From Elusimicrobiaceae bacterium (GTDB taxonomy: Bacteria > Elusimicrobiota > Elusimicrobia > Elusimicrobiales > Elusimicrobiaceae): a DNA stretch of 64,000 bases. Positions 1 through 64,000 of the stretch are shown here, in pieces (the stretch's first letter is position 1; each line of letters begins with the position of its first letter). The notes below the pieces were generated by a model. That model saw only the letters and a program-made list of their open reading frames with translations. It searched no databases and had not been told where the DNA came from. The stretch is taken from positions 1 to 64,000 of the forward strand of contig JAFXOI010000005.1 of NCBI GenBank assembly GCA_017528825.1, given 5' to 3'. Position numbers and translations under genes: made by a program.

Positions 1-126
1 CGGCATCAAAGTAGCGTACCGGCTTTTATCGGTGGCGGTTTGGTACTGCGGCAAAGCAATTGCAGTTAACACACCGATAATTAACACAACTATTAATAAT
101 TCAATTAACGTGAAACCTTTTTTCAT
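1..126 (-). CDS. Type IV pilin-like protein, N-terminal part (cut by window start)
   Basis: Only the first 42 codons lie in the window. They read as a type III prepilin leader, [11 protein letters not shown], followed by a hydrophobic helix and the ALPQY stretch typical of PilE-type major pilins. Cleavage by a PilD-type prepilin peptidase would fall between Gly4 and Phe5, and Glu9 is the conserved Glu5 of the mature protein. The start is set by an AGGAGAAACT ribosome site just upstream. It has its own strong promoter with a T-tract spacer and does not have the 220-nt leader found before four other pilins here. The rest of the protein and its disulfide loop are outside the window. Confidence 0.9.
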
Positions 127-236
127 AGTTTCTCCTTTTTATATTCTTTTCTACAGCTCTATTCTTTTCAATAAAACAACCTCAAAATGCGTGTTTTACA
201 CAACAAACATCAGGGGATACTATCCCCGCTTTTAAG

Positions 237-265
237 ATACTATCAAAAAAAAAAAACGATGTCAA
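237..265 (-). promoter_or_regulatory. Pilin promoter with a 12-nt T tract in the spacer
   Basis: On the minus strand a perfect -35 TTGACA (260-265) and a -10 TAGTAT (237-242) are separated by exactly 17 nt. Twelve of those are an uninterrupted T run (A12 at 245-256 on the plus strand). Downstream, the leader has a small perfect hairpin, GGGGAT-AGT-ATCCCC, at 213-227. A mononucleotide tract between -35 and -10 can change spacer length by slippage, so phase-variable expression is a plausible inference; nothing in one sequence proves it. Confidence 0.75.
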
Positions 266-359
266 GCGTTTTTATTTCTCGACGAGAAAACGGCCAAAAA
301 GGAAAACAACAAAGAGGATAATGTTTTTATACAGAAAAGATTTTAGGCAAGTTAAAAAT

Positions 360-1139
360 TTAAGATACTGTAATAGGAGTGGCGGTATCACCCACAATTT
401 TTAGATATTGCAAGTTATTTTGTAATCCCACATCCACCGGAATAATGTTGTGGCCGTTATCCACCACAATTTCTTCTACCGGCGTGTGCCCCACCACTTG
501 CCGCAGTTCACTACGAGGACACGAAGCTAATAAATCGTCCAAATCTTCCCAGAAAATACCGCCGAATTTATCTGTTCCGCTACGGTGCAAGCTGATATTG
601 AAAATAGGATGTCGGAAAAATTCATGCTTAATCGCCTCTCGAAAAACCATATTAATCATTAGAGACACATTATTTTCTGTCAGCTCATCTAATTGCATTT
701 TAAAAATTTTCATCAGCTTATGCGTCACTCCCGCATGCGTAAACAAAAACCCTTTATAAGCATACGCGGCGCGCACTTCAAAGTCCAGCACTTGGCGTTT
801 TATTTTATCACGCATATAACGCGCTTCTTCTTTGCCAAAACCGGAAATTAAAAAATTGCTCATGAGCAGTTCTAACTCATGATTGCCCACCAACCGGATC
901 ACTTCTCCTTGTTCGGCATTGGCCTGCTGCTGAATTTTATCTAACAAATCGTCCACTTGGCGCGGCTTAGGACCACGGTCCAAAATATCTCCCATTTGTA
1001 TTAACCGATTACGCCGCCCGCACCAATTGAGTTGTCCGTCAATTAGTCCGGCATGGCGCAAAATCGTTACAAATGCATCGTACTGGCCGTGCACATCCCC
1101 TACAACAATAATTTGCCTTTGTGGTCTGATGTTGTCCAT
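360..1139 (-). CDS. Metallophosphoesterase (PPP-type serine/threonine phosphatase-like)
   Basis: A 259-residue protein with the full calcineurin-like signature: GDVHGQY (about residues 14-20), GDILDRGP and GNHE, which together bind two metal ions. A later histidine in HAGVTH and another in VGHTP complete the usual metal/phosphate ligand set. It may act as a protein phosphatase or a small nucleotide phosphatase of the bacterial PPP group; the substrate cannot be read from sequence. I chose ATG at 1139 because the motif starts right after it. A longer reading to 1229 adds hydrophobic residues not typical of the family and would run into the divergent gene. No clear Shine-Dalgarno site precedes the start. 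Confidence 0.85.
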   Translation of the reverse strand: MDNIRPQRQIIVVGDVHGQYDAFVTILRHAGLIDGQLNWCGRRNRLIQMGDILDRGPKPRQVDDLLDKIQQQANAEQGEVIRLVGNHELELLMSNFLISGFGKEEARYMRDKIKRQVLDFEVRAAYAYKGFLFTHAGVTHKLMKIFKMQLDELTENNVSLMINMVFREAIKHEFFRHPIFNISLHRSGTDKFGGIFWEDLDDLLASCPRSELRQVVGHTPVEEIVVDNGHNIIPVDVGLQNNLQYLKIVGDTATPITVS

Positions 1140-1193
1140 AAATAATATAATAACAGTATAGCAAAATTGTCGGAAAAGGCCGAGGCTTCTTAT

Positions 1194-3176
1194 ATGTATA
1201 TATTGCCAAAAACAGTAAAGAAATTTCAACAGTTATTGGGAAGTGAGCACGTAAAAACCGATGAAGCGTCTTTGGCGTTAAACGGATACGATTGTTCGCC
1301 TAGTAGCCATCGGCCGGATGCGGTATTAACGCTGACAAATCCGTCGCAATTGCCTACTTTATTACAATTGCTTTCCCGCGAAAAAATTCCTTTCATCACG
1401 CGCGCCCACGCCACCAATCACGCCGGAAGTTGTGCCGCAGTGCAAGGCGGTGTGATACTGGAATTAAATTTTTTACGGCGCATTCACCGCATTGATACGC
1501 TGCACCAATTTGCAGAAGTAGATCCGGCGGTGGTTACAGGGCAATTACAGGCCGTACTGCAACCGCTCGATTATTTTTACGCGCCCGATCCCGCCAGCGA
1601 AAAAGTGTGTACCTTAGGCGGAAATTTAGCTCAAAACGCCAGCGGGGCTCGTTGTATGAAATACGGCAACACGGCTGACAATACCTTACAGGCAGATTTT
1701 TTGCTCCCCAGTGGCCAGTCGCTTGTATTGCGTCATGACAATGCCGGACCGGATTGGTTGGGAGTTATTGCCGGTAGCGAAGGGACTTTGGGCATTGTGC
1801 AAAAAATGCGTGTGAAAATTTTACCATGCCCACCATACATTTACACCTTTTTAGTATCCTTTTCTTCTCTGGCAGAAAGTATCGAAACGGTGACAGATTT
1901 GGTAAGACACGGACTTATTCCGCGTTGCATAGAAGCCATGGACGGGCATACGCTGCGTGCTATTGAACAAGCCACTCCTTCCGGATATCCGTTGGCAGAA
2001 GCGGTGCTGATTATAGAAGTGGACGGCACTTTACGCCAAGTACAAACTGCTCAGCGCACTTTAGACACTTTGTGTCATCGACATCATTGCCTCTCTTTTA
2101 AGATGGCTCAAACAGACGCCGAACGGGAAAAATTATGGAAAGGACGTCGCGCGGCTTATTCTGCCATGACCGCATTAGCGCCCAACATAGCCGTAGGAGA
2201 CGGCACCGTACCGCGCAGTGAGTTGCCGCGCGCCTTGGCACAAGTACAACAAATTATTACCGATTACGGAGTAAAGGCCTGTTTGTTGTTTCACGCGGGA
2301 GACGGAAATTTCCATCCGCAACTGGTGTTTGATGCGCGCAGTCCCGAGCAGACCCGTCAAGCCAAAAAAGCCCTGCAAGCGATTTTGAAAACTTGTGTGG
2401 ATTGCGGTGGCACTATATCGGGGGAACATGGAATAGGTGTAGAAAAAAGAGCTTTAATGGCCTACCAATACTCGCAACAAACTTTGCAATTATTCCAAAA
2501 AATTAAGAATGCATTTGACCCTTATCACTTGGCCAACCCATCCAAAATTCTTCCTGTAAATTTTGAGGAAAAAGCGCTTTCTAAGCAACCCACAAGGCCG
2601 GAGGTAATGGCCTTGCAACAAGATGTCATTCAACGATTTCAACGCAAACAAAAAAGTAGCATTACCGGCGGACCGAGTACCGATTCTACCTCGCTTTCTA
2701 CGTCCTCTTTATCGCACATTATAGAAATTGATACGGTCAATTATACCGCTACCATACAAGCAGGAGTAGCCGTAGACTCCATTGTGAAAACACTGGCCGG
2801 TCATCAGCTTTATGCCAAATTGCCAACCGGTTTTACCGGCACATTAGGCGCGTTGGTAGCCACCAAAGCTGCGCCGGAATTTATCTCTCAAATTACAGGG
2901 ATAGAGGCCCTGCTTGCCAATGGAGATTTTATCTCCTACGGCGGAAAAGTGATGAAAAATGCCGCCGGTTATAATATAGGCCGCTTGCTGGCCGGTTCAT
3001 GGGGAGCCTTGGGAATTATCACGCAACTTACTTTCAAAATTTATGCCTCGGCTTGCCAGACAGAGGCCCTCGCGCCGCAAACACCCCACGCCGATGAATT
3101 ATTCAGAGCTGTTAAAAAAGAAATAGATCCCGACGGATTGTTCTTGTCCCCGGCGTTTTCTACGGAGGGAGCATGA
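1194..3176 (+). CDS. FAD-linked glycolate/lactate oxidase, GlcD-GlcE fusion
   Basis: A 660-residue flavoprotein. Residues about 1-450 match the GlcD/D-lactate dehydrogenase fold: an FAD-binding PCMH domain with GSEGTLGIV, and a C-terminal oxidase domain ending in the hallmark SGEHGIGVEKR. Residues about 480-660 form a second, partial FAD-binding domain resembling GlcE (NAAGYNIGRLLAGSWGALG). GlcD, GlcE and GlcF are normally separate subunits of glycolate oxidase; here D and E look fused. It overlaps the Fe-S partner gene by 4 nt, so the two are translationally coupled. ATG 1194 has GAGG 8 nt upstream; a TTG at 1167 is in frame but less likely. Substrate (glycolate, lactate or another 2-hydroxyacid) is undecided. 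Confidence 0.85.
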   Translation: MYILPKTVKKFQQLLGSEHVKTDEASLALNGYDCSPSSHRPDAVLTLTNPSQLPTLLQLLSREKIPFITRAHATNHAGSCAAVQGGVILELNFLRRIHRIDTLHQFAEVDPAVVTGQLQAVLQPLDYFYAPDPASEKVCTLGGNLAQNASGARCMKYGNTADNTLQADFLLPSGQSLVLRHDNAGPDWLGVIAGSEGTLGIVQKMRVKILPCPPYIYTFLVSFSSLAESIETVTDLVRHGLIPRCIEAMDGHTLRAIEQATPSGYPLAEAVLIIEVDGTLRQVQTAQRTLDTLCHRHHCLSFKMAQTDAEREKLWKGRRAAYSAMTALAPNIAVGDGTVPRSELPRALAQVQQIITDYGVKACLLFHAGDGNFHPQLVFDARSPEQTRQAKKALQAILKTCVDCGGTISGEHGIGVEKRALMAYQYSQQTLQLFQKIKNAFDPYHLANPSKILPVNFEEKALSKQPTRPEVMALQQDVIQRFQRKQKSSITGGPSTDSTSLSTSSLSHIIEIDTVNYTATIQAGVAVDSIVKTLAGHQLYAKLPTGFTGTLGALVATKAAPEFISQITGIEALLANGDFISYGGKVMKNAAGYNIGRLLAGSWGALGIITQLTFKIYASACQTEALAPQTPHADELFRAVKKEIDPDGLFLSPAFSTEGA

Positions 3177-4492
3177 AAAAATATAAATATCTAAACCCTC
3201 AACAACCCATGCCCGCCGCAGATACCTGCTTGTCTTGGCAAAATAGTGTGGTGGCTTGCACCCGCTGTCATGCGTGCAGCCGAGTATGCCCCTCTTATTT
3301 GTTGCATCCTCAAGAAACGTTTTCACCCCGCGGACGCGTGCAATTAATGCGACTGGTGCTGGAAGGAAAACTAAAAAATAATCAAGCCGCTCCTCTGCTC
3401 GAACAGATGATACGCAGCTGTATGTTCTGTGCTAAATGCAGTACGCTGTGTGCAGGAACAGTTCCTGTACCCCATCAACTGCTCGCCGCCGCGCGGACCT
3501 ATGAAATTTCTTTATTCCCGCCTTTGCTCAAGGGCTGGTTTTGGCTACATTTGCACTTTCCAAAAACCGCTAGTGTGCTGGTGAAATTTCTCTTCTTGTT
3601 ACGTCGGTTAGGCATCCTGATTCCGTTTTATCCTTTATACCCGGGATGGCTCAAACACTTGTATAGAATTTTGCCGCGCCGCCCAAAAACATTTACCAAA
3701 CATATAGAAAAAACAGAACAACCGGATCTTATTTATTTGCCTTCTTTGTATGCGCAATATGTGGATGCTTCCGTGGCAGAAAAAACCCTGCAACTGGCCC
3801 ATGCCAAGCAGCCCGTTATTTGGCAACACACCTCCAGCGGACTCGAATTTTATCTGACCGGCAACTCGGTTGTTTGTTTGCAAACCGCTAAAAAATTATT
3901 GGTACGTTGGGAAAATACGGGCAAACGCAAAGCACTTCCCTTATTAACCGACAGCGTTGAAATTTATGTCTTTCTAAAACACTTGCCCTTTTTATTTGCC
4001 GCTTTACCGGCTTGGCAAAAGCGAGCCGAAAAATTAGCATCTCACGTACGTTTTGTAACGGATTATTCCTTTCCTAAACCCCCGCGGACGCAAAATACCT
4101 CCCCCAAAACAGCTTTGGAAGACTCTGCTTTATTATTTCCCGTAACAGAATTGTCCGAACGCGCGCAGAAAATATTGAGCGCACAGGTAGGTAAAAATTT
4201 AGTAGAGTGTGGGTATAGTCATTTTCCGTTGCCAGCGGGTGGAATGAGTTTAATTTTCCCTGCGCAGGCAACCCAAGTAGTTCTTGAAAATGTAAAAGAT
4301 ATCGCGCGGCAACAAATTGCTCAAATATATTGTTTGTCCAATTGGACCGCGCTAGAGCTAAACGTCGCCTTACAGCGATACTATCCGACGGCAAAAGCAC
4401 AGCCTTTTATATGCTTGTTTACTAACTATGGACCAGTTCAAGAGCGAAACACCCAAATTATCCGCCGACGAGAAGTTAAATCTGCTCGTTGA
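3173..4492 (+). CDS. GlcF/LutA-type iron-sulfur oxidoreductase subunit
   Basis: A 439-residue partner of the upstream flavoprotein. Two ferredoxin-type 4Fe-4S motifs are visible near the N-terminus: CTRCHACSRVCP (about residue 29) and CMFCAKCSTLC (about residue 84). The second is irregular, with CAG where CP is usual. Family members then carry two CCG (Cys-Cys-Gly) domains; no CCG motif is present here, so the C-terminal half is divergent or has lost the heterodisulfide-reductase-like site. It would pass electrons from the FAD subunit to the membrane quinone pool. The 3' end overlaps the next gene by 65 nt in another frame. Confidence 0.75.
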   Translation: MKKYKYLNPQQPMPAADTCLSWQNSVVACTRCHACSRVCPSYLLHPQETFSPRGRVQLMRLVLEGKLKNNQAAPLLEQMIRSCMFCAKCSTLCAGTVPVPHQLLAAARTYEISLFPPLLKGWFWLHLHFPKTASVLVKFLFLLRRLGILIPFYPLYPGWLKHLYRILPRRPKTFTKHIEKTEQPDLIYLPSLYAQYVDASVAEKTLQLAHAKQPVIWQHTSSGLEFYLTGNSVVCLQTAKKLLVRWENTGKRKALPLLTDSVEIYVFLKHLPFLFAALPAWQKRAEKLASHVRFVTDYSFPKPPRTQNTSPKTALEDSALLFPVTELSERAQKILSAQVGKNLVECGYSHFPLPAGGMSLIFPAQATQVVLENVKDIARQQIAQIYCLSNWTALELNVALQRYYPTAKAQPFICLFTNYGPVQERNTQIIRRREVKSAR

Positions 4493-5651
4493 GTTTGGCG
4501 CGCGCATTTCCAGCGAAGTGCGTTTGGACAGACTACTCGATATTATTGCCAAACAAATTACCCGTATGCTTGATGTAGGTTGTTGCACCATTTACCTCAA
4601 AGACGGGGAACGCAAAGAATTGTGGTCCAAAATTGCGCAGGGAAAAGGTTTAGAACATACAGAAATTCGCTTGCCGTTAGAAGGAAATACCATCATTTCT
4701 GCGGTGGCCCGCACCGGTCAATCTATCAATCTGCCTAACGCCTATGAAGACGAACGTTTCTCGATGGCTGTAGATATGGTGACCGGATTTCGCACGCATA
4801 CTTTACTAGCAGTGCCACTTAAAAACAATTCCGGCAAAGTACTCGGCGTATTTCAGGTGGCCAACAAAGCAGATGGCACGCCGTTTGACAAAAAAGACGA
4901 AGGGATTTTAGTATTACTGGCTACATTAGCTGCCAGCTCTATTGAGATTGCGCGTCTGTATCAAGACGTGCACGTTGCCCAGTTGGAAACCATTTACCGT
5001 TTGGCTGTCACGGCCGAGTACCGCGATCAGCAAGATACCCGCGCGCACCTCAAAAACATCAGTATCATCTCTTATTTACTGGCACTGGCCTTGGGCATGA
5101 CCAAGAAACAAGCCGAGCTTATTAAAAATGCCAGCCCTTTACACGACATCGGAAAAGTGGCCTTGGCCGATAACATTTTGCTTAAACCCGGCAAATTAAC
5201 TCCGGAAGAATTTGAAATTATGAAATCTCACACGGTCTACGGTGGCCGCATTTTGGAAGGAGCTCATTCCAAAGTATTACAAATGGCACATAAGATGAGT
5301 CTGTGCCACCACGAGAAATGGAACGGCACTGGCTATCCCAAAGGGCTCAAAGAAGAAGAAATACCCCTCGAAGCGCGTATTATTACCGTGGCAGATGTGT
5401 TTGATGCATTGTGCGTTTCCCGCGTGTACAAAAAAGCGTGGAGAACCGACGATGCCTATGAGTATATCTTGCAAGAAAGCGGCAAAGCATTTGACCCGCG
5501 TGTCGTAGCGGCCTTCAAACGTATTTATCCGTCCGTTCGAAAATTATATTCTGCTCAAGCGGTCTCAACGACTACCGGATCGGCTTTCGCTCCCTCCGAC
5601 TCCACGCAGCCGATCGCTGGTATACCCACTCCCAAAAATACTACAATATAG
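4428..5651 (+). CDS. GAF domain / HD-GYP phosphodiesterase
   Basis: A 407-residue cytoplasmic protein. Residues about 15-165 form a GAF sensory domain (start LLVEFGARISSEV, ending in a VFQVANK motif). Residues about 175-370 form an HD-GYP domain with the metal site H239-D240 in HDIGK, a His pair at 294-295 and the GYP triplet at 302-304. HD-GYP proteins hydrolyse cyclic di-GMP or related dinucleotides. Cyclic di-GMP commonly controls type IV pili, so it could bear on the pilin genes here, but only proximity suggests that. The start at 4428 is needed for a complete GAF domain and forces an unusual 65-nt overlap with the upstream gene. Confidence 0.88.
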   Translation: MDQFKSETPKLSADEKLNLLVEFGARISSEVRLDRLLDIIAKQITRMLDVGCCTIYLKDGERKELWSKIAQGKGLEHTEIRLPLEGNTIISAVARTGQSINLPNAYEDERFSMAVDMVTGFRTHTLLAVPLKNNSGKVLGVFQVANKADGTPFDKKDEGILVLLATLAASSIEIARLYQDVHVAQLETIYRLAVTAEYRDQQDTRAHLKNISIISYLLALALGMTKKQAELIKNASPLHDIGKVALADNILLKPGKLTPEEFEIMKSHTVYGGRILEGAHSKVLQMAHKMSLCHHEKWNGTGYPKGLKEEEIPLEARIITVADVFDALCVSRVYKKAWRTDDAYEYILQESGKAFDPRVVAAFKRIYPSVRKLYSAQAVSTTTGSAFAPSDSTQPIAGIPTPKNTTI

Positions 5652-5702
5652 TGTCCTTTTGGCTTTCAACCTTAAGTACAAATTCAGTTGAGTGAGGAAA
5701 TG

Positions 5703-6785
5703 ATGGACAAAAAGACCGTACTCGTCGGTTTAAGCGGCGGCGTAGACTCTACGGCCGCGGCTATACTGCTTAAAGAGCAAGGCTACCGTGTTATCGGAGC
5801 CACCATGCTCATTTGGGATGATTCCCTGCCTATCCCCAAAGGCGCGCACAATAAAAATGCGTGTCTTTCTCCGGAAAAAAAAGAAGATTTGCAAGAAATT
5901 CGTGCCTTGGCGGAAAAACTGGGCATTGAATATTTGACCGTGGACTGCCGTGAGGCGTATCGCCAAGCGGTGCTAGATAATTTCCGCAGTGAATATGCCA
6001 GCGGTCGCACACCCAATCCGTGTATTTGGTGCAATAGCCGCATTAAATTTGGCGTACTGCCCACAGCGGCACGCGCACAAGGCATTGCCTTTGATAAATT
6101 TGCCACCGGGCATTATGCACGCGTGGAACAAGATGAAAAAAGCGGGGACTTTTTATTAAAAACCGCCAAAGATTTATCGCGCGACCAAAGTTATTTTTTA
6201 CACCGCTTAACGCAAGAGCAATTAAAAGAAATTTTATTTCCGCTGGGAGAAATGACCAAACCGCAAATCCGTGAAATCGCGCGGAAAGCCGGATTAGCGG
6301 TGGCTGATAAAGAGGATAGCCAAGATTTCTATTGCGGCGACTATAATGATTTACTCAATTTCCCCAATAAACCGGGCGATTTGGTATTGCAAGATGGAAC
6401 AGTCATCGGCAAGCATACGGGCATTTGGGGTTACACCATCGGCAAACGCAAAGGACTGGGCCTGAGCGGATACAAAGAGCCCATGTATGTGGTCGGCATT
6501 GATGCTCCCAAAAACCAAGTGATTATCGGCCCGAAAAATGCTTTGTATAAAGATACGTTGCAAGCCACGCGCTTGACGTGGACGCGCGGTCACGCTCCGG
6601 CAGAGCAATTTGAAGCCCTTGTTAAAATACGTAATTTACACCACGCCGCGCCGGCGCAAGTAACACTCAACAGTGACGGCACCCTAAGTGCCAAATTCAA
6701 AGAGCCGCAGCTCTCTATTACCGCAGGGCAAAGTGCGGTTTTGTATGATGAAGACATTGTACTAGGCGGCGGGATTATTGTATAG
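5703..6785 (+). CDS. mnmA: tRNA-specific 2-thiouridylase MnmA
   Basis: A 360-residue enzyme that adds the 2-thio group to U34 of tRNA-Lys, -Glu and -Gln, using ATP and a persulfide relay. The PP-loop SGGVDS lies at the N-terminus. The catalytic Cys is in NPCIWCNSRIKFG, the adenylate-binding region in GHYAR and SRDQSYFL, and the second Cys in SQDFYCGDY. Length is typical. The first ATG (5700) sits too close to the GAGG ribosome site, so ATG 5703 is preferred; a TTG at 5688 would add five residues. It ends 10 nt before the convergent pilin gene with no obvious separate terminator. Confidence 0.95.
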   Translation: MDKKTVLVGLSGGVDSTAAAILLKEQGYRVIGATMLIWDDSLPIPKGAHNKNACLSPEKKEDLQEIRALAEKLGIEYLTVDCREAYRQAVLDNFRSEYASGRTPNPCIWCNSRIKFGVLPTAARAQGIAFDKFATGHYARVEQDEKSGDFLLKTAKDLSRDQSYFLHRLTQEQLKEILFPLGEMTKPQIREIARKAGLAVADKEDSQDFYCGDYNDLLNFPNKPGDLVLQDGTVIGKHTGIWGYTIGKRKGLGLSGYKEPMYVVGIDAPKNQVIIGPKNALYKDTLQATRLTWTRGHAPAEQFEALVKIRNLHHAAPAQVTLNSDGTLSAKFKEPQLSITAGQSAVLYDEDIVLGGGIIV

Positions 6786-6794
6786 CGGGCGGAA

Positions 6795-7343
6795 TTAAGG
6801 AAGTGTATAATTATCTGACCAAGCACTGCCGCTTAAAAATGTACCGTGAAAAATTTTCTCACAGTAATCACCTTTCTGTTTTTGAAAAGGGAATTTGATG
6901 GTTTGATGAAACTCTCTGCAGATAGGTGCTTGCAAATGATAATAGTCCTGGTAATGTTGAAGGTTCACTTGAAATGCAGCCCCTTTATAGGGGCCTGACC
7001 GACGTACAACATTTATTGCTAATGTTGGGTCAGAATCTTTATAAAATTCCAATGACCAATCGGCATTGGAACGCACATCAGATTGATTATATGTACGAGA
7101 TTGTTCCCTGCCTGTCCAAGCAATATCCACATCTAATAAATCAAATCTGTCGGTAAAGTTGCCATTAGCCAGCCAATAAACCTCTTCTGCCTCAGAAACC
7201 GCACGCAGGACAGTTACAGCTTCTGCGGCTTTACTTTTTTCTACTGCTTTCTCATATTGTGGCAACGCAATAGCAGACAAAATACCAATGATGAGTACCA
7301 CAACTAGTAATTCAATCAGCGTAAACGCCTTTTGATTTTTCAT
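6795..7343 (-). CDS. Type IV pilin-like protein (leader copy A)
   Basis: A 182-residue pilin precursor: short leader MKNQKA, cleavage before FTLIELLVVV, one N-terminal hydrophobic helix, ALPQYEKAVEKSKAAEA, then a soluble head with two C-terminal region cysteines that could form the D-region disulfide. Ala replaces the usual Gly at -1 of the cleavage site. ATG 7343 is chosen because the ribosome site AGGAGA is 6 nt upstream; the ATG at 7349 touches the ribosome site. It is monocistronic, convergent with mnmA, and preceded by the structured 220-nt leader. The head sequence differs strongly from other copies while the first 45 residues are nearly the same. Confidence 0.93.
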   Translation of the reverse strand: MKNQKAFTLIELLVVVLIIGILSAIALPQYEKAVEKSKAAEAVTVLRAVSEAEEVYWLANGNFTDRFDLLDVDIAWTGREQSRTYNQSDVRSNADWSLEFYKDSDPTLAINVVRRSGPYKGAAFQVNLQHYQDYYHLQAPICREFHQTIKFPFQKQKGDYCEKIFHGTFLSGSAWSDNYTLP

Positions 7344-7363
7344 ATCCATTCTCCTTTTTGTTT

Positions 7364-7411
7364 TTATAAGGCGGAGATCCTGAACTACAGCTTTTCAGGA
7401 TGACCTTATAA
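7364..7411 (-). other. Extra imperfect hairpin between leader A and the pilin ribosome site
   Basis: Outer arms TTATAAGG / CCTTATAA (7364-7371 and 7404-7411) enclose inner arms ATCCTGAA / TTCAGGAT. No other leader copy in the window has this insert, so the distance from leader to start codon is about 70 nt longer here. It could be a small inserted repeat or an additional RNA control element. Confidence 0.6.
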
Positions 7412-7419
7412 GATGTGTC

Positions 7420-7641
7420 TTTGGAAAACGGACATAAAAAACGGCCGTTATTATCAGATCCTCTTGTAATCATCCCATAACAACAGCCGTAATTTATCAC
7501 TTATAAGTGATAAACATTCAGCACAAAACGACCGGGTAATTATTCCGTTCGCTTTGTGCTTAATACGACTGTTTTCGGACTACAAGAGGGTTTTTAGTTA
7601 TCTAAAAACGATCCGCATTCTGCATACGGTTCCAAAAACAG
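7420..7641 (-). promoter_or_regulatory. Structured pilin leader, copy A: terminator/antiterminator attenuator
   Basis: Transcribed leftwards. Segment 1 is 7632-7641, segment 2 is 7566-7578, segment 3 is 7477-7489 and segment 4 is 7442-7454, followed by six U (A6 at 7436-7441). Segments 3:4 form a 13-bp terminator stem; 2:3 form the alternative helix (8 bp). The long-range helix pairs 7578-7589 with 7460-7471 (12 bp). Hairpins: P2 7613-7629, P3 7590-7609 (GTTTTTAG/CTAAAAAC), P6 7520-7560, P7 7492-7515. An outermost helix joins 7630-7636 to 7420-7426. A -10 TATAAT is at 7682-7687, and a further 5' hairpin spans 7654-7675. Same architecture as copies B, C and D. Confidence 0.85.
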
Positions 7642-7700
7642 ATTAAATTGTACGCCAAGCAAAACTACACTTGACCTTTTCATTATAACAAAAAATAAGC

Positions 7701-7706
7701 TATAAT
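7701..7706 (+). promoter_or_regulatory. Probable -10 element for rplU-rpmA
   Basis: TATAAT lies 86 nt before the rplU start and 18 nt upstream of the leader hairpin. The -35 is weak (TTTTCA at 18-nt spacing). It sits back to back with the -10 of the divergent pilin leader at 7682-7687. Confidence 0.5.
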
Positions 7707-7723
7707 ATATGTACTTGAAGGAA

Positions 7724-7767
7724 GCACACTTGCTTCTGCCGCGCGCAAGCGGGGCAGAGGTTTGTGC
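7724..7767 (+). promoter_or_regulatory. Hairpin in the rplU 5' leader (L21-leader-like)
   Basis: Between the likely promoter and rplU the RNA can fold with outer arms GCAC/GTGC (7724-7727, 7764-7767) and inner arms CTGCC/GGCAG plus CGC/GCG. Ribosomal-protein leaders upstream of rplU are known in several phyla and are thought to bind L21 for autogenous control. That this hairpin is one of them is inference from position and shape only. Confidence 0.45.
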
Positions 7768-7786
7768 GCTAAAAATGGAAAATAAC

Positions 7787-8098
7787 ATGTACGCAATTAT
7801 TGAAACTGGTGGAAAACAGTACTGGGTGAAACCCGGTCAAGATCTGCAGGTGGAAAAGCTGGACGCGGAAGTGGGAGCCACAGTAGAACTTAAAGTTCTT
7901 TGGGCCGCTAACGAAGAAGGTACCTCAGCAGATACCAAGGCATCTAAAAACGCCAAGGTCACCGCTCAAGTGATTAAACATTTGAGAGGTCCGAAAATCC
8001 TGGTCTTCAAACGCAGACCGAAAAAAGGGTATGAAAGAACCCAAGGTCACAGACAGGATTTAACGCAAATTAAAATCGCCGACATTGTACTCGGGTAA
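7787..8098 (+). CDS. rplU: 50S ribosomal protein L21
   Basis: A 103-residue protein, the family's usual length, beginning MYAIIETGGKQYWVKPGQ and ending with the typical KRRPKKGYERTQGHRQ block that contacts 23S rRNA. ATG 7787 is preferred because it gives the canonical N-terminus and has GGAA at a workable distance; ATG 7775 and a start at 7709 would add non-homologous residues. It is the first gene of an rplU-rpmA-obgE cluster, a common bacterial order linking two large-subunit proteins with a GTPase of 50S maturation. Confidence 0.95.
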   Translation: MYAIIETGGKQYWVKPGQDLQVEKLDAEVGATVELKVLWAANEEGTSADTKASKNAKVTAQVIKHLRGPKILVFKRRPKKGYERTQGHRQDLTQIKIADIVLG

Positions 8099-8110
8099 GG
8101 AGAGAAAACT

Positions 8111-8488
8111 ATGGCACATACAAAAGCACAAGGTTCTTCCTCTAACGGACGCGACAGCCACGGTCAACGTTTGGGTGTCAAACGCTTCGGTTCCCAATTC
8201 GTACACGCCGGTGAAATCATCGTCCGCCAAAAAGGCACCAAATTCTTGCCGGGTACCAATGTAACCCGCGCCAGCGATGACAGCCTTTTTGCCCGCGTAG
8301 ACGGCATTGTAACCTTTGAATGGGCTTACAGAGGCAAAAAGAAAATTTCCGTCTATCCGCAAGGAACGGAAACCAAAAAGGCCCCTGCCAAAGCAGCCGC
8401 TAAAAAAGAAGTAAAAGCCGCTGCTCCGAAAGCTAAACCGGCCGCCAAAAAAGCTCCGGCCAAAGCCAAAAAGACGGAAACCAAATAA
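8111..8488 (+). CDS. rpmA: 50S ribosomal protein L27 with Ala/Lys/Pro-rich tail
   Basis: A 125-residue protein. Residues 1-85 are ordinary L27 ([20 protein letters not shown]; usual form MAHKKAGGSSRNGRDS), whose N-terminus reaches the peptidyl transferase centre. About 40 extra residues at the C-terminus are almost entirely Ala, Lys and Pro, a low-complexity basic tail absent from most L27 proteins. There is no N-terminal extension of the kind removed by Prp protease. It lies 12 nt after rplU with an AGGAGA ribosome site, and a strong terminator follows. Confidence 0.95.
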
Positions 8489-8503
8489 TCTGTCTGATTA
8501 AAA

Positions 8504-8533
8504 AGCGGCGGGCCACTACCCGCCGCTTTTTTT
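8504..8533 (+). terminator. Intrinsic terminator after rpmA
   Basis: Perfect 9-bp GC-rich stem AGCGGCGGG / CCCGCCGCT (8504-8512, 8519-8527) with a 6-nt loop and a run of T to 8533. It separates rplU-rpmA from obgE, so obgE probably has its own promoter. Confidence 0.9.
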
Positions 8534-8771
8534 GACTAATAATTGCTCGTTTGTAGTTATCACTTTTGATACAATATGAAAAAGGCCGTTCGTAATGCAG
8601 CGTGATTTTTTTCAAATTCCAGACAAATTTGAATTTTCTTACGAACGCCGCGTACTAAGAAGAACGGGAGCGAAGCGACTCTCGGTACGCAAGTGAGTCA
8701 AAAATTCAAAGTTGGCCAAATTTGGAAAAAATTGTTAGCCGCCATCAGCGCAACAGCGCGGGAGAAATAAT
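8534..8771 (+). promoter_or_regulatory. Gene-free obgE upstream region with inverted repeats
   Basis: No convincing gene. A -10-like TACAAT is at 8570-8575 with a poor -35. Downstream are paired segments: CGTTCGTAA near 8586 against TTACGAACG near 8639, and an imperfect hairpin GCGTAC...GTACGC around 8651-8690 whose interior pairs GGGAG with CTCTC. The resulting leader of about 190 nt would be long for obgE. ACGAACGCCG at 8641 recurs near the window end (63978), hinting at a dispersed short repeat. Function unknown. Confidence 0.4.
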
Positions 8772-10145
8772 ATGCAGTCAGGAAGTTTTTTGGACCATGT
8801 CAAAATTTACATCACCGCTGGTAAAGGCGGAGACGGTTGCATGTCATTTCGCCGCGAAAAATTCATCGAGTTTGGCGGCCCCAACGGTGGTTGCGGCGGC
8901 AAAGGCGGCGACGTAATTATCCAAGGCGAAAGCAACCTGACCACTCTTTTGGAACTGGCTTACAATCCGCATATTGAAGGACAAAACGGCGAAAAAGGCG
9001 GCACCTACAATAAAACCGGACGTGGCGGTGAAGATACCATTGTACTGGTTCCGTTAGGTACGCTGATTTATAAAGACGGTCAATTACTCGGCGATATCAC
9101 CGCGCACGGGCAACAACTGCTAGTAGCCAAAGGCGGCATGGGCGGACGCGGAAACCAATCTTTTAAAACCCGCAATAATACGTGCCCCAAATTTGCCGAA
9201 TTGGGCCAACCCGGCGAAGAAGTAACCTTAATTTTAGAATTAAAAGTGCTGGCTGATTTGGGCTTACTGGGCTTTCCCAACGCCGGAAAAAGCACCTTTT
9301 TAACCGCTATTTCCAGCGCACGCCCGCGCATTGCCGATTATCCCTTCACCACACTCAATCCCAATTTAGGTATCACCTTGCACAAGGGCACTTCTTTTGC
9401 CACGGCTGATATCCCGGGCATTATTGAAGGCGCCAGCGAAGGCAAGGGCCTCGGACATCAATTTCTAAAACATATTGAGCGCACCCGCGTTTTATTACAC
9501 TTAGTGGATCCGGATGGCTTTGACGGACTAGACGCCGTTTCATCTGTCAAAGTGATTGAAAACGAGCTCAAACAATTTGACAAAAATCTAGCCAAAAAAC
9601 CGCGCATTATCGTAGTAAATAAGGCAGATTTACCCTCGGCCCAAAAGGTGTATGAGCAGCTCTCAAAGAAATATAAAAAATGCAAAGTAATGCTCATGTC
9701 TGCCGCGACCGGTCAAGGGGTTAAACAGGTGCTTGATGAGGTGGTCAAAATTTTATCTGTTACTCCGGTGCCCGTTATAAAAATGGAAAAACCGCAAGCC
9801 GCTTTGCACAAAGTAGAGCCGATTTTTACCATTACCCGCGACGAGGAAGGCATCGTGCATATTACGGGCAAAAAAATTGATGAATTTATTGCCATGACCA
9901 ATTTCACGCAAACAGAGGCCGTCAGCCGCTTGCGCGGTATTTTCAAAAAAATCGGTTTGGAAAAAGCCCTGTTAAAAGCCGGCGTGCAGGACGGAGATAC
10001 GTTAGTGGCCGGCGGGCGGGAATTTGAATGGAACGGCAGTTTAGATAATGAAGCCGCCCAAAACCCCGAGCATGCCGGTTATAAACGCCGCGAAACCAAG
10101 GCTGAGCGTTTAGCCAAACGTGCCGAAAGACGAAAAAGCAAATAA
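8772..10145 (+). CDS. obgE: GTPase Obg (50S ribosome assembly, stress response)
   Basis: A 457-residue protein with the three expected parts: the glycine-rich Obg fold (residues 1-157), a G domain with P-loop GFPNAGKST, DIPG, NKAD and a SAAT box (about 158-330), and a C-terminal OCT domain (about 350-430) found in many Gram-positive and some other Obg proteins but missing in the shortest forms. The last 25 residues are basic. Obg binds the 50S subunit and senses GTP/ppGpp. ATG 8772 follows a GGGAG ribosome site. It is separated from rpmA by a terminator and a structured region. Confidence 0.95.
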   Translation: MQSGSFLDHVKIYITAGKGGDGCMSFRREKFIEFGGPNGGCGGKGGDVIIQGESNLTTLLELAYNPHIEGQNGEKGGTYNKTGRGGEDTIVLVPLGTLIYKDGQLLGDITAHGQQLLVAKGGMGGRGNQSFKTRNNTCPKFAELGQPGEEVTLILELKVLADLGLLGFPNAGKSTFLTAISSARPRIADYPFTTLNPNLGITLHKGTSFATADIPGIIEGASEGKGLGHQFLKHIERTRVLLHLVDPDGFDGLDAVSSVKVIENELKQFDKNLAKKPRIIVVNKADLPSAQKVYEQLSKKYKKCKVMLMSAATGQGVKQVLDEVVKILSVTPVPVIKMEKPQAALHKVEPIFTITRDEEGIVHITGKKIDEFIAMTNFTQTEAVSRLRGIFKKIGLEKALLKAGVQDGDTLVAGGREFEWNGSLDNEAAQNPEHAGYKRRETKAERLAKRAERRKSK

Positions 10146-10150
10146 ATCTA

Positions 10151-10182
10151 AAAAACTCCCGCCAATCGGTGGGAGTTATTTT
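10151..10182 (+). terminator. Terminator between convergent obgE and protease genes
   Basis: Stem ACTCCC / GGGAGT (10155-10160, 10171-10176) with A-rich left and T-rich right flanks, so it can act in both directions. It overlaps the stop codon of the minus-strand protease gene. Confidence 0.75.
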
Positions 10183-11177
10183 TTAGTAGTGCCCTTCGCT
10201 TTTGCCCTTGTCCTGAGTCGATAATCCTTCATAATTGAAATGACTTCGCTATGATCTGCTTGAGAAATAGAAAGATAATTGGGATAAGCGTCTTTGCGGT
10301 CTAATTTGTAAAAATCACTGCCCATCGTCTCTTCCATAAAATCTAGTAAATCCTGATTAAATACCGCAAACATAAAATAATCTTTTTCTTGTTTATTTGC
10401 CGGCCCAATGCCTAACGTAGCGGAAATAATGCCCGCCAGCTCGCCGGTATTGGTCATCACGCCGGATCCGCTCATACCTTTGCGCACGCCAAAATTCTTG
10501 GTATAAGCAAAGCCTAATTCCTTGACGTATTCCGTAGGGTTTGGATTGATCAGAATATTTCTTTTCCCATCGAAAATAGAAATTACAGATAAAGTGCGGT
10601 CTATTCGCCGCGTAAGTCCGCTAAACACTAAGATAGGCGGCAAATGCGGGCGTATCGCTTGGTCAAACTCTCGTCTGGCGGACGGATTTTGCTGCAAAAA
10701 TGCATTAAAATAAGCCCGGTTGACTTCTACATTCTGTCCGTTTGCCCCTTGGGGGCGCCGATAGTATTTGGCCGGCAAATTGGCAAAATCCATTTTCAAA
10801 AGTGCAAAATCATAAGCTACCGGAATAGACGGATTATAAGAAGGATGAATGAAAACAGCGGGTTTTTGCGCGGTGTGCTTGGTATCTATAAATATGGAAA
10901 CCGGTTGCTCTAATAAATCCATGCGCAACGTGCATCCATTTTGACAACTATTTTTGACACAATGCGCCGCAGTGGCAAACCAATTTTTACTAATGCGCGT
11001 GGCTTGGCATTTGCTCACTTGCCCTTTGGCGGGAATAATATAATACTCAAAGGTATGCCAAAAATCTTCTTTTTTACTGTGCGCATCCTCATCGGTGACG
11101 GACACAAAACTTACCTGTGCCGTCCCCAAAGAGGTCCATAATAAACCAATCAGTAAAAACAAAAATTTTTTAATCAT
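10176..11177 (-). CDS. Secreted trypsin-like serine protease (S1 family)
   Basis: A 333-residue protein with a signal peptide (about residues 1-20, ending LGTAQ). The catalytic triad is readable: H72 in ATAAHC, D123 in YDFALL and S236 in GMSGSG. The usual active-site text is GDSGGP or GNSGGP, so Met before the Ser and Ser two residues after it are variants. Paired cysteines near H72 suggest disulfides. A second protease of the same kind, also with GMSG, lies at 41995-43131. Likely exported to the periplasm or outside; substrate unknown. A GAGG ribosome site is unusually close to the ATG. Confidence 0.85.
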   Translation of the reverse strand: MIKKFLFLLIGLLWTSLGTAQVSFVSVTDEDAHSKKEDFWHTFEYYIIPAKGQVSKCQATRISKNWFATAAHCVKNSCQNGCTLRMDLLEQPVSIFIDTKHTAQKPAVFIHPSYNPSIPVAYDFALLKMDFANLPAKYYRRPQGANGQNVEVNRAYFNAFLQQNPSARREFDQAIRPHLPPILVFSGLTRRIDRTLSVISIFDGKRNILINPNPTEYVKELGFAYTKNFGVRKGMSGSGVMTNTGELAGIISATLGIGPANKQEKDYFMFAVFNQDLLDFMEETMGSDFYKLDRKDAYPNYLSISQADHSEVISIMKDYRLRTRAKAKGTTKK

Positions 11178-11198
11178 ACCTCATTGTAGCAATTTTAG

Positions 11199-11204
11199 TA
11201 TAAT
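11199..11204 (+). promoter_or_regulatory. -10 element of pilin leader B
   Basis: TATAAT is 40 nt upstream of leader segment 1, the same spacing as in copy A. In copies C and D the -10 is TATACT, 22-23 nt upstream. A conserved -35 is not seen. A small hairpin (11211-11231, GTCAAATG/CATTTGGC) lies between; copy A has its own version with changed but still paired bases, and C and D lack it. Confidence 0.6.
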
Positions 11205-11244
11205 AAGAAGGTCAAATGATGTTCATTTGGCATACAATTTTAAT

Positions 11245-11464
11245 CTGTTTTTGGAACCGTATGCAGAATACGGAGCGCTGTTAAATACTAACAGCACAAG
11301 TCTAGTCCAAAGACAGTCGTTTAGGTATAGAATGAACGGAAGTCATGAGCCGTTTGTTTTATGCCAAACGTTTATCGTTTTGGCGATAAACTACGGCTGT
11401 TTTATTTGGGTTACTAGACTTGGCTCAAATAAGGCAGCCGTTTTTGCATCCGTTTTCCAAAAAA
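11245..11464 (+). promoter_or_regulatory. Structured pilin leader, copy B: terminator/antiterminator attenuator
   Basis: Segment 1 11245-11254, segment 2 11307-11319, segment 3 11394-11408, segment 4 11426-11440, then U5 (11441-11445). Segments 3:4 give an unbroken 15-bp terminator stem (CGGCTGTTTTATTTG with CAAATAAGGCAGCCG, two G-U pairs). Segments 2:3 give the rival helix ACAGTCG/CGGCTGT. Long-range helix AAGTCTAGT (11298-11306) / ACTAGACTT (11413-11421); its 3' strand is the terminator loop. Hairpins: P2 11257-11273, P3 11277-11295 (GCTGTT/AACAGC), P6 11324-11365 (16 bp with G-U pairs), P7 11370-11391. Outermost helix 11248-11256 with 11455-11463, ending just before the pilin ribosome site. 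Confidence 0.88.
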
Positions 11465-11480
11465 TAATAAGGAGAACGGT

Positions 11481-12026
11481 ATGAAAAAGAAACAAGGTTT
11501 TACTCTCGTCGAATTACTGGTAGTGGTGGTAATTATTGCTATCTTAACTGCCGCCGCACTACCTATGTATGAAAAGGCCTCTAGAAAAGCGCAATTTGTA
11601 CAGGTACAAACTACACTACGAGCGCTCATGCAGGATGTAGACTCCTACACCATGGAAAATGGATATGATACCGGAGATTGGAACTCATTAATCCAATCTG
11701 TAAATTGCAAATCTACAACTGGCTGGGGGCAATGTAGTACAGATGAAGGAACTTATTGGACCTACCTTGAAAACAATAACGCTATCAGTATCAACTTTGT
11801 TCCTAGTTCCAAATTATTCGTAAATTCAAAAAATAGTGGCTATACCTTTGTAAAATCTATTGGGCAACCCTGGACTTGGACAAACAGCATGTCTCGATTA
11901 CGAGAATACTACCCAGTTCCTGCTTATGACGAAACGTTTCAACTGTTTTGCGATTGGTGGATTAACAACGGTGGCAAGGCGATATCCGGAAGTGCGGAAA
12001 GCGTGGCTAACGCTAGTTGCAAATAA
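11481..12026 (+). CDS. Type IV pilin-like protein (leader copy B)
   Basis: A 181-residue pilin precursor with leader MKKKQG, cleavage before FTLVELLVVVVII, and Glu5 of the mature form present. It is the most divergent copy in the helix: AILTAAALPMYEKASRKA replaces the otherwise constant GILSAIALPQYEKAVEK. Cysteines in the middle and at the C-terminus could form the D-region loop. The ribosome site AAGGAGAACGGT sets the start. The gene is monocistronic, has the structured leader upstream and a strong terminator downstream, and faces the rplA operon. Confidence 0.92.
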   Translation: MKKKQGFTLVELLVVVVIIAILTAAALPMYEKASRKAQFVQVQTTLRALMQDVDSYTMENGYDTGDWNSLIQSVNCKSTTGWGQCSTDEGTYWTYLENNNAISINFVPSSKLFVNSKNSGYTFVKSIGQPWTWTNSMSRLREYYPVPAYDETFQLFCDWWINNGGKAISGSAESVANASCK

Positions 12027-12044
12027 ACATTAACAAACATAATA

Positions 12045-12076
12045 AAACCCCCGTACAAAAGTACGGGGGTTTTTTC
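12045..12076 (+). terminator. Bidirectional terminator between pilin B and rplA
   Basis: Perfect 12-bp stem AAACCCCCGTAC / GTACGGGGGTTT (12045-12056, 12061-12072) with loop AAAA and T tail; the A-rich left side makes it usable for rplA on the other strand. Confidence 0.9.
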
Positions 12077-12092
12077 ATTGCAAAAGAGACGG

Positions 12093-12764
12093 TTATTTGT
12101 TAATAAATAACCCCGGGCCCATGGTAGAGCTCATGGAAATGCTCTTCACATAAACCCCTTTAGAGGTGCTGGGTTTTACACGAAGAATGGTGTCCATTAC
12201 GGCTTTTGCATTTTCCGCCAATTTGGCAGCGTCAAAAGACGCTTTACCAATAATGGTGTGCACGATACCATAGGCATCTGCTTTGAATTCCACACGGCCG
12301 GCTTTCAATTCGGAGATTGTTTTAGCCAAATCAAAAGTTACCGTGCCGCTTTTCGGGTTCGGCATTAGCCCGCGAGGGCCCAAGATTTTGGCAGCTTTGG
12401 CCAAATCTTTCATCGTATCCGGAGTGGCAACCAATACATCAAAGTCAATTTTTCCTTTGATAACTTCGTCTACGATATCTTCCGCACCCACTTTGTCAGC
12501 GCCGGCTTTTTGCGCTTCCTGCGCTTTTTCACCTTTGGCGATAACAGCAATGCGTTTGGTTTTGCCGGTACCATGCGGGAGCACCACGGTGGTGCGCACT
12601 TGTTGGTCGGCTTTTTTGGTATCAATGCCTAAGCTGACGTGCAATTCTACCGTTTCATCGAATTTGGCTTTTGCATTGTCTTTGACAATTTGAGCCGCTT
12701 CTTCAAAACTGTAGGTTTTGTTAGCGTCAAATGCTTTTTTGGCAGCTTCCATTCTTTTTCCCAT
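12093..12764 (-). CDS. rplA: 50S ribosomal protein L1
   Basis: A 223-residue L1, normal length, with the conserved core motifs LPHGTGK, LGPRGLMPNPKSGTV and the C-terminal SSTMGPG. L1 forms the ribosomal L1 stalk and in many bacteria represses its own operon. It is the last gene of the tuf-secE-nusG-rplK-rplA cluster. In many bacteria rplJ-rplL-rpoB-rpoC follow, but here the next gene is a convergent pilin behind a terminator, so that block lies elsewhere. Confidence 0.96.
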   Translation of the reverse strand: MGKRMEAAKKAFDANKTYSFEEAAQIVKDNAKAKFDETVELHVSLGIDTKKADQQVRTTVVLPHGTGKTKRIAVIAKGEKAQEAQKAGADKVGAEDIVDEVIKGKIDFDVLVATPDTMKDLAKAAKILGPRGLMPNPKSGTVTFDLAKTISELKAGRVEFKADAYGIVHTIIGKASFDAAKLAENAKAVMDTILRVKPSTSKGVYVKSISMSSTMGPGLFINK

Positions 12765-12814
12765 CTTAAAACTCCTTAGGTAATAACGGGCTTACGCCCT
12801 CCCTGTATTTAAAT

Positions 12815-13249
12815 TTATTTTACTACGTCTACACCCATGCTGCGGGCGGTGCCCTTTACCATTTCGGCGGCTTGTTTAATATCTTTCGTATTCAAGTCGG
12901 GCAATTTTTCAGCGGCGATTTCTTCGCATTGTTTTTGGGTAATCTTACCCACTTTGTCTTTGTGCGGAGCGCCGGAACCTTTGGCCAAGCCTAATTTTTT
13001 TACAATAAGCACAGCCATCGGCGGCATCTTCGTGATGAAGGTGAAAGAGCGGTCTTCAAATACAGTAATGACGACCGGAATCTTAATACCTTTTTCCAGT
13101 TTCGCGGTTTTGGCGTTAAACTGTTTGCAGAATTCCATGATATTTACACCATGCTGACCCAAGGCCGGGCCCACCGGAGGTGCCGGATTGGCTGCGCCTG
13201 CAGGGATCTGCAGCTTGATGTAACCTTTAATTTTTTTCTCTTTTGCCAT
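12815..13249 (-). CDS. rplK: 50S ribosomal protein L11
   Basis: A 144-residue L11 with N-terminal [26 protein letters not shown] (split here: the proline-rich switch region is typical) and C-terminal rRNA-binding domain ending [10 protein letters not shown]11 and the 23S GTPase centre are needed for RelA activation and factor binding. It lies between nusG and rplA with short gaps, as in most bacteria. Confidence 0.96.
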
Positions 13250-13300
13250 TTTTTACTCCAATAATTTTTACTACAAACGCCCGATAAAAACGGGCTTAAA

Positions 13301-13831
13301 TTAGTTCTTTTCCACTTGCAGAAAATCTACTTCCACCGGGGTAGAACGATCAAAGACCGTTACCATGACTTTAAGTTTATTTTTCTGCTCGTTGACTTCT
13401 TCCACTTTTCCGATAAAATGCTTAAACGGACCTTCGGTAATACGTACACTTTCGCCCCGTTCAAAGTTCACAATATGTTTCGGTTTGCCACCTTCTTCGG
13501 TGAGCTCTACAATACCGGCAATTTCTTCTTCCGGAAGCGGGACCGGATTTGGATCTCCTAAAAATCCCGTCACTCCGATGATGTTTTTAATAAACCAGTA
13601 GGATTCGCTGGTTAAATTCATTTGCACGAGTACGTAGCTGGGGAAGAATTTGCGTTTGCGAAGGATTTTCTTATTCTGTTTGACTTCCACTACTTCTTCC
13701 GTCGGAACTAGCGCTTGAAACACGCGGTCGCCAAAGCCTTGCACTTCAATTTGTTGCAAGATTTTTTGGCGCACTTTATCTTCATGTCCGGTTTGGGTAT
13801 GTACCACATACCAATTCTTTTCTTCAGACAT
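13301..13831 (-). CDS. nusG: Transcription elongation/antitermination factor NusG
   Basis: A 176-residue protein with the NGN domain ([14 protein letters not shown] at the N-terminus, FPSYVLVQM) and a C-terminal KOW domain ([15 protein letters not shown]). It binds RNA polymerase and couples it to ribosome or Rho. ATG 13831 shares its A with the secE stop codon (TAATG), so the two genes are coupled. A longer frame to 13990 is only overlap with secE. Relevant to this genome because NusG affects pausing and attenuation at leaders. Confidence 0.96.
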
Positions 13832-14019
13832 TAGCGTCCCCCTACCATTAGGCCTAATATTTTGGTCAGACCAAAATCTATAATCCCTACGTAAGCAGAA
13901 GTCAAAGCTACCACAATCGCCACCAAAATAGTACTCTGTACTACTTCTTTGCGGCTTAACCAAGTGGATTTCTTTAACTCGGACACGCATTGTTTTAGGA
14001 AATCAGTTGCTTTCTTCAT
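13831..14019 (-). CDS. secE: Preprotein translocase subunit SecE
   Basis: A 62-residue single-span SecE, the short form typical outside enteric bacteria. The conserved amphipathic helix LKKSTWLSRKEVVQST is followed by one transmembrane segment. It stabilises SecY in the SecYEG channel. It is flanked by tRNA-Trp upstream and nusG downstream, the usual order. Confidence 0.95.
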   Translation of the reverse strand: MKKATDFLKQCVSELKKSTWLSRKEVVQSTILVAIVVALTSAYVGIIDFGLTKILGLMVGGR

Positions 14020-14040
14020 AATTAATCCTTTGCGTAAAAC

Positions 14041-14115
14041 TGGCAGGAGCGGAAGGACTCGAACCTTCAGTCCCGGTTTTGGAGACCGGTGGTTTACCAG
14101 TTAACCGACGCTCCC
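14041..14115 (-). tRNA. tRNA-Trp (CCA anticodon)
   Basis: Cloverleaf with acceptor GGGAGCG/CGCTCCT, D stem GGTT/AACC, anticodon stem CCGGT/ACCGG with loop CTCCAAA, T arm GAAGG-TTCGAGT-CCTTC, discriminator G73 and an encoded 3' CCA. It sits between rpmG and secE inside the tuf-nusG operon. Confidence 0.95.
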
Positions 14116-14125
14116 CCCAAAAATC

Positions 14126-14290
14126 TTAAGAAGCCTTGGTTTCCTTATGCAAGGTGCTCTTACCGCATTTCTTGCAAAATTTGTTGACTTCTAATTTATA
14201 ATCTTTCTTTTTGCCGCGCACTTGGTAATAATTTTTATTCTTGCATACGGTGCAAGCCAAGGCGATGCTGATTCTTTCATTGGTTGCCAT
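14126..14290 (-). CDS. rpmG: 50S ribosomal protein L33
   Basis: A 54-residue protein starting MATNERISIALACTVCKNKN with two CxxC pairs (CTVC, CKKC), so it is the zinc-binding form of L33. It lies between tuf and tRNA-Trp in the conserved tuf-rpmG-trnW-secE-nusG order. The ribosome site upstream is AAGGAAAATTAAG. Confidence 0.95.
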   Translation of the reverse strand: MATNERISIALACTVCKNKNYYQVRGKKKDYKLEVNKFCKKCGKSTLHKETKAS

Positions 14291-14385
14291 CTTAATTTTC
14301 CTTACGATAAATTGTGTTCACTTTATGATACCTACAGGGACATTGGCGCACCAATGCCCCTGTAACAGTGAACTAAACAATAGAA

Positions 14386-15576
14386 CTACTCAATGATCTT
14401 GGTGACGACACCAGCACCTACGGTGTGACCGCCTTCGCGGATAGCGAAGCGCAAGCCTTCTTCCATAGCGACCGGGGTGATGAGTTTCACTTCGATTTCG
14501 GCGTTATCGCCCGGCATGATCATTTCTTGTTTGAAGTTGAGTTCGCCGGTAACGTCGGTGGTGCGCAAGTAGAATTGCGGTTTATAACCCGGGGTTAACG
14601 GGGTATGGCGGCCGCCTTCTTCTTTCTTCAAGATGTATACTTGGCCCATGAAATGTTTGTGCGGGGTGATAGATTTCGGCGCAGCCAAAACCTGTCCGCG
14701 TTCTACTTGGTTCTTTTCAATACCGCGCAACAAAATACCTACGTTATCGCCGGCGATACCTTCGTCCAAGAGTTTGCGGAACATTTCAATACCCGTGGCA
14801 ACGGTGCTTAAGTTATCGCGGAAACCGATGATTTCCAAAGCGTCACCTACGTGCACCTTACCGCGTTCAATACGACCGGTAGCTACGGTACCGCGGCCGG
14901 TGATGGAGAATACGTCTTCTACAGCCATCAAGAACGGTTTATCGGTATCGCGTTTCGGTTCAGGGATCCAGCTGTCCAAGGCTTCCATTAAGCGGTGGAT
15001 GCAGGGTTCACCCAGTTCACCTTGATCGCCTTCGATGGCTTTCAAAGCAGAACCGCGTACGATGGGGGTATTGTCACCATCAAATTCATATTTGGACAAT
15101 AATTCGCGGATTTCCATTTCTACCAAATCCAACATTTCTTTATCGTCCATCAAATCTACTTTGTTCAAGAACACGACCAATTTGGGTACGTTTACCTGTT
15201 TGGCCAAAAGTACGTGTTCGCGGGTTTGCGGCATCGGGCCGTCTACCGCAGACACCACCAAGATAGCACCGTCCATCTGAGCGGCACCGGTGATCATGTT
15301 TTTAATGTAGTCAGCATGTCCCGGGCAGTCGATGTGTGCATAGTGGCGTTTTTCGGATTCGTATTCTACGTGAGAAACAGCAACCGTTACGATTTTAGAA
15401 GCGTCACGGACCACACCGCCTTTGGCGATATCCGTGTAAGCCATAGCTTTGGCTTTACCTTCTTTGGCTAATACTTTGGTAATAGCGGTGGTGAGCGTGG
15501 TCTTACCGTGGTCTACGTGACCAATGGTACCGACGTTCACGTGCGGTTTGCTGCGGGAAAATTTTTCCTTTGCCAT
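14386..15576 (-). CDS. tuf: Elongation factor Tu
   Basis: A 396-residue EF-Tu of standard length. G1 [11 protein letters not shown]3 DCPGHADY, G4 NKVD and domain 2/3 motifs ([13 protein letters not shown], near the C-terminus [13 protein letters not shown]) are all intact. It delivers aminoacyl-tRNA to the ribosome. Strong codon bias and a good AGGAGAAC ribosome site fit high expression. Co-transcribed after tRNA-Gly and tRNA-Thr; no other elongation factor gene is in the window. Confidence 0.98.
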
Positions 15577-15633
15577 TTGTGTTAGTTCTCCTGTTTTTAG
15601 TTTACTTATTTACTACTTAGTCTTTTCAAAATA

Positions 15634-15706
15634 AGCTGGGGATGGGGATCGAACCCACGACCTTCTCCTTACCATGGAGATGCTCTACCAGCTGAGCTAC
15701 CCCAGC
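15634..15706 (-). tRNA. tRNA-Thr (GGU anticodon)
   Basis: Acceptor GCTGGGG/CCCCAGC, D arm GCTC-AGCTGGTA-GAGC, anticodon stem TCTCC/GGAGA with loop ATGGTAA, T arm GTGGG-TTCGATC-CCCAT (one G-T pair). No 3' CCA is encoded. It lies about 57 nt upstream of tuf. Confidence 0.93.
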
Positions 15707-15757
15707 ATTCGGTGCTATTTACACCTAAATTGTTTTATCGTCCTACTAGGACTAAAA

Positions 15758-15828
15758 AGCGGGCGATGGGAATCGAACCCACGTGACCAGCTTGGAAGGC
15801 TGACGTTCTACCATTGAACTACGCCCGC
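15758..15828 (-). tRNA. tRNA-Gly (UCC anticodon)
   Basis: Acceptor GCGGGCG/CGCCCGC, anticodon stem GTCAGC/GCTGGT region with loop CTTCCAA, T loop TTCGATT. Length 71 nt, no encoded CCA. First RNA of the tRNA-Gly/tRNA-Thr/tuf transcription unit. Confidence 0.93.
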
Positions 15829-15846
15829 AAAAAAGACGTCCTGTAT

Positions 15847-15874
15847 ATTATAGCAAAAATATACATTTCGCAAA
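15847..15874 (-). promoter_or_regulatory. Promoter of the tRNA-Gly/tRNA-Thr/tuf operon
   Basis: -10 TATAAT at 15847-15852 and a -35 near TTTGCG (15869-15874, 16-nt spacing), about 20 nt upstream of tRNA-Gly. Confidence 0.65.
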
Positions 15875-15964
15875 AGTGATTTTTGCGGCGGAGTACTTTT
15901 TCAGCTACTTATATTATATCAAAAAAGCAGAGCAATGATGAGATATTTTTCCTTTGGCAGACAC

Positions 15965-16038
15965 AAAAAAGGGGGGAAGCCGCGCCCCTCTACGGGACAT
16001 AACCCTTTCAAAAATAGGCTCTCTGTTGGCTTCCCCTA
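15965..16038 (-). ncRNA. Candidate small structured RNA, about 74 nt, unknown class
   Basis: The unit is bounded by a good promoter (TTGAAA, 16 nt, TATACT at 16044-16071) and an intrinsic terminator. The two ends of the RNA pair with each other: GGGGAAGCC (16028-16036 on the plus strand as its complement) with GGCTTCCCC (15973-15981), immediately followed by six U. Inside are a GGG-UUAUGU-CCC hairpin and a GCCUA...UAGAGGGGC pairing. No open reading frame fits. It does not show the SRP, 6S, tmRNA or RNase P signatures I know. It lies between tRNA-Gly and tRNA-Cys. Confidence 0.6.
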
Positions 16039-16043
16039 CCGCT

Positions 16044-16071
16044 AGTATAAACTAAAAGTAAATTTTTTCAA
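16044..16071 (-). promoter_or_regulatory. Promoter of the candidate small RNA
   Basis: -35 TTGAAA (16066-16071), 16-nt spacer, -10 TATACT (16044-16049). The expected start near 16037 is the first base of the closing stem. Confidence 0.7.
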
Positions 16072-16101
16072 GGGGTATTTTTCAAAAAAGTGTTTTTTTG
16101 C

Positions 16102-16107
16102 TATAAT
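16102..16107 (+). promoter_or_regulatory. -10 element for tRNA-Cys
   Basis: TATAAT 28 nt upstream of tRNA-Cys, preceded by an A/T-rich stretch; the -35 at 17-nt spacing is only TTTTCA. Confidence 0.55.
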
Positions 16108-16134
16108 ATAGGTAACAACTTAAGTAGTTGTGAC

Positions 16135-16206
16135 GGTGCGGTGGCCAAGTGGTAAGGCGAGAGTCTGCAAAACTCTTATTCGTGGGTTCGATTCCCACCC
16201 GCACCT
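16135..16206 (+). tRNA. tRNA-Cys (GCA anticodon)
   Basis: Acceptor GGTGCGG/CCGCACC, anticodon stem GAGAGT/ACTCT region with loop CTGCAAA, T arm GTGGG-TTCGATT-CCCAC, discriminator U73 as expected for Cys. No CCA is encoded; a T run follows and may terminate transcription. Its last 11 bases and 27 nt downstream are duplicated at 16406-16441. Confidence 0.95.
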
Positions 16207-16232
16207 TTTTTTTCTGCGTATTTTACTTTCTG
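16195..16232 (+). repeat. Direct repeat at tRNA-Cys 3' end, copy 1 (att-like)
   Basis: CCACCCGCACC, a T run of 8, then CTGCGTATTTTACTTTCTG. Copy 2 at 16406-16441 is identical except for a T run of 6. A repeat that starts in a tRNA 3' end resembles the attL/attR pair left by a tRNA-targeting integrative element. Confidence 0.8.
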
Positions 16233-16405
16233 ACTTCGTTCTCGCTCCCTCGGATACTTCGGGCTCCGCCCTTTTACAGTATACTCTCGGTCGCTGCGGC
16301 CTCGTCATAAAAATAAAATACTTTGAAAAATCCGCAAGTATATGAAATCTGTGCGAGCCCGGCCTGCAGGAAAATTCCGTCAGGAATTTTACCGGAAGGC
16401 GATCT
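16233..16405. other. 173-nt gene-free segment between the tRNA-Cys repeats
   Basis: No gene is visible. It holds a hairpin GAAAATTCC-GTCA-GGAATTTTA near 16372-16393 and GC-rich patches unlike the neighbouring A/T-rich intergenic DNA. It could be what remains of an excised element, or a simple segmental duplication. Confidence 0.5.
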
Positions 16406-16441
16406 CCACCCGCACCTTTTTTCTGCGTATTTTACTTTCTG
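16406..16441 (+). repeat. Direct repeat of tRNA-Cys 3' end, copy 2 (att-like)
   Basis: Same 36-38 nt text as 16195-16232, with T6 instead of T8. It has no tRNA body in front of it. Confidence 0.8.
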
Positions 16442-16469
16442 CAAAATAAAATTTCGTTTCACACTTACA

Positions 16470-16501
16470 AAAACAGCCCCGTAAATTGCGGGGCTGTTTT
16501 T
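16470..16501 (-). terminator. Terminator downstream of the unknown secreted protein gene
   Basis: Stem AAAACAGCCCCG / CGGGGCTGTTTT with T tails on both sides; serves the minus-strand gene ending at 16523. Confidence 0.85.
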
Positions 16502-16522
16502 GATTAAATTCACTAATTTGTT

Positions 16523-18154
16523 TTAGCGCGCGGGACGACGTTGCAACGGTTTGTCGGCAGTCACTCCTACGCCAACCGCTCCGGCCGCCGCCATTTGTTT
16601 CCAACCGAATCGTGATAAAAATTTTCCTATTCCGGCCTTGCTAAATTGAAGCACTCTACGCGCTCCTAAATCCACCACCGCAATATCCAACATCATACGA
16701 ATGGGCATTACGCGCATAAGTCTTTTCCCAACCACTTTTACGCCGGCCTTCACACCTATACCGAGCGTCTCGAACAGCAAGCCGAGCCCTGTCCATTCGG
16801 CCGTTACTTCACAAATTCCTTGTACTGTAGTGCATACTACAGAAGCCGGATATCCTTTTTTAATCTTCGCGTATAATTCGCTCTGCAACGCTTGTTCGTT
16901 GGGCCCCCATCCTTCCAAAAATGCGTTCTCAAATAATTCTCTTCCGGTGCGCATAGAAATCAAAGGAACGTACAAATACTTGGTAAAGTGGCCATCTGAA
17001 TCGGTGGCAAAATAACTGCGGGTAAATTCTTCAATCAATTTAGAGGCTTCTTTGCTTGGACGCGTCGCATAAGAAACACACAGGGCCTCTACCAAAAATG
17101 ACAACACCTGATGGCGGTGGCCATTGTCGGAATCTACGTAATTTCCTTTGCCGTCGGTACCGGGAGTAGGATGATTAAAATAAAATACTTCTCCGTCATT
17201 TGCAAAACGCAATTGCGCAGCCGTTTCCATATCACCGGTTTGTGCCCAACGAATTATCGGGTTCATGCCTCCCGTCTTAGTAAAAGATTCAAGCGTAGAA
17301 TCCTCATCCTTGGAAGCAAAGAAATTGTTGGCTTGAGAGAACAAAGAAAGCATAGTAGTTTGGTTACTGGGATGCCACAGTTTCTTCTTTTTTACGCCGG
17401 TCATTACATAATCCGTTTCATAATATTGCAACCAATTATAATTATTAATCATCCGTTTCAAACTGTTTTCTAAACGCAAATGGCCCGCCTCATCCATCAC
17501 ACACGGCCAATCATATTCGGAAGCATACGCCGATAACATCAGTAGCACCCGGGCCGGCCAAATAGCATATTTGGCAGACATGTGGTTCAGAGACGCCTTC
17601 TCTACCTCTTGTATAGCCCGATCTCTTACGCTTAGGCGTTCTCCTTGGGTGCGGAAACGGCAATTATGCGATAAACTGGAGGCGGCCATCGCATAAAAAG
17701 AAAGTAATTTTTCATCTTCCAGCGGCGTTCTTTCCATGCGCTTAAATAATAGATCCACTAAATCTACACTTGAATCTGCAAACGCAAAATAATAAGCCAA
17801 ATCTTGTGCGTCTTGCAAACTTAATTCTGAAATATAAGTTTTATGTAGCAAAATATCCTGTAACAGATTAGCATCTACAATCATCTTATTGCGGCGATAA
17901 TCCGGTATATCCGAAACAGGGGGCAACTCAATTTCAAGATTTGCCATATACGGATCTAACATTTGAGAAAGTTTGCGGGATTCTTCCCAATTAATAGGAT
18001 TTATTTGAAGGTTTGGAAGCGGATATTGCAGACCTATTTGCGTGTCTGTTTGTTGGGAAGGCGCGCCGAACTGTGCACTCGTTTGTAATTGCGTTTGTGC
18101 ACACAGACTGATAGACAACAGCAAAGCATTAAAAGTGTAAAATATCCTCTTCAT
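16523..18154 (-). CDS. Unknown secreted protein, 543 residues
   Basis: I do not recognise a family. It starts with a clear signal peptide (MKRIFYTFNALLLSISLCAQ, about 20 residues). The mature part is rich in Leu, Ala and acidic residues with long predicted helices, such as DAQDLAYYFAFADSSVDLVDLLFKRM (shown in part). Near the C-terminus come a Gly/Val-rich hydrophobic segment (GVKAGVKVVGKRLMRVM, about residue 460) and an Ala/Gly-rich stretch before a basic end RRPAR. It stands alone between tRNA-Cys and a membrane-protein gene. No strong ribosome site precedes the ATG. Confidence 0.7.
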   Translation of the reverse strand: MKRIFYTFNALLLSISLCAQTQLQTSAQFGAPSQQTDTQIGLQYPLPNLQINPINWEESRKLSQMLDPYMANLEIELPPVSDIPDYRRNKMIVDANLLQDILLHKTYISELSLQDAQDLAYYFAFADSSVDLVDLLFKRMERTPLEDEKLLSFYAMAASSLSHNCRFRTQGERLSVRDRAIQEVEKASLNHMSAKYAIWPARVLLMLSAYASEYDWPCVMDEAGHLRLENSLKRMINNYNWLQYYETDYVMTGVKKKKLWHPSNQTTMLSLFSQANNFFASKDEDSTLESFTKTGGMNPIIRWAQTGDMETAAQLRFANDGEVFYFNHPTPGTDGKGNYVDSDNGHRHQVLSFLVEALCVSYATRPSKEASKLIEEFTRSYFATDSDGHFTKYLYVPLISMRTGRELFENAFLEGWGPNEQALQSELYAKIKKGYPASVVCTTVQGICEVTAEWTGLGLLFETLGIGVKAGVKVVGKRLMRVMPIRMMLDIAVVDLGARRVLQFSKAGIGKFLSRFGWKQMAAAGAVGVGVTADKPLQRRPAR

Positions 18155-18231
18155 ACTTATAGTATGGTAAAAAAATACTTCTTACACAAGGGCTTTTAGA
18201 CCTATCTTAGTTAGGCAAAAAGGCCCAGACG

Positions 18232-18267
18232 AAAAAGAGACCGCTTTCAACAAGCAGTCTCTTTTTT
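18232..18267 (-). terminator. Terminator after the Yip1-like membrane protein gene
   Basis: Arms AAAAAGAGACCGC / GC-A-GTCTCTTTTTT form a stem with one bulge; on the minus strand it ends in a U run. Confidence 0.75.
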
Positions 18268-18279
18268 CACAAAAACTTC

Positions 18280-18840
18280 CTAAATAGCCAAGCTGATTAA
18301 CAGGGCCACAGCACCAATGGATAAACACACCGCCGCAGCCGCCGGCACCAACACAAAACACAGCGCTCCTAAGGCTTTGTTGAGGCTTACCTGCACCGCA
18401 CGCGCAGCATTGAGCACGGCAAACGAAAAACGTAAAATTAACGTCACCGCACATACCAAAGCCATCAGCGGAGCAAAACCTTCTGAGGCCATTGCAATCA
18501 AAGAAAAACACAACAAAAGCCCTTGCACAAAACCGGAAATGCCCAGCGCAATAAATAACGCGGACGGGCCATTATCATCAGAAAAGAAATTCAAAAACAA
18601 ACCCGATAATGCCGCCCACAAATAACCCAGCGACACTTCCAGTAACCAGAAAAAGACAAACCGCCACAAAAAACCCCAAGCAGATAAATCTTTCCCCAGC
18701 CAAAAGAAACAGACCCAACACAAAGCCGCTACACCATATCCGGCAAAGGCCGCATTAAAGCGGCGCTCTTGCACCAACTGGCGTACCGTGGAGGCAGGAT
18801 CTTTTACATATGAAAAATAGGCGTTCCACAATGCCCGCAT
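18280..18840 (-). CDS. Polytopic membrane protein, Yip1-like
   Basis: A 186-residue protein with about five hydrophobic segments. The opening pattern, a short amphipathic start (LWNAYFSYVKDPASTVRQLV) followed by closely spaced transmembrane helices, resembles bacterial Yip1/YIF1-domain proteins; this is a weak resemblance. ATG 18840 has an excellent AGGAGG ribosome site 4 nt upstream, whereas the longer start at 18861 lies inside sppA. It follows sppA by 8 nt, so it is in the same transcript. Confidence 0.65.
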   Translation of the reverse strand: MRALWNAYFSYVKDPASTVRQLVQERRFNAAFAGYGVAALCWVCFFWLGKDLSAWGFLWRFVFFWLLEVSLGYLWAALSGLFLNFFSDDNGPSALFIALGISGFVQGLLLCFSLIAMASEGFAPLMALVCAVTLILRFSFAVLNAARAVQVSLNKALGALCFVLVPAAAAVCLSIGAVALLISLAI

Positions 18841-18848
18841 AATTCCTC

Positions 18849-19976
18849 CTAAAACACCCACAAATACGACACACTGGGTGTGCTTAATGTTTGCAGTTGT
18901 TTAGGCAAGCTCTTGCTTTCCATATCGGAGCTAAATGAGAAAATCAAATCACGCAAGTTATCTTTTCTCTGGCTGATGATTTTAGGATCTTTCAGTCCTA
19001 CCAGCTCTCCGGCCAATTGTTTGGCTGTTTCTTCCCCACCTAATTTATCAATAAAGCCTAAGTTGTAGGCGCGTTGACCGGTGAACACGCGTCCGTCGGT
19101 GTATTCGGCTAAAATATCCGGGGCCACATTGGGACGGCCTTCTTTTACTGCTGAGAAAAATTGAGAATAGGTGTCATTAACCATATCTTGCAGCAAATTC
19201 TTTTCCGCTTCCGTCATTTGGCGGTAGGCAGAACCGATGTCTTTATATTTTCCGGACGTAATCGGCGTCATTTGAATTCCTAATTTATCAAACAAGCCTA
19301 CCACATTTCCGGCTTGCATAATCACACCTACAGAACCGGTAATGGTGCCGGGTTCGGCCACAATTTGATCAGCTGCCATGGCGATATAAAAAGCACCGCT
19401 GGCCGCCACATCTCTAAACAAAGCGACTACTTTTTTGCCTTGTTCTTTGGCTTTTAAAATTTCGCCATAAATATCCTGCACGGAAGCTACAGTACCACCC
19501 GGCGAATTGATATCCAGCACAATGGCTTTTACACGTTCGTCTTTAGCAGCTTCCCGAATCCGTTTGGATATAGAAGAAGCACTGGAAGGACGGCTAAACG
19601 GACTGGAATCCTCCGACTCTTCAATGACGCCGCGCACTTTAATCCATGCCAGACCGGCTTCCTTTTTATTCTTAGAATTTTTCTTAAATGCAAAAGAAGT
19701 ATCGGCAACGATTTCTTCCTTTTGGCAGGTCATGCCGGGCTTTACGCTCAGATAAACGCCGCAAACAGCGGAAATACAAAATGCGATCAACAGCAAAAAG
19801 AACCAAAACCCGACAGAGGTATGTATAGGAGAAGGGTCTTTATGATCCGCGGGTACAATTTCAATATCCTGCGGAGGAACTGTTTTTTCATTCTCTTTTA
19901 ATTTTTGTTCCCAATTTTCCGGTCCGTGAATGTCCGTATTGGGAATTGTATTAGTATCTTCCGGATTTTCTTCCAT
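18849..19976 (-). CDS. sppA: Signal peptide peptidase SppA (S49 family)
   Basis: A 375-residue membrane-anchored protease. One transmembrane segment (about residues 54-78) follows a polar cytoplasmic N-terminus of about 50 residues. The single S49 catalytic domain contains nucleophile S193 in AASGAFY and general base K243 in SGKYKDIG, the Ser-Lys dyad of the short SppA form. It degrades cleaved signal peptides in the membrane. ATG 19976 has AGGAG 7 nt upstream; the longer frame to 20168 is spurious. Confidence 0.92.
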   Translation of the reverse strand: MEENPEDTNTIPNTDIHGPENWEQKLKENEKTVPPQDIEIVPADHKDPSPIHTSVGFWFFLLLIAFCISAVCGVYLSVKPGMTCQKEEIVADTSFAFKKNSKNKKEAGLAWIKVRGVIEESEDSSPFSRPSSASSISKRIREAAKDERVKAIVLDINSPGGTVASVQDIYGEILKAKEQGKKVVALFRDVAASGAFYIAMAADQIVAEPGTITGSVGVIMQAGNVVGLFDKLGIQMTPITSGKYKDIGSAYRQMTEAEKNLLQDMVNDTYSQFFSAVKEGRPNVAPDILAEYTDGRVFTGQRAYNLGFIDKLGGEETAKQLAGELVGLKDPKIISQRKDNLRDLIFSFSSDMESKSLPKQLQTLSTPSVSYLWVF

Positions 19977-20009
19977 ATATAAACTCCTTTTTAAAGTAAA
20001 TCTTACTTC

Positions 20010-20039
20010 ATTATACCAATTAATGCTAGAATAATTGAA
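20010..20039 (-). promoter_or_regulatory. Promoter of sppA
   Basis: -35 TTCAAT (20034-20039), 18-nt spacer, -10 TATAAT (20010-20015) on the minus strand, in the divergent region with dapA. The dapA promoter is not clear. Confidence 0.55.
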
Positions 20040-20075
20040 AGAAAAAACACCGACAGTCAACAGGCAGGAGGAGAT

Positions 20076-20960
20076 ATGTTTAGAGGGATTTATACGGCTT
20101 TGGCCACTCCATTTACAACAATGGGAAAAATTGATTTTACCGCCTTGGAAACACTGATAGAAAAACAAATCGCTGCCGGTATAGACGGACTGGTATTACT
20201 GGGCACTACGGCAGAAGCGGCCACATTGGACGAAGCCGAAAAGGATGAGTTATTATGCGCCGCCATGAAACAAATCAACAAGCGTGTCAAAGTAATCATC
20301 GGTACCGGCACCAATTGCACCCGCACCATGTTGCAAAATACGCAAGCGGCTTTGAAGCATAATCCCGACGCAGTGTTAATTGTAACTCCTTACTATAATA
20401 AACCCAATCCGGCCGGACTCATCGAACATTATCGCCAAGCCGGCTTGTTAGGGGCTCCCATCGTGCTCTATCATATCCCGGGCCGCACCGGCTTAAAAGT
20501 ACCCCTGCCGGTCATGGAACAACTGCTTGAAAAAGTACCGCAAGTCAAAGCGGTAAAAGAATCTGATTATGATATGACGCACGTTACAGAAATGGCCACT
20601 CGTTTATCGGGAAGAATTAATTATTTGTGCGGTAATGATGATTTGTTTCCACAGTATTTATCATTGCAGGCCTCCGGCATTATCAGTGCCGCAGGCAATA
20701 TCTTGGCTCCGGCTTTTGTGCAAATGTACCATGCTTGGCAAAAAAATAAACCGACCCAAACTTTTGAGATATTTAAGCAAGTATATCCTCTTATTAAAGG
20801 GTGCTATTTGGAAACCAATCCCACCTGCGTAAAATATGCTTTGTCTTGTCTGGGGATTGGCACAAGTCAGGTGCGTTTGCCGTTAGGCCCCATTACACCG
20901 GAGCATCAAAAAACGGTAGAACAAATTTTAGGACAAACAGAAAAATCCTTTTTGATTTAG
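20076..20960 (+). CDS. dapA: 4-hydroxy-tetrahydrodipicolinate synthase
   Basis: A 294-residue TIM-barrel enzyme that condenses pyruvate with aspartate semialdehyde, first committed step to diaminopimelate and lysine. The Schiff-base lysine is K161 in AVKESD; Y132 (YHIPGRTG) and VTPYYNKP are in place. The pyruvate-binding loop reads GTTAEAATL instead of the common GTTGESPTL, a mild variation. The ribosome site AGGAGGAGAT is very strong. It opens a dapA-asd-dapB operon; all gaps are under 10 nt. Confidence 0.93.
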   Translation: MFRGIYTALATPFTTMGKIDFTALETLIEKQIAAGIDGLVLLGTTAEAATLDEAEKDELLCAAMKQINKRVKVIIGTGTNCTRTMLQNTQAALKHNPDAVLIVTPYYNKPNPAGLIEHYRQAGLLGAPIVLYHIPGRTGLKVPLPVMEQLLEKVPQVKAVKESDYDMTHVTEMATRLSGRINYLCGNDDLFPQYLSLQASGIISAAGNILAPAFVQMYHAWQKNKPTQTFEIFKQVYPLIKGCYLETNPTCVKYALSCLGIGTSQVRLPLGPITPEHQKTVEQILGQTEKSFLI

Positions 20961-20967
20961 GAGTATT

Positions 20968-21846
20968 ATGAAAACAGTAGGTATCGTTGGAATCAATGGC
21001 ACCGTAGGCCAAAAATTGCGAGCGCAATTAGAACAAGTTTCTTCCCCCTTTGAACTGAAAACCTTTGGAAGAAATGATGAAATACCGGCTTTAGATATTG
21101 CAGTCTTATGCACGGACAACGCAGATAGCGTCCACCTCTATGAGCAGCTTAAAAACCGCGTACGTTTTATTATTGATATGTCCGCTCAATATCGCCAAGA
21201 CCCCCAAGTGCCGCTGGTGATTCCGGAAATCAATCCGCAAACGATTACCCCAAATACGCGGCTGATTGCCAGCCCTAATTGCACCACTACTGGGCTGGTC
21301 ATGACGCTAAAACCGCTTATGGCGCACTACAATTTACAAGAAGTATTTTTCTGTTCCTATCAAGCTATCAGCGGAGGCGGTAAGAAATTGCTGGAAGATT
21401 TCCACACGCACGGTTCTTTGTATGAAAATAACTGTGTGCCTTTAATCGGTTCTATTCAAGAGAATGGCTATACCTCCGAAGAATTGAAAGGTTTGTACGA
21501 AACGCGTAAAATTTTAGATTTGCCACACCTCAAAGTATATCCGCATACCGTGCGCGTAGCCGTAGAAAATGCTCATAGCTTGGGCGTTACGTTGCGTGCT
21601 GATAAAGCGTTTGATTTAGAGCTAGTCAAAACAGTATGGAACAAATTTCCAAACTTAAAATATAGTGAAGAAATAGTGACCCCTAAACAAATCAGCGGTT
21701 CGCAAACTACTTATGCATGCCGTTTGCGCAGAGATGTAGAGGACTCCACCATGATTCACTATTTTATTACCTTTGACAACTTGCTCAAGGGGGCTGCCAT
21801 GAATGCGCGGCAAATTGTAGAGTGGTTATTGGAGAAAGAGCTGTGA
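20968..21846 (+). CDS. asd: Aspartate-semialdehyde dehydrogenase
   Basis: A 292-residue protein with the nucleotide-binding GINGTVGQ, catalytic C105 in SPNCTTTG, substrate-binding AISGGGKK and the late His in ENAHS. It makes aspartate semialdehyde from aspartyl phosphate, directly feeding DapA. It is somewhat short (usual 330-370), and its glycine motif differs from GATGxVG, so it could be read as an ArgC-like dehydrogenase. Its place between dapA and dapB favours Asd. Its stop overlaps the GTG of dapB. Confidence 0.85.
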   Translation: MKTVGIVGINGTVGQKLRAQLEQVSSPFELKTFGRNDEIPALDIAVLCTDNADSVHLYEQLKNRVRFIIDMSAQYRQDPQVPLVIPEINPQTITPNTRLIASPNCTTTGLVMTLKPLMAHYNLQEVFFCSYQAISGGGKKLLEDFHTHGSLYENNCVPLIGSIQENGYTSEELKGLYETRKILDLPHLKVYPHTVRVAVENAHSLGVTLRADKAFDLELVKTVWNKFPNLKYSEEIVTPKQISGSQTTYACRLRRDVEDSTMIHYFITFDNLLKGAAMNARQIVEWLLEKEL

Positions 21847-22526
21847 AACAAGTTATTATCAACGGCATTAACGGAAAAATGGGGCAGGCCATTCAACGCC
21901 TCATTAAACAAAACCCGCAACTGGACTTAGCCGTAGCCGGCGGACGCGAACCCGGTGACGGGCTGGCCATGCAAGGCGACATCATTATTGATTTTTCTTC
22001 GCCGCAGGGAGCGCAAGACGCTTTTCAGTGGGCCAAAGAACACAAAGCCGCTTGTTTGATTGGCACCACCAATCTGCCCGAACGCTTTTTATTTCAGATG
22101 CAGGAAGAACGGAAAATTCCGCTTTTTTATGCACCCAATGTCAGTTTGAGCGTATATTTCTTCGGGGAATTGCTAAAAAAATCGGTGCAACTCTACAGCG
22201 GATATGATTTGCAACTGCATGAAATTCATCATAACCAAAAGAAGGATGCACCTTCGGGTACTGCCAAAAAGTTGGCGGACTTAATTAATTTCCCGGTGGA
22301 AAAAATCACGTATGAGCGCATCGGCCAAGTGCCGGGCACGCACCAACTCTCTTTAACGGGGGTGTATGACAAAATTACCCTAACACACGAAGCTCTCAAC
22401 CGTGATTTATTTGCTTCTTCAGCAGTACAAATTGCCGCATGGCTTGTGAAACAGCCGGCAGGGTTTTATACCATGTCCGACTATGCAAAATGCTATTTGA
22501 AATCTTCTAAAAAAGGACATTATTAA
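21843..22526 (+). CDS. dapB: 4-hydroxy-tetrahydrodipicolinate reductase
   Basis: A 227-residue enzyme reducing the DapA product with NAD(P)H. The Rossmann start NGINGKMGQAIQ and the family signature ELHEIHHNQKKDAPSGTA (here LHEIHHNQKKDAPSGTA) are intact. It is at the short end for DapB. The start is a GTG overlapping the asd stop by 4 nt, with GGAG 8 nt upstream; a longer reading from 21822 adds residues without homology. It is coupled to asd and followed after 1 nt by the Mur-type ligase. Confidence 0.92.
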   Translation: MKQVIINGINGKMGQAIQRLIKQNPQLDLAVAGGREPGDGLAMQGDIIIDFSSPQGAQDAFQWAKEHKAACLIGTTNLPERFLFQMQEERKIPLFYAPNVSLSVYFFGELLKKSVQLYSGYDLQLHEIHHNQKKDAPSGTAKKLADLINFPVEKITYERIGQVPGTHQLSLTGVYDKITLTHEALNRDLFASSAVQIAAWLVKQPAGFYTMSDYAKCYLKSSKKGHY

Positions 22527-22527
22527 T

Positions 22528-23946
22528 ATGAAAATTCACTTTGTAGGAATTGGCGGAGTAGGCATGAGTGCACTGGCGCAACTGCATGCCATGAGCGGAG
22601 ATACAGTCACCGGTTCTGACCGCTTAATCAATAAAGGATATACAGATTTGGCTCTGTGGGAATACTTAAAAAAATTAAATATCTCTCTTTTTCCGCAGGA
22701 CGGTAGTGGGCTCGATAAAGATACAGACTTAGTGATTTTATCGTCTGCCATTGAAAGCGACAACCCGGAAATTAAAAAAGCCAAAGAGCTGGATATTCCC
22801 ACCATGCACCGCTCGGAATTATTGGCTAAACACGTAGCCGAACATCGCACGATTGCCGTTTCCGGCACCAGCGGCAAAAGCACTACCACCGCCATGGTGT
22901 ATGAAATTTTAGCTTACGCCGGCAAAAGCCCTTCCGTCATCACCGGAGCGGCCATTTTGTCTTTGCAAAAAGAGCAGGGCGTGTTTGGCAATGTGTATAA
23001 AGGAGCTTCGGACTTACTGGTCATTGAGGCCGACGAAAGCGACGGCTCTATCGTCAAATATCATCCGTATTTGGGATTGTGTTTGAATTTGCGCAAAGAC
23101 CATAAAGAGCTGGATGTCTTGCAAGGATTTTTTACTCAATTTATCAAACACTGCCAAAAAGCGGTGGTCAATGTAGAAGAAGATAATCTCAAAGCTGCCG
23201 GAGCCGGTTGCAAAACATTTGGTTTGCATCAAGGAGATATTCATCCGGAAAATATCCGCGCCAATGGGTTCGGATCTGACTTTGAAATTAACGGACAAAA
23301 ATTTCATCTTAACATCCCGGGCCTGCATAATATCGCCAATGCCACCGCGGCCGTAGCCGCAGCGTTGGAATGCGACGTAGATTTAAAGACTGCCGCAGCC
23401 GCTCTGGAGAAATTTTCAGGCATTGCGCGTCGCTTTGCTTCTATCGGTTCATACAACAACATTGAAGTGATTGATGATTTTGCTCACAATCCACACAAAT
23501 TACATGCTACGATTGATGCCGCACATTTACGAGGAAAACGTGTACTGGCGTTTTATCAGCCGCATGCTTTCACTTCTATTAAATTGCTCACACCCGAATT
23601 TGTGGAAAATTTAAGCCAATGTATCGGCCCTAATGACGGGTTATGGCTTACCGAAGTATATTATCCGGGCGGCACCATTCCGCAAGGAATTACCAGCAAA
23701 AGCGTATATGACGGCTTGAAAGCCAATGGGGTCAATGCACATTTTGACCCGTGCCGCGAACATTTACTGGCGGATATGGCCGCGGCCGCTCAACCCGGAG
23801 ATATTTTACTGGTACTGGGAGCACGCGACCCAACCTTAACGGACTTTGCCAAAAAATTATTAAAGGCCGTCAAAACACATCACAAAAATACATGCACTTG
23901 CACCGAATGTATGCTGGGCAATTGCTGTATGGCTTTTGAGAAATAA
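22528..23946 (+). CDS. MurC/Mpl-type UDP-N-acetylmuramate ligase with Cys-rich tail
   Basis: A 472-residue Mur ligase: N-terminal GIGGVGMSALAQL, ATP-binding GTSGKSTTT (residues 113-121; normal MurC has GTHGKT), EADESD, and DDFAHNP in the C-terminal domain. MurC has DDYGHHP and Mpl DDFAHHP, so the enzyme lies between MurC (adds L-Ala) and Mpl (recycles tripeptide). The QPHRYTR motif is altered to QPHAFTS. The last 20 residues carry five cysteines (456, 458, 461, 466, 467), a possible metal site not typical of either family. Coupling to dapB supports a cell-wall role. Exact substrate unresolved. Confidence 0.75.
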   Translation: MKIHFVGIGGVGMSALAQLHAMSGDTVTGSDRLINKGYTDLALWEYLKKLNISLFPQDGSGLDKDTDLVILSSAIESDNPEIKKAKELDIPTMHRSELLAKHVAEHRTIAVSGTSGKSTTTAMVYEILAYAGKSPSVITGAAILSLQKEQGVFGNVYKGASDLLVIEADESDGSIVKYHPYLGLCLNLRKDHKELDVLQGFFTQFIKHCQKAVVNVEEDNLKAAGAGCKTFGLHQGDIHPENIRANGFGSDFEINGQKFHLNIPGLHNIANATAAVAAALECDVDLKTAAAALEKFSGIARRFASIGSYNNIEVIDDFAHNPHKLHATIDAAHLRGKRVLAFYQPHAFTSIKLLTPEFVENLSQCIGPNDGLWLTEVYYPGGTIPQGITSKSVYDGLKANGVNAHFDPCREHLLADMAAAAQPGDILLVLGARDPTLTDFAKKLLKAVKTHHKNTCTCTECMLGNCCMAFEK

Positions 23947-23947
23947 T

Positions 23948-24751
23948 ATGTATTTCTTGGATTCGCACGCCCATTTATTAGATCCTGCTTTTGAACAGGA
24001 TCGTGCCGAAGTTATCCGTCGTATGCAAGAGACGGGCGTAACGCGATGGGTGGAAATTGGCTGTCAAACAGACGAGTGGGAACCCGCTCTAAATTTGTGT
24101 ACGCAATATCCGCAACATACGGTGTGCGCTTTGGGAATTCATCCGGAATTTGCCCACACTTATACTCCCCATGAACAAGCCCGTTTAACCGAACTACTTA
24201 AAGACCCGCGCGTGGTGGCGGTGGGTGAAATCGGGCTGGATTATTTTTATTTAGCAGAGTGTCCGGAAGATATTCAACTGCATACGCTGCATCAAATGAT
24301 TGCGCTGGCTAACTCTGTACAAAAACCCATTGTCTTACATGTGCGCCGTCAAGAAGAAGATTATACCCCGTACCTCAAAACGTTTGAAATACTCAAACAC
24401 GAATGGACGCCTCTGCCGCGTTCTCATAGCGGCATATTACATTGTTTTTCCGCCGGATATGAGCAGGCCGCTCAAGCCTTAGATTATGGATTATTGCTGG
24501 GTATTAACGGATGTTTTACCTATAAGAAAAATGAATATATCCGGCAAGCCGTTAAAAAAGTAGGAGCCCGTCATTTGGTGTTAGAAACGGATTGCCCGTA
24601 TTTGTCTCCGCAAGGCAAACGCGGCACCCGCAATGATCCCTCTAACATCCCGTTGATTGCACAGTGGGTAGCTGATTACTTAGATATGCCGGTTGAAAAA
24701 CTGGCCGAAATCACCACGCAGAATGCATTAGAAGTATATGGTTGGAAATAG
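23948..24751 (+). CDS. TatD-family metal-dependent deoxyribonuclease
   Basis: A 267-residue amidohydrolase-fold protein with the TatD metal ligands: DSHAHL near the N-terminus, EIGLDYF, a His in LHVRRQ, HCFSAG and the final ETDCPYLSP. Family members act as 3'-5' DNA exonucleases or D-aminoacyl-tRNA-related hydrolases. ATG 23948 directly follows the ligase stop; a TTG at 23936 would overlap it. The gene ends the dapA operon. Confidence 0.88.
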   Translation: MYFLDSHAHLLDPAFEQDRAEVIRRMQETGVTRWVEIGCQTDEWEPALNLCTQYPQHTVCALGIHPEFAHTYTPHEQARLTELLKDPRVVAVGEIGLDYFYLAECPEDIQLHTLHQMIALANSVQKPIVLHVRRQEEDYTPYLKTFEILKHEWTPLPRSHSGILHCFSAGYEQAAQALDYGLLLGINGCFTYKKNEYIRQAVKKVGARHLVLETDCPYLSPQGKRGTRNDPSNIPLIAQWVADYLDMPVEKLAEITTQNALEVYGWK

Positions 24752-24851
24752 TCTTTGCTTTACAAAAAGATTAATTATTTGTAAGCCCATTCTGCACGCA
24801 ACATATAAAATTTAGTAGAATGAAACAAAGCAGTTGGATAAGGGGAAAAAC

Positions 24852-25262
24852 ATGAGTAACCGAAGGATGGCCCGCGAATGTGCTTTGCAATGTTTATACT
24901 ATGCCGACAGTGCCAAATTGGCTGACGGCACCCAAGTGGCGCCCTATACGGCTGATTTTGAGAGAGAACTGGGCGAATACTTTCCGTTCTGCAAAGATTT
25001 GGTAGACGGCACTGCTCACTACTTACCTCAAATTGATATCCTCGTATCCAAATATGCCAAGAACTGGACTATTAACCGAATGTCAGTAGTAGACCGTTCC
25101 ATTTTGCGTATGGCTGCTTACGAACTAGTATTTAGCAAAGAAAAAACTCCGGTGCCGGCTATTATTGACGAAGCTATTGAGCTGGCCAAAAAATTTTCTA
25201 CCGATAATTCCAGCAAATTTATCAACGGCTTACTTGACCAGTTGAAAAAAGAACGTAAATAA
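24852..25262 (+). CDS. nusB: Transcription antitermination factor NusB
   Basis: A 136-residue all-helical protein with the usual RRMARECALQCLY start, ILRMAAYEL and the terminal FINGLLDQL. NusB with NusE (S10) binds boxA and supports rRNA transcription. ATG 24852 follows an AAGGGGAA ribosome site; the upstream ATG at 24834 lies before the ribosome site. A T/A-rich promoter-like region (TTGTAA, TATAAA) lies in the 100 nt upstream. It is followed by ligA after 9 nt. Confidence 0.93.
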   Translation: MSNRRMARECALQCLYYADSAKLADGTQVAPYTADFERELGEYFPFCKDLVDGTAHYLPQIDILVSKYAKNWTINRMSVVDRSILRMAAYELVFSKEKTPVPAIIDEAIELAKKFSTDNSSKFINGLLDQLKKERK

Positions 25263-25271
25263 AGAAACGTT

Positions 25272-27257
25272 ATGGCTTTTAATCCTGCCGAAGAAATTGC
25301 CCGTCTGCGTAAAGAAATAGAATTTCACAATCATCAGTATTATGATTTAGATGACCCTATTCTTTCCGACACACAGTATGACGAGCTGTATCAGCGATTA
25401 AAAGAGTTGGAATCTCGCTACCCGCAGTTCATCACCGTTGATTCTCCTACACAAAAAATAGGCGGCCGCGCCAGCGCTACGTTTGCTCCCGTTACCCATG
25501 GAGTACCAATGATGAGTTTGGATAATTCCTACAATGCGCAAGACGTGTTGGCTTGGCATGAACGTTGCTGTAAAGGGCTAGCCAATACTTCTTTTGAAAT
25601 GGTGTTGGAAGCAAAAATTGACGGAGTGTCTTGCTCGCTTAGTTATGTAGACGGCGTGCTTACTACTGCGGCCAGCAGAGGAGACGGCAAAGTAGGGGAA
25701 GATATTACCGCCAATGTACTGCATGTACACGGCATTCCGCACCGCCTGCAAAATGCACCTGCCGGCGTGCTGGAAATACGCGGTGAAATTTATTTGAACA
25801 AAGCTGATTTGGCCTCCTTAAATGAAAAACAGGCAGCCCAAAACCAATTAATTTTTGCCAATACCCGCAATGCGGCGGCCGGTTCTCTGCGTCAAAAAGA
25901 CCCTGCCATTTCTGCCTCCCGGCCTCTACGTTTTTTTGCTCATTCGTTTGGTCGCGGCGATATTATGGCAGAAAGTTTTAGCGGATTTATCGCTGCTTGC
26001 CAACAATGGGGTTTTGACGTTTCACCGGTACGACTGCAAACTGCGGATATTAAACAAATTATTCAGTTTTATAAAGATTTTGACACGCAGCGCCATGAGT
26101 TACCCTTTGATACAGACGGGCTGGTCATTAAAGTCAATTCTTTTGAGCAACAATTGATTTTGGGTAACACGGCTAAAAGTCCGCGTTGGGCCATCGCTTT
26201 TAAATATCCCGCCGAACAAGCCACCACCACCGTCAATCATGTTTTATTTTCCGTGGGACGTTCGGGCATTATCACACCGGTGGCCCAAGTGCAACCGGTA
26301 TCGTGTGCCGGGGTAGTAATTTCCAATGCTACCTTACATAATTTTGACGAAATTAAACGCTTAGGTCTGCGTGTCGGGGATAAAATTATTATCGAGCGCG
26401 CCGGAGAAGTAATTCCAAAAGTAGTTAAGGTGGTGGAGCATATCGGTCAAGAAGAAATTGTGCCGCCGACAACATGCCCCGCCTGCGGACGGCCGGTTTA
26501 TAAAGCTGAAGGGGAAGTGGGATACTATTGTGTCAATCCCGCCTGTCCGGCCCAAGTGAAGGGGCGCATTTTGCACTATGCCAGCCGAGGAGCTATGGAT
26601 ATCGACGGCATGGGTGATGCCGCCGTTGAAGAACTGGTAGACCGTAATTTCGTAAAAGATTTTGCCGATTTATATCAACTTCACTTTTTCCATTTATTAT
26701 CACTGGAAAATTTCAAAGAAAAAAAATCTCAAAATTTACTCGACGGATTAGAGGCCAGCAAAAAACGTCCTCTCTCACGCTTGCTTTTTGCACTGGGGAT
26801 TGCCTTTGTAGGGGCTAAAACTGCGGAAACTTTAGCAGATCATTTTCATACCTTGGATGCTTTAATGCAGGCCAGCCGTGAAGAATTGCAAAACATTCCC
26901 GACATTGGCGAGGCAGTTTCCCAAAGCGTGTATGATTTCTTTCATGATCCGGCCGCTCGGGAACAGATAGAAAAATTGCGTCAATTAGGTGTCAACTTTA
27001 CCCAGCCGGAAAAACAAGTTTCTTCCCGCGTATTAGAAGGGAAAACGATTGTATTTACCGGAGAAATAGAGGGTCTCTCCCGCACGCAGGCAGAGTTACT
27101 TGCACGACAACACGGAGCCAAAACCAGCGGCACCGTTTCCTCTAAAACCTCTTTTGTGGTAGCCGCAAAAGCCGCCGGACTCAAATTGAAAAAAGCACAA
27201 ACATTAGGTGTACCCGTAATTACTCCGGAAGAATTTTTCAAAATGATCCAACCTTAA
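25272..27257 (+). CDS. ligA: NAD-dependent DNA ligase LigA
   Basis: A 661-residue ligase of normal length. In order: Ia domain with HNHQYY, adenylation domain with the nucleophile lysine in EAKIDGVS, OB fold, a Cys4 zinc finger (CPAC...YYCVNPACP, about residues 400-425), helix-hairpin-helix repeats, and a C-terminal BRCT domain (about 585-661). It seals nicks in replication and repair. No ribosome site is obvious, consistent with coupling to nusB. Confidence 0.97.
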   Translation: MAFNPAEEIARLRKEIEFHNHQYYDLDDPILSDTQYDELYQRLKELESRYPQFITVDSPTQKIGGRASATFAPVTHGVPMMSLDNSYNAQDVLAWHERCCKGLANTSFEMVLEAKIDGVSCSLSYVDGVLTTAASRGDGKVGEDITANVLHVHGIPHRLQNAPAGVLEIRGEIYLNKADLASLNEKQAAQNQLIFANTRNAAAGSLRQKDPAISASRPLRFFAHSFGRGDIMAESFSGFIAACQQWGFDVSPVRLQTADIKQIIQFYKDFDTQRHELPFDTDGLVIKVNSFEQQLILGNTAKSPRWAIAFKYPAEQATTTVNHVLFSVGRSGIITPVAQVQPVSCAGVVISNATLHNFDEIKRLGLRVGDKIIIERAGEVIPKVVKVVEHIGQEEIVPPTTCPACGRPVYKAEGEVGYYCVNPACPAQVKGRILHYASRGAMDIDGMGDAAVEELVDRNFVKDFADLYQLHFFHLLSLENFKEKKSQNLLDGLEASKKRPLSRLLFALGIAFVGAKTAETLADHFHTLDALMQASREELQNIPDIGEAVSQSVYDFFHDPAAREQIEKLRQLGVNFTQPEKQVSSRVLEGKTIVFTGEIEGLSRTQAELLARQHGAKTSGTVSSKTSFVVAAKAAGLKLKKAQTLGVPVITPEEFFKMIQP

Positions 27258-27316
27258 AAGTTTTACATTCCCCATTTCTTACCGATAATTTGCAACTTGC
27301 AATATGCAAAATTTGT

Positions 27317-27322
27317 TATACT
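27317..27322 (+). promoter_or_regulatory. -10 element of pilin leader C
   Basis: TATACT preceded by AAATTTGT, the same 14-nt text as before leader D on the other strand (34349-34354). Segment 1 of the leader starts 23 nt downstream. No conserved -35 is apparent. Confidence 0.6.
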
Positions 27323-27345
27323 AAAAAAGACGTATACAATTTGAT

Positions 27346-27562
27346 CTGTTTTTGGAACCGTATATGGAATACGGAGAGCCCTAAAAGGGTCCTTATCCCG
27401 CCAAAAACAGCCGATATAAAGCACAAAATGAACGGCTTAATTACCCGTTTGTTTTGTGCTCAATGTTTACCGCCTTTTGGCGGTAAACTACGGCTGTTTG
27501 CTTTTGGGATCTGGGATAAGGGCTCAAGGTAAACAGCCGTTTTTCATATCCGTTTTCCAAAA
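27346..27562 (+). promoter_or_regulatory. Structured pilin leader, copy C: terminator/antiterminator attenuator
   Basis: Segment 1 27346-27355 (CTGTTTTTGG), segment 2 27401-27413 (CCAAAAACAGCCG), segment 3 27491-27499 (CGGCTGTTT), segment 4 27531-27539 (AAACAGCCG), U5 27540-27544. 1:2 is a perfect 10-bp helix, 2:3 a perfect 9-bp helix, 3:4 a perfect 9-bp terminator stem extended by further pairs. Long-range helix CCTTATCCC (27391-27399) / GGGATAAGG (27513-27521). Hairpins: P2 27358-27374, P3 27379-27389, P6 27420-27460 (AGCACAAAATGAACGG with CCGTTTGTTTTGTGCT), P7 27465-27488 (10 bp). Outermost helix 27350-27357 with 27555-27562. Confidence 0.9.
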
Positions 27563-27587
27563 GCAAAAACTAATAAGGAGAATGAAT

Positions 27588-28076
27588 ATGAAACGCAAAC
27601 AAGGTTTTACTCTTATAGAACTACTGGTAGTGGTACTGATTATTGGCATTTTGTCTGCCATTGCCTTGCCGCAATATCAAAAAGCTGTTAAAAAAGCTGA
27701 CTTTGCAGAAGCTATGCTTAACCTAAAAACAATGGGAGAAGCACAACAAACATGCAAATTAGCTACTGGCGAGGATTATTGTACTTTTGAAGAAATGGGA
27801 ATAGACATTGGTGTGGCAGGAAACGGCGGAGGAATAAGCTCAATAGTTTCTGATTTAGGTAGAGAAACAAAAAATTTTGTTTATACTTCTTCACCGACTA
27901 ATGGTACTGGTTTAGTAGCAGCAGAATATAAAAAAGAAGATGTTTGTATCTGTTATTTCCAAGACGGACATTTCGAACTGATGACAGACGATTGTAATCA
28001 TCCAAACAAAACTTCTTTAAATTACTTTAAATTATTAAATATACCTGAAGAAAATACCGCTTGTGGTTGCTGTTAA
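27588..28076 (+). CDS. Type IV pilin-like protein (leader copy C)
   Basis: A 162-residue pilin precursor, [19 protein letters not shown], then ALPQYQKAVKKADFAEAML. The head carries seven cysteines, more than the other copies, ending in CGCC at the C-terminus, so multiple disulfides or a metal site are possible. ATG 27588 is 7 nt after the AAGGAG ribosome site; ATG 27582 is only 1 nt away. The gene is monocistronic with leader C before it and a terminator after it. Confidence 0.92.
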   Translation: MKRKQGFTLIELLVVVLIIGILSAIALPQYQKAVKKADFAEAMLNLKTMGEAQQTCKLATGEDYCTFEEMGIDIGVAGNGGGISSIVSDLGRETKNFVYTSSPTNGTGLVAAEYKKEDVCICYFQDGHFELMTDDCNHPNKTSLNYFKLLNIPEENTACGCC

Positions 28077-28081
28077 ATAAC

Positions 28082-28113
28082 AAAACCCCGACACAATTTG
28101 TGTCGGGGTTTTT
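28082..28113 (+). terminator. Bidirectional terminator between pilin C and rplT
   Basis: Long stem built on AACCCCGACAC / GTGTCGGGGTT with T tails on both strands; ends both the pilin and the infC-rpmI-rplT transcripts. Confidence 0.88.
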
Positions 28114-28144
28114 GTAAATATACAACTAAAGTTGTGCTTTACAA

Positions 28145-28492
28145 TTAAGCTTTCTTGGCTACATCTACGAGTTGTTTGAAAGACACGGGGTCCTTAATCG
28201 CCATTTCAGACAACATTTTGCGGTTTAAGGTGATACCGGCTTTCGTAAGCCCGTTAATGAACTTAGAATAGCTTAAGCCTTCTTCGCGCACGGCAGCGTT
28301 GATACGGGTAATCCACAATTGGCGATACGTATGTTTTTTATCGCGGCGGTCCACATAAGAGTGTACCCACGATTTACCCAATTGCTGGGTAGCCATACGT
28401 AAACGACGGGATTTATCTCCGTAATAGCCGCTGGCGGCTCTTAATAATTTTTTCTTCCGGGCGTGCCGGGGAACGCTGAATTTAATTCTCAT
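28145..28492 (-). CDS. rplT: 50S ribosomal protein L20
   Basis: A 115-residue L20, normal length, with the basic helical N-terminus ([17 protein letters not shown]) and [12 protein letters not shown]. It is needed for early 50S assembly and in some bacteria represses the operon. Last gene of infC-rpmI-rplT. Confidence 0.97.
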
Positions 28493-28505
28493 ATTGCTTC
28501 ACCTC

Positions 28506-28712
28506 TTATTTTGCCATCGGCATTTGTTTCTGCAAGATGCGTCCGTTGATGGAGTTCTTTTCAATCACTCCGGTTTGGCGCATGTCGTGTTTACGAGAAG
28601 CAGAAACAGGCGTAAGCAAATGTTTTCTGCCGGCTTTGCGGTGGGTATATTTACCCTTGGCTGTTAAGCGAAAGCGTTTTTTGGCTCCGCTGTGGTTTTT
28701 CATTTTAGGCAT
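28506..28712 (-). CDS. rpmI: 50S ribosomal protein L35
   Basis: A 68-residue basic protein starting [17 protein letters not shown] and ending near the usual length. It lies 13 nt upstream of rplT and about 100 nt after infC, the conserved order. Confidence 0.96.
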
Positions 28713-28814
28713 TTTAATTTCCTTTTAGTAAGTTAGCGAGGCCCGAACGAAACGGACCGACGCCCCTCCCCTACGCAAACCCTGCGCGGGCAGGTGTTTT
28801 TTATCAAAAGAAAG

Positions 28815-29354
28815 TTAATTCTTAGGAACAAAGGTCATAGACATCCGATTGCCCAACTGCTGCAATCCGCCGTCTACCGTGGCAAGAGGCTCTAAACGCT
28901 TAGCCGCGTCGTTGAGCATCTGCTCACCTAGTTCCTTGTGCTGATTTTCGCGGCCGTGAAACACGACCACTAAACGCACTTGATCTTTCTTTTTCAAAAA
29001 TCCTTCGATTTGTCTAAGTTTGACGTCCAAATCATGCGGAGCAATACGCGATTTAATGCGCAACTCTTTTAAGGTTACTTTGCTCTGCTTTTTCTTGGCG
29101 TCTTTCTCTTTTTTGCTCTGTTCGAAAACATACTTGTTGTAATCGAGTATTTTACAAACAGGCGGCTGGGCGTTGGGTGAAATTTCCACTAAGTCCAGCT
29201 CTTGTTCTTTGGCCAGCGCGATGGCTTTATGGGTAGGCAACACGCCTATCATCGCACCGTCGCTGTCAATTACTCTGACTTCTTCCGCACGAATATTTCC
29301 GTTGCGGGTGTACAAATCTTTCTTAAAAACTCTTTTGTTATCAAATCTGGCCAT
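28815..29354 (-). CDS. infC: Translation initiation factor IF-3
   Basis: A 179-residue IF-3 with N-domain VRVIDSDGAMIGV and LDLVEISPNAQPPVCKI, the lysine-rich linker, and C-domain RIAPHDLDVKLRQ and VVFHGREN. The start codon is ATG, so the AUU autoregulation known in enteric bacteria does not apply here. The ribosome site is weak. A good promoter lies 45 nt upstream, overlapping the terminator of the previous gene. Confidence 0.96.
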   Translation of the reverse strand: MARFDNKRVFKKDLYTRNGNIRAEEVRVIDSDGAMIGVLPTHKAIALAKEQELDLVEISPNAQPPVCKILDYNKYVFEQSKKEKDAKKKQSKVTLKELRIKSRIAPHDLDVKLRQIEGFLKKKDQVRLVVVFHGRENQHKELGEQMLNDAAKRLEPLATVDGGLQQLGNRMSMTFVPKN

Positions 29355-29368
29355 TTTCTATTCTTTTG

Positions 29369-29398
29369 AAAAAAATAGTCCCTTTTCAGGACTATTTT
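29369..29398 (-). terminator. Terminator of the ankyrin gene, overlapping the infC start site
   Basis: On the minus strand, AAAATAGTCC / GGACTATTTT (29389-29398, 29372-29381) with a 7-nt loop and seven U. The infC -10 (29399-29404) abuts it, so a start 6-7 nt downstream would fall inside the first arm. Transcripts from the ankyrin gene would form the full stem; infC transcripts would carry only about 4-5 bp of it. Confidence 0.75.
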
Positions 29399-29428
29399 AT
29401 TATACAAAGTTAACGGAAATAGTGTCAA
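29399..29428 (-). promoter_or_regulatory. infC: Promoter of infC-rpmI-rplT
   Basis: -35 TTGACA (29423-29428), 18-nt spacer, -10 TATAAT (29399-29404): the best consensus match in the window. Confidence 0.85.
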
Positions 29429-29451
29429 TCAACATAACACCCGTGGGCCCA

Positions 29452-30099
29452 TTAACCGCGCACCACTAGGAAAGGAGCGGCATCGGCAATCATGTTCTGC
29501 ACAGCCCGCATAGACTCACGATGTTTAGCAAGATAGTGCTGTGTGTAGGTATCTTGATACAAAGCGTGCGCGAGTTGCCACATGGTTTGATTACCCATAC
29601 TGCATTGTTTGATGAGCTCTTCCTTTTTAATTTCCGCTACATGGCGATTCAGCCCGGCACCTTGCAAAGCCATTGTAGTGCGTTTTAATTGCTGATATAA
29701 ATCTGTTTGCGGAAAATACTGCAAGAAGATATCCTCATGGTTATACATAACGTGAGCGGTCATCGGGGTCTCTCCGGCTTTATTGCGTTGAGACAACAAC
29801 GTTTCCCGGGTATGCTCATCCAGTAAATTCCACAGAAAAGAAAACATTTCTTTGGAAGAAGCTAAATGCAAAATGTTATTTCCGTGAGTATCTACCTCCT
29901 GTAGCGAATAATACGGAGCGTTCACCAGTTCTTTTCTAAATTCCGCTACTTTGCCTTGTCTGGCAAGCGCCAAAAATGTTTGCCCCTTGCTAGCCATACG
30001 AGCCGCGGCATTTACCCTAGCGCTTTGTTCTTCACTCATGTGAGCAAAAGATGCTGACACTAAAAACAGTAACACAAAAATTGCTAAAAATTTCTTCAT
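29452..30099 (-). CDS. Secreted ankyrin-repeat-like protein
   Basis: A 215-residue protein with a signal peptide (MKKFLAIFVLLFLVSASFA). Residues about 60-120 read as one to two ankyrin units (DTHGNNILHLA and NKAGETPMTAHVM are the typical beta-turn/helix starts). The rest is helical without a family I recognise. Ankyrin repeats mediate protein contacts; the partner is unknown. A GGAGGGG ribosome site precedes the ATG. The gene appears monocistronic, ending at the terminator that overlaps the infC promoter. Confidence 0.75.
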   Translation of the reverse strand: MKKFLAIFVLLFLVSASFAHMSEEQSARVNAAARMASKGQTFLALARQGKVAEFRKELVNAPYYSLQEVDTHGNNILHLASSKEMFSFLWNLLDEHTRETLLSQRNKAGETPMTAHVMYNHEDIFLQYFPQTDLYQQLKRTTMALQGAGLNRHVAEIKKEELIKQCSMGNQTMWQLAHALYQDTYTQHYLAKHRESMRAVQNMIADAAPFLVVRG

Positions 30100-30253
30100 A
30101 ACCCCTCCTACTACTTATAGCATAGCCTTTCTTACGACGCGGCAACAGAGTCTTTAGACCTAAAGTCCCATAAAATTAGGGCCTAAGCAATATCTGGGCC
30201 CTCTTTGCAGTTACGTAGATAAATGTGGAAAAATTAGCGCAGTTAAACGCCAT

Positions 30254-30279
30254 AAAAAAAGACTCCCGAAGGAGTCTTC
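30254..30279 (-). terminator. Terminator of tRNA-Gly (GCC)
   Basis: GACTCC-CGAA-GGAGTC followed on the minus strand by seven U, immediately after the tRNA. Between it and the ankyrin gene (30100-30253) I see no gene; a CTAAAGTCC/GGGCCT-rich inverted patch lies near 30160-30210. Confidence 0.85.
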
Positions 30280-30283
30280 TAAA

Positions 30284-30357
30284 TGGAGCGGGCGAAGAGA
30301 ATCGAACTCTCGTCTCAACCTTGGCAAGGTCGCGTTCTACCATTGAACCACGCCCGC
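30284..30357 (-). tRNA. tRNA-Gly (GCC anticodon)
   Basis: Acceptor GCGGGCG/CGCCCGC, anticodon stem CGACC/GGTTG with loop TTGCCAA, T loop TTCGATT, and an encoded CCA, unlike the tRNA-Gly (UCC) at 15758. Confidence 0.95.
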
Positions 30358-30389
30358 AAAATCTTGCCGTAATAAAATTATAGCAAATT

Positions 30390-31244
30390 TTATTTCAAAA
30401 GTGTAGCGGAAATATTTTTTAAGTACGTATTTTCCTGCACCGCTTTACGTACCGCCGGATTTTGTTTCAGTGCGCGCAACGTCGGGCTGTTATTAATTAA
30501 AGCAGCCGCCTCTGCCGGATGATCCCGGTAGTATTTAGCCGCTTTACTAATTAATAAATAAGAAAACAAACGGCTGCCTGCCAAAGCTCTAAGCACCTTT
30601 TCGGAAGCTAACACCTTTTGTACGATATCTTGCGCAAAGAAACGCTGCAACTTTTCTTCTTGCTTGGCCATATTAGCCAATGCTTCCGGAGTGGCCAGCA
30701 AAGGCGCTACGTCCGCTCTTTCCTTAAATTTTTTGGCCAACTCATCGTTATTAAATAAGTAACGCAACAATTCCGGATCTTGTATGTTCGCTTCTACATT
30801 AATAGACAAAGCAAAAGGAGCTTCCCCAATCGTTTTATAATTGTTCTCCGTGAGTGCGCGGAAATTATAACGACTAATCACCGGCAACATAGAACCGGAT
30901 TGCTCTACCGTCACATTGCGGTCTTGGCCTTCTGAAATTTGAATGACTTTGCGTCCAGTATTAGGAGAGAAAGTGTGATCTACCACTAGCCCCTTTAACA
31001 CCGTTGGATCTAAAGAACGAGAGACATTATCTGCCCGGTGTTGAGCGGTCAAAATGAAGAGCAAAGATACCAACACTAAGAAAAATATGCCACCGCCTAC
31101 ATACATCGTCATCTTGTTCGTTTTCTGAGAAGACGAAGCAGCCTTAGCGGTTTGATCGACTAGTTCCTGTGCTTGTACGTTTTGTGTCTGCTTGCGAAAT
31201 TTTTGCGGATTGCGCAAACGTTCCATCAGTTCTTTTTGATCCAT
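30390..31244 (-). CDS. Unknown single-pass membrane protein, 284 residues
   Basis: I do not recognise the family. A charged, Gln-rich cytoplasmic N-terminus of about 45 residues is followed by one transmembrane helix ([19 protein letters not shown], about residues 47-65) and a periplasmic domain rich in Ala, Leu and Lys. The start [16 protein letters not shown] at 31244 is chosen because upstream codons run into non-homologous text; there is no clear ribosome site. It is divergent from yjbQ, and tRNA-Gly follows on the same strand. Confidence 0.7.
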
Positions 31245-31307
31245 AGTTACATTGTAACAAATAAATCCACGCGCTATGCAAGCCATCCACAACTGTTGCG
31301 GATTTGC

Positions 31308-31313
31308 TATAGT
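31308..31313 (+). promoter_or_regulatory. -10 element immediately before yjbQ (leaderless start likely)
   Basis: TATAGT ends 6 nt before the ATG at 31320, the usual distance to a transcription start, and there is no ribosome site. The yjbQ mRNA could begin at or next to its start codon. Confidence 0.5.
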
Positions 31314-31319
31314 TTATAT

Positions 31320-31736
31320 ATGAAATCTCATACAGAATATTTAACTATTTGTACCGACAAACCTTACGACATCGTCAATATCACCCCGCAAGTGGAAGCA
31401 GCACTGGCTAAAAGTGGCATTCAAGAAGGCTTGTGTTTGGTTAATTCCATGCACATTACCTCGTCGGTGTTTATTAATGATAATGAACGCGGCCTGCACG
31501 CTGACTTTTTGCGTTGGGTAGAAAAATTAGCTCCTTACGGACTGGATAAATACCAACACAATTTAACCGGAGAAGATAACGGAGACGCCCATTTGAAACG
31601 TACGATTATGGGGCGTGAAGTGGTGGTGGCAGTTACAAAAGGACAGCTGGACTTTGGACCGTGGGAAACCATTTTCTACGGGGAATTTGACGGTCAGCGC
31701 AACAAACGCATTTTAATTAAAATCATAGGGGAATAA
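31320..31736 (+). CDS. YjbQ/UPF0047 family protein
   Basis: A 138-residue protein of the UPF0047 family. Conserved pieces are [14 protein letters not shown], the HLKR ([10 protein letters not shown]) metal-site region and the terminal [16 protein letters not shown]-type block (here [14 protein letters not shown]). Family members show weak thiamine-phosphate synthase activity in E. coli, but the true role is unsettled. It is followed after 1 nt by a thioesterase gene. Confidence 0.88.
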
Positions 31737-31737
31737 A

Positions 31738-32115
31738 ATGAAAAAAACTATTTTTTATCACGATACCGATTGTGGCGGCGTGGTATATTACGGCAATTAT
31801 TTGAAATTTTTTGAAGAAGCCCGCACCCTTTATATGAAAGAAAAAGGGTTCTCCATCCCGGAGCTGATGAAACAAGGATTATTCTTTGTAGTAGCACGGC
31901 AAGAGGTGGAATACAAGTACCCCCTTCAATACGCTGACGAAATTGAAGTAAGCACCAAAATTTTGGAAGTGTCCGACATTAAAATCGTGTTTGAAAACAT
32001 CATCACCAATCAAAACGGTCGCCTCTGTACCAAAGGAAAAACCACCTTGGTCTGCGTCAATAAAAACGGTATGCCCACCCCAATGGGCGTCGATGTCAAA
32101 CAAGCCATGAAATAA
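31738..32115 (+). CDS. Hotdog-fold acyl-CoA thioesterase (YbgC/4HBT family)
   Basis: A 125-residue hotdog protein. The catalytic-loop text HDTDCGGVVYYGNYLKFFEEART matches the YbgC signature in shortened form (DTDxxGVVYxxxYLxFFExAR), with the active-site Asp at about residue 11. It hydrolyses short or medium acyl-CoA or acyl-ACP thioesters; in many bacteria ybgC lies with tol-pal, which is not the case here. It is coupled to yjbQ (GGGGAATAAAATG) and ends at a strong terminator. Confidence 0.88.
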   Translation: MKKTIFYHDTDCGGVVYYGNYLKFFEEARTLYMKEKGFSIPELMKQGLFFVVARQEVEYKYPLQYADEIEVSTKILEVSDIKIVFENIITNQNGRLCTKGKTTLVCVNKNGMPTPMGVDVKQAMK

Positions 32116-32126
32116 CTTTTTATTTC

Positions 32127-32157
32127 GAAAAACCCCGCCTAAACCGCGGGGCTTTTT
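32127..32157 (+). terminator. Terminator between the thioesterase gene and glnA
   Basis: CCCCGC / GCGGGG stem (32133-32138, 32146-32151) with A-run before and T5 after. Confidence 0.85.
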
Positions 32158-32198
32158 GTATAATAATTTTTTAGAAAATTTATCAAACGGGTACTAAT

Positions 32199-33545
32199 AT
32201 GGAACGCACAAAGCAAGAAAAAGAAAAAATTAAACAAATTTTAGAAGCTACTCAAAAGAACGACATTCACATTATTAAATTGTGGTTTGTAGATATTTTG
32301 GGAAACTTAAAATCTCTGTCTCTTTCCCACCGCGAATTTGAATATGCCATGAACGAAGGCATGGGCTTTGACGGCTCTTCCGTAGAAGGGTTTGCCCGCG
32401 TGTATGAATCGGACTTAGTGGCCATGCCGGATTTGGATACTTTCCAAATGTTCCCGCCCGATTTGACCGGTGCACCGATTGCCCGTTTTTTCTGCGACAT
32501 TCAAACCACCGACGGCAAACAATTTGAAGGTGACCCGCGCTATATTCTGAAAAAGAATTTAGCCGCCATGCGCAAAGCCGGATTTGACGCATTCATGGTG
32601 GGGCCGGAACTGGAGTATTTTTATTTCAAGGATAATAAAAATCCCGAAACTTTAGATTTCGGCGGATACTTTGACACCATTCCGTTGGACTCTTCGTATG
32701 CCGTGCGCCGCCAAACGATGCTGATGCTCGAAAAATTGGGCATACATGTGGAATATTCGCACCACGAAGTGGCTCCTTCCCAACACGAAATTGATTTACG
32801 CTATGACGAAGCCATGAAAATGGCCGACCAAGTCATCACCTATAAAACCGTTGTGAAACAAATTGCCGCGGCCAATGGCATGTATGCAACCTTTATGCCT
32901 AAACCCTTAGCCGGCATTAACGGTAGCGGTATGCACGTACATCAATCCTTATTTGCAAAAGGGAAGAATCAATTTTATGATGCCAAAGATCCGTTGTTCT
33001 TATCCAAAACCGCTAAACATTATATTGCGGGTATTTTGGCGCATGTACCGGAAATTTGTTCTATTACCAATCAATGGGTCAACTCGTACAAACGTTTAGT
33101 GCCCGGCTATGAAGCGCCGTCTTATATTGCATGGGGCCGCAAAAACCGCAGTGCGCTGGTGCGCATCCCGCAGGCCAAAGCCGGCAAGCCCAATTCCACT
33201 CGTTTAGAGTGCCGCTTCCCCGACCCGGCCTGCAATCCGTATTTGGCTTTTGCCGTAATGTTGGGCGCAGGGTTAGACGGTATCAAACGCAAATTGCCCG
33301 TACCGACCATGACGGAAGAAAACATTTTCCAAATGACACCGCAAGAGCGCAAACAACGCGGTATCGGCACCTTGCCGGCCTATTTGTATGAAGCCGTCAA
33401 CGAAACCCGCCACTCTAAACTGGTAGAGCAAATCTTAGGCAAACATACGTTTGAAAAGTTTATAGCCAACAAAGATATTGAGTGGGAAAATTACCGCACA
33501 CACGTTTCCAGCTACGAATTGGAAAAATATTTATCTGTGCTGTAA
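32199..33545 (+). CDS. glnA: Glutamine synthetase, type I
   Basis: A 448-residue GSI making glutamine from glutamate, ammonia and ATP. Visible signatures: GFDGSSVEGF, the metal-binding GPELEYF, NGSGMHVHQSL, the ATP-binding RIPQAKAGKPNSTRLECRFPD region and NPYLAFAVMLGAGL. The adenylylation tyrosine motif NLYDLP of the beta subtype is absent; length and NIFQMTPQER fit the alpha subtype, usually controlled by feedback and a repressor instead of adenylylation. It is monocistronic, with a TATAAT at 32158 and a terminator after it. Confidence 0.95.
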   Translation: MERTKQEKEKIKQILEATQKNDIHIIKLWFVDILGNLKSLSLSHREFEYAMNEGMGFDGSSVEGFARVYESDLVAMPDLDTFQMFPPDLTGAPIARFFCDIQTTDGKQFEGDPRYILKKNLAAMRKAGFDAFMVGPELEYFYFKDNKNPETLDFGGYFDTIPLDSSYAVRRQTMLMLEKLGIHVEYSHHEVAPSQHEIDLRYDEAMKMADQVITYKTVVKQIAAANGMYATFMPKPLAGINGSGMHVHQSLFAKGKNQFYDAKDPLFLSKTAKHYIAGILAHVPEICSITNQWVNSYKRLVPGYEAPSYIAWGRKNRSALVRIPQAKAGKPNSTRLECRFPDPACNPYLAFAVMLGAGLDGIKRKLPVPTMTEENIFQMTPQERKQRGIGTLPAYLYEAVNETRHSKLVEQILGKHTFEKFIANKDIEWENYRTHVSSYELEKYLSVL

Positions 33546-33555
33546 ACCAAGCATT

Positions 33556-33585
33556 AAAAAGCCCTGCCGATTGGCAGGGCTTTTT
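33556..33585 (+). terminator. Bidirectional terminator between glnA and pilin D
   Basis: Perfect 13-bp stem AAAAAGCCCTGCC / GGCAGGGCTTTTT with loop GATT; symmetrical, so it ends both converging genes. Confidence 0.92.
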
Positions 33586-33589
33586 AATT

Positions 33590-34081
33590 TTAGTCACTCC
33601 ATCCGTCTGCCCATAAAGCAGAACAATATTTATTTGCATCGCTTCCATAGCAGGCTTTTTGCCAAACATTTGAAGATTTGCTTTTCTGTAGCCATAATTC
33701 ATAAGTTTCTGGATTGCTATATATTCCACCGGGATGACGTTGAACTACTATTGTACAATCGGAAGGGCTACAACCAGCATAATAACTAAAATTTTTACTC
33801 ATACATTCATCTTCCTCACTACAGTTCAAGGTGGTTTTTAAATCAATAGATAAAGGGACTGTCTCCTCACTAAGAGGAGCAATAAAATAAGATTCTTGAT
33901 ATCCATTTTCTAGAATGTATATGTCTATTGCCCGTTGTAGACTTCCAATATTTTGCAAAGCTTCAGCCATGCGAGCTTTTTCCACCGCTTTTTCATATTG
34001 CGGCAAGGCAATTGCGGACAATATGCCGATAATCAGTACTACCACTAATAATTCAATTAATGTAAAACCTCTTTTTTTCAT
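33590..34081 (-). CDS. Type IV pilin-like protein (leader copy D)
   Basis: A 163-residue pilin precursor, [19 protein letters not shown], then ALPQYEKAVEKARMAEALQN. The C-terminal region has two widely spaced cysteines before the ending ADGWSD. ATG 34081 is 7 nt from the AGGAG ribosome site; a GTG at 34087 is in frame but too close. It is monocistronic, convergent with glnA, and preceded by leader D. Confidence 0.92.
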   Translation of the reverse strand: MKKRGFTLIELLVVVLIIGILSAIALPQYEKAVEKARMAEALQNIGSLQRAIDIYILENGYQESYFIAPLSEETVPLSIDLKTTLNCSEEDECMSKNFSYYAGCSPSDCTIVVQRHPGGIYSNPETYELWLQKSKSSNVWQKACYGSDANKYCSALWADGWSD

Positions 34082-34105
34082 ATCCACTCTCCTGTTATAT
34101 TTCTA

Positions 34106-34326
34106 TTTTTGGAAAACGGATATAAAAAACGGCTGTATCTTGCTTGAGAGTATCCTCACTTCAACCAAGAACAGCCGTGGTCTGCCGCGCCCGAAGGAGC
34201 GGCAAACACTCGGCACAAAACAAACGGGTAATTAGTCCATTCATTTTGTGCCTGATATCGGCTGTTTTTGGAGAGGGTACTCTTGCCTAACGGCAAAGTC
34301 CGTTTCTTAAACGGTTCCAAAAACAG
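34106..34326 (-). promoter_or_regulatory. Structured pilin leader, copy D: terminator/antiterminator attenuator
   Basis: Transcribed leftwards. Segment 1 34317-34326, segment 2 34259-34271, segment 3 34165-34177, segment 4 34130-34141, six U (A6 at 34124-34129). 1:2 is a perfect 10-bp helix; 2:3 pairs AACAGCCG/CGGCTGTT; 3:4 pairs CGGCTGT/ACAGCCG then, after a mismatch, CTTG/CAAG. Long-range helix 34273-34283 with 34147-34157 (11 bp, one G-U). P2 is CCGTTT/AAACGG (34300-34314), P3 TTGCC/GGCAA (34283-34296), P6 is 34212-34253 approximately, P7 GTTTGCCGC/GCGGCAGAC. Outermost helix 34315-34323 with 34106-34114. The -10 TATACT is at 34349-34354. Confidence 0.88.
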
Positions 34327-34451
34327 ATCAAATTGTTACTACACTCTCAGTATAACAAATTTCCGCTTGCCCTGCCGCAGATTTAAATTCTCACACACTT
34401 TCTTAAATTTCTTCCGCCAAGACTTAATAATAAAGTAGAATAATAGTATCT

Positions 34452-35498
34452 ATGACTATTCAAGAATTTCAAACCATCTGTTCCCAATTGGAGCAAGAAT
34501 ATACTGCTAAAATTGCCGCGGCCGAAAATCTCCCCGCGGTGGAAGAATTACGCGTAGCCGTCTTAGGGCGTAAAGGCGCCCTGACGGAGCTACTTAAAAA
34601 TCTAAAAGATTTTTCTATTGAAGACAAAAAAGTGGCAGGTCCTTTAGGTAATGCACTTAAAAGTGCCTTAACCACAGCGTTGGAAACCAAAACCACCGCG
34701 TTGGAAGCGGCACAACTTAACGAAGAACTTAACCGCGTGCAACTGGATTTAACCTTGCCCGCCCGTCCGATGGCAGGCGGCCGGCGCCATCCGCTTTCTA
34801 TTGCGCAAAAGCGCATGACCGACATTTTATCCAAACTCGGTTTTACGTGGGCAGAAGGCCCTTGGGTAGAGGATGAAAAGCATAATTTTGATATGCTTAA
34901 CATTCCGCAACATCATCCGGCACGCGACGCACAAGATACGTTTTTTGCACAAACCGGCTCGCCGCTTTCCATGGTACTGCGCACGCATACCTCTAATGTG
35001 CAAAGCCGCTTTATGGAGAAACACAAACCGCCTATTCGCATCATGGCACCGGGACGCGTGTTTCGCAATGACAGTTTAGATGCTACTCATAGCCCCGTGT
35101 TTCACCAAATTGAAGGTTTGTATGTGGACAAACAAGTCAGCATGGCCGATTTGAAACGGGATTTGACCGCTTTTATGAAAGGTCTGCTCGGTGATAAAAC
35201 GGAAATCCGTTTCCGCCCGTCCTTTTTCCCCTTTACCGAACCCAGTGCCGAAGTGGATGTAAAGTGTGTTTTCTGCGCAGGAAAAGGATGTAATGTATGC
35301 AAAGGTACCGGATGGATTGAAATGCTAGGTGCCGGCGTAGTACATCCCAATGTGCTGAAAAATTGCGGCATTGACCCCGAGCAATATAGCGGATATGCCT
35401 TTGGTATGGGTGTGGAACGCTTGGCCATGATGATGATGAACATTCGCGACATACGCGCTTTCTATGAAAATGATTTGCGTATCTTGAAGCAATTTTAG
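34452..35498 (+). CDS. pheS: Phenylalanine--tRNA ligase alpha subunit
   Basis: A 348-residue class II synthetase subunit. An N-terminal coiled coil is followed by the catalytic core with GRRHPLS, motif 2 (RVFRNDSLDATHSPVFHQIEG, abbreviated) and motif 3 (YAFGMGVERLAMM). A Cys4 insertion CVFCAGKGCNVC (about residues 274-285), known in many bacterial PheS proteins, may bind zinc. It charges tRNA-Phe together with PheT, which follows after 8 nt. Confidence 0.96.
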   Translation: MTIQEFQTICSQLEQEYTAKIAAAENLPAVEELRVAVLGRKGALTELLKNLKDFSIEDKKVAGPLGNALKSALTTALETKTTALEAAQLNEELNRVQLDLTLPARPMAGGRRHPLSIAQKRMTDILSKLGFTWAEGPWVEDEKHNFDMLNIPQHHPARDAQDTFFAQTGSPLSMVLRTHTSNVQSRFMEKHKPPIRIMAPGRVFRNDSLDATHSPVFHQIEGLYVDKQVSMADLKRDLTAFMKGLLGDKTEIRFRPSFFPFTEPSAEVDVKCVFCAGKGCNVCKGTGWIEMLGAGVVHPNVLKNCGIDPEQYSGYAFGMGVERLAMMMMNIRDIRAFYENDLRILKQF

Positions 35499-35506
35499 AG
35501 GAAATT

Positions 35507-37891
35507 ATGAAAATATTATACAGTTGGCTCAAAGACTTTATCGACTTAGATTTAACTCCGGAAGAACTGGCTCAAAAATTTACCCAGTTGGGTCTGGAAA
35601 TTGCTTCTATGGAAAAAATGGGCGCTGATTTTGAAGGTGTTCATGTGGCGCAGATTACTCAAATCGAAAATCATCCTGATTCCGACCACTTGCACTTAGT
35701 GACCTTGGATTTAGGCGGCGGACAAACCCAACGGGTCGTCTGCGGTGCTCCCAATGTAGCAGTTGGGCAAAAAGTACCTTTGGCACGTGTAGGAGCACGT
35801 CTGGGCAAAACGGTATTAACCCCGGCTACCATTCGCGGCGTACGCAGTGAAGGAATGATTTGCTCTTCCGATGAACTGGGCCTAACCAACACCCGCGCCC
35901 GTGGCATTTTAGTATTAGACGAAAAAATTCCATTGGGAACAGACGTGCGCAGTTTATATGGAAAAGCGGATGCCTTATTTGACTTGGAAATTACTTCCAA
36001 TCGTCCCGATTTACTCTCTCATCTGGGCGTAGCGCGCGAACTGGGCGTTTTACTAAACAAACCTGTTACATTGCCCAAAATAGACGATATCGTAGGACAA
36101 GGTGAAAGTTTAGCCGTAGAAATCCGCGATGAAAAAGCCTGCCCGCGTTACAGCGGCCGTTTAATTCACGGTGTAAAAAACGTTCCCTCTCCGCAATTAA
36201 TTCAAGACCGATTAACCGCTATGGGACTAAACCCCAAAAATGCGCTAATCGATATGACCAACTATGTGCTTTTTGAGCTGGGGCAACCCTTGCACGCTTT
36301 TGACCGCAATTTAATTGCGGGCGATACCATTGTGGTACGCCATGCTCAAAAAGACGAAAAATTCACTATTTTAGATGGGCGCGAATTAACTTTGGACGAG
36401 AATTCCCTTTTAATCGGAGATACACAAAAAGCCACGGCTTTAGCCGGCATTATGGGAGGAGCTAACTCGGGAATTGCCGACAACACCACAGACATTTTTA
36501 TTGAATCGGCCTACTTTGATGCGCCCACCATTAACAAAACTGTTAAAAAATACGGCGTATCATCCGACTCTTCCCAACGTTTCGAACGCGGAGCCGATAT
36601 CGGTATGACTGTGCTAGCTTTGCAACGGGTTACGCAATTAATTACATCCGTATGCGGGGGCACCCCCAGCCAAATCAGAGACGTGTATCCTCTGCCGTAT
36701 GAAAACCCGGTGGTGGAAATTACGGCGCAACAAATTAACGATATTTTGGGTACGCAACTGCCTGCTTCCACCTTGCAAGACATTTTCAAACAGTTGGCGC
36801 TGCACTTTGACGCAACTACAGATAAATGGCATTTTCAGGCGCCTACTTACAGGCGGGATTTGAACCACCGCTGGGATTTAGCCGAAGAGGCCGCACGTTT
36901 TGCCGGCTTTGACCAAATTCCGACGGGATCCTCTCGCGCGTTTGTCGGTTTTTCCGATAACCCCAAAAATGTAGATCTCTCGGAACTACTGAGCAGACAG
37001 CTTTGTGCGCTCGGTTTTTATGAATGTAAGAACATTGATTTTTTAGGCGAAAAAGAATTAACTCTGTTTGGTTTTGAAACCAAAAATGCCGTGAAAATCA
37101 AAAATGCCATGGCACAAGGATGGGATTTTTTGCGCCCTACCCTGTTACCGGCCTTACTTAAAAACTTAGAGTTTAATCAACGCCACGGGCAACAAAATGC
37201 CGCGTTGTTTGAAGCCACCCGCACCTTTAGCTTAACCAAAGGTTTTCCAACGGAAACTTATACCGTTTCCGGGATATTGTGCGGCAACATACCGGCCGAA
37301 GAATTCTTTGAGCATAATACGGTAAAACCGGATTTCTATTTCTTAAAAGGAATTGTGCAACAATTGCTGGGGCACTTTGACGGAGTGCAACTGGCAAAGC
37401 CGGAAAAAACACCCGTATATATGCATCCTAAAATTTGCATGGATATTGTGGTGAACGGCAAAAAAGCCGGTGTCTTCGGGGCACTGCATCCGCTTACGTT
37501 AAAAGCCATGGATATCAAAGCCGCGGAAGTATGGGCCTTTGAATTCTCGCTAAAACCTTTGGAAAAATTATTTTCAGCGCAACAATTTACCCCTGCGCAA
37601 GCTGTGGCGGCCTTCCCGCCGTCCTTGCGGGATTTGTCCGTGATACTCGACAAGCAGGTTCCGTTTGAACAAATCCAAGCGGTGCTTTCTCAAACCGTTT
37701 TACCGGTGCAAATGCAATCTCAGTTAATTGATTTGTACGAAGGGGAACATGTCCCTGCCGGTAAAAAGAGTCTGACGTTTACGTTGGCTTTTTCGGCGCC
37801 GGAACGCACGCTAAAAGATACGGAAACAGAACAAGCGTTTAATACATTGGTGGCTCAATTGAAAGAAAAACTCGGAGCAGAGCTTAGATAA
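35507..37891 (+). CDS. pheT: Phenylalanine--tRNA ligase beta subunit
   Basis: A 794-residue PheT of normal length. In order: N-terminal OB-fold tRNA-binding domain (about 40-150, NHPDSDHLHL), B3/B4 editing domain (GRLIHGV, about 210-370), B5 domain, catalytic-like core, and C-terminal FDX-ACB anticodon domain (FPPSLRDLSV onward, about 700-794). Its stop overlaps the start of the next small gene (TAATG), indicating translational coupling. Confidence 0.96.
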   Translation: MKILYSWLKDFIDLDLTPEELAQKFTQLGLEIASMEKMGADFEGVHVAQITQIENHPDSDHLHLVTLDLGGGQTQRVVCGAPNVAVGQKVPLARVGARLGKTVLTPATIRGVRSEGMICSSDELGLTNTRARGILVLDEKIPLGTDVRSLYGKADALFDLEITSNRPDLLSHLGVARELGVLLNKPVTLPKIDDIVGQGESLAVEIRDEKACPRYSGRLIHGVKNVPSPQLIQDRLTAMGLNPKNALIDMTNYVLFELGQPLHAFDRNLIAGDTIVVRHAQKDEKFTILDGRELTLDENSLLIGDTQKATALAGIMGGANSGIADNTTDIFIESAYFDAPTINKTVKKYGVSSDSSQRFERGADIGMTVLALQRVTQLITSVCGGTPSQIRDVYPLPYENPVVEITAQQINDILGTQLPASTLQDIFKQLALHFDATTDKWHFQAPTYRRDLNHRWDLAEEAARFAGFDQIPTGSSRAFVGFSDNPKNVDLSELLSRQLCALGFYECKNIDFLGEKELTLFGFETKNAVKIKNAMAQGWDFLRPTLLPALLKNLEFNQRHGQQNAALFEATRTFSLTKGFPTETYTVSGILCGNIPAEEFFEHNTVKPDFYFLKGIVQQLLGHFDGVQLAKPEKTPVYMHPKICMDIVVNGKKAGVFGALHPLTLKAMDIKAAEVWAFEFSLKPLEKLFSAQQFTPAQAVAAFPPSLRDLSVILDKQVPFEQIQAVLSQTVLPVQMQSQLIDLYEGEHVPAGKKSLTFTLAFSAPERTLKDTETEQAFNTLVAQLKEKLGAELR

Positions 37892-38154
37892 TGCACGAAG
37901 AAAAACTCAAACAGTTAGAATTACTCATTAGCCAAACAGCTTCTCGTTTACAGACGTTACAACGAGACGTGTTGGCCGCGCGGCAAAAAATACGTCAGCA
38001 GGAAGAAACCATTGCCCGTTTGCGTCAAAATGAGACGGAGTTAAAAACTTTGCGCGAGTGGAAACGTACCACTATCAGTACCTTAAAAAAATTAGAAACT
38101 CGTTTAGATAAAGAAATCGCAAAAGCGAGTGAACAAAATAATGAGTTGGTGTAA
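37891..38154 (+). CDS. Small coiled-coil protein, 87 residues
   Basis: Almost the whole sequence is a predicted coiled coil (heptads of Leu/Ile with Glu, Lys, Arg, Gln: LISQTASRLQTLQRDVLAAR and so on). I do not recognise a family. It is coupled to pheT and sits directly before a ZapA-like gene. By context it may be a cell-division accessory such as a ZapB-type filament, but this is inference from position and shape. Confidence 0.65.
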   Translation: MHEEKLKQLELLISQTASRLQTLQRDVLAARQKIRQQEETIARLRQNETELKTLREWKRTTISTLKKLETRLDKEIAKASEQNNELV

Positions 38155-38157
38155 TAT

Positions 38158-38454
38158 ATGGCAAAAAATACTGTAACCGTAGAAATTAAACATATTCCGG
38201 TAGAAGTAGAAATTCCGGAGTTGGGTTATGTGGAAATAGCAGATTTAGCCACGCAGGTGGAGCAGGAAATGCAACGCTTGCAAGAAGAAGAAGATGTGAT
38301 TGATACGTTGCGTCAAGCCTTAACGGCGGCCTTAAACTTTGCGGCCAAAGCCTATTTGAAAGATGTTGCCAGCGGCGGTAAATTGCAAGAAGACACCATC
38401 CGCATGGATAATTTGATTTCCCAATTACAAAATACCTTGGAGCAACCTAAATAA
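38158..38454 (+). CDS. ZapA-like cell division protein
   Basis: A 98-residue protein with a short beta-rich head (VTVEIKHIPVEVEIPE) and a long C-terminal helix. This is the ZapA layout, in which the head dimerises and the coiled coil tetramerises to bundle FtsZ filaments. Sequence identity to classical ZapA is low; the place after pheST matches many genomes where zapA follows pheT. The stop shares an A with the next start. Confidence 0.6.
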   Translation: MAKNTVTVEIKHIPVEVEIPELGYVEIADLATQVEQEMQRLQEEEDVIDTLRQALTAALNFAAKAYLKDVASGGKLQEDTIRMDNLISQLQNTLEQPK

Positions 38455-39698
38455 TGCAAGACGATTTCAGGCCATTGGCCGCCCGCCAAGCACCTAAAAA
38501 AATAGAAGATTTTGCCGGACAACCACATTTGTTGGGCCCGGGTAAAATGTTGCGCCGCCTATTGGAAACCGATACCTTAAAATCTGCTGTTTTTTTTGGG
38601 CCTCCGGGTTGTGGTAAAACCGCCACGGCACGCTACGTGGCCAGCCGTACCCAAGCCCATGTAGTGGAGCTCAATGCGGCGGCTGCCGGCGTAGCCGATA
38701 TTAAAAAAGTGATTGCCGAAGCCAAAGATCGCGCACGTACGCCCACTTTTGAAGAACGGCGCACTTTACTGATTTTAGATGAAATTCACCATTTCAACAA
38801 AACCCAACAAGATACTTTGCTGCCCAGCGTAGAGCGGGGTGATATTATTCTAATCGGTATCACTACCGAAAATCCGTATTTTTATATTAACAGCGCTTTA
38901 TTATCTCGTTTTTCTGTATTTGAATTTAAGGCTTTAGCAGACAAAGATTTAGCTAAAATTTTGCACCGCGCCGCCGCGACCGAAAAAGTACAACTCTCCG
39001 ATGAGGCGGCAGACTATTTTATCACGCAGGCCAACGGAGACGGACGCAAGATTTTGAACGCACTTGAGATTGCCGTGCTCACCACCGAACCGGATGCCGA
39101 CGGTTTCAAACACGTAGATCTAAAAACTGCGCAAGAATGCATACAAAAACGCCACTTAAATTATGATAAAAAGGGTGACGAACATTACGATATTATTTCG
39201 GCTTTTATTAAATCTATGCGCGGCTCGGACCCGGATGCAACCGTCTATTGGTTAGCGCGCATGCTCGAAAGCGGCGAAGATCCTCGTTTTATTGCGCGGC
39301 GTATTTTAATTTGCGCCAGTGAAGATGTGGGGTTAGCCGAACCGGCCGCCATTATGATTGCGCAGGCAGCCTTCCAAGCCGCAGAAGAACTGGGCATGCC
39401 GGAAGTGCGCATTCCATTGGCCCACGCGGCTATTTATGTGGCTTGCTGCCCTAAAAGCAATTCTGCTTATTTAGCCATTGATGCGGCTTTGCAGGAAGTG
39501 CGCGAAGGCAAACTGCGCCGCGTACCGGACCATTTACGCTCCGGCGGAAAAAACCGCGGTTACAAGTACGCACACGATTTCCCTAATCATTATGTGAAGC
39601 AACCTTATATGCCCGACCCCGTGAAATTTTTTACCCCTACCGCACAGGGAAAAGAAGCCGCGCTTATCGAGCGGCTGAAAAAAATCAAAGGAGAATAA
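38454..39698 (+). CDS. rarA: Replication-associated recombination protein A (RarA/MgsA) AAA+ ATPase
   Basis: A 414-residue AAA+ protein related to clamp-loader ATPases. N-terminal [18 protein letters not shown], Walker A GPPGCGKT, Walker [12 protein letters not shown], sensor 1 [10 protein letters not shown], and the C-terminal tetramerisation region with [14 protein letters not shown] are all typical. It acts at stalled forks and recombination intermediates. It overlaps the zapA-like gene by 1 nt and is followed directly by xseA. Confidence 0.93.
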
Positions 39699-40904
39699 AT
39701 GGAACCCGAAGCACCGTTTCGCGGCCAAGTATTTACGGTCTCTGCCATCACTTTAGCCATTAAGCAAATGATGGAGGGCGTGTTTCGCGGTGTGTTTGTG
39801 GAAGGGGAAGTAAGCGGTCTGCGCGAGGCGCAAAGCGGACATTTATATTTTGATTTGAAAGATAAAGACAGCTTACTTTCAGCTGTGATGTTCAAATGGC
39901 ATGCGCGCAAAGGCGGACAACTTTTGCAAGACGGACTGCAGGTGCGTGTATTTGGGGATTTAACTTGCTACGGTAAAATGGGGCGCTATCAAATTTCCAT
40001 TACCAGTGTGGAAATTTTACACCAAGGCAATTTATATTTAGAATTTGAGAAATTAAAAAAGAAATTAGAAGCCGAAGGACTATTTGCTTCGGAACACAAA
40101 CGTGAAATTCCTGCTTTTCCGCGCCGTATCGGCGTGGTCACTTCTCCCACCGGTGCGGCGATACGAGATATTTTATCGGTATTGCACCGCCGAAGTCCTA
40201 ATTTAGAAGTCGTGCTGGCCCCGGCTTTGGTGCAGGGCGAAGGAGCCGCCGCGGAAATTGCCCAAGCAATTACAGATTTGAATAAACTAAAACCGGCACT
40301 AGACGTGCTACTCGTGGGGCGCGGCGGGGGCAGCATGGAAGATTTGTGGGCGTTTAACGAAGAGCCGGTGGCCCGCGCCATTTATAACAGCCAAATTCCG
40401 GTAATTTCTTGTGTGGGGCATGAAATTGACTACACCATCGCCGATTTCGTGGCCGATTTACGGGCGCCTACTCCGTCTGCCGCCGCGGAACTGGTCGTCC
40501 AAAATTCCGACGGCGTCCGCACGCATATTGCACAACTGCAAAAACGTTTGTTTCAAGCCGTATCGCTTTTTTACGAACGCGCCAAAAGCCGCGTAGAACT
40601 GGCTGTACAAAGCCGCATTTTTAAGCATCCCGAACTCTTAACACAAGAGAAAGAACAACAACTCGATGATTTGTTATTACGGTTGGAAAATGCCTTTGAA
40701 AAGCAACTCACGCAAGCACAAAATCGCACCGATTTACTCATGCAAAAATTGCAAGCATTAAGCCCCTTTGCGGTGTTGGGACGCGGTTATAGCATTACGC
40801 GCGACAAAGACGGAAACGTCATCTCGCAAGTCGGCCAAACCAAACCTGCCGACACCATTTACATACAGGTCAAAGACGGAATGATACACGCGGAGGTCAA
40901 ATGA
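39699..40904 (+). CDS. xseA: Exodeoxyribonuclease VII large subunit
   Basis: A 401-residue subunit: N-terminal OB fold (FRGVFVEGEVSGLREAQSGHLYFDLKD, abbreviated), catalytic domain with RRIGVVTSPTGAAIRD and the GRGGGSMEDLWAFN motif, VISCVGHEIDYTIAD, then a long coiled coil to the C-terminus. With XseB it degrades single-stranded DNA from both ends. It starts 1 nt after the rarA stop and overlaps xseB by 4 nt. Confidence 0.96.
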   Translation: MEPEAPFRGQVFTVSAITLAIKQMMEGVFRGVFVEGEVSGLREAQSGHLYFDLKDKDSLLSAVMFKWHARKGGQLLQDGLQVRVFGDLTCYGKMGRYQISITSVEILHQGNLYLEFEKLKKKLEAEGLFASEHKREIPAFPRRIGVVTSPTGAAIRDILSVLHRRSPNLEVVLAPALVQGEGAAAEIAQAITDLNKLKPALDVLLVGRGGGSMEDLWAFNEEPVARAIYNSQIPVISCVGHEIDYTIADFVADLRAPTPSAAAELVVQNSDGVRTHIAQLQKRLFQAVSLFYERAKSRVELAVQSRIFKHPELLTQEKEQQLDDLLLRLENAFEKQLTQAQNRTDLLMQKLQALSPFAVLGRGYSITRDKDGNVISQVGQTKPADTIYIQVKDGMIHAEVK

Positions 40905-41146
40905 AAAATACTTTTGAAAACAAATTGCAACGCCTAGAAGAAATCGTGGCCAAACTGGAAGAAGAACAAACGGATTTAGACGCCTCGGTAAAACTGTTTG
41001 AGGAAGGCATTGCGCTTTCTAAAGAGATGACCGAAAAGTTGCAAGAAGTAAAATTTAAGGTAAGTGCACTCAAGAAGAAAGGGGCGGCCCTGCTTACAGA
41101 ACCTTTTGAAGCAGTTGAAAATACGGAAGAAGAAGATGCCGAGTAA
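40901..41146 (+). CDS. xseB: Exodeoxyribonuclease VII small subunit
   Basis: An 81-residue helical protein, FENKLQRLEEIVAKLE then LDASVKLFEEGIALS, matching XseB. An acidic tail of about 20 residues (AVENTEEEDAE) is longer than usual. It is coupled to xseA through ATGA and overlaps the next gene by 11 nt. Confidence 0.94.
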   Translation: MKNTFENKLQRLEEIVAKLEEEQTDLDASVKLFEEGIALSKEMTEKLQEVKFKVSALKKKGAALLTEPFEAVENTEEEDAE

Positions 41147-41897
41147 AAAATTACGCTTAGACATGGCGCTGGTGGAGCAAGGGTTTTTCCCAAGCCGCAC
41201 GCGCGCCCAAGCGTCTATCATGGCCGGAGAAGTGCTCGTCAACGGGGAAATAGATACCCGCGCTGACCGCACTATTTTGCCGGAAGATAAAATTTCACTC
41301 AAAGAAAAATCATGTCCGTATGTGTCGCGCGGCGGCCTCAAACTGGCAGGTGCTTTGCAAGCGTGGAATATTTCCGTAAAAGATAAAGTATGTGTAGATA
41401 TCGGTGTGGCAACGGGCGGATTTAGTGATTGTATGTTGCAGGCCGGAGCGCGCGAAGTGTACGGCGTAGATGTAGGCAAAGGCCAAATTGCCGATGAAAT
41501 CCGGCGCAATCCCAAGTTTCACTTTCGGCCCGAAACCAATGCCCGCTATATGAGAGCTGATTTATTTGACACGCCGCCGCAGTTTGCTGCGGTGGATGTA
41601 TCGTTTATTTCGCTGACGATGATTATGGAGCCGCTTATCAAGGTAATGGCGCCGGAAAGTGAGATTGTATTTTTAATTAAACCGCAGTTCGAACTCACGC
41701 CCAAACAAGTGCCGCACGGCATTGTCAAAACCGAAGAGAACAGACAGTTGGCCATTAAGCGCGTGCAAAATTTTCTAACAGAAAATTTAGCTCAAAAATA
41801 CGGTGCTACCGGGTGCGAACTGATGGAGTCCCCCATCAAAGGCACGCACGGCAACACCGAGTATCTGTGGCACGTGAAAATTAATAAACCAGTTTAA
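41136..41897 (+). CDS. tlyA: TlyA family rRNA 2'-O-methyltransferase/hemolysin-like protein
   Basis: A 253-residue protein with an N-terminal S4 RNA-binding domain (LRLDMALVEQGFFPSRTRAQ) and an FtsJ-like methyltransferase domain (DIGVATGGFSDCMLQAGA, the SAM motif; DVSFISL). Mycobacterial TlyA methylates 16S and 23S rRNA; other members were called hemolysins. ATG 41136 gives the normal N-terminus and overlaps xseB by 11 nt; the longer frame from 41064 is unlikely. The gene order xseA-xseB-tlyA is common. Confidence 0.9.
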   Translation: MPSKKLRLDMALVEQGFFPSRTRAQASIMAGEVLVNGEIDTRADRTILPEDKISLKEKSCPYVSRGGLKLAGALQAWNISVKDKVCVDIGVATGGFSDCMLQAGAREVYGVDVGKGQIADEIRRNPKFHFRPETNARYMRADLFDTPPQFAAVDVSFISLTMIMEPLIKVMAPESEIVFLIKPQFELTPKQVPHGIVKTEENRQLAIKRVQNFLTENLAQKYGATGCELMESPIKGTHGNTEYLWHVKINKPV

Positions 41898-41942
41898 GGC
41901 AATGAATATCCCCGCCGTAGCCGGGAGATTAGTATCCCATAT

Positions 41943-41975
41943 AAAAAGCGTGGAGCACATCACTCCACGCTTTTT
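41943..41975 (+). terminator. Bidirectional terminator between tlyA and the second protease gene
   Basis: AAAAAGCGTGGAG / CTCCACGCTTTTT with a 7-nt loop; symmetrical flanks. Confidence 0.9.
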
Positions 41976-41994
41976 AGATATCTTAATACAAACT

Positions 41995-43131
41995 TTACGG
42001 TTGCGTCCGCTGCGTAATAGATTCTTCGTTTGCCACAGAGCGAACACAGAGACCTTGTTTGTAGTCCGCACCCATAGAACGTTTCAAGAAGGCTGTAAAT
42101 TCGTCGGTCAATAAAGGGTTTTTTCCTTCTCCACTACCTACAGTCACGATATAACCATTGATGATAAACGGCGTGCCGGACATCCCACCCGGTTCTTCTC
42201 CTTGCCATTGAACGACACTCTGATTTTTAGGAACACCTTGATAGATAAAGGGATACTTCACAGGGAGTTTACGGTTAAGAACCTCCTCGGTAGCTTCATT
42301 TACCACCGGTTCAAACCAATACCCATTTGCTTTTCGTCCGGCCAGTTCCAAGCGGGCGCTTTCCGGACTAAATGTCATAAAATGATAAGCGTTTAAGGGC
42401 AACTGTAAAAAACGTTTTTGATCGTTTATTGTGTTAGCCAATTTTTTACGTGCCGCAGCTTGAACGGAAGTAGCTTGTTCTGCTTGTGCTAAGGAAGGAG
42501 CTTTATTTTTTGCCATCATAGCACTGACGTTCTGCATTTGGGCAGTAGCAACATCTAATTCCTTTAAATTTTTATTTATCAAAGCCATCACCTTATCTTC
42601 TTTATCTACTCCGATAATGGCAATATCGTCCGCATGAGCATAAGCATCAAATTGAGAATAACCGTTACGATAAAAATACAAGGTACCATTGGTAGGCGCA
42701 CCGGGTTGCGGCTCTGAAATACTTACCTGCCATACTCCATTGGCAAGCTGTTTTGCTCCGAACACAATTCTAGGGTTTATTTTTGTATCAAAGCGCTTAT
42801 CAAAACAATGGGCTGCCGTAATAATCCAGCGTTTATGAAAACGCGTGCCGGTACACACACCTTTTCCGTGGTTGAGGGATCGTATCTCTAAGGCAACTAG
42901 ATCCGTAGCCACATTTGTACCCGGATAGGCGTGTTTCACCGAAAACGGCTCATCTAACGGAGAGGCCGGTTGCTCCGTAGCAGCCGCAGCTTGCGCACCT
43001 GCCACGGCCGCACCAACAGACATCGGTGCTTTGGTGTTGACCCGCTGAAGCGTCGGAACAGCCGTCTTGGCCGCTAACGCAGGTAAAACACTCATACTCA
43101 TTGCAATCAATATAGATAGTAAATGTTTCAT
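41995..43131 (-). CDS. Secreted trypsin-like serine protease (second copy)
   Basis: A 378-residue protein with signal peptide (MKHLLSILIAMSMSVLPALA). Triad: H108 in ITAAHC, D169 in ADDIAII, S318 in GGMSGTP. Residues 25-60 are Ala/Pro-rich and may be a linker or propeptide. Compared with the 10176-11177 protease, it has an insertion of about 70 residues between Asp and Ser, and the two share the variant GMSG active-site loop. A promoter TTGTTT, 17 nt, TAAAAT lies upstream near 43175-43200. Export is clear; the target is unknown. Confidence 0.85.
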   Translation of the reverse strand: MKHLLSILIAMSMSVLPALAAKTAVPTLQRVNTKAPMSVGAAVAGAQAAAATEQPASPLDEPFSVKHAYPGTNVATDLVALEIRSLNHGKGVCTGTRFHKRWIITAAHCFDKRFDTKINPRIVFGAKQLANGVWQVSISEPQPGAPTNGTLYFYRNGYSQFDAYAHADDIAIIGVDKEDKVMALINKNLKELDVATAQMQNVSAMMAKNKAPSLAQAEQATSVQAAARKKLANTINDQKRFLQLPLNAYHFMTFSPESARLELAGRKANGYWFEPVVNEATEEVLNRKLPVKYPFIYQGVPKNQSVVQWQGEEPGGMSGTPFIINGYIVTVGSGEGKNPLLTDEFTAFLKRSMGADYKQGLCVRSVANEESITQRTQP

Positions 43132-43215
43132 AAATATATTTTCCTGTTGTAAAATAAACTACCTTCTTCATATTTTAGTCTAAACAACCACAAAAAACAA
43201 GAGATAAAAAGAGAT

Positions 43216-43779
43216 TTAATTAAACTGGTTCATGGCCTTTTCTAGGCCGTCTTGCAGATAAATCTGAATAGCATCAGCGGCTTTTTTAACCGCGGTTTGT
43301 AAGACAGGTTCTTCTTCTTTGGTAAATTTGCCCAGCACAAAATCAGCTGCATCAAAATAGTCCGGTTTGGGGCCAATACCTACACGCAGACGCGCAATTT
43401 TGTCAGTACCGAGCTGTTCAATAATATGCTTCATGCCTTTTTGCCCCCCCGCAGAGCCGGACGGACGCAGGCGGATACCGCCTAGTTTTAGAGACATATC
43501 ATCAAAACAAATTAATATGTTGGAAGGCGCTATCTTATAAAACCGGGCCAGCCCGCTAACGAGCTGACCCGATAAATTCATATACGTCATCGGCTTAGCC
43601 AAAAGTACATCTTGTCCGCCGATTACTACTTTGGCATACACTCCTGTATTTTGCCAAGACTGGAAATCCGCACCAAATCTCTCGGCCAATGCGTCCACTA
43701 CTCTAAACCCGGCATTATGGCGGGTTTTTTCGTATTGGGCGCCCGGATTACCCAGTCCGGCAATGAGTGTATAACTCAA
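43216..43779 (-). CDS. pth: Peptidyl-tRNA hydrolase
   Basis: A 187-residue Pth with GLGNPGAQYEKTRHNAGF at the N-terminus; N11 and H21 are the catalytic pair, and KPMTYMNLSG and the RLRVGIG motif follow. It releases tRNA from dropped-off peptidyl-tRNA. It follows rplY by 2 nt, the common rplY-pth coupling; prs lies further upstream. Confidence 0.96.
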   Translation of the reverse strand: MSYTLIAGLGNPGAQYEKTRHNAGFRVVDALAERFGADFQSWQNTGVYAKVVIGGQDVLLAKPMTYMNLSGQLVSGLARFYKIAPSNILICFDDMSLKLGGIRLRPSGSAGGQKGMKHIIEQLGTDKIARLRVGIGPKPDYFDAADFVLGKFTKEEEPVLQTAVKKAADAIQIYLQDGLEKAMNQFN

Positions 43780-43781
43780 AG

Positions 43782-44456
43782 TTATTTCTTAGCAGCGTCG
43801 GCGTTCTTGGTCAGATTGCCGTCTGCATCTTTTTTGCCCTTAGTGGAAGAGCTTTCCGGTTGGGCATCAGCAGCTGCAGCAGGTGCGGCGGCCGGTTCTT
43901 CATCTTTCAAGATGGTCAAGTGTACCACCGGGGCTTGCGGATCGGTTACCAGTTCCACGCCTTCCGGCAATTTAATATCACCCGCGACAATACCGGTGTT
44001 AATGGTCATCGGGGTCATATCCACTTCAATTTCATGCGGGATTTTGCTGACCAAAGCGCGTACTTCGATTTCGCGCATAATGTGTTCTACCATGGCGCCA
44101 TAGGCTTTTACGTCAGCAGATTCGCCAACGAGTTTCACAGGAACGACTACGTTCATCTTGTCTTTCAAAGATACACGTTGAAAGTCTGCGTGAATCGGCA
44201 AATCCGTTACCACGTGGAATTGTACTTCTTTGACCAACGCTTGTTCTTTACCTTCCGGTAATTCAATTTCTACGATGGTGTTTTTACCCGCTTTCATGAT
44301 TTTTTCCAAATCTTTGCGGCTAACCGTGATGCTCACGGGTTCTTTATGTCCGCCATAAATAACGGCGGGTACGTTCTTTTCGGCGCGGATTTTGCTAAGT
44401 GCACCTTTAACGCCCAAGCCGGTTCTGACAGCGGCTTTAATGTTCATTTCTTCCAT
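43782..44456 (-). CDS. rplY: 50S ribosomal protein L25 (CTC form)
   Basis: A 224-residue long-form L25/CTC: an N-terminal 5S-rRNA-binding domain (about 1-95) and a beta-rich CTC domain (about 96-185). A C-terminal tail of about 35 residues rich in Ala, Asp, Ser and Lys is low complexity. A start of ATG 44456 has AAGGAG 10 nt upstream; the next ATG, 3 codons on, is possible. Confidence 0.93.
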   Translation of the reverse strand: MEEMNIKAAVRTGLGVKGALSKIRAEKNVPAVIYGGHKEPVSITVSRKDLEKIMKAGKNTIVEIELPEGKEQALVKEVQFHVVTDLPIHADFQRVSLKDKMNVVVPVKLVGESADVKAYGAMVEHIMREIEVRALVSKIPHEIEVDMTPMTINTGIVAGDIKLPEGVELVTDPQAPVVHLTILKDEEPAAAPAAAADAQPESSSTKGKKDADGNLTKNADAAKK

Positions 44457-44482
44457 TTTTACTTCACTCCTTAATTATTAAA

Positions 44483-45427
44483 TTAACTAAACATATCCCC
44501 AATAGAACGACCGTCGTGATTGCGTCTAATGGCGTCTGCCAAAATATACGATACAGACAGCGTTTCCACTTTGGGGCCCAAATCCCTAATTGGTAAGGAA
44601 TCGGTGATGATTAATTTTTTAATAGCTGATTGATTAATTTTTTCTACCGCATCACGGGACAGGAGCCCGTGGGAACAAGCCGCATATACTTCACGTGCGC
44701 CTCGTTCTTTGATTTTATTGGCCACCGTAATCAAGGTGCCGGCGGTATCTACAATATCATCAAAAATGATGGCAATTTTGTCTTTGACGTCACCGATTAC
44801 ATTATAAACCACTGCCTCATTGGCTTTAGGACGGCGTTTATCAATAATAACCAGCCCCACATCCAGTCTGGCGGCGAATTTACGGGCGCGTTCTACTCCG
44901 CCCACATCCGGTGAAATTACCACTAAATCTTCCCGTTTGAAATCTTTGAAATATTCCAAAAATACACTGCGTGCACGCATATGGTCCACAGGAATATCAA
45001 AAAATCCCTGAATTTGGGCCGCATGCAAATCAAGCGTCATAATACGGTCCGCACCGGCCGTAGTAATTAAATTACTGGCTAGCTTGGCGGTTATGGGCAC
45101 ACGTGCGGTGACCTTACGGTCTGCCCGGGCATAGCCGAAATACGGAACTACTACGTTAATCCGCCCGGCACTGGCACGCTTAAAAGCATCCACCATAATC
45201 AAAAGTTCCATCAAATTTTCATTAACCGGCGGGCAAGTGGGCTGAATGATATAACAGTCATGGGCACGTACAGATTCCAAAATCTGCACATCTATTTCTC
45301 CGTCGGCAAAACGTTCTACACGTAATTTGCCTAATTCCATACCTAAATGGCCGGCAATTTTTTGAGCCAATGCCAAGTTGGCATTTCCGGAAAAAATACA
45401 CAAATCTCCGTTGACAAGTTTAGTCAT
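44483..45427 (-). CDS. prs: Ribose-phosphate pyrophosphokinase
   Basis: A 314-residue PRPP synthase. The metal/ATP-binding motif DLHAAQIQGFFDIPVDH and the PRPP loop IIFDDIVDTAGTL are intact. It makes PRPP for nucleotides, His and Trp. ATG 45427 lies inside the end of glmU, with an AAGGTG ribosome site; a GTG at 45436 would add three residues. glmU-prs-rplY-pth is a widespread operon order. Confidence 0.96.
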   Translation of the reverse strand: MTKLVNGDLCIFSGNANLALAQKIAGHLGMELGKLRVERFADGEIDVQILESVRAHDCYIIQPTCPPVNENLMELLIMVDAFKRASAGRINVVVPYFGYARADRKVTARVPITAKLASNLITTAGADRIMTLDLHAAQIQGFFDIPVDHMRARSVFLEYFKDFKREDLVVISPDVGGVERARKFAARLDVGLVIIDKRRPKANEAVVYNVIGDVKDKIAIIFDDIVDTAGTLITVANKIKERGAREVYAACSHGLLSRDAVEKINQSAIKKLIITDSLPIRDLGPKVETLSVSYILADAIRRNHDGRSIGDMFS

Positions 45428-46820
45428 GTTTGACACCTTTGTTTTCTAATACAACCTGACGCGAGCGCGCAATAGCCAAAGAGCCTTCCGGTACTTCTTT
45501 GGTAATCGTGGAACCGGCGCCGATTTTACTGTACGGTTTTACTTCTACCGGTGCTACAAAATTAGTATTAGAGCCCACAAAACAATGGTCTCCGATAATC
45601 GTGCGGTGTTTTTTCTGCCCGTCATAGTTACAGGTAATCGTACCCGCACCGATATTTACCCCTTCACCCATATCGGTATCGCCGATATAGGTTAAGTGAT
45701 TGACTTTAGAGCCCACCCCAATCACCGATTTTTTCACTTCGCAAAAATTGCCCACTTTGGCTTTGGTTTTTAGTTCGGCCCCCGGGCGCAAACGGGCATA
45801 CGGTCCTACTTCGCAATTTTCAGCCACCAAGCTGTCGTCTAAATAACTACCCATGCGAATATTTACATGATCTGCCACGCGACAATTGCGAATCAGCACA
45901 TTGCTTTCCAACAAGCAATTAGAGCCAATGACAGTATCCCCTTCTATATAACAATTTGGATAAATAGTAGTATCGGGGCCGATTTTGACCGAGGCCTGAA
46001 TATAGGTTTCACTTGGATTAATCAGGCGCACACCGGCCGCCATCAATTTTTCATTGATCCGGGAGCGCATAATTTCATCCACTACCGCCAGTTCGGCGCG
46101 GCTGTTGACACCCAAAGACTCTTGTATATCCGCTAACGGAAAAACTTGTACCTCGTATTGAGAGTTATGGATCAAAGGCAAAGTGTCCGGCAAATAAAAT
46201 TCTCGTTTAGGACCTTGTGGGGTTAATTTTTCCAAAGCCGGGACTAAAATATCGGAATGAAATATATAAATCCCCCCGTTGACTTCCGTAATGTTACGGG
46301 TTTTCTCATCGGTTTCCGATTCTTCCACAATGCGGCTAAAACTGCCGTTTTCATCTCTAACAATTCGGCCGTATCCCGTTGGATCAGACATTTGAATAGA
46401 CAAAACGGAAGCCCCCGATTGCTGCATTTCAAATTCATAATGCATTTGGCGTAAGGTTTCGGGGCGGATCAACGGGACATCCCCATTTAATACCATAATA
46501 TCTTCAAACTTAGGCAACAAAGGCAACGCCGCACGCACAGCACCGCCGGAACCATTTAATTCCTTTTGTTCGGCAAATACTACCGGAGCGGTAATACCCC
46601 AATTGGACAATTGGGCCGTTACTGTTTCTTTTACCAAAGAAGATTCATGACCTATTATGACACAAATTGTATCTGGATTTAATTGTTGGGCAGCCTGCAA
46701 ACTATACGCAAGCATCGGTAAACCGCACACGGGGTGCAACGGTTTTGGGAGAGAAGACTTCATTCGGGTGCCTTTACCGGCCGCCAGAATGAGTACACAT
46801 AAATTTTTTTGGGCTACCAT
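45420..46820 (-). CDS. glmU: Bifunctional GlmU (GlcNAc-1-P uridyltransferase / GlcN-1-P acetyltransferase)
   Basis: A 466-residue enzyme supplying UDP-GlcNAc for peptidoglycan and lipopolysaccharide. N-terminal pyrophosphorylase domain has LILAAGKGTRMKS (residues 9-21) and NGDVPLI. The C-terminal left-handed beta-helix (from about residue 255) shows hexapeptide repeats, with the acetyltransferase His in CDGQKKH-type text (TCNYDGQKKH). It overlaps prs by 8 nt. Confidence 0.96.
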   Translation of the reverse strand: MVAQKNLCVLILAAGKGTRMKSSLPKPLHPVCGLPMLAYSLQAAQQLNPDTICVIIGHESSLVKETVTAQLSNWGITAPVVFAEQKELNGSGGAVRAALPLLPKFEDIMVLNGDVPLIRPETLRQMHYEFEMQQSGASVLSIQMSDPTGYGRIVRDENGSFSRIVEESETDEKTRNITEVNGGIYIFHSDILVPALEKLTPQGPKREFYLPDTLPLIHNSQYEVQVFPLADIQESLGVNSRAELAVVDEIMRSRINEKLMAAGVRLINPSETYIQASVKIGPDTTIYPNCYIEGDTVIGSNCLLESNVLIRNCRVADHVNIRMGSYLDDSLVAENCEVGPYARLRPGAELKTKAKVGNFCEVKKSVIGVGSKVNHLTYIGDTDMGEGVNIGAGTITCNYDGQKKHRTIIGDHCFVGSNTNFVAPVEVKPYSKIGAGSTITKEVPEGSLAIARSRQVVLENKGVKHD

Positions 46821-46905
46821 TTTGTTTAACTCTTGCCTAAAAAAGATTACTGCTCAAATTTCGTATTTATATTATAGCAAATTAATGCCTGGTGTACAAA
46901 AGTGA

Positions 46906-47385
46906 CTAGGGCTCTGTACAAGAACTGCTATTGCAATTAGTAAAACCTAGTGCTTTACATAAATTAACATTTCCGCTACAATCATTCAGAATTTTTCCAT
47001 TTATGCTCCCATGTATATGTATATTTGATGAAGGAAGACTTGTAACATAAAATTCAACTCCATCATCTGTTCCGTATTGCCAATATTTTGTATTAAAACA
47101 AAAAATATCATCATTCAAACACGCGTCCCCCGTTAATAAAGGAGCAGGTGCTTCAAAATCGACAAATTCTGTATTAGAAGAAGAAGCACAGTCAGAAACC
47201 GGCCCCATTTCTAATACACATAATTTATATCCATCAGCAATAGCTTTTGAAATCATCTTAACTTCTGCAAAACGGCTTTTCATAACCGCTTTTTCATATT
47301 GCGGCAAAGCAATTGCGGATAAAATACCGATAATGAGTACAACAACTAACAATTCAATTAGTGTAAAACCTCTTTTCTTATTCAT
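46906..47385 (-). CDS. Type IV pilin-like protein (T-tract promoter class)
   Basis: A 159-residue pilin precursor, [19 protein letters not shown], then ALPQYEKAVMKSRFAEVKM. The head has several cysteines, with a C-terminal cluster near CKALGFTNCNSSSC. ATG 47385 has AAGGAG 8 nt upstream. It lacks the 220-nt leader; instead a T-tract promoter is found. No terminator is clear between it and the start of glmU. Confidence 0.92.
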   Translation of the reverse strand: MNKKRGFTLIELLVVVLIIGILSAIALPQYEKAVMKSRFAEVKMISKAIADGYKLCVLEMGPVSDCASSSNTEFVDFEAPAPLLTGDACLNDDIFCFNTKYWQYGTDDGVEFYVTSLPSSNIHIHGSINGKILNDCSGNVNLCKALGFTNCNSSSCTEP

Positions 47386-47465
47386 AATGTTTGACTCCTT
47401 AAATTTATTCGCCGTTGAACGCACCAAAAAACACACATATACGACTTAAAACGGCTACAATCAAA

Positions 47466-47494
47466 AAGGTACAAAAAAAAAAAGTAAGTGTCAA
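47466..47494 (-). promoter_or_regulatory. Pilin promoter with an 11-nt T tract in the spacer
   Basis: -35 TTGACA (47489-47494), exactly 17 nt, -10 TACCTT (47466-47471). Eleven spacer bases are a T run (A11 at 47473-47483). Same design as the pilin promoter at 237-265, although the surrounding sequence differs. Confidence 0.7.
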
Positions 47495-47564
47495 GGGTGG
47501 CCGTTTTTGACGAAACAAAAGACAGCATGTTACAAGGTTTCTAATACAATTTGCCATGTAACTA

Positions 47565-48002
47565 TTACTGCTTGTTACTATCCAAAAAAGTTTCCCAGTC
47601 TTGCCCGTTAATCAATAATTCTTTGGCGATTGGAGACTGACCGGACAAATAAGCATAAACAACCTCAAAAAGATACTCTCGGTTGTGATAACGGAACAAA
47701 TCGTCTAATGCTTTCGCCCGCACGTCCGATATATAAAAACGGCATTGACGGCCCCAACGGGCTTCTTGACAAAAATCTTTTTTAGGGCAAACGCCCTGTT
47801 CGTTAAATTGCGTGCAATCCGTACGCTCCCAATCAATCGTATAGGCAATATAATGCCCCGATAATAAATCTCGCGGGTCGTATCCGCTGATTACCACCTT
47901 GACCTCGCGGCCGTTTTCCCGTTGGACAGCCAACCAACCCGCCCAACTGGCTAAAATCAATAAAGGAAGCGTAAGCATACAGAGAAATAGGTACTTTTTC
48001 AT
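47565..48002 (-). CDS. GDYXXLXY-type membrane-anchored protein
   Basis: A 145-residue protein with one N-terminal transmembrane segment (residues about 4-26). The family's motif GDYxxLxY appears as SGYDPRDLLSGHYIAY. Such proteins usually lie next to a DUF2157 membrane protein, as here, with a 4-nt overlap. Function of the pair is not established. Confidence 0.8.
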   Translation of the reverse strand: MKKYLFLCMLTLPLLILASWAGWLAVQRENGREVKVVISGYDPRDLLSGHYIAYTIDWERTDCTQFNEQGVCPKKDFCQEARWGRQCRFYISDVRAKALDDLFRYHNREYLFEVVYAYLSGQSPIAKELLINGQDWETFLDSNKQ

Positions 48003-48967
48003 TGGAATGCCTCCATGTTTTTAATATAGCGCAGGGTACGACGAAGCACATAAATAAATCCAAGCACCAGCAAACCTCCGGCAATAAAGGCCAGACCGGT
48101 AGTCCACAAAACGCCCATATTGGATATAAAAATCAAAAAGATATAGATTTCTACCAAAATGGCATTGCGCTTAAAAGGCCCCACTTGCCCTCCCCGCAAA
48201 GCTGTATACATACGAAAAGCCAAAAACCCAAACACAATAGCATGGGCGTATAATTGAGAGGATAAAGTTTTATTACAAAGCCCCCAATAACTACCGATAT
48301 AAAATACCAAACAGTAAGCACTCCACAAGCACAAGCGAGCCGCGTTTTTAGATAGTTGGGTATAGGCCGCTATTTTCTCATGCAATAACTCCCCTGCCAT
48401 ATACAAACCGTAAAAACACAACAGCAAAATCAACTGGCATAAAGTTAATTCCTTAAAGAAAACCTCTATATATTTCTCAAACCGTTCAAAGGGCAATGCG
48501 CTTAAAATAATCACGAGCCAAGCTATATTGAAAAAGGAAGAACGCGTTAATATAATAAACGGTAAACTAAGCAAAGCCCAACCACAAGCAAAATTATGCC
48601 ATCCGCCGTTCAAATGGAATATTTGTCCGATTAGACCAATCGTTCCGCCGACCATTAAAAAGCACAAAATGGCAAATAACTCCTTCCAACCGTTTCTTTT
48701 CTTTTGTGTGGTCTCATACAAACCGTAAATAAAACCGCCAAATATAGCAAAATCACATACTAATTTGAGCCAAGCGGGTAAAACCGCCCAATTGGCCGCT
48801 ATTAATAAACAAATCCCCAGCCCTATGAGACTGCTTGCAATAATAAAAGCCGTATTCCAAAAAGTACGATTACTTTTTTGAGATTCAAAAGCAAGTATTT
48901 TATTCCGTTGCTCTGGTGTAATGATTTGTTGTTCAACCCATGTGTCTGTTTTTTTGGATAAAGACAT
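47999..48967 (-). CDS. DUF2157-type integral membrane protein
   Basis: A 322-residue protein. A polar N-terminal segment of about 35 residues (WVEQQIITPEQRNKIL is the typical opening) precedes about nine transmembrane helices. DUF2157 proteins are of unknown function and are often paired with a GDYXXLXY partner, which overlaps here by 4 nt. It follows mtaB by 23 nt. Confidence 0.8.
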   Translation of the reverse strand: MSLSKKTDTWVEQQIITPEQRNKILAFESQKSNRTFWNTAFIIASSLIGLGICLLIAANWAVLPAWLKLVCDFAIFGGFIYGLYETTQKKRNGWKELFAILCFLMVGGTIGLIGQIFHLNGGWHNFACGWALLSLPFIILTRSSFFNIAWLVIILSALPFERFEKYIEVFFKELTLCQLILLLCFYGLYMAGELLHEKIAAYTQLSKNAARLCLWSAYCLVFYIGSYWGLCNKTLSSQLYAHAIVFGFLAFRMYTALRGGQVGPFKRNAILVEIYIFLIFISNMGVLWTTGLAFIAGGLLVLGFIYVLRRTLRYIKNMEAFQ

Positions 48968-48990
48968 TTTCGGCTCCTTTATTTGACGGT

Positions 48991-50229
48991 CTATTCATTA
49001 TCCTTTGCCAAGCACCCTATACATAAATTGCCTTCCGTCCTATGGATACGGACTTTGATCAAACCATGCAATTGCTCGGAAGCATTTTCTATGAAAACTT
49101 GTTGGAAATTAGAAGTGACTCCGTGCATGCCCTGACCGCTATGCTCCTCTATAAACACCTCTTGTGTGGTATCCACGAGCGAGGCAGCAAAATCAGCACG
49201 CAATTTTTTATCCAATTCACGCAATTTTTCCGCCCGGGCCTTAATCACTTCCGGGGCCAGTTGCGGCCATGCAGCAGCCTTTGTGCCCGGACGCGGTGAA
49301 TAACTAAATACGTGCAAGCCACATAGTTTTTGGCGTGCGATAAAATCGTAAGTGATTTGAAAATCTGCCTCTGTTTCCGTAGGAAACCCCGCTATTACAT
49401 CGGCAAATACGCTAGCCCCCGGCACGCGGGCGCGCAGACTGGCCACTTTTTGGGCATATTGGGCGGTATTGTAATGGCGGTTCATCTCCGCTAGCACTTT
49501 ATCGCAACCGCTTTGAAGCGGCAAATGCAAATAATTGCAAAAACGCGCCGGATACTTAGCCATCGCGCCGATTACACCATCCGTTACAGTTTGCAACTCA
49601 ATAGAAGAGAAACGCACACGGAAATACCCCGGCATATGGGCGATATCCTCACACAAAGCCGCTAAATCTTTGCCGCTTTTTGGACATACATAATTACCGA
49701 TGTTAATACCGGTCAGCACAATTTCGCCAAACCCTTTTTGTACCAAAGAAGCAATTTCCTGCAATACATCTTCCGAGGGTTTAGAACGTTTTTCCTTTCT
49801 GGCAAACGGCACAATACAATACGAACAAAAGCAATCACATCCGTCCTGTATTTTAATAAAAGCACGACTATGCCCTTCATGGCCGGACACCGTCCAGCAC
49901 AAATCTTCCGTTCCAAACAATTTTTTCCCCAATTCATATTTTCCAATTAGTTCGGCCTGCGGAAAAAGTTCGCGAATATGTGCCGCATGCGCCGCCGCGT
50001 AGCAACCTGTCAACACTAAACGTGTGGTAGGATTGCGACGCAAAATTTGGCGGATTAATTTTTCCACATCCTTATCGGCCTGATGGGTAACGGTACACGT
50101 ATTGAGCAAACATAAATCGGCCGTTTCCATAGGGCAAGGCGTCCAACCACGGGTGGAAAATGCCTCTAAAATGGCTTGGCTTTCCACTTGATTGACACGG
50201 CAACCGAATGTTTTTAGGAAAAATTTCAT
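48991..50229 (-). CDS. mtaB: tRNA (t6A37) methylthiotransferase MtaB
   Basis: A 412-residue radical SAM enzyme. The N-terminal MTTase domain has FGCRVNQVESQAI and further cysteines at LLNTCTV and TGCYAA that bind an auxiliary 4Fe-4S cluster. The radical SAM motif is CFCSYCIVPFARKEKRS (three Cys of CxxxCxxC type). A TRAM region ends the protein. It adds the methylthio group to t6A37 in tRNAs reading ANN codons. MtaB is preferred over MiaB and RimO because of the GCRVNQ start. It overlaps rsmE by 4 nt. Confidence 0.9.
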   Translation of the reverse strand: MKFFLKTFGCRVNQVESQAILEAFSTRGWTPCPMETADLCLLNTCTVTHQADKDVEKLIRQILRRNPTTRLVLTGCYAAAHAAHIRELFPQAELIGKYELGKKLFGTEDLCWTVSGHEGHSRAFIKIQDGCDCFCSYCIVPFARKEKRSKPSEDVLQEIASLVQKGFGEIVLTGINIGNYVCPKSGKDLAALCEDIAHMPGYFRVRFSSIELQTVTDGVIGAMAKYPARFCNYLHLPLQSGCDKVLAEMNRHYNTAQYAQKVASLRARVPGASVFADVIAGFPTETEADFQITYDFIARQKLCGLHVFSYSPRPGTKAAAWPQLAPEVIKARAEKLRELDKKLRADFAASLVDTTQEVFIEEHSGQGMHGVTSNFQQVFIENASEQLHGLIKVRIHRTEGNLCIGCLAKDNE

Positions 50230-50924
50230 AATAATTTAGCGCACGCAGAAATACAGGCTGTCTCAGCTCGCAGAATATGCGGGCCGAGTGTCACCGGCAG
50301 TACGCCGTATTGCGCCGCTACGATAATTTCTTCATCTGTCCAGCCGCCGGCCGGACCAATATAAATGCTTAAGGTGGACGGCTTACCCAGTTTTTCCAGT
50401 CCCCAAGATAAAGTATGCGTTTCTTCGGCTTCATAGGCCAGTAAAGACGGGGTTTCCGGCCGGGCCACGCATTGCTCAAAATCAATCGGAGTTTTTAATA
50501 CCGGAATTTCTCCACGGGAACATTGTTTACAAGCCGATATAATAATTTGCTGCCAACGTTCCTGTTTCTGTTCCCATTTCTTCAGCAAATCATATTCACT
50601 GCGCGCGGTATAAATCGGTTGAAAAGAGCAAACCCCCAGTTGCGTACATTTATCCAGTACATCTTCTAAGGTAGTGCGGGAGGTCGGGGCAAAGCATAAC
50701 TCTACCGCTAAAGCAGAGCGTTTGATTTCCAAGCGTGTAATCAGCTCGCCGCGGATAAAATTTTTCTGCACGCGGGTAATACGGGCGGTGTACTGCTTAC
50801 CTTTCCCGTCAAACACTTTGATTTCGTCCCCTTCTGTATGACGCGCCACGCCCGACACATGATGGGCTTCGGCACCTTCTATAAAAAATTCGGTTTCTTT
50901 AATATCAGCTAAAAATTGCGGCAT
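50226..50924 (-). CDS. rsmE: 16S rRNA (m3U1498) methyltransferase RsmE
   Basis: A 232-residue SPOUT-class methyltransferase with N-terminal PUA-like domain (HHVSGVARHTEGDEIKVFDG) and the SAM-binding knot IYIGPAGGWTDEE and LGPHILRAETA. It is coupled to mtaB by a 4-nt overlap. Two rRNA/tRNA modification genes in one unit is a common arrangement. Confidence 0.93.
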   Translation of the reverse strand: MPQFLADIKETEFFIEGAEAHHVSGVARHTEGDEIKVFDGKGKQYTARITRVQKNFIRGELITRLEIKRSALAVELCFAPTSRTTLEDVLDKCTQLGVCSFQPIYTARSEYDLLKKWEQKQERWQQIIISACKQCSRGEIPVLKTPIDFEQCVARPETPSLLAYEAEETHTLSWGLEKLGKPSTLSIYIGPAGGWTDEEIIVAAQYGVLPVTLGPHILRAETACISACAKLL

Positions 50925-50978
50925 ATAAGCTCCTGCTTATATTTTAGTAAATTCAGTTTTCACAAGAAAGTATATGCA

Positions 50979-51013
50979 TAAAAATTCCCCGCCTGGTTTT
51001 ACAAGCGGGGGAT
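50979..51013 (-). terminator. Terminator of the GIN-domain protein gene
   Basis: ATTCCCCGC / GCGGGGGAT stem with an 11-12 nt loop; on the minus strand it ends in U5. Confidence 0.8.
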
Positions 51014-51030
51014 CTTTTAACAAAATTTTC

Positions 51031-51933
51031 TTAGCTGTTTTTACGCACAAGCCCCTTACCGGAACGATTGATTTCACGCGGCCAACCCCGATATTCTACG
51101 ACGCCGCGCTTTTCGGTCTGTGCATTGAGCGTCCCTTCCACCCGCACTCCAATATGTGCTGAATTGCCCGCCATAACATCGGCATTATTTGCTTGCAAAG
51201 TGCTGGCTTTTACCTCACTGCGGTCACGGGCAGTTAAGGAAGCGCTATCTGTTTTTCCCTTTAATTCTATTTCTGCGGCTTGTTTGGTTTCAGCCACTAC
51301 AGAATTGCCGGTTAAACCGGAAATAGAAATATCGGAGCGGTTATGCGCCAAGGCATGCACCTGTTCACAGCTAAGCCGTTGGGCATCTACGGAAGATTTA
51401 TCGGCTGTTTCTATATGTAAAAATTGGCAAGTTAACTCTCCCACATCCACCTCGGCATCTCCTTGGGTATGAATCTTTACGGTGTTGGCTTGCAAAGCAT
51501 CTATTTCCACTTCTGTCTTTCCGTCTGCCCAAATGGTCAGTTCCGTCACATTCAACGAGCCTACCACTTGGACCTCTCCCTGTTCTTTTACTTCAATATG
51601 CGCCAAAGAAGGGGCTAATACCAATACCCGCAAGTGGTGATCTCCCACTACCACAACCGGTTCCTTATAGTGGATAAACAAAGCACCCCCTTCACTCTTT
51701 ACCTCTACTAAATCCACCAAATTATTCGGCCCGAATAGAGATACCGTGTAATTTTCATCTTCAATTTGTTGGAAATCTACCTCGGTCTGTCCGCTAACGG
51801 ACAGGCCAGTAAAAGCCGCTACAGGGCCGATTTCCTTGCCGCGGTGCTGATCACTGCCGGTTACTATAAGCGGCTTAGCGTGGATGTTCAGCGCACACGT
51901 GCATAAAAATACGAACCACATTATTTTTTTCAT
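51031..51933 (-). CDS. Secreted GIN-domain (DUF2807) protein
   Basis: A 300-residue exported protein (signal peptide MKKIMWFVFLCTCALNIHA). The body is a run of short beta-strand repeats of the type found in the head GIN domain: FTGLSVSGQTEVDF, then successive V-x-G/T/D-x-S-x-V turns to about residue 280. These fold as a right-handed beta helix in related proteins. Function is unknown; surface adhesion or envelope sensing have been suggested for the family. The C-terminus is basic. It is monocistronic. Confidence 0.75.
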   Translation of the reverse strand: MKKIMWFVFLCTCALNIHAKPLIVTGSDQHRGKEIGPVAAFTGLSVSGQTEVDFQQIEDENYTVSLFGPNNLVDLVEVKSEGGALFIHYKEPVVVVGDHHLRVLVLAPSLAHIEVKEQGEVQVVGSLNVTELTIWADGKTEVEIDALQANTVKIHTQGDAEVDVGELTCQFLHIETADKSSVDAQRLSCEQVHALAHNRSDISISGLTGNSVVAETKQAAEIELKGKTDSASLTARDRSEVKASTLQANNADVMAGNSAHIGVRVEGTLNAQTEKRGVVEYRGWPREINRSGKGLVRKNS

Positions 51934-52088
51934 GTTTCCCCCTTGTGCTATTTAGAGCAACTGTAAAGTAGTTTATCGTAGCAAAATAGCCAAAGGGTTT
52001 CACTGTACTTTTTTTGATTAGATTTCCAATCCCCGCCAAACACCTCCTGACTTTTCCATTATTAGAAGGGAATGCCGGCATTTCTACA

Positions 52089-52118
52089 TAAAAAATCCTC
52101 CGGACTAAATCGGAGGAT
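52089..52118 (-). terminator. Terminator of the ATP synthase/SPFH/Sel1 unit
   Basis: ATCCTCCG / CGGAGGAT stem followed on the minus strand by six U, 25 nt past the Sel1-protein stop. Confidence 0.85.
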
Positions 52119-52142
52119 ATCTATTGAGTGAGTTATAAAAAA

Positions 52143-53270
52143 TTAGTGCATTTGTGTCAGTAAGGCCGCCGCTTGTTCATTTCCGTTGTCGCGCGCCTGT
52201 TGCAACCACCGGCGTGCTTCATTGCGGTTGGCTTTGACCCCAATACCGCGGTAATAGGATTGCCCCAGCACATATTGAGCATCCGCATGGCCTAATTCTG
52301 CCGCCTGCTTAAAAGAAGACATAGCCGCCCGAATATTCTTGGCGGTACCTTGGCCCTGCATTTGCATAATTCCGCGCATATACAAACCGCCGGCATGATT
52401 TTGCTGGGCCGCTAAGTCAAACCACCGAAAGGCGATTTGATATTCTTCCGGATTTTGGGCCATTTGGTAAATACGGTCCCCTACTTCATACTGAGCACGG
52501 GCATCGGCCCCTTCGGCCGCTTTCTGTAAATATTCCAAGGCTTTTAGTTCGTCTAATCGAGTTGGGACCATGTACCACTGATACAAGGCATATTGCGCTT
52601 GCGGCACATTTGAATCAGCCAGTTTTTTGTACCATGCCTCGGCCTGCTCGTCATTTTTTTCCAAAGCGTCCCCATTCTGATAGGCCTCTGCTAAAACAAG
52701 TGTTTCTGCATTAACCTCCGATTGCGCTTTTTGCTCCAACTCGACTAATTGTTTAACTCGGTCAACCAGTCCCGGATTTTCACTTTGTAATTGCTCTAAA
52801 GCAGCTTGTGCATCCGGATCGTTTTGGGCACTGGCTTTTATCCACCACCAAGCCGCTTGTCCAAGATGCTCGGGCAGATTTTCGGTACCTGTTTGATATA
52901 GACGCCCCAAAGCATACTGGGTCGGTGCATAATTTTTTGCCGCCGCCAACTTCAAATAAGAAACGCCGGAATCTATATCCCGCTCCAGTTTTTCCCCTGT
53001 TAAATAGAGCTGCGCCAGCTCATAGGCAGCCGCGCCATCTCCCTGTGCGGCCGCTTTTTGATACCATGCCACCGCTTGCGACACGTCCGGAGTGATTACT
53101 TCTCCTGCCAAATAGGCTTGTGCCACTTGCATTTGTGCGGCGGCTTGCCCTTGACGGGCTTGAGCCAATGCAGCCTCAAAGGCTTTGCGTTGGGGGCTTT
53201 TATATAACACCCCGTACACAATGGCCCCGATAACAGCCGCCGCTACCATGCATCTTAACAAGGTTTTCAT
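52143..53270 (-). CDS. Sel1-like repeat (TPR-type) protein
   Basis: A 375-residue protein with an N-terminal signal anchor (residues about 5-24) and about eight Sel1-like repeats, each with the A-x-x-x-L/Y-x-x-G core (AQAYLAGEVITPDVSQAVAW, AQLYLTGEKLERDIDSGV and so on). Such repeats form alpha-helical scaffolds for envelope protein complexes. It follows the SPFH gene by 4 nt, and both follow atpC, so it is probably carried on the ATP synthase transcript. Confidence 0.82.
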   Translation of the reverse strand: MKTLLRCMVAAAVIGAIVYGVLYKSPQRKAFEAALAQARQGQAAAQMQVAQAYLAGEVITPDVSQAVAWYQKAAAQGDGAAAYELAQLYLTGEKLERDIDSGVSYLKLAAAKNYAPTQYALGRLYQTGTENLPEHLGQAAWWWIKASAQNDPDAQAALEQLQSENPGLVDRVKQLVELEQKAQSEVNAETLVLAEAYQNGDALEKNDEQAEAWYKKLADSNVPQAQYALYQWYMVPTRLDELKALEYLQKAAEGADARAQYEVGDRIYQMAQNPEEYQIAFRWFDLAAQQNHAGGLYMRGIMQMQGQGTAKNIRAAMSSFKQAAELGHADAQYVLGQSYYRGIGVKANRNEARRWLQQARDNGNEQAAALLTQMH

Positions 53271-53274
53271 GAAT

Positions 53275-54084
53275 TTATTTTACCATGACAAAGGGCATTT
53301 CGCCGCCAGCCATATACGTCGGCATGCGGCCATCCCATTTCTCAATGGCTTTCAGTTGTGCTTCCACTTGGCGCAGTTTAATCAAGTTGTCGGATACCAC
53401 TTCGCGTTGCAAACGCAACGATTTGGCTTCGGCTTCTGCCTGCAAGATTTTCTGCTCGGCTTCTTTTTTCACTTTTTCCACTAAATTGGTCGCACGTTTG
53501 GCTTCTTGTTCGGCAATTTGTTTCTCTTCTACGGCTTTCAAAAATTGCGGAGAAAAATCAAAGTCCGTAATGGCGATGTCCGATACAATCACTTGTTTTT
53601 CGTTCATTTTAGACTTCAAAATTTCATCTAGTTCCTGCGCCACTTGTACCCGGTTAGAAATTACTGCTTCGGCGGAATATTTTGCTAGTACGGCTTTAGT
53701 CCATTCTTCCACCATAGGACGTAACACCGTGTTGGTATAATCCGGGCCTAAGTTGCGATAAATAGAAATAATCGTATCGGGCAGAATGCGGTGGTTAATA
53801 GCCAAGGTTAATTTCACCGTCTGCAAGTCTTTTGAAAAAGCTTCTGTTTGGAAAGAATCTTTTTTAATACGCACGGAGAATTTTTCCACTTGGTCCACAA
53901 ACGGAATTTTGGTATGGATACCTTCCGTATAAGAGTCCACTATTTTACCGAAGCGCAACTTGACTGCTACGCTGCCCGCCGGTACCGTGAAATAAGAACC
54001 CAAGGCGATGACCAGAAAGAACCCGAAAATCACCACCCATATTAATCCTATTACTGCTTTTGCTTCATTGCTGACATTTCGCAT
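53275..54084 (-). CDS. SPFH/prohibitin-family membrane protein
   Basis: A 269-residue protein: one N-terminal transmembrane segment (about residues 10-32), the SPFH/band-7 domain (VPAGSVAVKLRFGKIVDSYTEGIH onward, abbreviated) and a C-terminal helical region rich in Ala/Glu/Lys (EQEAKRATNLVEKVKKEAEQ). It resembles prohibitin/HflC-like ring scaffolds that organise membrane microdomains. It follows atpC by 18 nt with a strong AAGGAGAAATT site. A role in ATP synthase or protease control is only inferred from position. Confidence 0.88.
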   Translation of the reverse strand: MRNVSNEAKAVIGLIWVVIFGFFLVIALGSYFTVPAGSVAVKLRFGKIVDSYTEGIHTKIPFVDQVEKFSVRIKKDSFQTEAFSKDLQTVKLTLAINHRILPDTIISIYRNLGPDYTNTVLRPMVEEWTKAVLAKYSAEAVISNRVQVAQELDEILKSKMNEKQVIVSDIAITDFDFSPQFLKAVEEKQIAEQEAKRATNLVEKVKKEAEQKILQAEAEAKSLRLQREVVSDNLIKLRQVEAQLKAIEKWDGRMPTYMAGGEMPFVMVK

Positions 54085-54102
54085 AATTTCTCCTTGTTAA
54101 TT

Positions 54103-54516
54103 TTAACCTAAGTGACGGTGTTTTACTTTCATACGGGCCAAAGCCTGTTTGATTTCCAACTCCGCCAATTCAAAATCAATATCCGCATCTTTGCGGGAAA
54201 GAGATTCTTTGGCACGTTTGATTTTTTGTTTTTCTTCTTCCTCATCTATCTCGTCTACCAAATCGGCCCCTTCCGCAAATATATTAACTTCTTCACGCAT
54301 AATTTCCGCAAAGCCGCCCAAGACGGCAAATTCGTTTTCCGTATCGTTTTCTTTGTAACGCAAAGAACCAAATCCCAGTTGCACCACCATGGGAATATGC
54401 CCCGGCAATACTCCCATTTCTCCCGATAAAGTAGGCAATACAACAGACTGTATCGGCAAGTCCTTGAGCAACTGTTTTTGCGGAGTAATTAAATTAAGCG
54501 TAAAGGTTTTGGGCAT
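54103..54516 (-). CDS. atpC: ATP synthase epsilon subunit
   Basis: A 137-residue subunit with the beta-sandwich N-domain (FTLNLITPQKQLLKDLPIQS, GILPGHIP-type text as GVLPGHIPMV) and a helical C-domain. It rides on the rotor with gamma and can inhibit ATP hydrolysis. It follows atpD by 2 nt. Confidence 0.94.
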   Translation of the reverse strand: MPKTFTLNLITPQKQLLKDLPIQSVVLPTLSGEMGVLPGHIPMVVQLGFGSLRYKENDTENEFAVLGGFAEIMREEVNIFAEGADLVDEIDEEEEKQKIKRAKESLSRKDADIDFELAELEIKQALARMKVKHRHLG

Positions 54517-54518
54517 AC

Positions 54519-55939
<1,421 letters not shown>

Positions 55940-55960
55940 AATTTATTCTCCGCTTCAAAA

Positions 55961-56869
55961 TTAACCGTTCAAGGCTTCGGCCCCGTTCACGATGTCCAAA
56001 ATTTCATTGGTAATGCCGGCTTGACGTACTTTGTTGAGTTTTACACCCAACGCTTCGGCCAATTCTCCGGCGTTCTTGCTGGCCGCGTCCATGGCATTCA
56101 TGGTGGCCGCCAAGTTGGCAGCTTGGCTCTCCAGCAAGATACGATACATATTTGCTTTTATCAGGCGAGGAACTAATGCGTGGAATATTTCCTTAATACT
56201 GGGCTCAAATAAAAATTCCGTTTGATCCTCTTTTTCCTGTACCATCGGCCAAGCAGCAAAAGGCAACATCGTTGACTGCACCAGCTGTTGGCTTCCCATC
56301 GATTTGAAATCATTGTACAGCAAAGTTACGGAAGACAAATTCTGTTCAAAATACTCTTTCAAAACAGCCTCTCCCAATAACTCCGCATGGGCATAAGTAA
56401 CCTTTGGAAAAATCCCTACGCTACTATAGACAATATGGATATTTTCCCGTCGGAAACGACTGATAAAATCTTTGCCTTTTTTACCGATACAAAACACAAA
56501 AACATCTTGTTCTTGATGTTCTTTTAAGAAGGCAACCGCCGCGCGTAAAATCACCGCGTTAAAAGAACCTGCCAGTCCTTTGTCACCGGTAATAACGATT
56601 AAGCCCAATCTGTTGGGATCTGCGGTTTTGTTGACTAACAAACGAGAAGCCCAACTCTCTTTCACGTCTTCCTGCTCCGGTAACGCCAGTACTTCTTGTT
56701 TCAAATCCCCCACCATCTCCAGCATTTTTTTAGCAAACGGACGAGCCTGTTCCATCGCTTGTTGCGCTTTACGAATGCGCGCGCTGGAAATCATCTTCAT
56801 GGTTTGCATGATTTGCTGGGTAGAGCGAATGGCCTTGATATTTTGGCGTATATCGCGCAACGATTCCAT
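55961..56869 (-). CDS. atpG: ATP synthase gamma subunit
   Basis: A 302-residue central-stalk subunit: N-terminal helix IRQNIKAIRSTQQIMQTMKMIS (abbreviated) and C-terminal helix with ASKNAGELAEALGVKLNKVRQA, which together form the coiled-coil rotor shaft. ITGDKGLAGSFN is in the Rossmann-like part. In most operons it directly follows atpA; here an epimerase gene is between them. Confidence 0.95.
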   Translation of the reverse strand: MESLRDIRQNIKAIRSTQQIMQTMKMISSARIRKAQQAMEQARPFAKKMLEMVGDLKQEVLALPEQEDVKESWASRLLVNKTADPNRLGLIVITGDKGLAGSFNAVILRAAVAFLKEHQEQDVFVFCIGKKGKDFISRFRRENIHIVYSSVGIFPKVTYAHAELLGEAVLKEYFEQNLSSVTLLYNDFKSMGSQQLVQSTMLPFAAWPMVQEKEDQTEFLFEPSIKEIFHALVPRLIKANMYRILLESQAANLAATMNAMDAASKNAGELAEALGVKLNKVRQAGITNEILDIVNGAEALNG

Positions 56870-56877
56870 AACAATCC

Positions 56878-57807
56878 TTAATTTTCTTTTTTACCTTCCA
56901 AAATAGCCACATAATCTGCGATGGCTGCTTCTAGAGTAAAGTCGGGCGTATAGCCTGTTTTCTCTTTGGCAAGACTCATATCGGCTTCTGTTTTGTTTTG
57001 GAAGAACGGATACGGATTATCGATATATTCCGGTTCCAAATTCGTACCCAGTTCATGATTTAAGCAATTAATAATGTCATTATAACTGCGGGCAATCCCC
57101 GTGGCAGCATTGAGTACACAAGTTTCTTTGCCGTTTTTCATGGCGCATAAATTGGCTTTGACAATATCTTTTACGTACACAAAATCACGCATTTGTTCGC
57201 CGTTTTTAAACACGCGCGGGCGTTTGCCTTCTTTCATTTGTTTATACAACTGATACACCATGCTGGCCATTTTGCCCTTGTAATATTCCCCCGGGCCAAA
57301 CACATTAAAATAACGCAAACCGATGATCTTCATATCTTGGTGGTCTTGCGAAAATTTGCGTGCCAAATTATCATCAATGACTTTCGAAAAACCATACACA
57401 TTTTCCGGATGGGTCGGTTGCGTTTCTTTCATCGGCACCGCTCCGTTACCATAGGTGGCGGCAGAGGAAGCATAAACTACTTTGCGGATTTCATTTTCAG
57501 CCGCATAATTCAAAATATTGCGAAATGCCTCTACATTCTGGCGCATCATTTCGAGTTGGTCCATCACGGTAGTATCGGTAATAGCTGCCTCGTGGAAAAT
57601 ACCGTCATAATAATCCGGCTCCGGCAATTCTTCAAACAAATTAATTCCGTACACATCGCCCTTAAAACCAATTAAATTTTTGAAATGGCCATTGTGCTTA
57701 AAATCGTCCACTACGGTTACTTCGTGGCCTTGTGCCTCCAAAGTTTTGGCAATATTACTGCCGATAAAGCCAGCACCGCCGGTTACTAAATATTTTTTCT
57801 TATCCAT
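56878..57807 (-). CDS. hldD: ADP-L-glycero-D-manno-heptose-6-epimerase (HldD-like) within the atp operon
   Basis: A 309-residue extended short-chain dehydrogenase: NAD(P)-binding TGGAGFIGSN, SSAATYGNG, the YGFSK catalytic tyrosine/lysine and RYFNVFGPGEYYKGKMASMV, which match HldD more closely than GalE. HldD makes the heptose precursor of lipopolysaccharide inner core. It is wedged between atpA and atpG with gaps of 9 and 8 nt, so it must be co-transcribed with the ATP synthase. This placement is unusual. The alternative is another nucleotide-sugar epimerase. Confidence 0.85.
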   Translation of the reverse strand: MDKKKYLVTGGAGFIGSNIAKTLEAQGHEVTVVDDFKHNGHFKNLIGFKGDVYGINLFEELPEPDYYDGIFHEAAITDTTVMDQLEMMRQNVEAFRNILNYAAENEIRKVVYASSAATYGNGAVPMKETQPTHPENVYGFSKVIDDNLARKFSQDHQDMKIIGLRYFNVFGPGEYYKGKMASMVYQLYKQMKEGKRPRVFKNGEQMRDFVYVKDIVKANLCAMKNGKETCVLNAATGIARSYNDIINCLNHELGTNLEPEYIDNPYPFFQNKTEADMSLAKEKTGYTPDFTLEAAIADYVAILEGKKEN

Positions 57808-57816
57808 AAATATCTC

Positions 57817-59343
57817 CTATTTATTGCCTTTGAAAATTTCTTGGAACTTTGTCAACGCATCATCTATTTGAACCGTTAAATCATCGGTCAATTCGCTTGC
57901 TGTATCCAGTGCGTCCATGAGCTCTTTCTGTTGTGCGTCTGCCCATGCTAACAGTTGTTTTTCATATGCACGGACATTTTCAACTGCCACACTATCGGTA
58001 TATCCGTGCACGCCTGCATACAATACCAAGATTTGCTGACTTAGACGCATGGGTTGATATTGGTCTTGCTTTAGCAGTTCGCTCATGCGTTTGCCGCGTT
58101 CGATTTGGCGTTGGGATTCTTTGTCTAGTTCAGAACCAAACTGCGCAAACCCGGCCAGCTCTTGATATTGTGACATATCTACGCGCAATGTACCTGCCAC
58201 TTTGCGCATGGTTTTGCGTTGAGCCGAACCGCCCACGCGGGAAACAGATAACCCCACATTAATAGCCGGTTTGGTACCGCTTAAAAACAAACTGCTTTCC
58301 AAATAAATTTGTCCGTCCGTAATAGAAATTACGTTAGTCGGAATATAGGCAGAAACGTCATTGGCCTGCGTTTCAATAATAGGCAGTGCCGTCAAGGAGC
58401 CGCCGCCGTTTTCTTGCGATAATTTGCACGCACGTTCTAACAGGCGGGAATGCAAATAAAAGACGTCTCCGGGGTATGCTTCGCGGCCGGGAGGACGGCG
58501 CAGCAGCAAAGACATTTGACGATACGCCTGTGCATGTTTAGACAAATCATCATACACAATCAGCACATCTTTGCCTTTCCACATAAAATATTCCCCGATT
58601 GCACATCCGGCATAGGGAGCAATGTATAAGAGAGAAGCCGGATCTGCCGCCGTAGCAGCTACCACGGTGGTATATTCCATCGCTCCGAAATCTTGCAAGG
58701 TTTTCACCACTTGTGCAACGGTACTGTTTTTCTGTCCGACAGCAACGTAAATACATAAACAACGTTGCTCTTTTGGCAAATTCTTTTGGTTGATAATAGC
58801 ATCAATAGCAATAGCTGTTTTACCGGTTTGACGGTCTCCGATGATTAGTTCGCGCTGTCCTTTACCAATAGGCACCAAGGCATCTACCGCCTTCAAGCCG
58901 GTTTGCAAAGGTTGTTTTACCGGTTGGCGCTCTACGATACCCGGAGCAACAATATCCAGCGGCATATTTTTTTCTGACGGGATTTCTCCTTTACCGTCTA
59001 ACGGACGCCCTAACGGATCTACTACCCGTCCGATGATTTGTTCGCCTACCGGGATGCTGATAACTTCCCCGGTGCGTTTCACGGTAGCACCCTCTTGTAC
59101 CTGATCGTCCGGCCCCATTAATACGCAGCCGACGTTATCATATTCCAGGTTCATGGCCATGCCTTTAATGCCGTGGCCAAAATCCACCAGCTCAGATGCT
59201 TTCACCTCTTTGAGCCCGTACACACGCGCAATACCGTCACCCACCTGAATGACAGTACCTACTTCACTCAGATCTGCCCGTGTATCAAAATTTTTTATTT
59301 TTTCTTCAATAATATTGGTTATTTCTTCCGGTCTTATCGCCAT
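57817..59343 (-). CDS. atpA: ATP synthase alpha subunit
   Basis: A 508-residue alpha subunit with P-loop GDRQTGKT, the alpha signature [15 protein letters not shown] and [17 protein letters not shown]. Complete N-terminal beta barrel and C-terminal helical bundle. It follows atpH by 13 nt. Confidence 0.97.
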
Positions 59344-59356
59344 AATCGCACCGTAA

Positions 59357-59881
59357 TTATCTGGTTAATTCTTCTTGCAATTTTTCAAAACGTCCCTGTA
59401 CAGAACCGTCTAACAACGTATCTCCCATACGCACCCGCAAACCACCTAAAAGTTCCGGTTTGACGGCAAATTGGCCTTGAATTGTTTTGCCGGTGAATTT
59501 TCCTAACGTCTGTTCCACCCGCTCTTGTTGGGCTTTGCTTAGTTCAAAGGCTGTTTCCACATGGGCCCGCATTACACCCATGCGCTCGTCTAATAGTTGC
59601 TGGGTTTGCGACACACAGGCCGCTAATAAATAATATCGCTTCGCCTCCAGCAACGTCTCAATAAACTGCGCCGCTATCCGCTCCGTTACTACCTCTGAAA
59701 CAAATTCTTTTTTCTGTTTCAATGGAACCGACGGATCCTGCATATAACCGGCAGCACGCTCCAGTAGCGCAGCGGCTTGTGCCAAATTTTTACACACGAA
59801 AGCCGCCTGTTCTGCATCAGGACTTAGTGCATCCAATGCGCGGGCATAACGACGAGCTAAAATGCGGTCTGTACTTTTCAT
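59357..59881 (-). CDS. atpH: ATP synthase delta subunit
   Basis: A 174-residue peripheral-stalk subunit with [11 protein letters not shown] at the N-terminus and a C-terminal [24 protein letters not shown] block, the family signature. It links the F1 head to subunit b. Spaced 4 nt from atpF. Confidence 0.93.
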
Positions 59882-59885
59882 ATCT

Positions 59886-60383
59886 TTATACGCGGGAGCT
59901 AATATCGTTTAATACTTGCTCCACCAGTTGCTCCGAAGCAGAAGCATTGAGTTGTTGTTGCGTCAAACGTTGCGCTGCCAGTAATGCCGTGCGGGCAATC
60001 TGGGTACGCGCCTCTTTCAACGCTTTTTCCTTTTCCGCTTCTATCTGTTCTTTTGCCTGAGCTAATAAATGCGCCGCTTGTTCTTGCGTTTGCGCCAATA
60101 ATTGCTCTTTTTGAGTGTTGCCGATGGCCACCGCTTCTTGGATTTTTTGAGCGGCTTGCTGCGAAATATGTTGCAACTTTTCATCTAGGGCTTGTTTGAG
60201 TTGCTCAGCTTCCGCACGTGCCTGAGCCGCCGCCGTTTGATTATCCGCAATTTGCTTTTCACGGCGATCCAAAGCCGCTATCAGGCCTTTCCATGCCAGC
60301 TTATGCAATAACCACACCAGTAGCAAAAAATTGACAACTGTTAGCGCCAAAACCCCAAAATCTGGATTTAATAATTGATCCAT
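59886..60383 (-). CDS. atpF: ATP synthase b subunit
   Basis: A 165-residue subunit: one N-terminal transmembrane helix (about residues 8-28), then a long Ala/Glu/Gln/Lys-rich coiled coil to the C-terminus. Only one b-type gene is present, so the stalk is likely a homodimer. Confidence 0.94.
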   Translation of the reverse strand: MDQLLNPDFGVLALTVVNFLLLVWLLHKLAWKGLIAALDRREKQIADNQTAAAQARAEAEQLKQALDEKLQHISQQAAQKIQEAVAIGNTQKEQLLAQTQEQAAHLLAQAKEQIEAEKEKALKEARTQIARTALLAAQRLTQQQLNASASEQLVEQVLNDISSRV

Positions 60384-60403
60384 ATCCCCTGCCTATTGGG
60401 CAA

Positions 60404-60631
60404 TTACATGACCATGGTTAATAAACAAATGACCAGACCCAACATCGCGGCCCCTTCCAACAAAGCGGCGATAATAATCATGGTCGTGCGGATGCTGTTA
60501 CCGGCTTCCGGTTGACGGGCCGTTCCTTCCAAGGCCGCAGTACCGATTTTACCCAGTCCCAATCCGGCTCCGATTACCGTTAGTCCGGCTCCGATACCGG
60601 CCGCGATAAATTTCAATGCAGTAAGTTCCAT
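60404..60631 (-). CDS. atpE: ATP synthase c subunit
   Basis: A 75-residue hairpin proteolipid: helix 1 with GIGAGLTVIGAGLGLGKIG, a polar ARQPE loop and helix 2 with the ion-binding Glu in ALLEGAAMLG. The Gln in helix 1 and the Ser/Thr after Glu that mark sodium-binding c rings are absent, so proton coupling is inferred. Between atpB and atpF as usual. Confidence 0.95.
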   Translation of the reverse strand: MELTALKFIAAGIGAGLTVIGAGLGLGKIGTAALEGTARQPEAGNSIRTTMIIIAALLEGAAMLGLVICLLTMVM

Positions 60632-60664
60632 ACGTTTCTCTCCTTTTGCGGTTTCCCGCGTAAA

Positions 60665-61426
60665 TTAATGCGAATGAATCACAAGTCCAACATAAATTGA
60701 CGTCAGTAGCGTAAATACATACGCCTGTAAAAATGCTACCAACAATTCCAAAAACGTCATAAAAATCTCAAGGCCCATCGCAGGGATGGCCGAGCCGACG
60801 CCGGCTATTTTGCTCATTTGTCCGATGATAAAAACGATTAACAATAAGCTAAGCAACACCATATGCCCCGAAAGCATATTGGCAAACAAACGAATAGCCA
60901 ACACGCAAACACGAATGAGTAAGCTGATTACTTCCAGCGGGAAAATAAGCGGCACGAGCCACCACGGTGTCCCGCCGGGGACAAAGGTTTTAATAAAACC
61001 GACCGGCCCGTGAAATTTAATACCGCAATATACAATTAACGCGCCGGAACAAAGGGCCAGTCCTCCCGTTACCGAAATGTTAGAAGTAATGGTTTTGACT
61101 TCCGGAATTAAGCCGGCTAAATTAGAAAATAAAATAAACAGGAAAAGTGTGCAAAAGTAAGACAAAAAGGTTTTCCCTTCCACGCCCATACCGGGGATGA
61201 CAATACCGTCGCGCATAAAACCCACATACTCTTCCCCAGCGGTACGCATTAGGCGGGCAAACACGCTCTTCCCCTGGCGGGACAACAACCATCCCGTTAG
61301 CAAAAGGATGATACTAATGCAAAACATGGTAACAGTATGCGCCGTCAAAGGTAGATGAATCGTACCTAACATGACCCCAAAATCGTGGTCCAAAATATGA
61401 TGCGCAATCGTTTGAGATACTTCCAT
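60665..61426 (-). CDS. atpB: ATP synthase a subunit
   Basis: A 253-residue membrane subunit with about six helices. The essential Arg is in RLFANMLSGHMV, and the C-terminal helix carries the ELLVAFLQAYVFTLLTSIY motif. It forms the ion half-channels next to the c ring. Start ATG 61426 has AAAGGATC 7 nt upstream. Confidence 0.95.
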   Translation of the reverse strand: MEVSQTIAHHILDHDFGVMLGTIHLPLTAHTVTMFCISIILLLTGWLLSRQGKSVFARLMRTAGEEYVGFMRDGIVIPGMGVEGKTFLSYFCTLFLFILFSNLAGLIPEVKTITSNISVTGGLALCSGALIVYCGIKFHGPVGFIKTFVPGGTPWWLVPLIFPLEVISLLIRVCVLAIRLFANMLSGHMVLLSLLLIVFIIGQMSKIAGVGSAIPAMGLEIFMTFLELLVAFLQAYVFTLLTSIYVGLVIHSH

Positions 61427-61429
61427 GTA

Positions 61430-61663
61430 TTAAGATCCTTTCCGTTTGTCTTGTGTGGCTAGGCGGCGCGCTTCTTTGATGACGATATACATCCCCAGCG
61501 CAAAGCCCAGTAGCACTCCTGCTAAAATCCCCCACGGAGTAGTCTGCCAATGTTTATCGGCCCAAAAGCCGCCCGCTGTGCCTAGTGCCACCGCAGTGGC
61601 AAATTCTAAACCAAGGGTAGTAATGGCAACAGTATCTTGTGCGTTAAACGGCCCCATACGCAT
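61430..61663 (-). CDS. AtpI/AtpZ-like small membrane protein
   Basis: A 77-residue protein with two transmembrane helices separated by the short HWQTTPWGIL loop, the shape of AtpZ/AtpI-type proteins that open many atp operons. They are linked to c-ring assembly or Mg transport. ATG 61663 has AGGAG 7 nt upstream; a longer frame from 61717 has no ribosome site. It is first in the operon, 3 nt before atpB. Confidence 0.8.
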   Translation of the reverse strand: MRMGPFNAQDTVAITTLGLEFATAVALGTAGGFWADKHWQTTPWGILAGVLLGFALGMYIVIKEARRLATQDKRKGS

Positions 61664-61696
61664 GACAAATCTCCTCTCGCAACAGGGGATACTTAT

Positions 61697-61702
61697 ATTA
61701 TA
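61697..61702 (-). promoter_or_regulatory. -10 element of the ATP synthase operon
   Basis: TATAAT on the minus strand 33 nt before the first operon start. Upstream is a T8 run; the -35 at 17 nt (CTGCAT) is weak. The 5' flank of 134 nt to the pilin stop has no gene. Confidence 0.5.
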
Positions 61703-61797
61703 AAAAAAATCCGCCAAAAATGCAGGGGATGTTTTAGGGGAGAAAAATTAATAATACGCAATTATAGGATCGAAGATGATATATTTTCTATAAGTCT

Positions 61798-62292
61798 TTA
61801 CATCCTATACATCCGACAGAAATCTTTTGTACACGTCCCATTTCCTATATACACCCCTTCCGTTTTGCACAATTGATTATATTTGTCCGTTGAATTCTCC
61901 GTAAAAGCCCAACAGACTGTCTCCGGAAAACTTCCCACAAAGTAATGTACATATCCATTCTGTAACGTTTGCGTATTTTCACAATGTACACGACCATAAC
62001 TCGTACCAATCTCTGCTCGGCAATATCCCCATGGATAGGAACACTGATTCTTACTCTGATTTAGAGTGCAACCGCTGGGAAGCATGTCTAAAGCCGTCAT
62101 ATCGTTGGTATAGGTTCCATTGGCCATAAAATATATTTTTTCTGCCTGATACAAGGCGTCTGTAGCTGCTTTCAATGTTGCAAACCGACTGCGCATGACT
62201 GCCTTTTCATACTGCGGCAAGGCAATCGCAGACAAAATGCCGATAATTAACACAACTACTAACAATTCAATGAGCGTAAATGCTTTTTTCAT
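61798..62292 (-). CDS. Type IV pilin-like protein (no structured leader)
   Basis: A 164-residue pilin precursor, MKKA|FTLIELLVVVLII, then ALPQYEKAVMRSRFATLKAA. Ala replaces Gly at -1. The head has several cysteines, with GNGTCTKDFC near the C-terminus. ATG 62292 follows AGGAAGATGT; the longer frame to 62412 contains no pilin-like text before it. The upstream region has TTGCCA (62337-62342) and a short T tract but no spacer of normal length. Seven pilins with nearly the same N-terminal 45 residues and unlike heads now lie in this window. Confidence 0.92.
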   Translation of the reverse strand: MKKAFTLIELLVVVLIIGILSAIALPQYEKAVMRSRFATLKAATDALYQAEKIYFMANGTYTNDMTALDMLPSGCTLNQSKNQCSYPWGYCRAEIGTSYGRVHCENTQTLQNGYVHYFVGSFPETVCWAFTENSTDKYNQLCKTEGVYIGNGTCTKDFCRMYRM

Positions 62293-62321
62293 ACATCTTC
62301 CTGTGATAATTTTCTTAAATG

Positions 62322-62342
62322 ATACTAAAAAATAATTGGCAA
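62322..62342 (-). promoter_or_regulatory. Promoter-like region of pilin 7 with a shortened spacer
   Basis: TTGCCA (62337-62342) and TAGTAT (62322-62327) match the -35 and -10 of the 237-265 pilin promoter and share the AACGCTTG flank, but only 9 nt with a T6 run separate them, where 17 nt with T12 is found there. The element may be off, or another -10 may be used. Confidence 0.35.
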
Positions 62343-62450
62343 GCGTTTTCTTTTCCTCCATAAGAAAAGGACGCCTCGCAATAATAAGACAGGATACCAT
62401 AAAAAAACGCAAGACAAAAATGCCTTGCGTTTTTTGGAGAATAGAATTAT

Positions 62451-63911
62451 TTACATCTGATAGGTAAAAATTTTGCTTTCAAAGGGTTTGAGTTCTATTT
62501 CAAATCCCTGTTGACCCATTTCCGGTGAGTAGGCTATCTCCGTCTCGGAAAATTCCTCACGTACATTGCCGGCCGCGGGATTAATTTTAAATTTCACTCT
62601 TCCTTTGGCAGGTCGATCACTGTAATTAATCAGTACCATAGATACCGTATTCATTTGTTTCCAAGTCCAGCTCAAAATGTTGCGGTTTGTTTCATCTTCT
62701 TCGGAAACAGGCATTACATCAAACAAAGCCCATTGCCCGCCGTGGAAAGTAGGTTGATTGGCAATTTTGAGCAATTTGTCATAGTAATTGCGAATCGAAA
62801 TATCTTCCGCAAAATCATCCTGCACATATTGAATGGGTAAGCGGCGGGTGCGCCCCATCAGCTGAAACAAATAGATCATACGTGCACCGGGCAAGGTGGC
62901 AATCAAGGTGCTGGCCGCCAAAGATTTTTCCCGGCCGAAGGCCTGTATACATTCTTCTTCGTCGTGGTTAGTGGTAAAGCGGATCGAACGCATCTGAAAT
63001 AAATGTTCGGCGCGCAAATGGCCTTTAATATCTTCCGGATTAGAAAAGCGTAAGCGGTCATAGAGCACTTTATCGTACGTATAATCAAAACCCAATTGCT
63101 GTATTTCCCACTCCAGTCCCCAATATACTTCGGCGATAAATGTAAAATCCGGATATTGTTGATGCACCGCTTCCAACGCGCAGGACCAAAATTCTTCTTT
63201 GGGCAAATTCCCGCCGATAAATTCCCACCATGTATCCCGATGTACTTTATTAAGCCCGAGCATGGCCATATCGCAACGGACCCCATCGCACAAGCTGGCT
63301 ACGTGCAACAGATTTTGCAACATTACTTTTTTCGTTTCGGGATTAAAATAATTGAGTTGGGCCGTATCTGTCCACGGAGCAAAATAGGGGTCGCGCCCGT
63401 GGGCAATCCACACTCCGTTTTGATTTTGGAAAAACCAATCTTTGTGATTGTTCGGCTCGTGCGTGCCGGTATTGATATACAAATCGGGTGCTTCGGTTAC
63501 CATCGGGCAATCTATCGCCGTATGATTATGCACAAAATCAAGCAGCAACGAAATACCCATGGCATTTAGTTTTGCGCGCAATTGTTTTAAACTATCTTCT
63601 CCGCCTAAATCTTCCGCCGGTTCATAAGCATATACAGCGTACGGAGAAGCCATAATGTGATCTACGGAAAAATCCGGTTTTACCGCGCGAATTTGCGCTT
63701 GGATATCCGCGTTCTGACGGGCGATTTCGGTAGCTTTAGGGCTTTGTTTCCACACGCCCATCAACCACACAGCATCAAAACCGCGGTCCTTAAACAATTG
63801 CCAATACTCATCGGGAATTTCATGCAACAAAAATGTCCGCCCGTGTTTGGCCGCCAAACGACTCAACCAAGCGCGTGTGTTGATTTCTAAGATGTGTGGA
63901 TTGGTTCGCAT
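62451..63911 (-). CDS. GH13-type alpha-amylase family enzyme
   Basis: A 486-residue cytoplasmic protein (no signal peptide) with the TIM-barrel signatures of GH13: LLLDFVHNHT (beta-3), GVRCDMAMLG with the nucleophile Asp, FIAEVYWG with the acid/base Glu, and TTNHDEE at beta-7. The C-terminal part is a beta-rich domain C. The opening ILEINTRAWL resembles glycogen- or maltodextrin-acting GH13 members such as maltosyltransferase-like or debranching enzymes; specificity cannot be set. A promoter TTTACA, 18 nt, TATAAC and a GGGAG ribosome site precede it. Confidence 0.87.
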   Translation of the reverse strand: MRTNPHILEINTRAWLSRLAAKHGRTFLLHEIPDEYWQLFKDRGFDAVWLMGVWKQSPKATEIARQNADIQAQIRAVKPDFSVDHIMASPYAVYAYEPAEDLGGEDSLKQLRAKLNAMGISLLLDFVHNHTAIDCPMVTEAPDLYINTGTHEPNNHKDWFFQNQNGVWIAHGRDPYFAPWTDTAQLNYFNPETKKVMLQNLLHVASLCDGVRCDMAMLGLNKVHRDTWWEFIGGNLPKEEFWSCALEAVHQQYPDFTFIAEVYWGLEWEIQQLGFDYTYDKVLYDRLRFSNPEDIKGHLRAEHLFQMRSIRFTTNHDEEECIQAFGREKSLAASTLIATLPGARMIYLFQLMGRTRRLPIQYVQDDFAEDISIRNYYDKLLKIANQPTFHGGQWALFDVMPVSEEDETNRNILSWTWKQMNTVSMVLINYSDRPAKGRVKFKINPAAGNVREEFSETEIAYSPEMGQQGFEIELKPFESKIFTYQM

Positions 63912-63929
63912 GAAAATCTCCCTAGGTAA

Positions 63930-63959
63930 GTTATACCACTTTTAAGACGGGTTTGTAAA
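63930..63959 (-). promoter_or_regulatory. Promoter of the GH13 gene
   Basis: -35 TTTACA (63954-63959), 18-nt spacer, -10 TATAAC (63930-63935), about 20 nt before the ribosome site. Confidence 0.7.
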
Positions 63960-64000
63960 GAAATTTTTATGGGTTATATAACGAACGCCGGTACTGATTT

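What the first reader, a model, noticed from the sequence alone, without database searches (positions are those of the whole stretch)
15965..16071. Candidate small RNA of about 74 nt with own promoter and terminator
Promoter TTGAAA-16-TATACT, predicted start at the first base of a stem, ends paired with each other (GGGGAAGCC/GGCTTCCCC) and a U6 tail. This is an independent transcript, not a leader, since it terminates before tRNA-Gly. Its class is unknown to me.
Basis: partly seen in the sequence, partly recalled or inferred. Interest (0 to 1): 0.6.

Follow-up and report, generated by a model that had tools for sequence, protein, structure and literature searches.

The report
Genus-wide three-way-junction small RNA
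Gut bacteria of one genus of Elusimicrobiota carry a small structured RNA of about 70 letters beside a transfer-RNA gene, with its own strong promoter, and its shape has been preserved by matched mutations although no known RNA class fits it.

Summary
The finding holds up. On the minus strand at 16037-15965, a TTGAAA-16-TATACT promoter precedes a ~73-nt RNA whose ends pair (P1), enclosing two hairpins (P2, P3), followed by U6. A model built from 5 copies finds it in 57 of 66 genomes of the genus (family Elusimicrobiaceae, probably Candidatus Avelusimicrobium), including 36 of 36 high-quality genomes, one convincing copy each. All 57 lie beside tRNA-Cys, which the search did not use. In 54 distinct sequences 95.7% of base-pair cells are intact and 12 of 16 pairs show compensatory change (0 of 500 shuffles equal it); 51 of 54 fold alone into the three-way junction (4.6% of shuffles do). 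All 57 keep a promoter; its extended -35 element resembles that of the genus's 16S rRNA promoters. It is not a leader: all 40 tRNA-Gly genes found downstream have their own TATAAT, and 5 copies are inverted. No Rfam family matches, and no copy was found in 274 other genomes of the phylum. Hfq and SRP were not detected in five genomes examined, making Hfq-dependent antisense action and divergent SRP RNA unlikely. Most likely it acts as an abundant protein-binding RNA; that step is inferred.

The parts
15965..16037 (-). the small RNA, ~73 nt, three-way junction (transcribed 16037 to 15965)
   Evidence: covariance hits at 15965-16038 and 15966-16038
16066..16071 (-). -35 box TTGAAA
   Evidence: TTGAAA/TTGATT/TTGACA/TTGAAT in 57 of 57 copies
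16044..16049 (-). -10 box TATACT
   Evidence: the scan scored TATACT in 41 of 57 copies and another -10 hexamer in the other 16
16072..16080 (-). extended -35 element AAATACCCC (TAGGCC/TAGGTC/TGGGTC forms in most relatives)
   Evidence: related element before 16S rRNA and other RNA-like units
16028..16036 (-). P1 5' strand GGGGAAGCC
   Evidence: pairing conserved with compensatory changes
15973..15981 (-). P1 3' strand GGCTTCCCC
16016..16020 (-). P2 5' strand AGCCT
16001..16005 (-). P2 3' strand GGGTT; loop L2 16006-16015 is U-rich
   Evidence: UUU in L2, each position 46-50 of 54 distinct sequences
15994..15998 (-). P3 5' strand GTCCC
15984..15988 (-). P3 3' strand GGGGC; pentaloop L3 GUAGA 15989-15993
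   Evidence: L3 is mostly (G/U)UNNA
15965..15970 (-). U6 tract after P1 (intrinsic-terminator tail)
   Evidence: U run of at least 5 after P1 in 40 of 57 copies
16135..16206 (+). tRNA-Cys (gca), divergent neighbour
   Evidence: next to the RNA in 57 of 57 copies
15758..15828 (-). tRNA-Gly (tcc), downstream neighbour with own TATAAT at 15852-15847

Best explanation
It is an independently transcribed, structured small RNA that belongs to the core gene set of one gut genus of Elusimicrobiaceae (probably Candidatus Avelusimicrobium). A strong promoter resembling the rRNA-operon promoter makes a three-way junction of about 60-74 nt (in many relatives with an extra terminator hairpin behind it). Shown by sequence comparison: the structure, the promoter, the single copy, the fixed place beside tRNA-Cys, and independence from the downstream tRNA genes. 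Inferred: it is abundant and growth-coupled, and it works as a folded RNA that binds a protein (as a scaffold or decoy) through the junction, the U-rich L2 loop and the (G/U)UNNA L3 pentaloop, rather than by antisense pairing. My estimates: independent structured RNA 0.93; stable-RNA type of promoter 0.75; protein-binding mode 0.4.
For: 57 of 66 genus genomes at E <= 6.7e-6, 36 of 36 that are at least 90% complete and at most 5% contaminated; 52 of the 57 were not in the model. 57 of 57 lie next to tRNA-Cys, 52 of 57 divergently. Covariation: 12 of 16 pairs with two-sided changes, all 3 helices, 0 of 500 shuffles as high; slid controls 4-5 pairs. 51 of 54 distinct sequences have a three-way-junction MFE against 494 of 10800 shuffles; median z -2.1. 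Promoter in 57 of 57. The extended -35 element also stands before 16S rRNA in two genomes (L228, L251) and before an unrelated conserved RNA-like unit in five. For protein binding over antisense: unpaired positions A15 (54/54), L2 UUU (46, 50, 50 of 54), U53 (49/54) and A56 (53/54) are conserved while the longest single strand, J12, varies in sequence and length; Hfq is not detected in 5 of 5 genomes.
Against: No transcript data. No protein partner is identified; protein binding is inferred from which positions are conserved. The fold of the window's own sequence alone is only z = -1.97. 17 of 57 copies lack a run of 5 U after P1, so the exact 3' end differs between species. Three of 54 sequences do not have the three-way junction as MFE. 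Alignment A6 was fitted to the model's structure, and cell counts are not independent events; in the 28-sequence alignment A5 two-sided changes were weak (89 of 500 shuffles reach the number of pairs). Promoter resemblance to rRNA rests on few genomes, and the pattern's total of 43 hits stands against 20 for its reversed control.
Confidence: 0.5

Rival explanations
1. It is a trans-acting antisense regulator: the loops or the J12 strand pair with mRNAs.
For: Size, own promoter and U-tailed end are those of many bacterial regulatory RNAs (general knowledge); L2 and L3 are partly conserved and exposed.
Against: No Hfq in 5 of 5 genomes; J12, the longest single strand, varies in sequence and length; the conserved C-rich stretches lie inside P1. 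Targets were not searched: the whole genome was not available as a file.
Confidence: 0.27
2. It is an attenuator or riboswitch-like leader of the tRNA-Gly/tRNA-Thr/tuf genes, with P1 as a conditional terminator.
For: tRNA-Gly lies downstream on the same strand in 40 of 57, and P1 is closely followed by U6 in the window.
Against: tRNA-Gly has its own TATAAT 11-21 nt upstream in 40 of 40; 5 of 57 copies are inverted; many relatives have a second terminator in between; no alternative antiterminator pairing was seen in the folds.
Confidence: 0.07
3. It is a strongly diverged form of a known housekeeping RNA (SRP RNA or 6S RNA).
For: No SRP RNA and no convincing 6S RNA were found by Rfam models in five genomes, so an unfilled role could exist.
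Against: Ffh's RNA-binding domain is absent too, so no SRP RNA is needed; the RNA is too short and of the wrong shape for 6S (recalled anatomy); no Rfam hit in the window stretch or in six relatives' loci; it is absent from the other genera of the family.
Confidence: 0.05
4. Chance: an ordinary terminator next to a chance promoter.
For: Single-sequence z only -1.97; promoter-like sites near the chance number in the region.
Against: together.
Confidence: 0.01

Closest known systems
Bacterial independent small RNAs in general (own promoter, intrinsic terminator)
   Same: Intergenic, own -35/-10 promoter, U-tailed 3' end, about 65-74 nt, single copy.
   Different: The terminator stem encloses a two-hairpin junction instead of being a separate hairpin; no Hfq in the genomes examined; no Rfam family.
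SRP RNA (RF00169, RF01854)
   Same: Small, structured RNA.
   Different: No match to either model in 5 genomes; Ffh M domain not found in 5 of 5 genomes.
6S RNA (RF00013)
   Same: Closing stem, a wide junction, terminal hairpin.
   Different: About 70 nt against 187 model positions; no long promoter-like duplex; no convincing match in 5 genomes (best E 3.64 at another place).
Three-way-junction riboswitches
   Same: P1-P2-P3 junction with conserved unpaired bases; P1 next to a U run.
   Different: No gene is controlled by it at a fixed place; no Rfam match even at loose thresholds.

Membership tests
Independently transcribed structured small RNA | own promoter conserved in relatives | tested here: met
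   57 of 57 copies
Independently transcribed structured small RNA | secondary structure kept by compensatory change | tested here: met
   12 of 16 pairs, 0 of 500 shuffles as high
Independently transcribed structured small RNA | ends before the next gene | tested here: met
   by sequence only: U run of at least 5 after P1 in 40 of 57; further terminator-like site in 48 of 57, though in some that hit is the tRNA-Gly leader hairpin; tRNA-Gly has its own promoter in 40 of 40
Independently transcribed structured small RNA | a transcript exists | not testable with these tools
   no RNA-seq on hand
Hfq-dependent trans-acting sRNA | Hfq in the genome | tested here: not met
   PF17209: 0 of 5 genomes; control rings in 5 of 14
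Hfq-dependent trans-acting sRNA | conserved single-stranded seed and conserved target | not tested
   J12 varies; no target search made
SRP RNA | match to RF00169 or RF01854 | tested here: not met
   0 of 5 genomes each
SRP RNA | Ffh partner protein | tested here: not met
   PF02978 0 of 5; control 14 of 14
6S RNA | match to RF00013 and long duplex of ~180 nt | tested here: not met
   no match at this RNA; the model rings in only 8 of 14 controls, so 6S elsewhere in the genome is not excluded
Cis-acting leader / riboswitch | same strand as and co-transcribed with a fixed downstream gene | tested here: not met
   5 of 57 inverted, others without tRNA-Gly downstream; own promoter of tRNA-Gly 40 of 40
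Any Rfam 15 family | score above gathering threshold | tested here: not met
   (E <= 10, one chance hit on an lncRNA model)

The most novel reading that the evidence does not exclude
The RNA is the founding member of a new class of ribonucleoprotein RNA, made from an rRNA-like promoter and coupled to growth, that arose beside tRNA-Cys when this genus split from its sister genera and does a core job in bacteria that lack detectable Hfq and SRP.
Probability: 0.12. Interest if true: 0.75.

Novelty: new member of a known kind. Interest (0 to 1): 0.52.

Why it matters
It is a well-supported RNA family without a match in Rfam, present in every high-quality genome examined of an animal-gut genus, hence probably important to it. 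It seems to have arisen at a datable point: in the sister-genus loci examined the tRNA genes before tuf run in one direction without the RNA, whereas here the RNA stands between tRNA-Cys and tRNA-Gly. Because these bacteria appear to lack Hfq and SRP, they are an unusual setting in which to learn what such an RNA does. The shared promoter element also points to further unnamed RNAs.

Tried and rejected
Reverse strand as the RNA: weaker fold and the promoter faces the other way; rejected. Leader/attenuator: rejected. SRP RNA: rejected. Rfam at loose thresholds: one meaningless hit overlapping the RNA; relatives' loci gave tRNAs and chance hits. A kissing interaction between L2 (UUUU) and L3 (AAAA): possible in the window's group by eye, but by eye not kept in the UUGUA and GUUAA groups (loops listed); dropped, not computed. 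Anti-Shine-Dalgarno CCUCC in P1: absent in several copies; dropped. Small protein: only 8 of 54 sequences hold a complete ORF of at least 12 codons; dropped. Homologues beyond the genus: six R2 matches (E 2.5e-4 to 8.9e-3) were fetched and inspected. No tRNA lies in any of the six stretches; each match is covered by an open frame of 72-399 codons; of the five whose alignments were printed, three (L260-L262) are plain terminator hairpins with the inside of the junction missing and two (L258, L259) keep an outline but lose part of P1; the sixth (L263) matches model positions 19-49 only; judged chance. Second weak hits near the RNA in G064 and G019 (L061, L064) look like the hairpin leader before tRNA-Gly, not a second copy. 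Phage records: no match; plasmid and E. coli collections were not searched. Papers: 'Elusimicrobium'+'small RNA' (listing only), 'Avelusimicrobium' (listing only) and 'Elusimicrobi'+'noncoding RNA'+'intergenic'+'covariation' (no paper) showed nothing on this RNA; bioRxiv and most subscription journals were not searched.

Full report
What is there. On the minus strand the window reads: AAATACCCC, TTGAAA (16071-16066), 16 nt, TATACT (16049-16044), then from 16037 a 73-nt stretch ending in CCCCCC and U6 at 15965. The fold is a three-way junction: P1 GGGGAAGCC/GGCTTCCCC, P2 AGCCT/GGGTT with a U-rich loop, P3 GTCCC/GGGGC with loop GUAGA. By itself it is only moderately better than shuffles (z -1.97, 5 of 200). 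The other strand folds less well.

Rfam. The whole window gives only five tRNA matches at the gathering threshold. The 301-base stretch at E <= 10 gives one chance hit on an lncRNA model. Six relatives' loci with the RNA and four loci without it, at E <= 5, gave tRNAs and chance hits.

Relatives. A BLAST search of 61 genomes gave full-length or partial matches; four genomes besides the window's own had the same tRNA neighbours. From these five copies I built model R1. Over the 66 genomes of the genus, 57 have a match at E <= 6.7e-6. The nine without (best E 0.05 or worse, or none) are all below 90% complete; all 36 genomes at least 90% complete and at most 5% contaminated are among the 57. Fifty-two of the 57 had no part in making the model. 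In all 57 the RNA's neighbour on one side is tRNA-Cys, which the search knew nothing about: 52 divergent, 4 pointing into tRNA-Cys, 1 convergent. This is independent support that the hits are true.

Structure. A second model, R2, from 28 sequences with a bulged base in P1 finds 56 of the 66 genus genomes when run over 340 genomes of the phylum, and all 57 when run on the loci. On the resulting alignment (54 distinct rows) 95.7% of base-pair cells are standard pairs, 12 of 16 pairs show changes on both sides and all three helices take part; none of 500 shuffles reaches any of the five measures, and slid versions give 4-5 pairs. The alignment is fitted to the structure, and on the 28-sequence alignment alone two-sided changes were few, because P1 hardly varies there. 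Without any alignment, 51 of 54 sequences have a three-way junction as their minimum-energy fold against 494 of 10800 shuffles. P1 occurs in 20 sequence forms, among them GGGAGTGCC/GGCCTCCC, GGGAACGCA/GCGTTCCC, GGGAACCC/GGGTTCC and GGGAGACC/GGTCTCCC. Identity of the other 53 distinct sequences to the window copy is 59-82%.

Promoter and ends. All 57 copies have TTGANN, 16-18 nt, and a -10 box. The five bases before TTGA are AGGCC (23), AGGTC (11), GGGTC (9), GGGCC (8), ACCCC (4) or others (2). The pattern AWWTRSSYCTTGA was searched in six genomes: 43 hits, against 20 for the reversed pattern. Loci were made for 30 of the 43 and read. Five were this RNA; five another conserved RNA-like unit; three a homologous leader, of which two (L228, L251) precede 16S rRNA and the third locus showed no 16S match; three were further RNA-like units; at least two were promoters of protein genes; most of the rest look like chance sites inside genes. 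So the RNA uses a promoter type shared with rRNA, from which abundance and growth coupling are inferred. At the other end, 40 of 57 copies have at least 5 U behind P1, and many have a further terminator (in a few of the 48 hits this is the hairpin before tRNA-Gly). In the window P1+U6 is the only candidate found.

Not a leader. Where tRNA-Gly lies downstream (40 of 57) it has its own TATAAT 11-21 nt before the gene in all 40, the window included. Five copies are inverted relative to tRNA-Cys, and others have different downstream neighbours.

Origin. In the 24 genomes of other genera of the family R2 finds nothing. Twelve stretches upstream of tuf genes in seven such genomes were fetched. In the seven stretches that hold these tRNAs the order is (Cys-)Gly-Thr-tuf, all in one direction (Cys present in six of seven), and an unfiltered R2 search of all 12 gives nothing better than E 0.17. 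The RNA thus appears with the genus. Six weak matches elsewhere in the phylum were inspected and judged chance. The genus name rests on named contigs carrying the same rplA locus (one Candidatus Avelusimicrobium excrementipullorum, others 'uncultured Elusimicrobium', Elusimicrobiaceae, Elusimicrobiales; the Avelusimicrobium contig itself gave no R1 hit, its locus holding only 1.7 kb upstream of rplA) and on the taxonomy entry; it is likely, not proven.

How it works. Shown by comparison: independent unit, conserved shape, conserved promoter, core gene of the genus. Inferred: protein binding. The reasons are that the conserved unpaired bases sit at the junction and in two short loops, the longest unpaired stretch drifts, and Hfq is not found (0 of 5; control 5 of 14). 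L3 is mostly (G/U)UNNA, a pentaloop of the U-turn kind by recalled rules. Antisense action remains possible, since no target search was made. SRP RNA is excluded in practice: no SRP RNA and no Ffh M domain (0 of 5; control 14 of 14). A paper already noted that few Elusimicrobia have SRP proteins (PMC7987157, passages seen).

Verdict. A real small RNA family, previously unnamed as far as the searches made here show (Rfam 15; in the held papers), new in sequence and shape but of a known general kind. Its function is open.

Noticed in passing
five genomes: G000, G068, G030, G064, G102: No SRP RNA and no Ffh M domain found in this family; G102 is a single contig of 1,643,562 bases, by recall Elusimicrobium minutum. 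PMC7987157 (passages) already reports that few Elusimicrobia have SRP proteins.
   Followed up: partly
five genomes: G000, G068, G030, G064, G102: No Hfq found by Pfam PF17209.
   Followed up: no
L231 (G000:C1:198192), L234, L235, L250, L256: Another conserved RNA-like unit of roughly 180-200 nt (CCUUGGUUGCAGUUGUG...GGAAAGAGGAACAU) with the same extended promoter; in G000 with a mini-ORF and a terminator; 72-90% identical across five genomes, no Rfam match for L169 (same place as L231), L234 or L250.
   Followed up: partly
L252 (G064:C3:332318): A ~100-nt unit with paired ends GACUAACCUA/UAGGUUAGUC and a U-rich tail behind the same promoter type; fold z -2.9.
   Followed up: partly
L173 (G000:C31:100547) and L257 (G064:C3:470090): Long G-rich RNA-like units behind the same promoter; the one in L173 runs roughly 350-400 nt to a terminator; no Rfam match.
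   Followed up: no
L011, L012, L020, L026, L027, L241: A conserved unit, about AAGUUGUNACNGAGUGGGGNNCCAUCUCNGAACANCG, behind the same promoter type in several genomes; no Rfam hit for L012, L020, L027 or L241.
   Followed up: no
between the RNA and tRNA-Gly in relatives, e.g. L055, L057, L070, L082: A TATAAT promoter followed at once by a short G+C hairpin and U5 (GGCCCCC..GGGGGCCGUUUUU), like a tiny attenuator before tRNA-Gly.
   Followed up: no
downstream of the RNA in 15 of 57 copies: UAUGGG within 60 nt, in most of these as part of the loop of the second terminator.
   Followed up: no

Follow-up and report, generated by a model that had tools for sequence, protein, structure and literature searches.

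A pseudoknotted leader RNA with mutually exclusive pairings, a likely transcription attenuator of Elusimicrobiota

Introduction

In a 64,000-nucleotide stretch of an Elusimicrobiaceae genome (contig JAFXOI010000005.1; hereafter, the window), a type IV pilin-like gene is preceded by four short segments that can pair with each other in mutually exclusive ways. The question raised by this locus is whether such a leader decides if the gene behind it is transcribed. An earlier note on the same DNA described four copies, A to D, and proposed that pairing 3:4 is an intrinsic terminator, that 2:3 blocks it, and that 1:2 releases it. We consider it likely that the leader is a cis-acting, pseudoknotted transcription attenuator and belongs to a new RNA family of Elusimicrobiota; it probably also exerts translational control. 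The pairings and their conservation are read directly from the sequences, and from these we infer termination, its direction, and the translational effect. Beyond the earlier note, the analysis covers a pseudoknot formed by strands L and L', a sequestered ribosome site, a palindromic loop, the number of copies in the whole genome, and a wider set of target genes.

Organization of the leader in the window

Copy C occupies positions 27345-27544 of the forward strand (model positions 1-208) and matches the covariance model described below with 177 bits. Direct reading confirmed its four segments and the run of five T: segment 1 (CTGTTTTTGG / CUGUUUUUGG; 27346-27355), for which the 1:2 pairing was examined in 95 copies; segment 2 (CCAAAAACAGCCG; 27401-27413), a partner of either 1 or 3 by conserved pairing; segment 3 (CGGCTGTTT / CGGCUGUUU; 27491-27499), whose conserved partners are segment 2 in the antiterminator and segment 4 in the terminator; and segment 4 (AAACAGCCG; 27531-27539), which together with U5 (27540-27544) makes up the 3' half of a putative intrinsic terminator (27531-27544). 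The exclusive pairings 1:2, 2:3, and 3:4 followed by U5 are present in copy C as had been claimed, and the same arrangement recurs in copies A, B, and D.

The helix formed by segments 1 and 2, denoted P1, encloses hairpin a (27358-27374), where both sides change at every pair in some copies, and hairpin b (27375-27392), a covarying helix of variable sequence and approximate boundaries. The variable strand L (CCUUAUCCC; 27391-27399) is the 5' strand of a long-range helix private to each copy; its best partner is its own L' (GGGAUAAGG; 27513-27521), located in the apical loop of the terminator hairpin. Hairpins c (27421-27459), with the palindrome UAAUUA at 27438-27443 in its apical loop, and d (27465-27488) both have covarying stems. 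Downstream, a post-terminator segment (27542-27564) containing segment 5 (UUCCAAAAGC), a potential partner of segment 1, is complementary to the ribosome site and start codon of the gene, read directly as a Shine-Dalgarno AAGGAG and an AUG at 27588 (27575-27590). The gene itself (27588-28076, forward strand) encodes a type IV pilin-like protein (Pfam N_methyl, E 7e-10).

The other three copies, all covariance-model matches, precede pilin genes as well: copy A (7437-7642, reverse strand) the gene at 6795-7343 (reverse; N_methyl), copy B (11244-11445, forward strand) the gene at 11481-12026 (forward; N_methyl), and copy D (34125-34327, reverse strand) the gene at 33590-34081 (reverse; pilin motif). 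The leader is absent from the other pilin-like genes of the window, at 47367, 62280, and 114, all on the reverse strand.

Just 5' of segment 1, the promoter-like sequence TTGTTA-16-TACAAT, with TATACT within (27313-27340, forward strand), was detected in a consensus scan that yielded no more matches than expected by chance. Two promoter layouts were distinguished among the copies. In the directly promoted class, for example at 27313-27344 of the window (TTGTTATACT), the promoter lies immediately upstream of the leader, and both of its elements recur in the copies of this class. In the second class, represented by L041, a TATAAT lies farther up and is followed by AGGAG with a small hairpin (AAGCCTTAAACGTGGCTT) and then by the leader.

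Conservation of the switching segments

Among 95 copies, standard base pairs account for 99.2% of pairing 1:2, 95.2% of pairing 2:3, and 96.7% of pairing 3:4. Pairing 2:3 was left out of the covariance model; controls in which its strands were slid gave 26-64% in the same copies, and in a second set of 86 copies it was 99.7% paired, against 25-65% when slid. Base changes in the switching segments preserve the pairs. The YCG of segment 2 runs past P1, being unpaired in the terminator fold and required for 2:3. Of the eight pairs of 2:3, those within CAG are also fixed by 1:2, and covariation of 2:3 within the set is slight (three pairs), so that much of the argument rests on the divergent members. 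In nine members, mostly divergent, segments 1-4 have changed and the cognate segments still pair; L078, for example, carries GAUUAUU in both segment 1 and segment 3. With segment windows of the divergent members chosen by eye, and with the cognate arrangement itself included in the counts, 2, 69, and 1 of the 362,880 permutations of these nine members were as good as the cognate one for 1:2, 2:3, and 3:4, respectively.

In each of the 35 aligned genome copies, four or more consecutive U follow the 3:4 stem. The stem extensions of the terminator, which had been noted to vary and yet stay paired, indeed covary (cognate -7.6 versus -4.7 kcal/mol; 0 of 10,000 permutations). According to fold energies, which exclude the pseudoknot and folding kinetics, 2:3 is favoured by 7.9 kcal/mol on average before segment 4 is available (35 of 35 copies), and the terminator with 1:2 by 6.9 kcal/mol on average afterwards (34 of 35). 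This comparative and energetic evidence backs the proposed roles of 3:4 as a predicted intrinsic terminator, 2:3 as the pairing that would block it, and 1:2 as the one that would release it, and strongly suggests that the leader determines whether transcription of each gene is completed.

In four members (L085, L087, L093, and L099), a second hairpin with a T run lies behind the first terminator; several of these precede sugar-transferase genes.

Fold of the leader

For the copy C leader plus its downstream part, folding gave z = -9.7 relative to shuffled sequences. The minimum-energy structure of this extended sequence is a long rod, which was rejected as a general model, given that 33 of the 35 genome copies, folded singly up to the U run, adopt a different structure: P1 with hairpins a and b, then c and d, and then the terminator. 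This corresponds to the consensus order, in which the terminator 3:4 has an extended stem. In 98 aligned matches, 60 of the 62 modelled pairs show changes on both sides, and 95% of the cells are paired, compared with 39-53% in slid controls; several alignments were fitted to the covariance model itself, and the copy sets partly overlap. Many of the source genomes are metagenome-assembled.

A helix private to each copy

L comprises the 11 nt preceding segment 2. It is complementary to L', the apical loop of the terminator in its own copy, and shows little complementarity to the L' of other copies. In the genome of the window, cognate L:L' pairs reach -14.9 versus -3.7 kcal/mol, and the cognate partner ranks first in 35 of 35 copies (0 of 10,000 permutations). 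The own L' was likewise the best partner of L in 86 of 95 and 79 of 86 copies of the larger sets, and in 25 of 27 copies from another family. The resulting helix of about 10 bp, which links the P1 junction to the terminator loop, differs in almost every copy. In 178 distinct copies, it mostly consists of 9-11 pairs, and all four Watson-Crick pairs occur at positions -3 to -9. In the same copies, G-U pairs make up 2.0% of L:L' but 8.6-18.3% of helices b, c+d, and 3:4.

L:L' is compatible with both predicted folds: it can nest with 2:3, or it can join 1:2 and 3:4 in an H-type pseudoknot. The variability of this helix, combined with the near-absence of wobble pairs, has three candidate causes: neutral drift constrained by strict pairing, selection that keeps the many leaders from cross-pairing, and templated correction of an inverted repeat in DNA.

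Pairing of the post-terminator segment with the ribosome site

The post-terminator segment matches the ribosome site and start codon of its own gene at -14.8, compared with -10.4 for swapped partners (42 copies; 0 of 10,000 permutations), and in a second set of 47 copies the values for its own ribosome site were -14.3 and -9.6 (0 of 10,000). Segment 5, a second copy of segment 2, is present in only 66 of 167 distinct post-terminator sequences, and its carriers pair with segment 1 at a mean of -10.5 kcal/mol, versus -5.5 kcal/mol for the remainder. The pairing of class II post-terminator segments with the 3' half of the terminator received modest support (7 of 10,000 permutations; 13 copies). 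These complementarities suggest a second, translational layer of control, which would be opened once 2:3 frees segment 1.

Copy number, distribution, and target genes

The 1.53-Mb genome was searched by pattern, which identified 37 related sites, and by a covariance model built from 35 of these. The model detected 46 full-length copies, 37 of which precede type IV pilins, and two more copies cut by contig ends. Contigs C15 and C16 of G000 (bases 1-130) both begin inside the same leader copy. Repeats of the family probably break assemblies, and the copy number may be higher than counted.

Of 248 Elusimicrobiota genomes sampled, 73 contain the family, including nearly all of the genus of the window, sister genera, and a second family. 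Since only a small number of candidates from each genome were scored, the copy counts in these relatives are minimum values. Named records with the leader belong to Elusimicrobiaceae or Elusimicrobiales, many of them from rumen and gut. Pattern matches in Gracilibacteria (two) and Flavobacterium (one) were not matched by the covariance model and are attributed to chance, and viral contigs contain no exact match to the P1 pattern.

Among 181 copies from Elusimicrobiota, 157 have a start codon on the same strand within 160 nt, and 96 precede pilins. The targets beyond pilins are surface and DNA-protection genes, encoding an HsdR-like protein, DNA methylases including the EcoRI type, an SNF2 helicase, outer-membrane barrels, YrbL, RgpF, glycosyltransferases of families 2, 8, and 9, a CapD-like polysaccharide protein, pyruvyl transferase, and a sulfatase-domain protein. 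In another family (L244), tandem leaders at 1268-1444 and 1501-1688 (reverse strand) lie before an EcoRI-type methylase-like gene, and an EcoRI-type methylase gene is also found behind a leader in L159. A zinc-ribbon-like protein (MALIKC...) is encoded behind the leader in several genera (L165, L119, and L266), with a bacterial PH domain in L165, and is possibly an old target of the family.

Proposed mechanism and alternatives

During transcription, segments 1 and 2 would pair first, forming P1 around hairpins a and b, and hairpins c and d would fold next. Segment 3, as it emerges, would have two options. Pairing with segment 2 would give the antiterminator, with L:L' nested in the same fold; waiting for segment 4 would give the intrinsic terminator, with L:L' as an H-type pseudoknot from the P1 junction to the terminator loop. 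After readthrough, the post-terminator segment would pair with the ribosome site and start codon, leaving the gene off; alternatively, in many copies, it could pair with the freed segment 1 and so keep the ribosome site open.

Readthrough might instead be shifted by a host factor that binds the leader or acts as an antiterminator, like RfaH, LoaP, and UpxY. The target types of the leader match those of specialised NusG paralogues, namely, capsule, pili, and adhesins (PMC7819879), but the genome, which is 95% complete, contains a single NusG-domain gene, and CsrA was not found in it. We regard such protein dependence as possible, although rather unlikely.

It is doubtful that the terminated leaders act in trans, as RNAs of about 200 nt that would dimerise via the loops of hairpin c or pair via L and L'. 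In most copies, the apical loop of hairpin c contains a palindrome, and these palindromes are diverse, including UAAUUA, UUAUAA, UCAUGA, UUCGAA, UUGCAA, UCUAGA, GAUC, and AGCU. Six-nucleotide palindromes occur in 12 of 21 distinct c loops, versus 0.99 in shuffled sequences; in other sets, they were found in 61 of 109 c loops, with palindromes of at least 4 nt in 91 of 109, compared with 4 of 109 for the d loops that served as a control. Homodimeric kissing requires palindromic loops, and those of hairpin c suggest that leader RNAs might form dimers; the avoidance of cross-pairing by the private L sequences is also compatible with trans action. However, some divergent members retain both the switch and L:L' but have no hairpin c, which is therefore accessory. 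A broader scheme, improbable in our view, would unite dozens of private, self-matching pseudoknotted attenuators in one RNA regulon spanning the genome, with joint control of pili, surface sugars, and DNA modification; the leaders would sense each other through kissing dimers of interchangeable palindromic loops, and regulation would depend on which and how many of them are transcribed.

Similarly improbable is a metabolite riboswitch, with the P1 junction and hairpins a and b as the aptamer and a small ligand setting terminator versus antiterminator. The position, size, exclusive terminator and antiterminator, and ribosome-site control of the leader are riboswitch-like, and the genome encodes GGDEF proteins, so that second messengers are possible; control by c-di-GMP may occur, although no known riboswitch class matches the leader. 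Conservation is confined almost entirely to the switching segments, with few other positions, a reading limited by the bias of the pattern-selected set to conserved segments 1 and 2, and a search of the aligned copies for a conserved unpaired, ligand-like core found none, which argues against a riboswitch. At or above the gathering threshold, the Rfam 15 search of the window returned only tRNAs, the best scores in the leader being 22.7 versus 52 bits and 16.1 versus 50 bits. The mixture of targets (pilins, sugar transferases, restriction-modification) also speaks against this reading. Of the two resemblances drawn in the earlier note, that to attenuators stands, whereas that to riboswitches is weaker, there being no visible ligand pocket; the label attenuator is supported, and riboswitch is not.

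A dispersed palindromic mobile repeat devoid of a regulatory role is very hard to reconcile with the data: dozens of copies in some genomes against few in relatives, and near-perfect inverted repeats, are what such an element would show, but the orientation and distance to start codons are fixed, not random, each copy pairs with the ribosome site of its own gene, and the same architecture is built from different sequences in another family. The leader possibly spread by duplication along with genes, which is compatible with function. Ribosome-coupled attenuation via a leader peptide before segment 1 is scarcely credible, since the SD-like AGGAG that 78 of 181 copies carry before the leader has no ORF behind it in most, and a start at fitting distance followed by at least six codons was found in only 10 of 181 copies, mostly as TTG and with no shared peptide sequence.

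Comparison with known systems

As a cis-acting attenuator, the leader would define an extensive family of regulatory RNAs in a phylum that has received little study; with dozens of copies in some genomes, it would control genes for the contact surface and for DNA protection in gut bacteria. No description of it was found in literature searches. Its anatomy, with a private, almost wobble-free pseudoknot, a sequestered ribosome site, and palindromic loops, raises the questions of how so large a number of nearly identical RNAs are kept separate within a cell, and whether dimers of leader RNAs have a regulatory function.

With trp- and pyr-type attenuators, the leader shares four segments, the mutually exclusive pairings 1:2, 2:3, and 3:4, and 3:4 as a presumed intrinsic terminator; unlike these, it has no leader peptide, possesses a terminator loop that the private helix connects to the upstream junction, and occurs in dozens of copies per genome. 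Dimer-initiation elements of the HIV type consist of a conserved hairpin with a palindromic apical loop. Hairpin c resembles them in this respect, as far as loop sequences go, whereas the leaders display many different palindromes in one genome.

Termite-flg and Termite-leu (Rfam RF01729 and RF01730) are structured RNAs reported from the termite hindgut (PMC2864571), where Elusimicrobiota also live, but the Rfam search of the window matched neither. In transcriptional preQ1 riboswitches, a pseudoknot favours the terminator (PMC11625349), and the leader is similar in that its pseudoknot appears to be coupled to terminator formation; ribosome-site sequestration is also used within the preQ1 family. 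However, the leader is about 200 nt long rather than a small aptamer, has no Rfam match, and lacks a conserved ligand core. RfaH, UpxY, and LoaP mediate antitermination of surface and pilus operons, and UpxY also acts on early termination within 5' leaders (PMC7819879). The likeness to these systems lies in the types of target genes; the difference is that, in a genome with one NusG-domain gene, the leader is large and structured and carries its own putative terminator.

What the first reader, a model, noticed from the sequence alone, without database searches (positions are those of the whole stretch)
56878..57807. Heptose epimerase gene placed between atpA and atpG
The operon reads atpI/Z-B-E-F-H-A-hldD-G-D-C with gaps of 8-9 nt around hldD. 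ATP synthase subunit genes are rarely interrupted. It ties a lipopolysaccharide-core sugar gene to energy metabolism and indicates either a lucky insertion or co-regulation.
Basis: partly seen in the sequence, partly recalled or inferred. Interest (0 to 1): 0.5.

Follow-up and report, generated by a model that had tools for sequence, protein, structure and literature searches.

The report
LPS-sugar gene inside ATP-synthase operon
In this gut bacterium (phylum Elusimicrobiota) a gene for making a cell-surface sugar sits in the middle of the ATP-synthase operon, and the same odd arrangement is found in nearly all relatives checked in its class, so it is an old, stable passenger rather than a recent accident, with no evidence yet of a working link between the two processes.

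Summary
Observation confirmed: atpA-hldD-atpG, all on the minus strand, with 9- and 8-nt gaps. HldD passes TIGR02197 (295 vs 274.6 bits) and keeps the catalytic residues. It is the genome's only TIGR02197 match; GmhA, HldA, GmhB and HldC candidates lie at three other loci. The bacterium is in Elusimicrobiales. hldD sits between atpA and atpG in 95 of 101 class genomes with atpG; of the other six, one has a further insert there, one is cut by a contig end and four lack it. Outside the class: 0 of 33 stretches. So it is an ancient insertion, mainly inherited vertically. Two of the four carry hldD elsewhere and two have no close copy, with ATP-synthase genes kept. In sister families the same operon part holds PilZ, Yip1 and other genes. 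Best reading: a co-transcribed housekeeping passenger in an insertion-tolerant operon; regulatory coupling is possible but unshown. Ten literature searches found no description. Moderate interest: a class-level signature and natural test of operon passengers, not a new system.

The parts
56878..57807 (-). hldD (rfaD): ADP-L-glycero-D-manno-heptose 6-epimerase, 309 aa, the passenger gene
   Evidence: TIGR02197 295 bits > cut-off 274.6; H. pylori HldD 3sxp best by sequence (225 bits; 317 bits by profile) and by fold (Z 38.3, 42% id); S115/Y138/K177 match E. coli S116/Y140/K178
57817..59343 (-). atpA, F1 alpha subunit, directly upstream (9-nt gap)
   Evidence: TIGR00962 802 bits
55961..56869 (-). 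atpG, F1 gamma subunit, directly downstream (8-nt gap)
   Evidence: TIGR01146 253 bits; Pfam PF00231
54519..55939 (-). atpD, F1 beta subunit; frame change near 55.86 kb in this assembly
   Evidence: TIGR01039 743 bits from position 37 of the model onward; upstream frame compared with relative L036
54103..54516 (-). atpC, F1 epsilon subunit
   Evidence: TIGR01216 101 bits
59357..59881 (-). atpH, delta subunit
   Evidence: TIGR01145 82 bits
59886..60383 (-). atpF, F0 b subunit
   Evidence: TIGR01144 84 bits
60404..60631 (-). atpE, F0 c subunit
   Evidence: TIGR01260 59 bits
60665..61426 (-). atpB, F0 a subunit
   Evidence: TIGR01131 148 bits
61430..61717 (-). atpI/atpZ-like first gene of the operon
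   Evidence: PF09527 ATPase_gene1 56 bits; no NCBIfam match

Best explanation
hldD is a housekeeping passenger of the atp operon. In an ancestor of the class Elusimicrobia a copy of hldD landed between atpA and atpG, with its own ribosome-binding site and no recognisable terminator, so both neighbours stayed expressed. Its product makes ADP-L-glycero-D-manno-heptose for the LPS core from precursors made by genes elsewhere in the genome. Being read from a strong, growth-linked, always-on transcript was good enough, so the arrangement was kept by descent. It was later undone in a few lineages by moving the gene out or losing it. Shown: position, family, conserved catalytic residues, class-wide conservation, low protein divergence, scattered pathway genes, and genomes without it. 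Inferred: co-transcription, direction of the events, and absence of a functional link.
For: Position and gaps. Identity. Only TIGR02197 match (E up to 1e-40) in the own genome. GmhA-, HldC-, HldA- and GmhB-like genes at three other loci. Conservation: genus 50 of 51 (the other, G172, is cut by a contig end), other genera of the family 13 of 13, second family of the order 22 of 24, other families of the class 10 of 13. Outside the class 0 of 33. Mainly vertical: the family groups of the HldD tree recur in the AtpA+AtpD tree, though the deepest branches are weak and differ. Low dN in five pairs, 0.030-0.110 for hldD against 0.060-0.087 for atpA. Passenger character: hldD elsewhere (G088, G158) or no close copy found (G052, G109) in four genomes with atpA and atpG adjacent, and unrelated genes in the same operon in sister families.
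Against: The arrangement persists in 19 genera by the tool's codes (20 with G045), longer than simple drift of a passenger would suggest, so selection for the position is not excluded. The AU test rejects all atp-located HldDs as one clade (p 0.0024): the f4 copies group with copies located elsewhere in f3 and f9, so either the gene moved out or it entered the same slot twice. hldD has the highest codon-usage score relative to the atp genes of the five pathway genes (0.794; others 0.670-0.775), a weak hint of tuned expression. No transcript data. dS is near saturation, so dN/dS is only indicative.
Confidence: 0.72

Rival explanations
1. Selected co-regulation: placing hldD in the atp operon keeps heptose supply (outer-membrane growth) in step with ATP-synthase synthesis and growth rate, and selection for that holds it in place.
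For: Kept in 95 of 101 class genomes with atpG; short spacers and occasional 4-nt overlaps; hldD scores highest of the five pathway genes in codon usage relative to the atp genes, 0.794.
Against: No other heptose gene travels with it. G088 and G158 have hldD elsewhere, and no close copy was found in G052 (89% complete) and G109, all with the ATP-synthase genes kept. The codon difference is small: gmhA 0.763 and hldC 0.775.
Confidence: 0.17
2. Recent or strain-specific insertion, or an assembly join.
For: The window's genome is a draft in 41 contigs, and its atpD shows a frame change.
Against: Same junctions in many other assemblies, including a genome in a single contig (G090, L116) and named records from several animals.
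Confidence: 0.01
3. The protein is not HldD but another sugar-nucleotide epimerase of the extended SDR family.
For: Eight class genomes of other families have their best match just under the TIGR02197 cut-off (259-274 bits). The group is far from the E. coli-type HldD (branch about 2 changes per column). In the fold comparison UDP-sugar epimerases fill ranks 2 and below (Z 36.4 down) and E. coli HldD 1eq2 comes only at rank 30 (Z 34.0).
Against: The window protein is above the cut-off. Best relative by sequence and fold is H. pylori HldD, and the four best by profile are all named HldD. Catalytic residues kept in 32 of 32. It is the only candidate for the last step of an otherwise present ADP-heptose pathway in this genome.
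Confidence: 0.07
4. HldD or ADP-heptose acts on the ATP synthase itself (a physical or allosteric link).
For: Only the gene order.
Against: Four genomes have the ATP-synthase genes without hldD in the operon. The model is an SDR fold over its whole length, matched to single-domain epimerases from residue 1 to 309.
Confidence: 0.03

Closest known systems
HldD/RfaD, ADP-L-glycero-D-manno-heptose 6-epimerase (TIGR02197; E. coli rfaD, H. pylori HP0859, PDB 3sxp, 1eq2)
   Same: Family score, extended-SDR fold, S/Y/K catalytic residues, last step of the ADP-heptose pathway
   Different: Forms its own deep group apart from E. coli RfaD and from nine of ten HldDs sampled in other classes of the phylum; position 38 is not the Lys of the E. 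coli-type group (0 of 32 atp-type rows against 11 of 12), so cofactor preference may differ; located in the atp operon instead of beside waaF/waaC as in E. coli
Bacterial F1F0 ATP synthase operon (atpIBEFHAGDC)
   Same: Order and content of the subunit genes
   Different: A non-subunit gene between atpA and atpG; in sister families further non-subunit genes or stretches between atpA/hldD, atpG/atpD and atpD/atpC

Membership tests
HldD (ADP-glyceromanno-heptose 6-epimerase) | Score over the curated TIGR02197 cut-off | tested here: met
   295 bits vs 274.6; eight relatives in other families of the class lie at 259-274
HldD (ADP-glyceromanno-heptose 6-epimerase) | Catalytic Ser116, Tyr140, Lys178 of the E. 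coli enzyme (roles recalled) | tested here: met
   S115, Y138, K177 in the window; 32 of 32 atp-type rows keep all three
HldD (ADP-glyceromanno-heptose 6-epimerase) | Extended-SDR fold closest to solved HldD | tested here: met
   Model pLDDT 86.7; best 3sxp Z 38.3, rmsd 1.9, 297 aligned; UDP-sugar epimerases follow from Z 36.4, and other HldDs come lower (1eq2 rank 30, 2x6t rank 37, 4ej0 rank 49), so the fold alone does not settle the substrate
HldD (ADP-glyceromanno-heptose 6-epimerase) | Rest of the ADP-heptose pathway present | tested here: met
   HldA 371 bits (cut-off 345), HldC 191 (181.5), GmhB-like 131 with the broad HAD model (84.15) though under the GmhB equivalog cut-offs, GmhA-like 188, under its cut-off of 209.45
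HldD (ADP-glyceromanno-heptose 6-epimerase) | Converts ADP-D,D-heptose to ADP-L,D-heptose | not testable with these tools
   Needs an enzyme assay
F1F0 ATP synthase operon | All eight subunit genes present in one run | tested here: met
   atpB,E,F,H,A,G,D,C each above the cut-off of its general NCBIfam model, on one strand; atpD with a frame change in this assembly
F1F0 ATP synthase operon | hldD co-transcribed with the atp genes | not testable with these tools
   Spacing 9 and 8 nt; promoter- and terminator-like sites in 53000-62500 not above shuffles, 15 vs 16.5 and 13 vs 11.1, though two minus-strand promoter-like matches lie inside hldD

The most novel reading that the evidence does not exclude
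In the class Elusimicrobia the atp operon works as an envelope-and-energy regulon: LPS heptose supply (hldD) and, in sister families, PilZ, Yip1 and barrel proteins are deliberately expressed with the F1 subunits, so that outer-envelope growth follows ATP-synthase synthesis; the position is held by selection.
Probability: 0.12. Interest if true: 0.65.

Novelty: new variant of a known kind. Interest (0 to 1): 0.36.

Why it matters
ATP-synthase gene order is among the most stable in bacteria (general knowledge), and a non-subunit gene held inside it through most of a class is a clean natural experiment on how operons take up and keep unrelated genes. It also gives a marker for the class and a practical warning: polar mutations in atpA of these bacteria might also cut LPS heptose (inference). 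If the coupling reading were true it would link outer-membrane synthesis to energy-machine production through simple gene order.

Tried and rejected
Recent insertion: rejected by conservation. Assembly artefact: rejected, since many other assemblies and a genome in a single contig show it. Other SDR identity: considered, kept at low weight. Special codon usage of hldD: hldD scores 0.794 relative to the atp genes, against 0.670-0.775 for the four other pathway genes and 0.651-0.749 for atp genes left out one at a time; small numbers, so I draw nothing firm from it. Own promoter or terminator around hldD: scan not above shuffles; this covers sigma-70-like sites only. All atp-located HldDs as one clade: rejected by the AU test (p 0.0024), which I read as exit of the gene in f3/f9 rather than repeated entry, but cannot prove.

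Tree notes: the first HldD tree was disturbed by one long row (own GalE-like SDR, L002), dropped. The two trees agree on small groups but not on depth: f7+f8 go weakly with f3+f9+f4 in the HldD tree and with f1+f2 in the AtpA+AtpD tree. In one search the row L125 has a branch of 6.55, probably because atpD runs off that stretch and a wrong frame was taken; it was not removed. The 84 genus rows for spacers count some genomes twice and rest on automatic start choice; the genome counts in this report do not. E. coli-type HldD outside the phylum was sampled by one sequence only, so the order of deep branches is not a claim. NG86 gave no dS for several atp gene pairs. G172, counted as cut by a contig end, has no TIGR02197 match at E up to 1e-40 in its assembly, so its hldD may be unassembled or absent. 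G052 was searched for hldD with the window protein only (best 34% identity) and not with TIGR02197. I could not test phyla other than Elusimicrobiota for atpA-hldD-atpG: the single genome-contig scan used close-relative patterns; of its 18 loci 16 bear Elusimicrobi- titles and two say only uncultured bacterium. Outside the class I fetched 34 stretches of the 67 genomes with an atpG match; one of the 34 (L172) held no atpA match, so the count is 0 of 33. The heptosyltransferase stretch L219 was fetched; only a search for the window's atp-region proteins was run on it (no match).

Literature: (search listings with abstract starts only, no paper opened) gave no description of hldD or any LPS gene inside an atp operon; the library lacks most subscription journals, so absence there is weak.

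Full report
What is there. The ORF 56878-57807 is on the minus strand, 309 aa, between atpA (57817-59343) and atpG (55961-56869), with 9- and 8-nt gaps and a ribosome-binding-like sequence before each start. The whole run is atpI/Z-like, B, E, F, H, A, hldD, G, D, C.

What it encodes. TIGR02197 scores 295 bits (cut-off 274.6); the next models are a second HldD model (PRK11150, 184) and GalE (125), both under their cut-offs. The closest solved protein is H. pylori HldD, 3sxp, by single-sequence search (225 bits), by profile (317 bits) and by predicted fold (Z 38.3, rmsd 1.9, 297 residues, 42% identity; model pLDDT 86.7). UDP-sugar epimerases follow in fold from Z 36.4 down, and E. coli HldD comes only at rank 30 (Z 34.0), so fold alone does not settle the substrate. 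The residues aligned to E. coli Ser116, Tyr140 and Lys178 are kept in 32 of 32 atp-located HldDs examined (their catalytic roles are recalled). The protein is 36% identical to E. coli RfaD. It belongs to a group split by a long branch from the E. coli-like HldD; nine of ten HldDs sampled from other classes of the phylum are E. coli-like, and the tenth (f13) falls with the window's group. Position 38 is Lys in 11 of 12 rows of the E. coli-like group and in none of the 32 atp-type rows, so cofactor preference may differ (inference).

Pathway. In the own genome hldD is the only match to TIGR02197 at E up to 1e-40. The nearest other SDR (L002) scores 128 bits with that model and 200 with GalE. GmhA-like (188 bits, under its cut-off of 209), HldC (191.6), HldA (371.6) and a GmhB-like HAD protein (131 bits with the broad model; 138 with the GmhB model PRK08942, cut-off 178) are present, on contigs 35, 17 and 25. 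HldA and GmhB lie in one run beside genes that look, by eye, like kdsB, an acyltransferase and lpxK. Five places in the own genome reach the PF01075 cut-off of the heptosyltransferase superfamily, one of them only with its neighbours in the frame; a sixth is below it. So the pathway looks complete and scattered, and no second step of it lies in the atp operon.

How widely it is conserved. The organism is in Elusimicrobiales: 16 of 18 named relatives bear Elusimicrobi- titles, two say only uncultured bacterium; the titles mention reindeer, water buffalo, sheep, roe deer and yak, and one is Candidatus Avelusimicrobium excrementipullorum. Genome by genome: same genus 50 of 51; the remaining one, G172, is cut by a contig end and has no TIGR02197 match at E up to 1e-40 in its assembly. 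Other genera of the same family 13 of 13. The second family of the order 22 of 24; the other two are G052, where atpA and atpG are adjacent without hldD, and G045, where hldD-atpG is kept but atpA lies on another contig that carries the start of hldD and then an unrelated gene. Other families of the class: f4 2 of 2, f7 7 of 7, f8 1 of 1, and 0 of 1 each in f3, f5 and f9; the f6 genome G116 has no convincing ATP synthase. Together 95 of 101 genomes with an atpG, plus G045 with a further insert. Outside the class 0 of 33 stretches with both atpA and atpG (34 fetched of 67 genomes with an atpG match). There 51 of 78 genomes have a TIGR02197 match of 363 bits or more, while the atp-located copies listed in the same search reach at most 322 bits. 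One of the class genomes (G090) is a single contig of 1,643,562 bases, which I recall as the size of Elusimicrobium minutum Pei191.

History. Small groups agree between the HldD and AtpA+AtpD trees (f2 genera together, f7 genera together, f3+f9+f4 together), so the gene was mainly inherited within the class; deeper branches are weak and differ, f7+f8 going with f3+f9+f4 in one tree and with f1+f2 in the other. The copies of f3 and f9 lie elsewhere in the genome, in both cases near a gene that looks like smpB (by eye), yet they nest with the atp-located copies of f4, and the AU test rejects all atp-located copies as one clade (p 0.0024). A further copy elsewhere, in f13 (G069, no atpG match), also falls in this part of the tree. 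On the AtpA+AtpD tree at least three changes of state are needed. The simplest reading is one ancient entry, then exit or loss in f3/f9, f5 (no TIGR02197 match at E up to 1e-40) and G052; a second entry in f4 is not excluded.

Is the slot special? In 20 genus loci checked, none has a stretch of over 330 nt beyond hldD between atpA and atpC; in the other genera of the family 2 of 13 have one between atpA and atpG, and in the second family 1 of 24 has one between atpG and atpD. In the 13 genomes of f3-f9 with ATP synthase, 6 of the 10 with hldD have such a stretch next to hldD, 9 of 13 between atpG and atpD, and 2 of 13 between atpD and atpC. Outside the class the numbers are 1 of 33, 0 of 33 and 0 of 30. 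These are distances between matches, not proven genes: 5 of the 6 beside hldD hold a sense ORF of 141-164 aa, and one of the nine between atpG and atpD (L129) holds none of 60 aa or more. The genomes are related, so these are not independent events. Scanned examples: PilZ proteins in G160 and twice in G109, Yip1 and a barrel-like protein (below the Pfam cut-off) in G158, a barrel-like protein (likewise) in G088, DUF4932 in G162. Three others gave nothing above a curated cut-off: 142 aa before hldD in G128 (no match), 178 aa in G168 and 168 aa in G088 (weak matches only). This supports an operon that tolerates guests, as a lineage property.

Mechanism. I commit to the passenger reading: hldD is translated from the atp transcript at its own ribosome-binding site, supplies the last step of ADP-heptose synthesis, and stays because constant, growth-linked expression suits it and because removal needs a precise event. 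Divergence: dN of hldD 0.030-0.110 in five pairs against 0.060-0.087 for atpA, but dS of these two genes is 1.2-2.7 and near saturation, so ratios are rough. Against a tuned link: the pathway is scattered, and four genomes have the atp genes without hldD in the operon. In favour of a tuned link: persistence, and a slightly high codon score of hldD (0.794). Transcription itself was not measured.

Novelty. My ten literature searches (listings only) showed no paper describing this. I rate it a new variant of a known operon, moderately interesting.

Noticed in passing
window 54519-55939, near 55860: atpD of this assembly has a change of reading frame about 26 codons after its start, while intact copies exist in relatives such as L036. 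Probably a sequencing or assembly error in a draft genome, since the gene is otherwise well conserved.
   Followed up: partly
L127, L141 (also by eye L128, L130, L133, L137), between atpG and atpD: PilZ-domain genes sit between atpG and atpD in other families of the class (two in tandem in L141). Pfam confirmed three proteins; the rest were only seen as similar ORFs.
   Followed up: partly
L135 6012-6710 and 8195-8923; L139 atpG-atpC region: In families f9 and f3 a barrel-like protein (under the Pfam cut-off) lies between atpG and atpD, and in f9 a Yip1-domain membrane protein (by eye also in f3) lies between atpD and atpC.
   Followed up: partly
L204 3951-4937 (G133): One genome of the window's genus has a second HldD of the E. 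coli-like type (387 bits), about 38 kb from the atp-located one, perhaps gained from outside.
   Followed up: partly
L082 and L222 (G045): The start of hldD occurs on two contigs, each joined to a surface-protein-like sequence (by eye): it looks like a further insertion between atpA and hldD with a duplicated stretch of hldD.
   Followed up: partly
L168 4086-4976 (G149, outside the class): A 296-aa ORF that looks like an N6-adenine methyltransferase (motif recalled, not scanned) lies between atpA and atpG of a short contig.
   Followed up: no
L201, L202: Where hldD is outside the operon (f3, f9) it lies close to a gene that looks like smpB (by eye) in both genomes, which may mark a shared alternative location.
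   Followed up: no
window 53275-54084; L042-L045, L047, L053: An HflC-like gene (named by eye) follows atpC directly in the window but begins about 2.4-2.6 kb after atpC in these six relatives.
   Followed up: no
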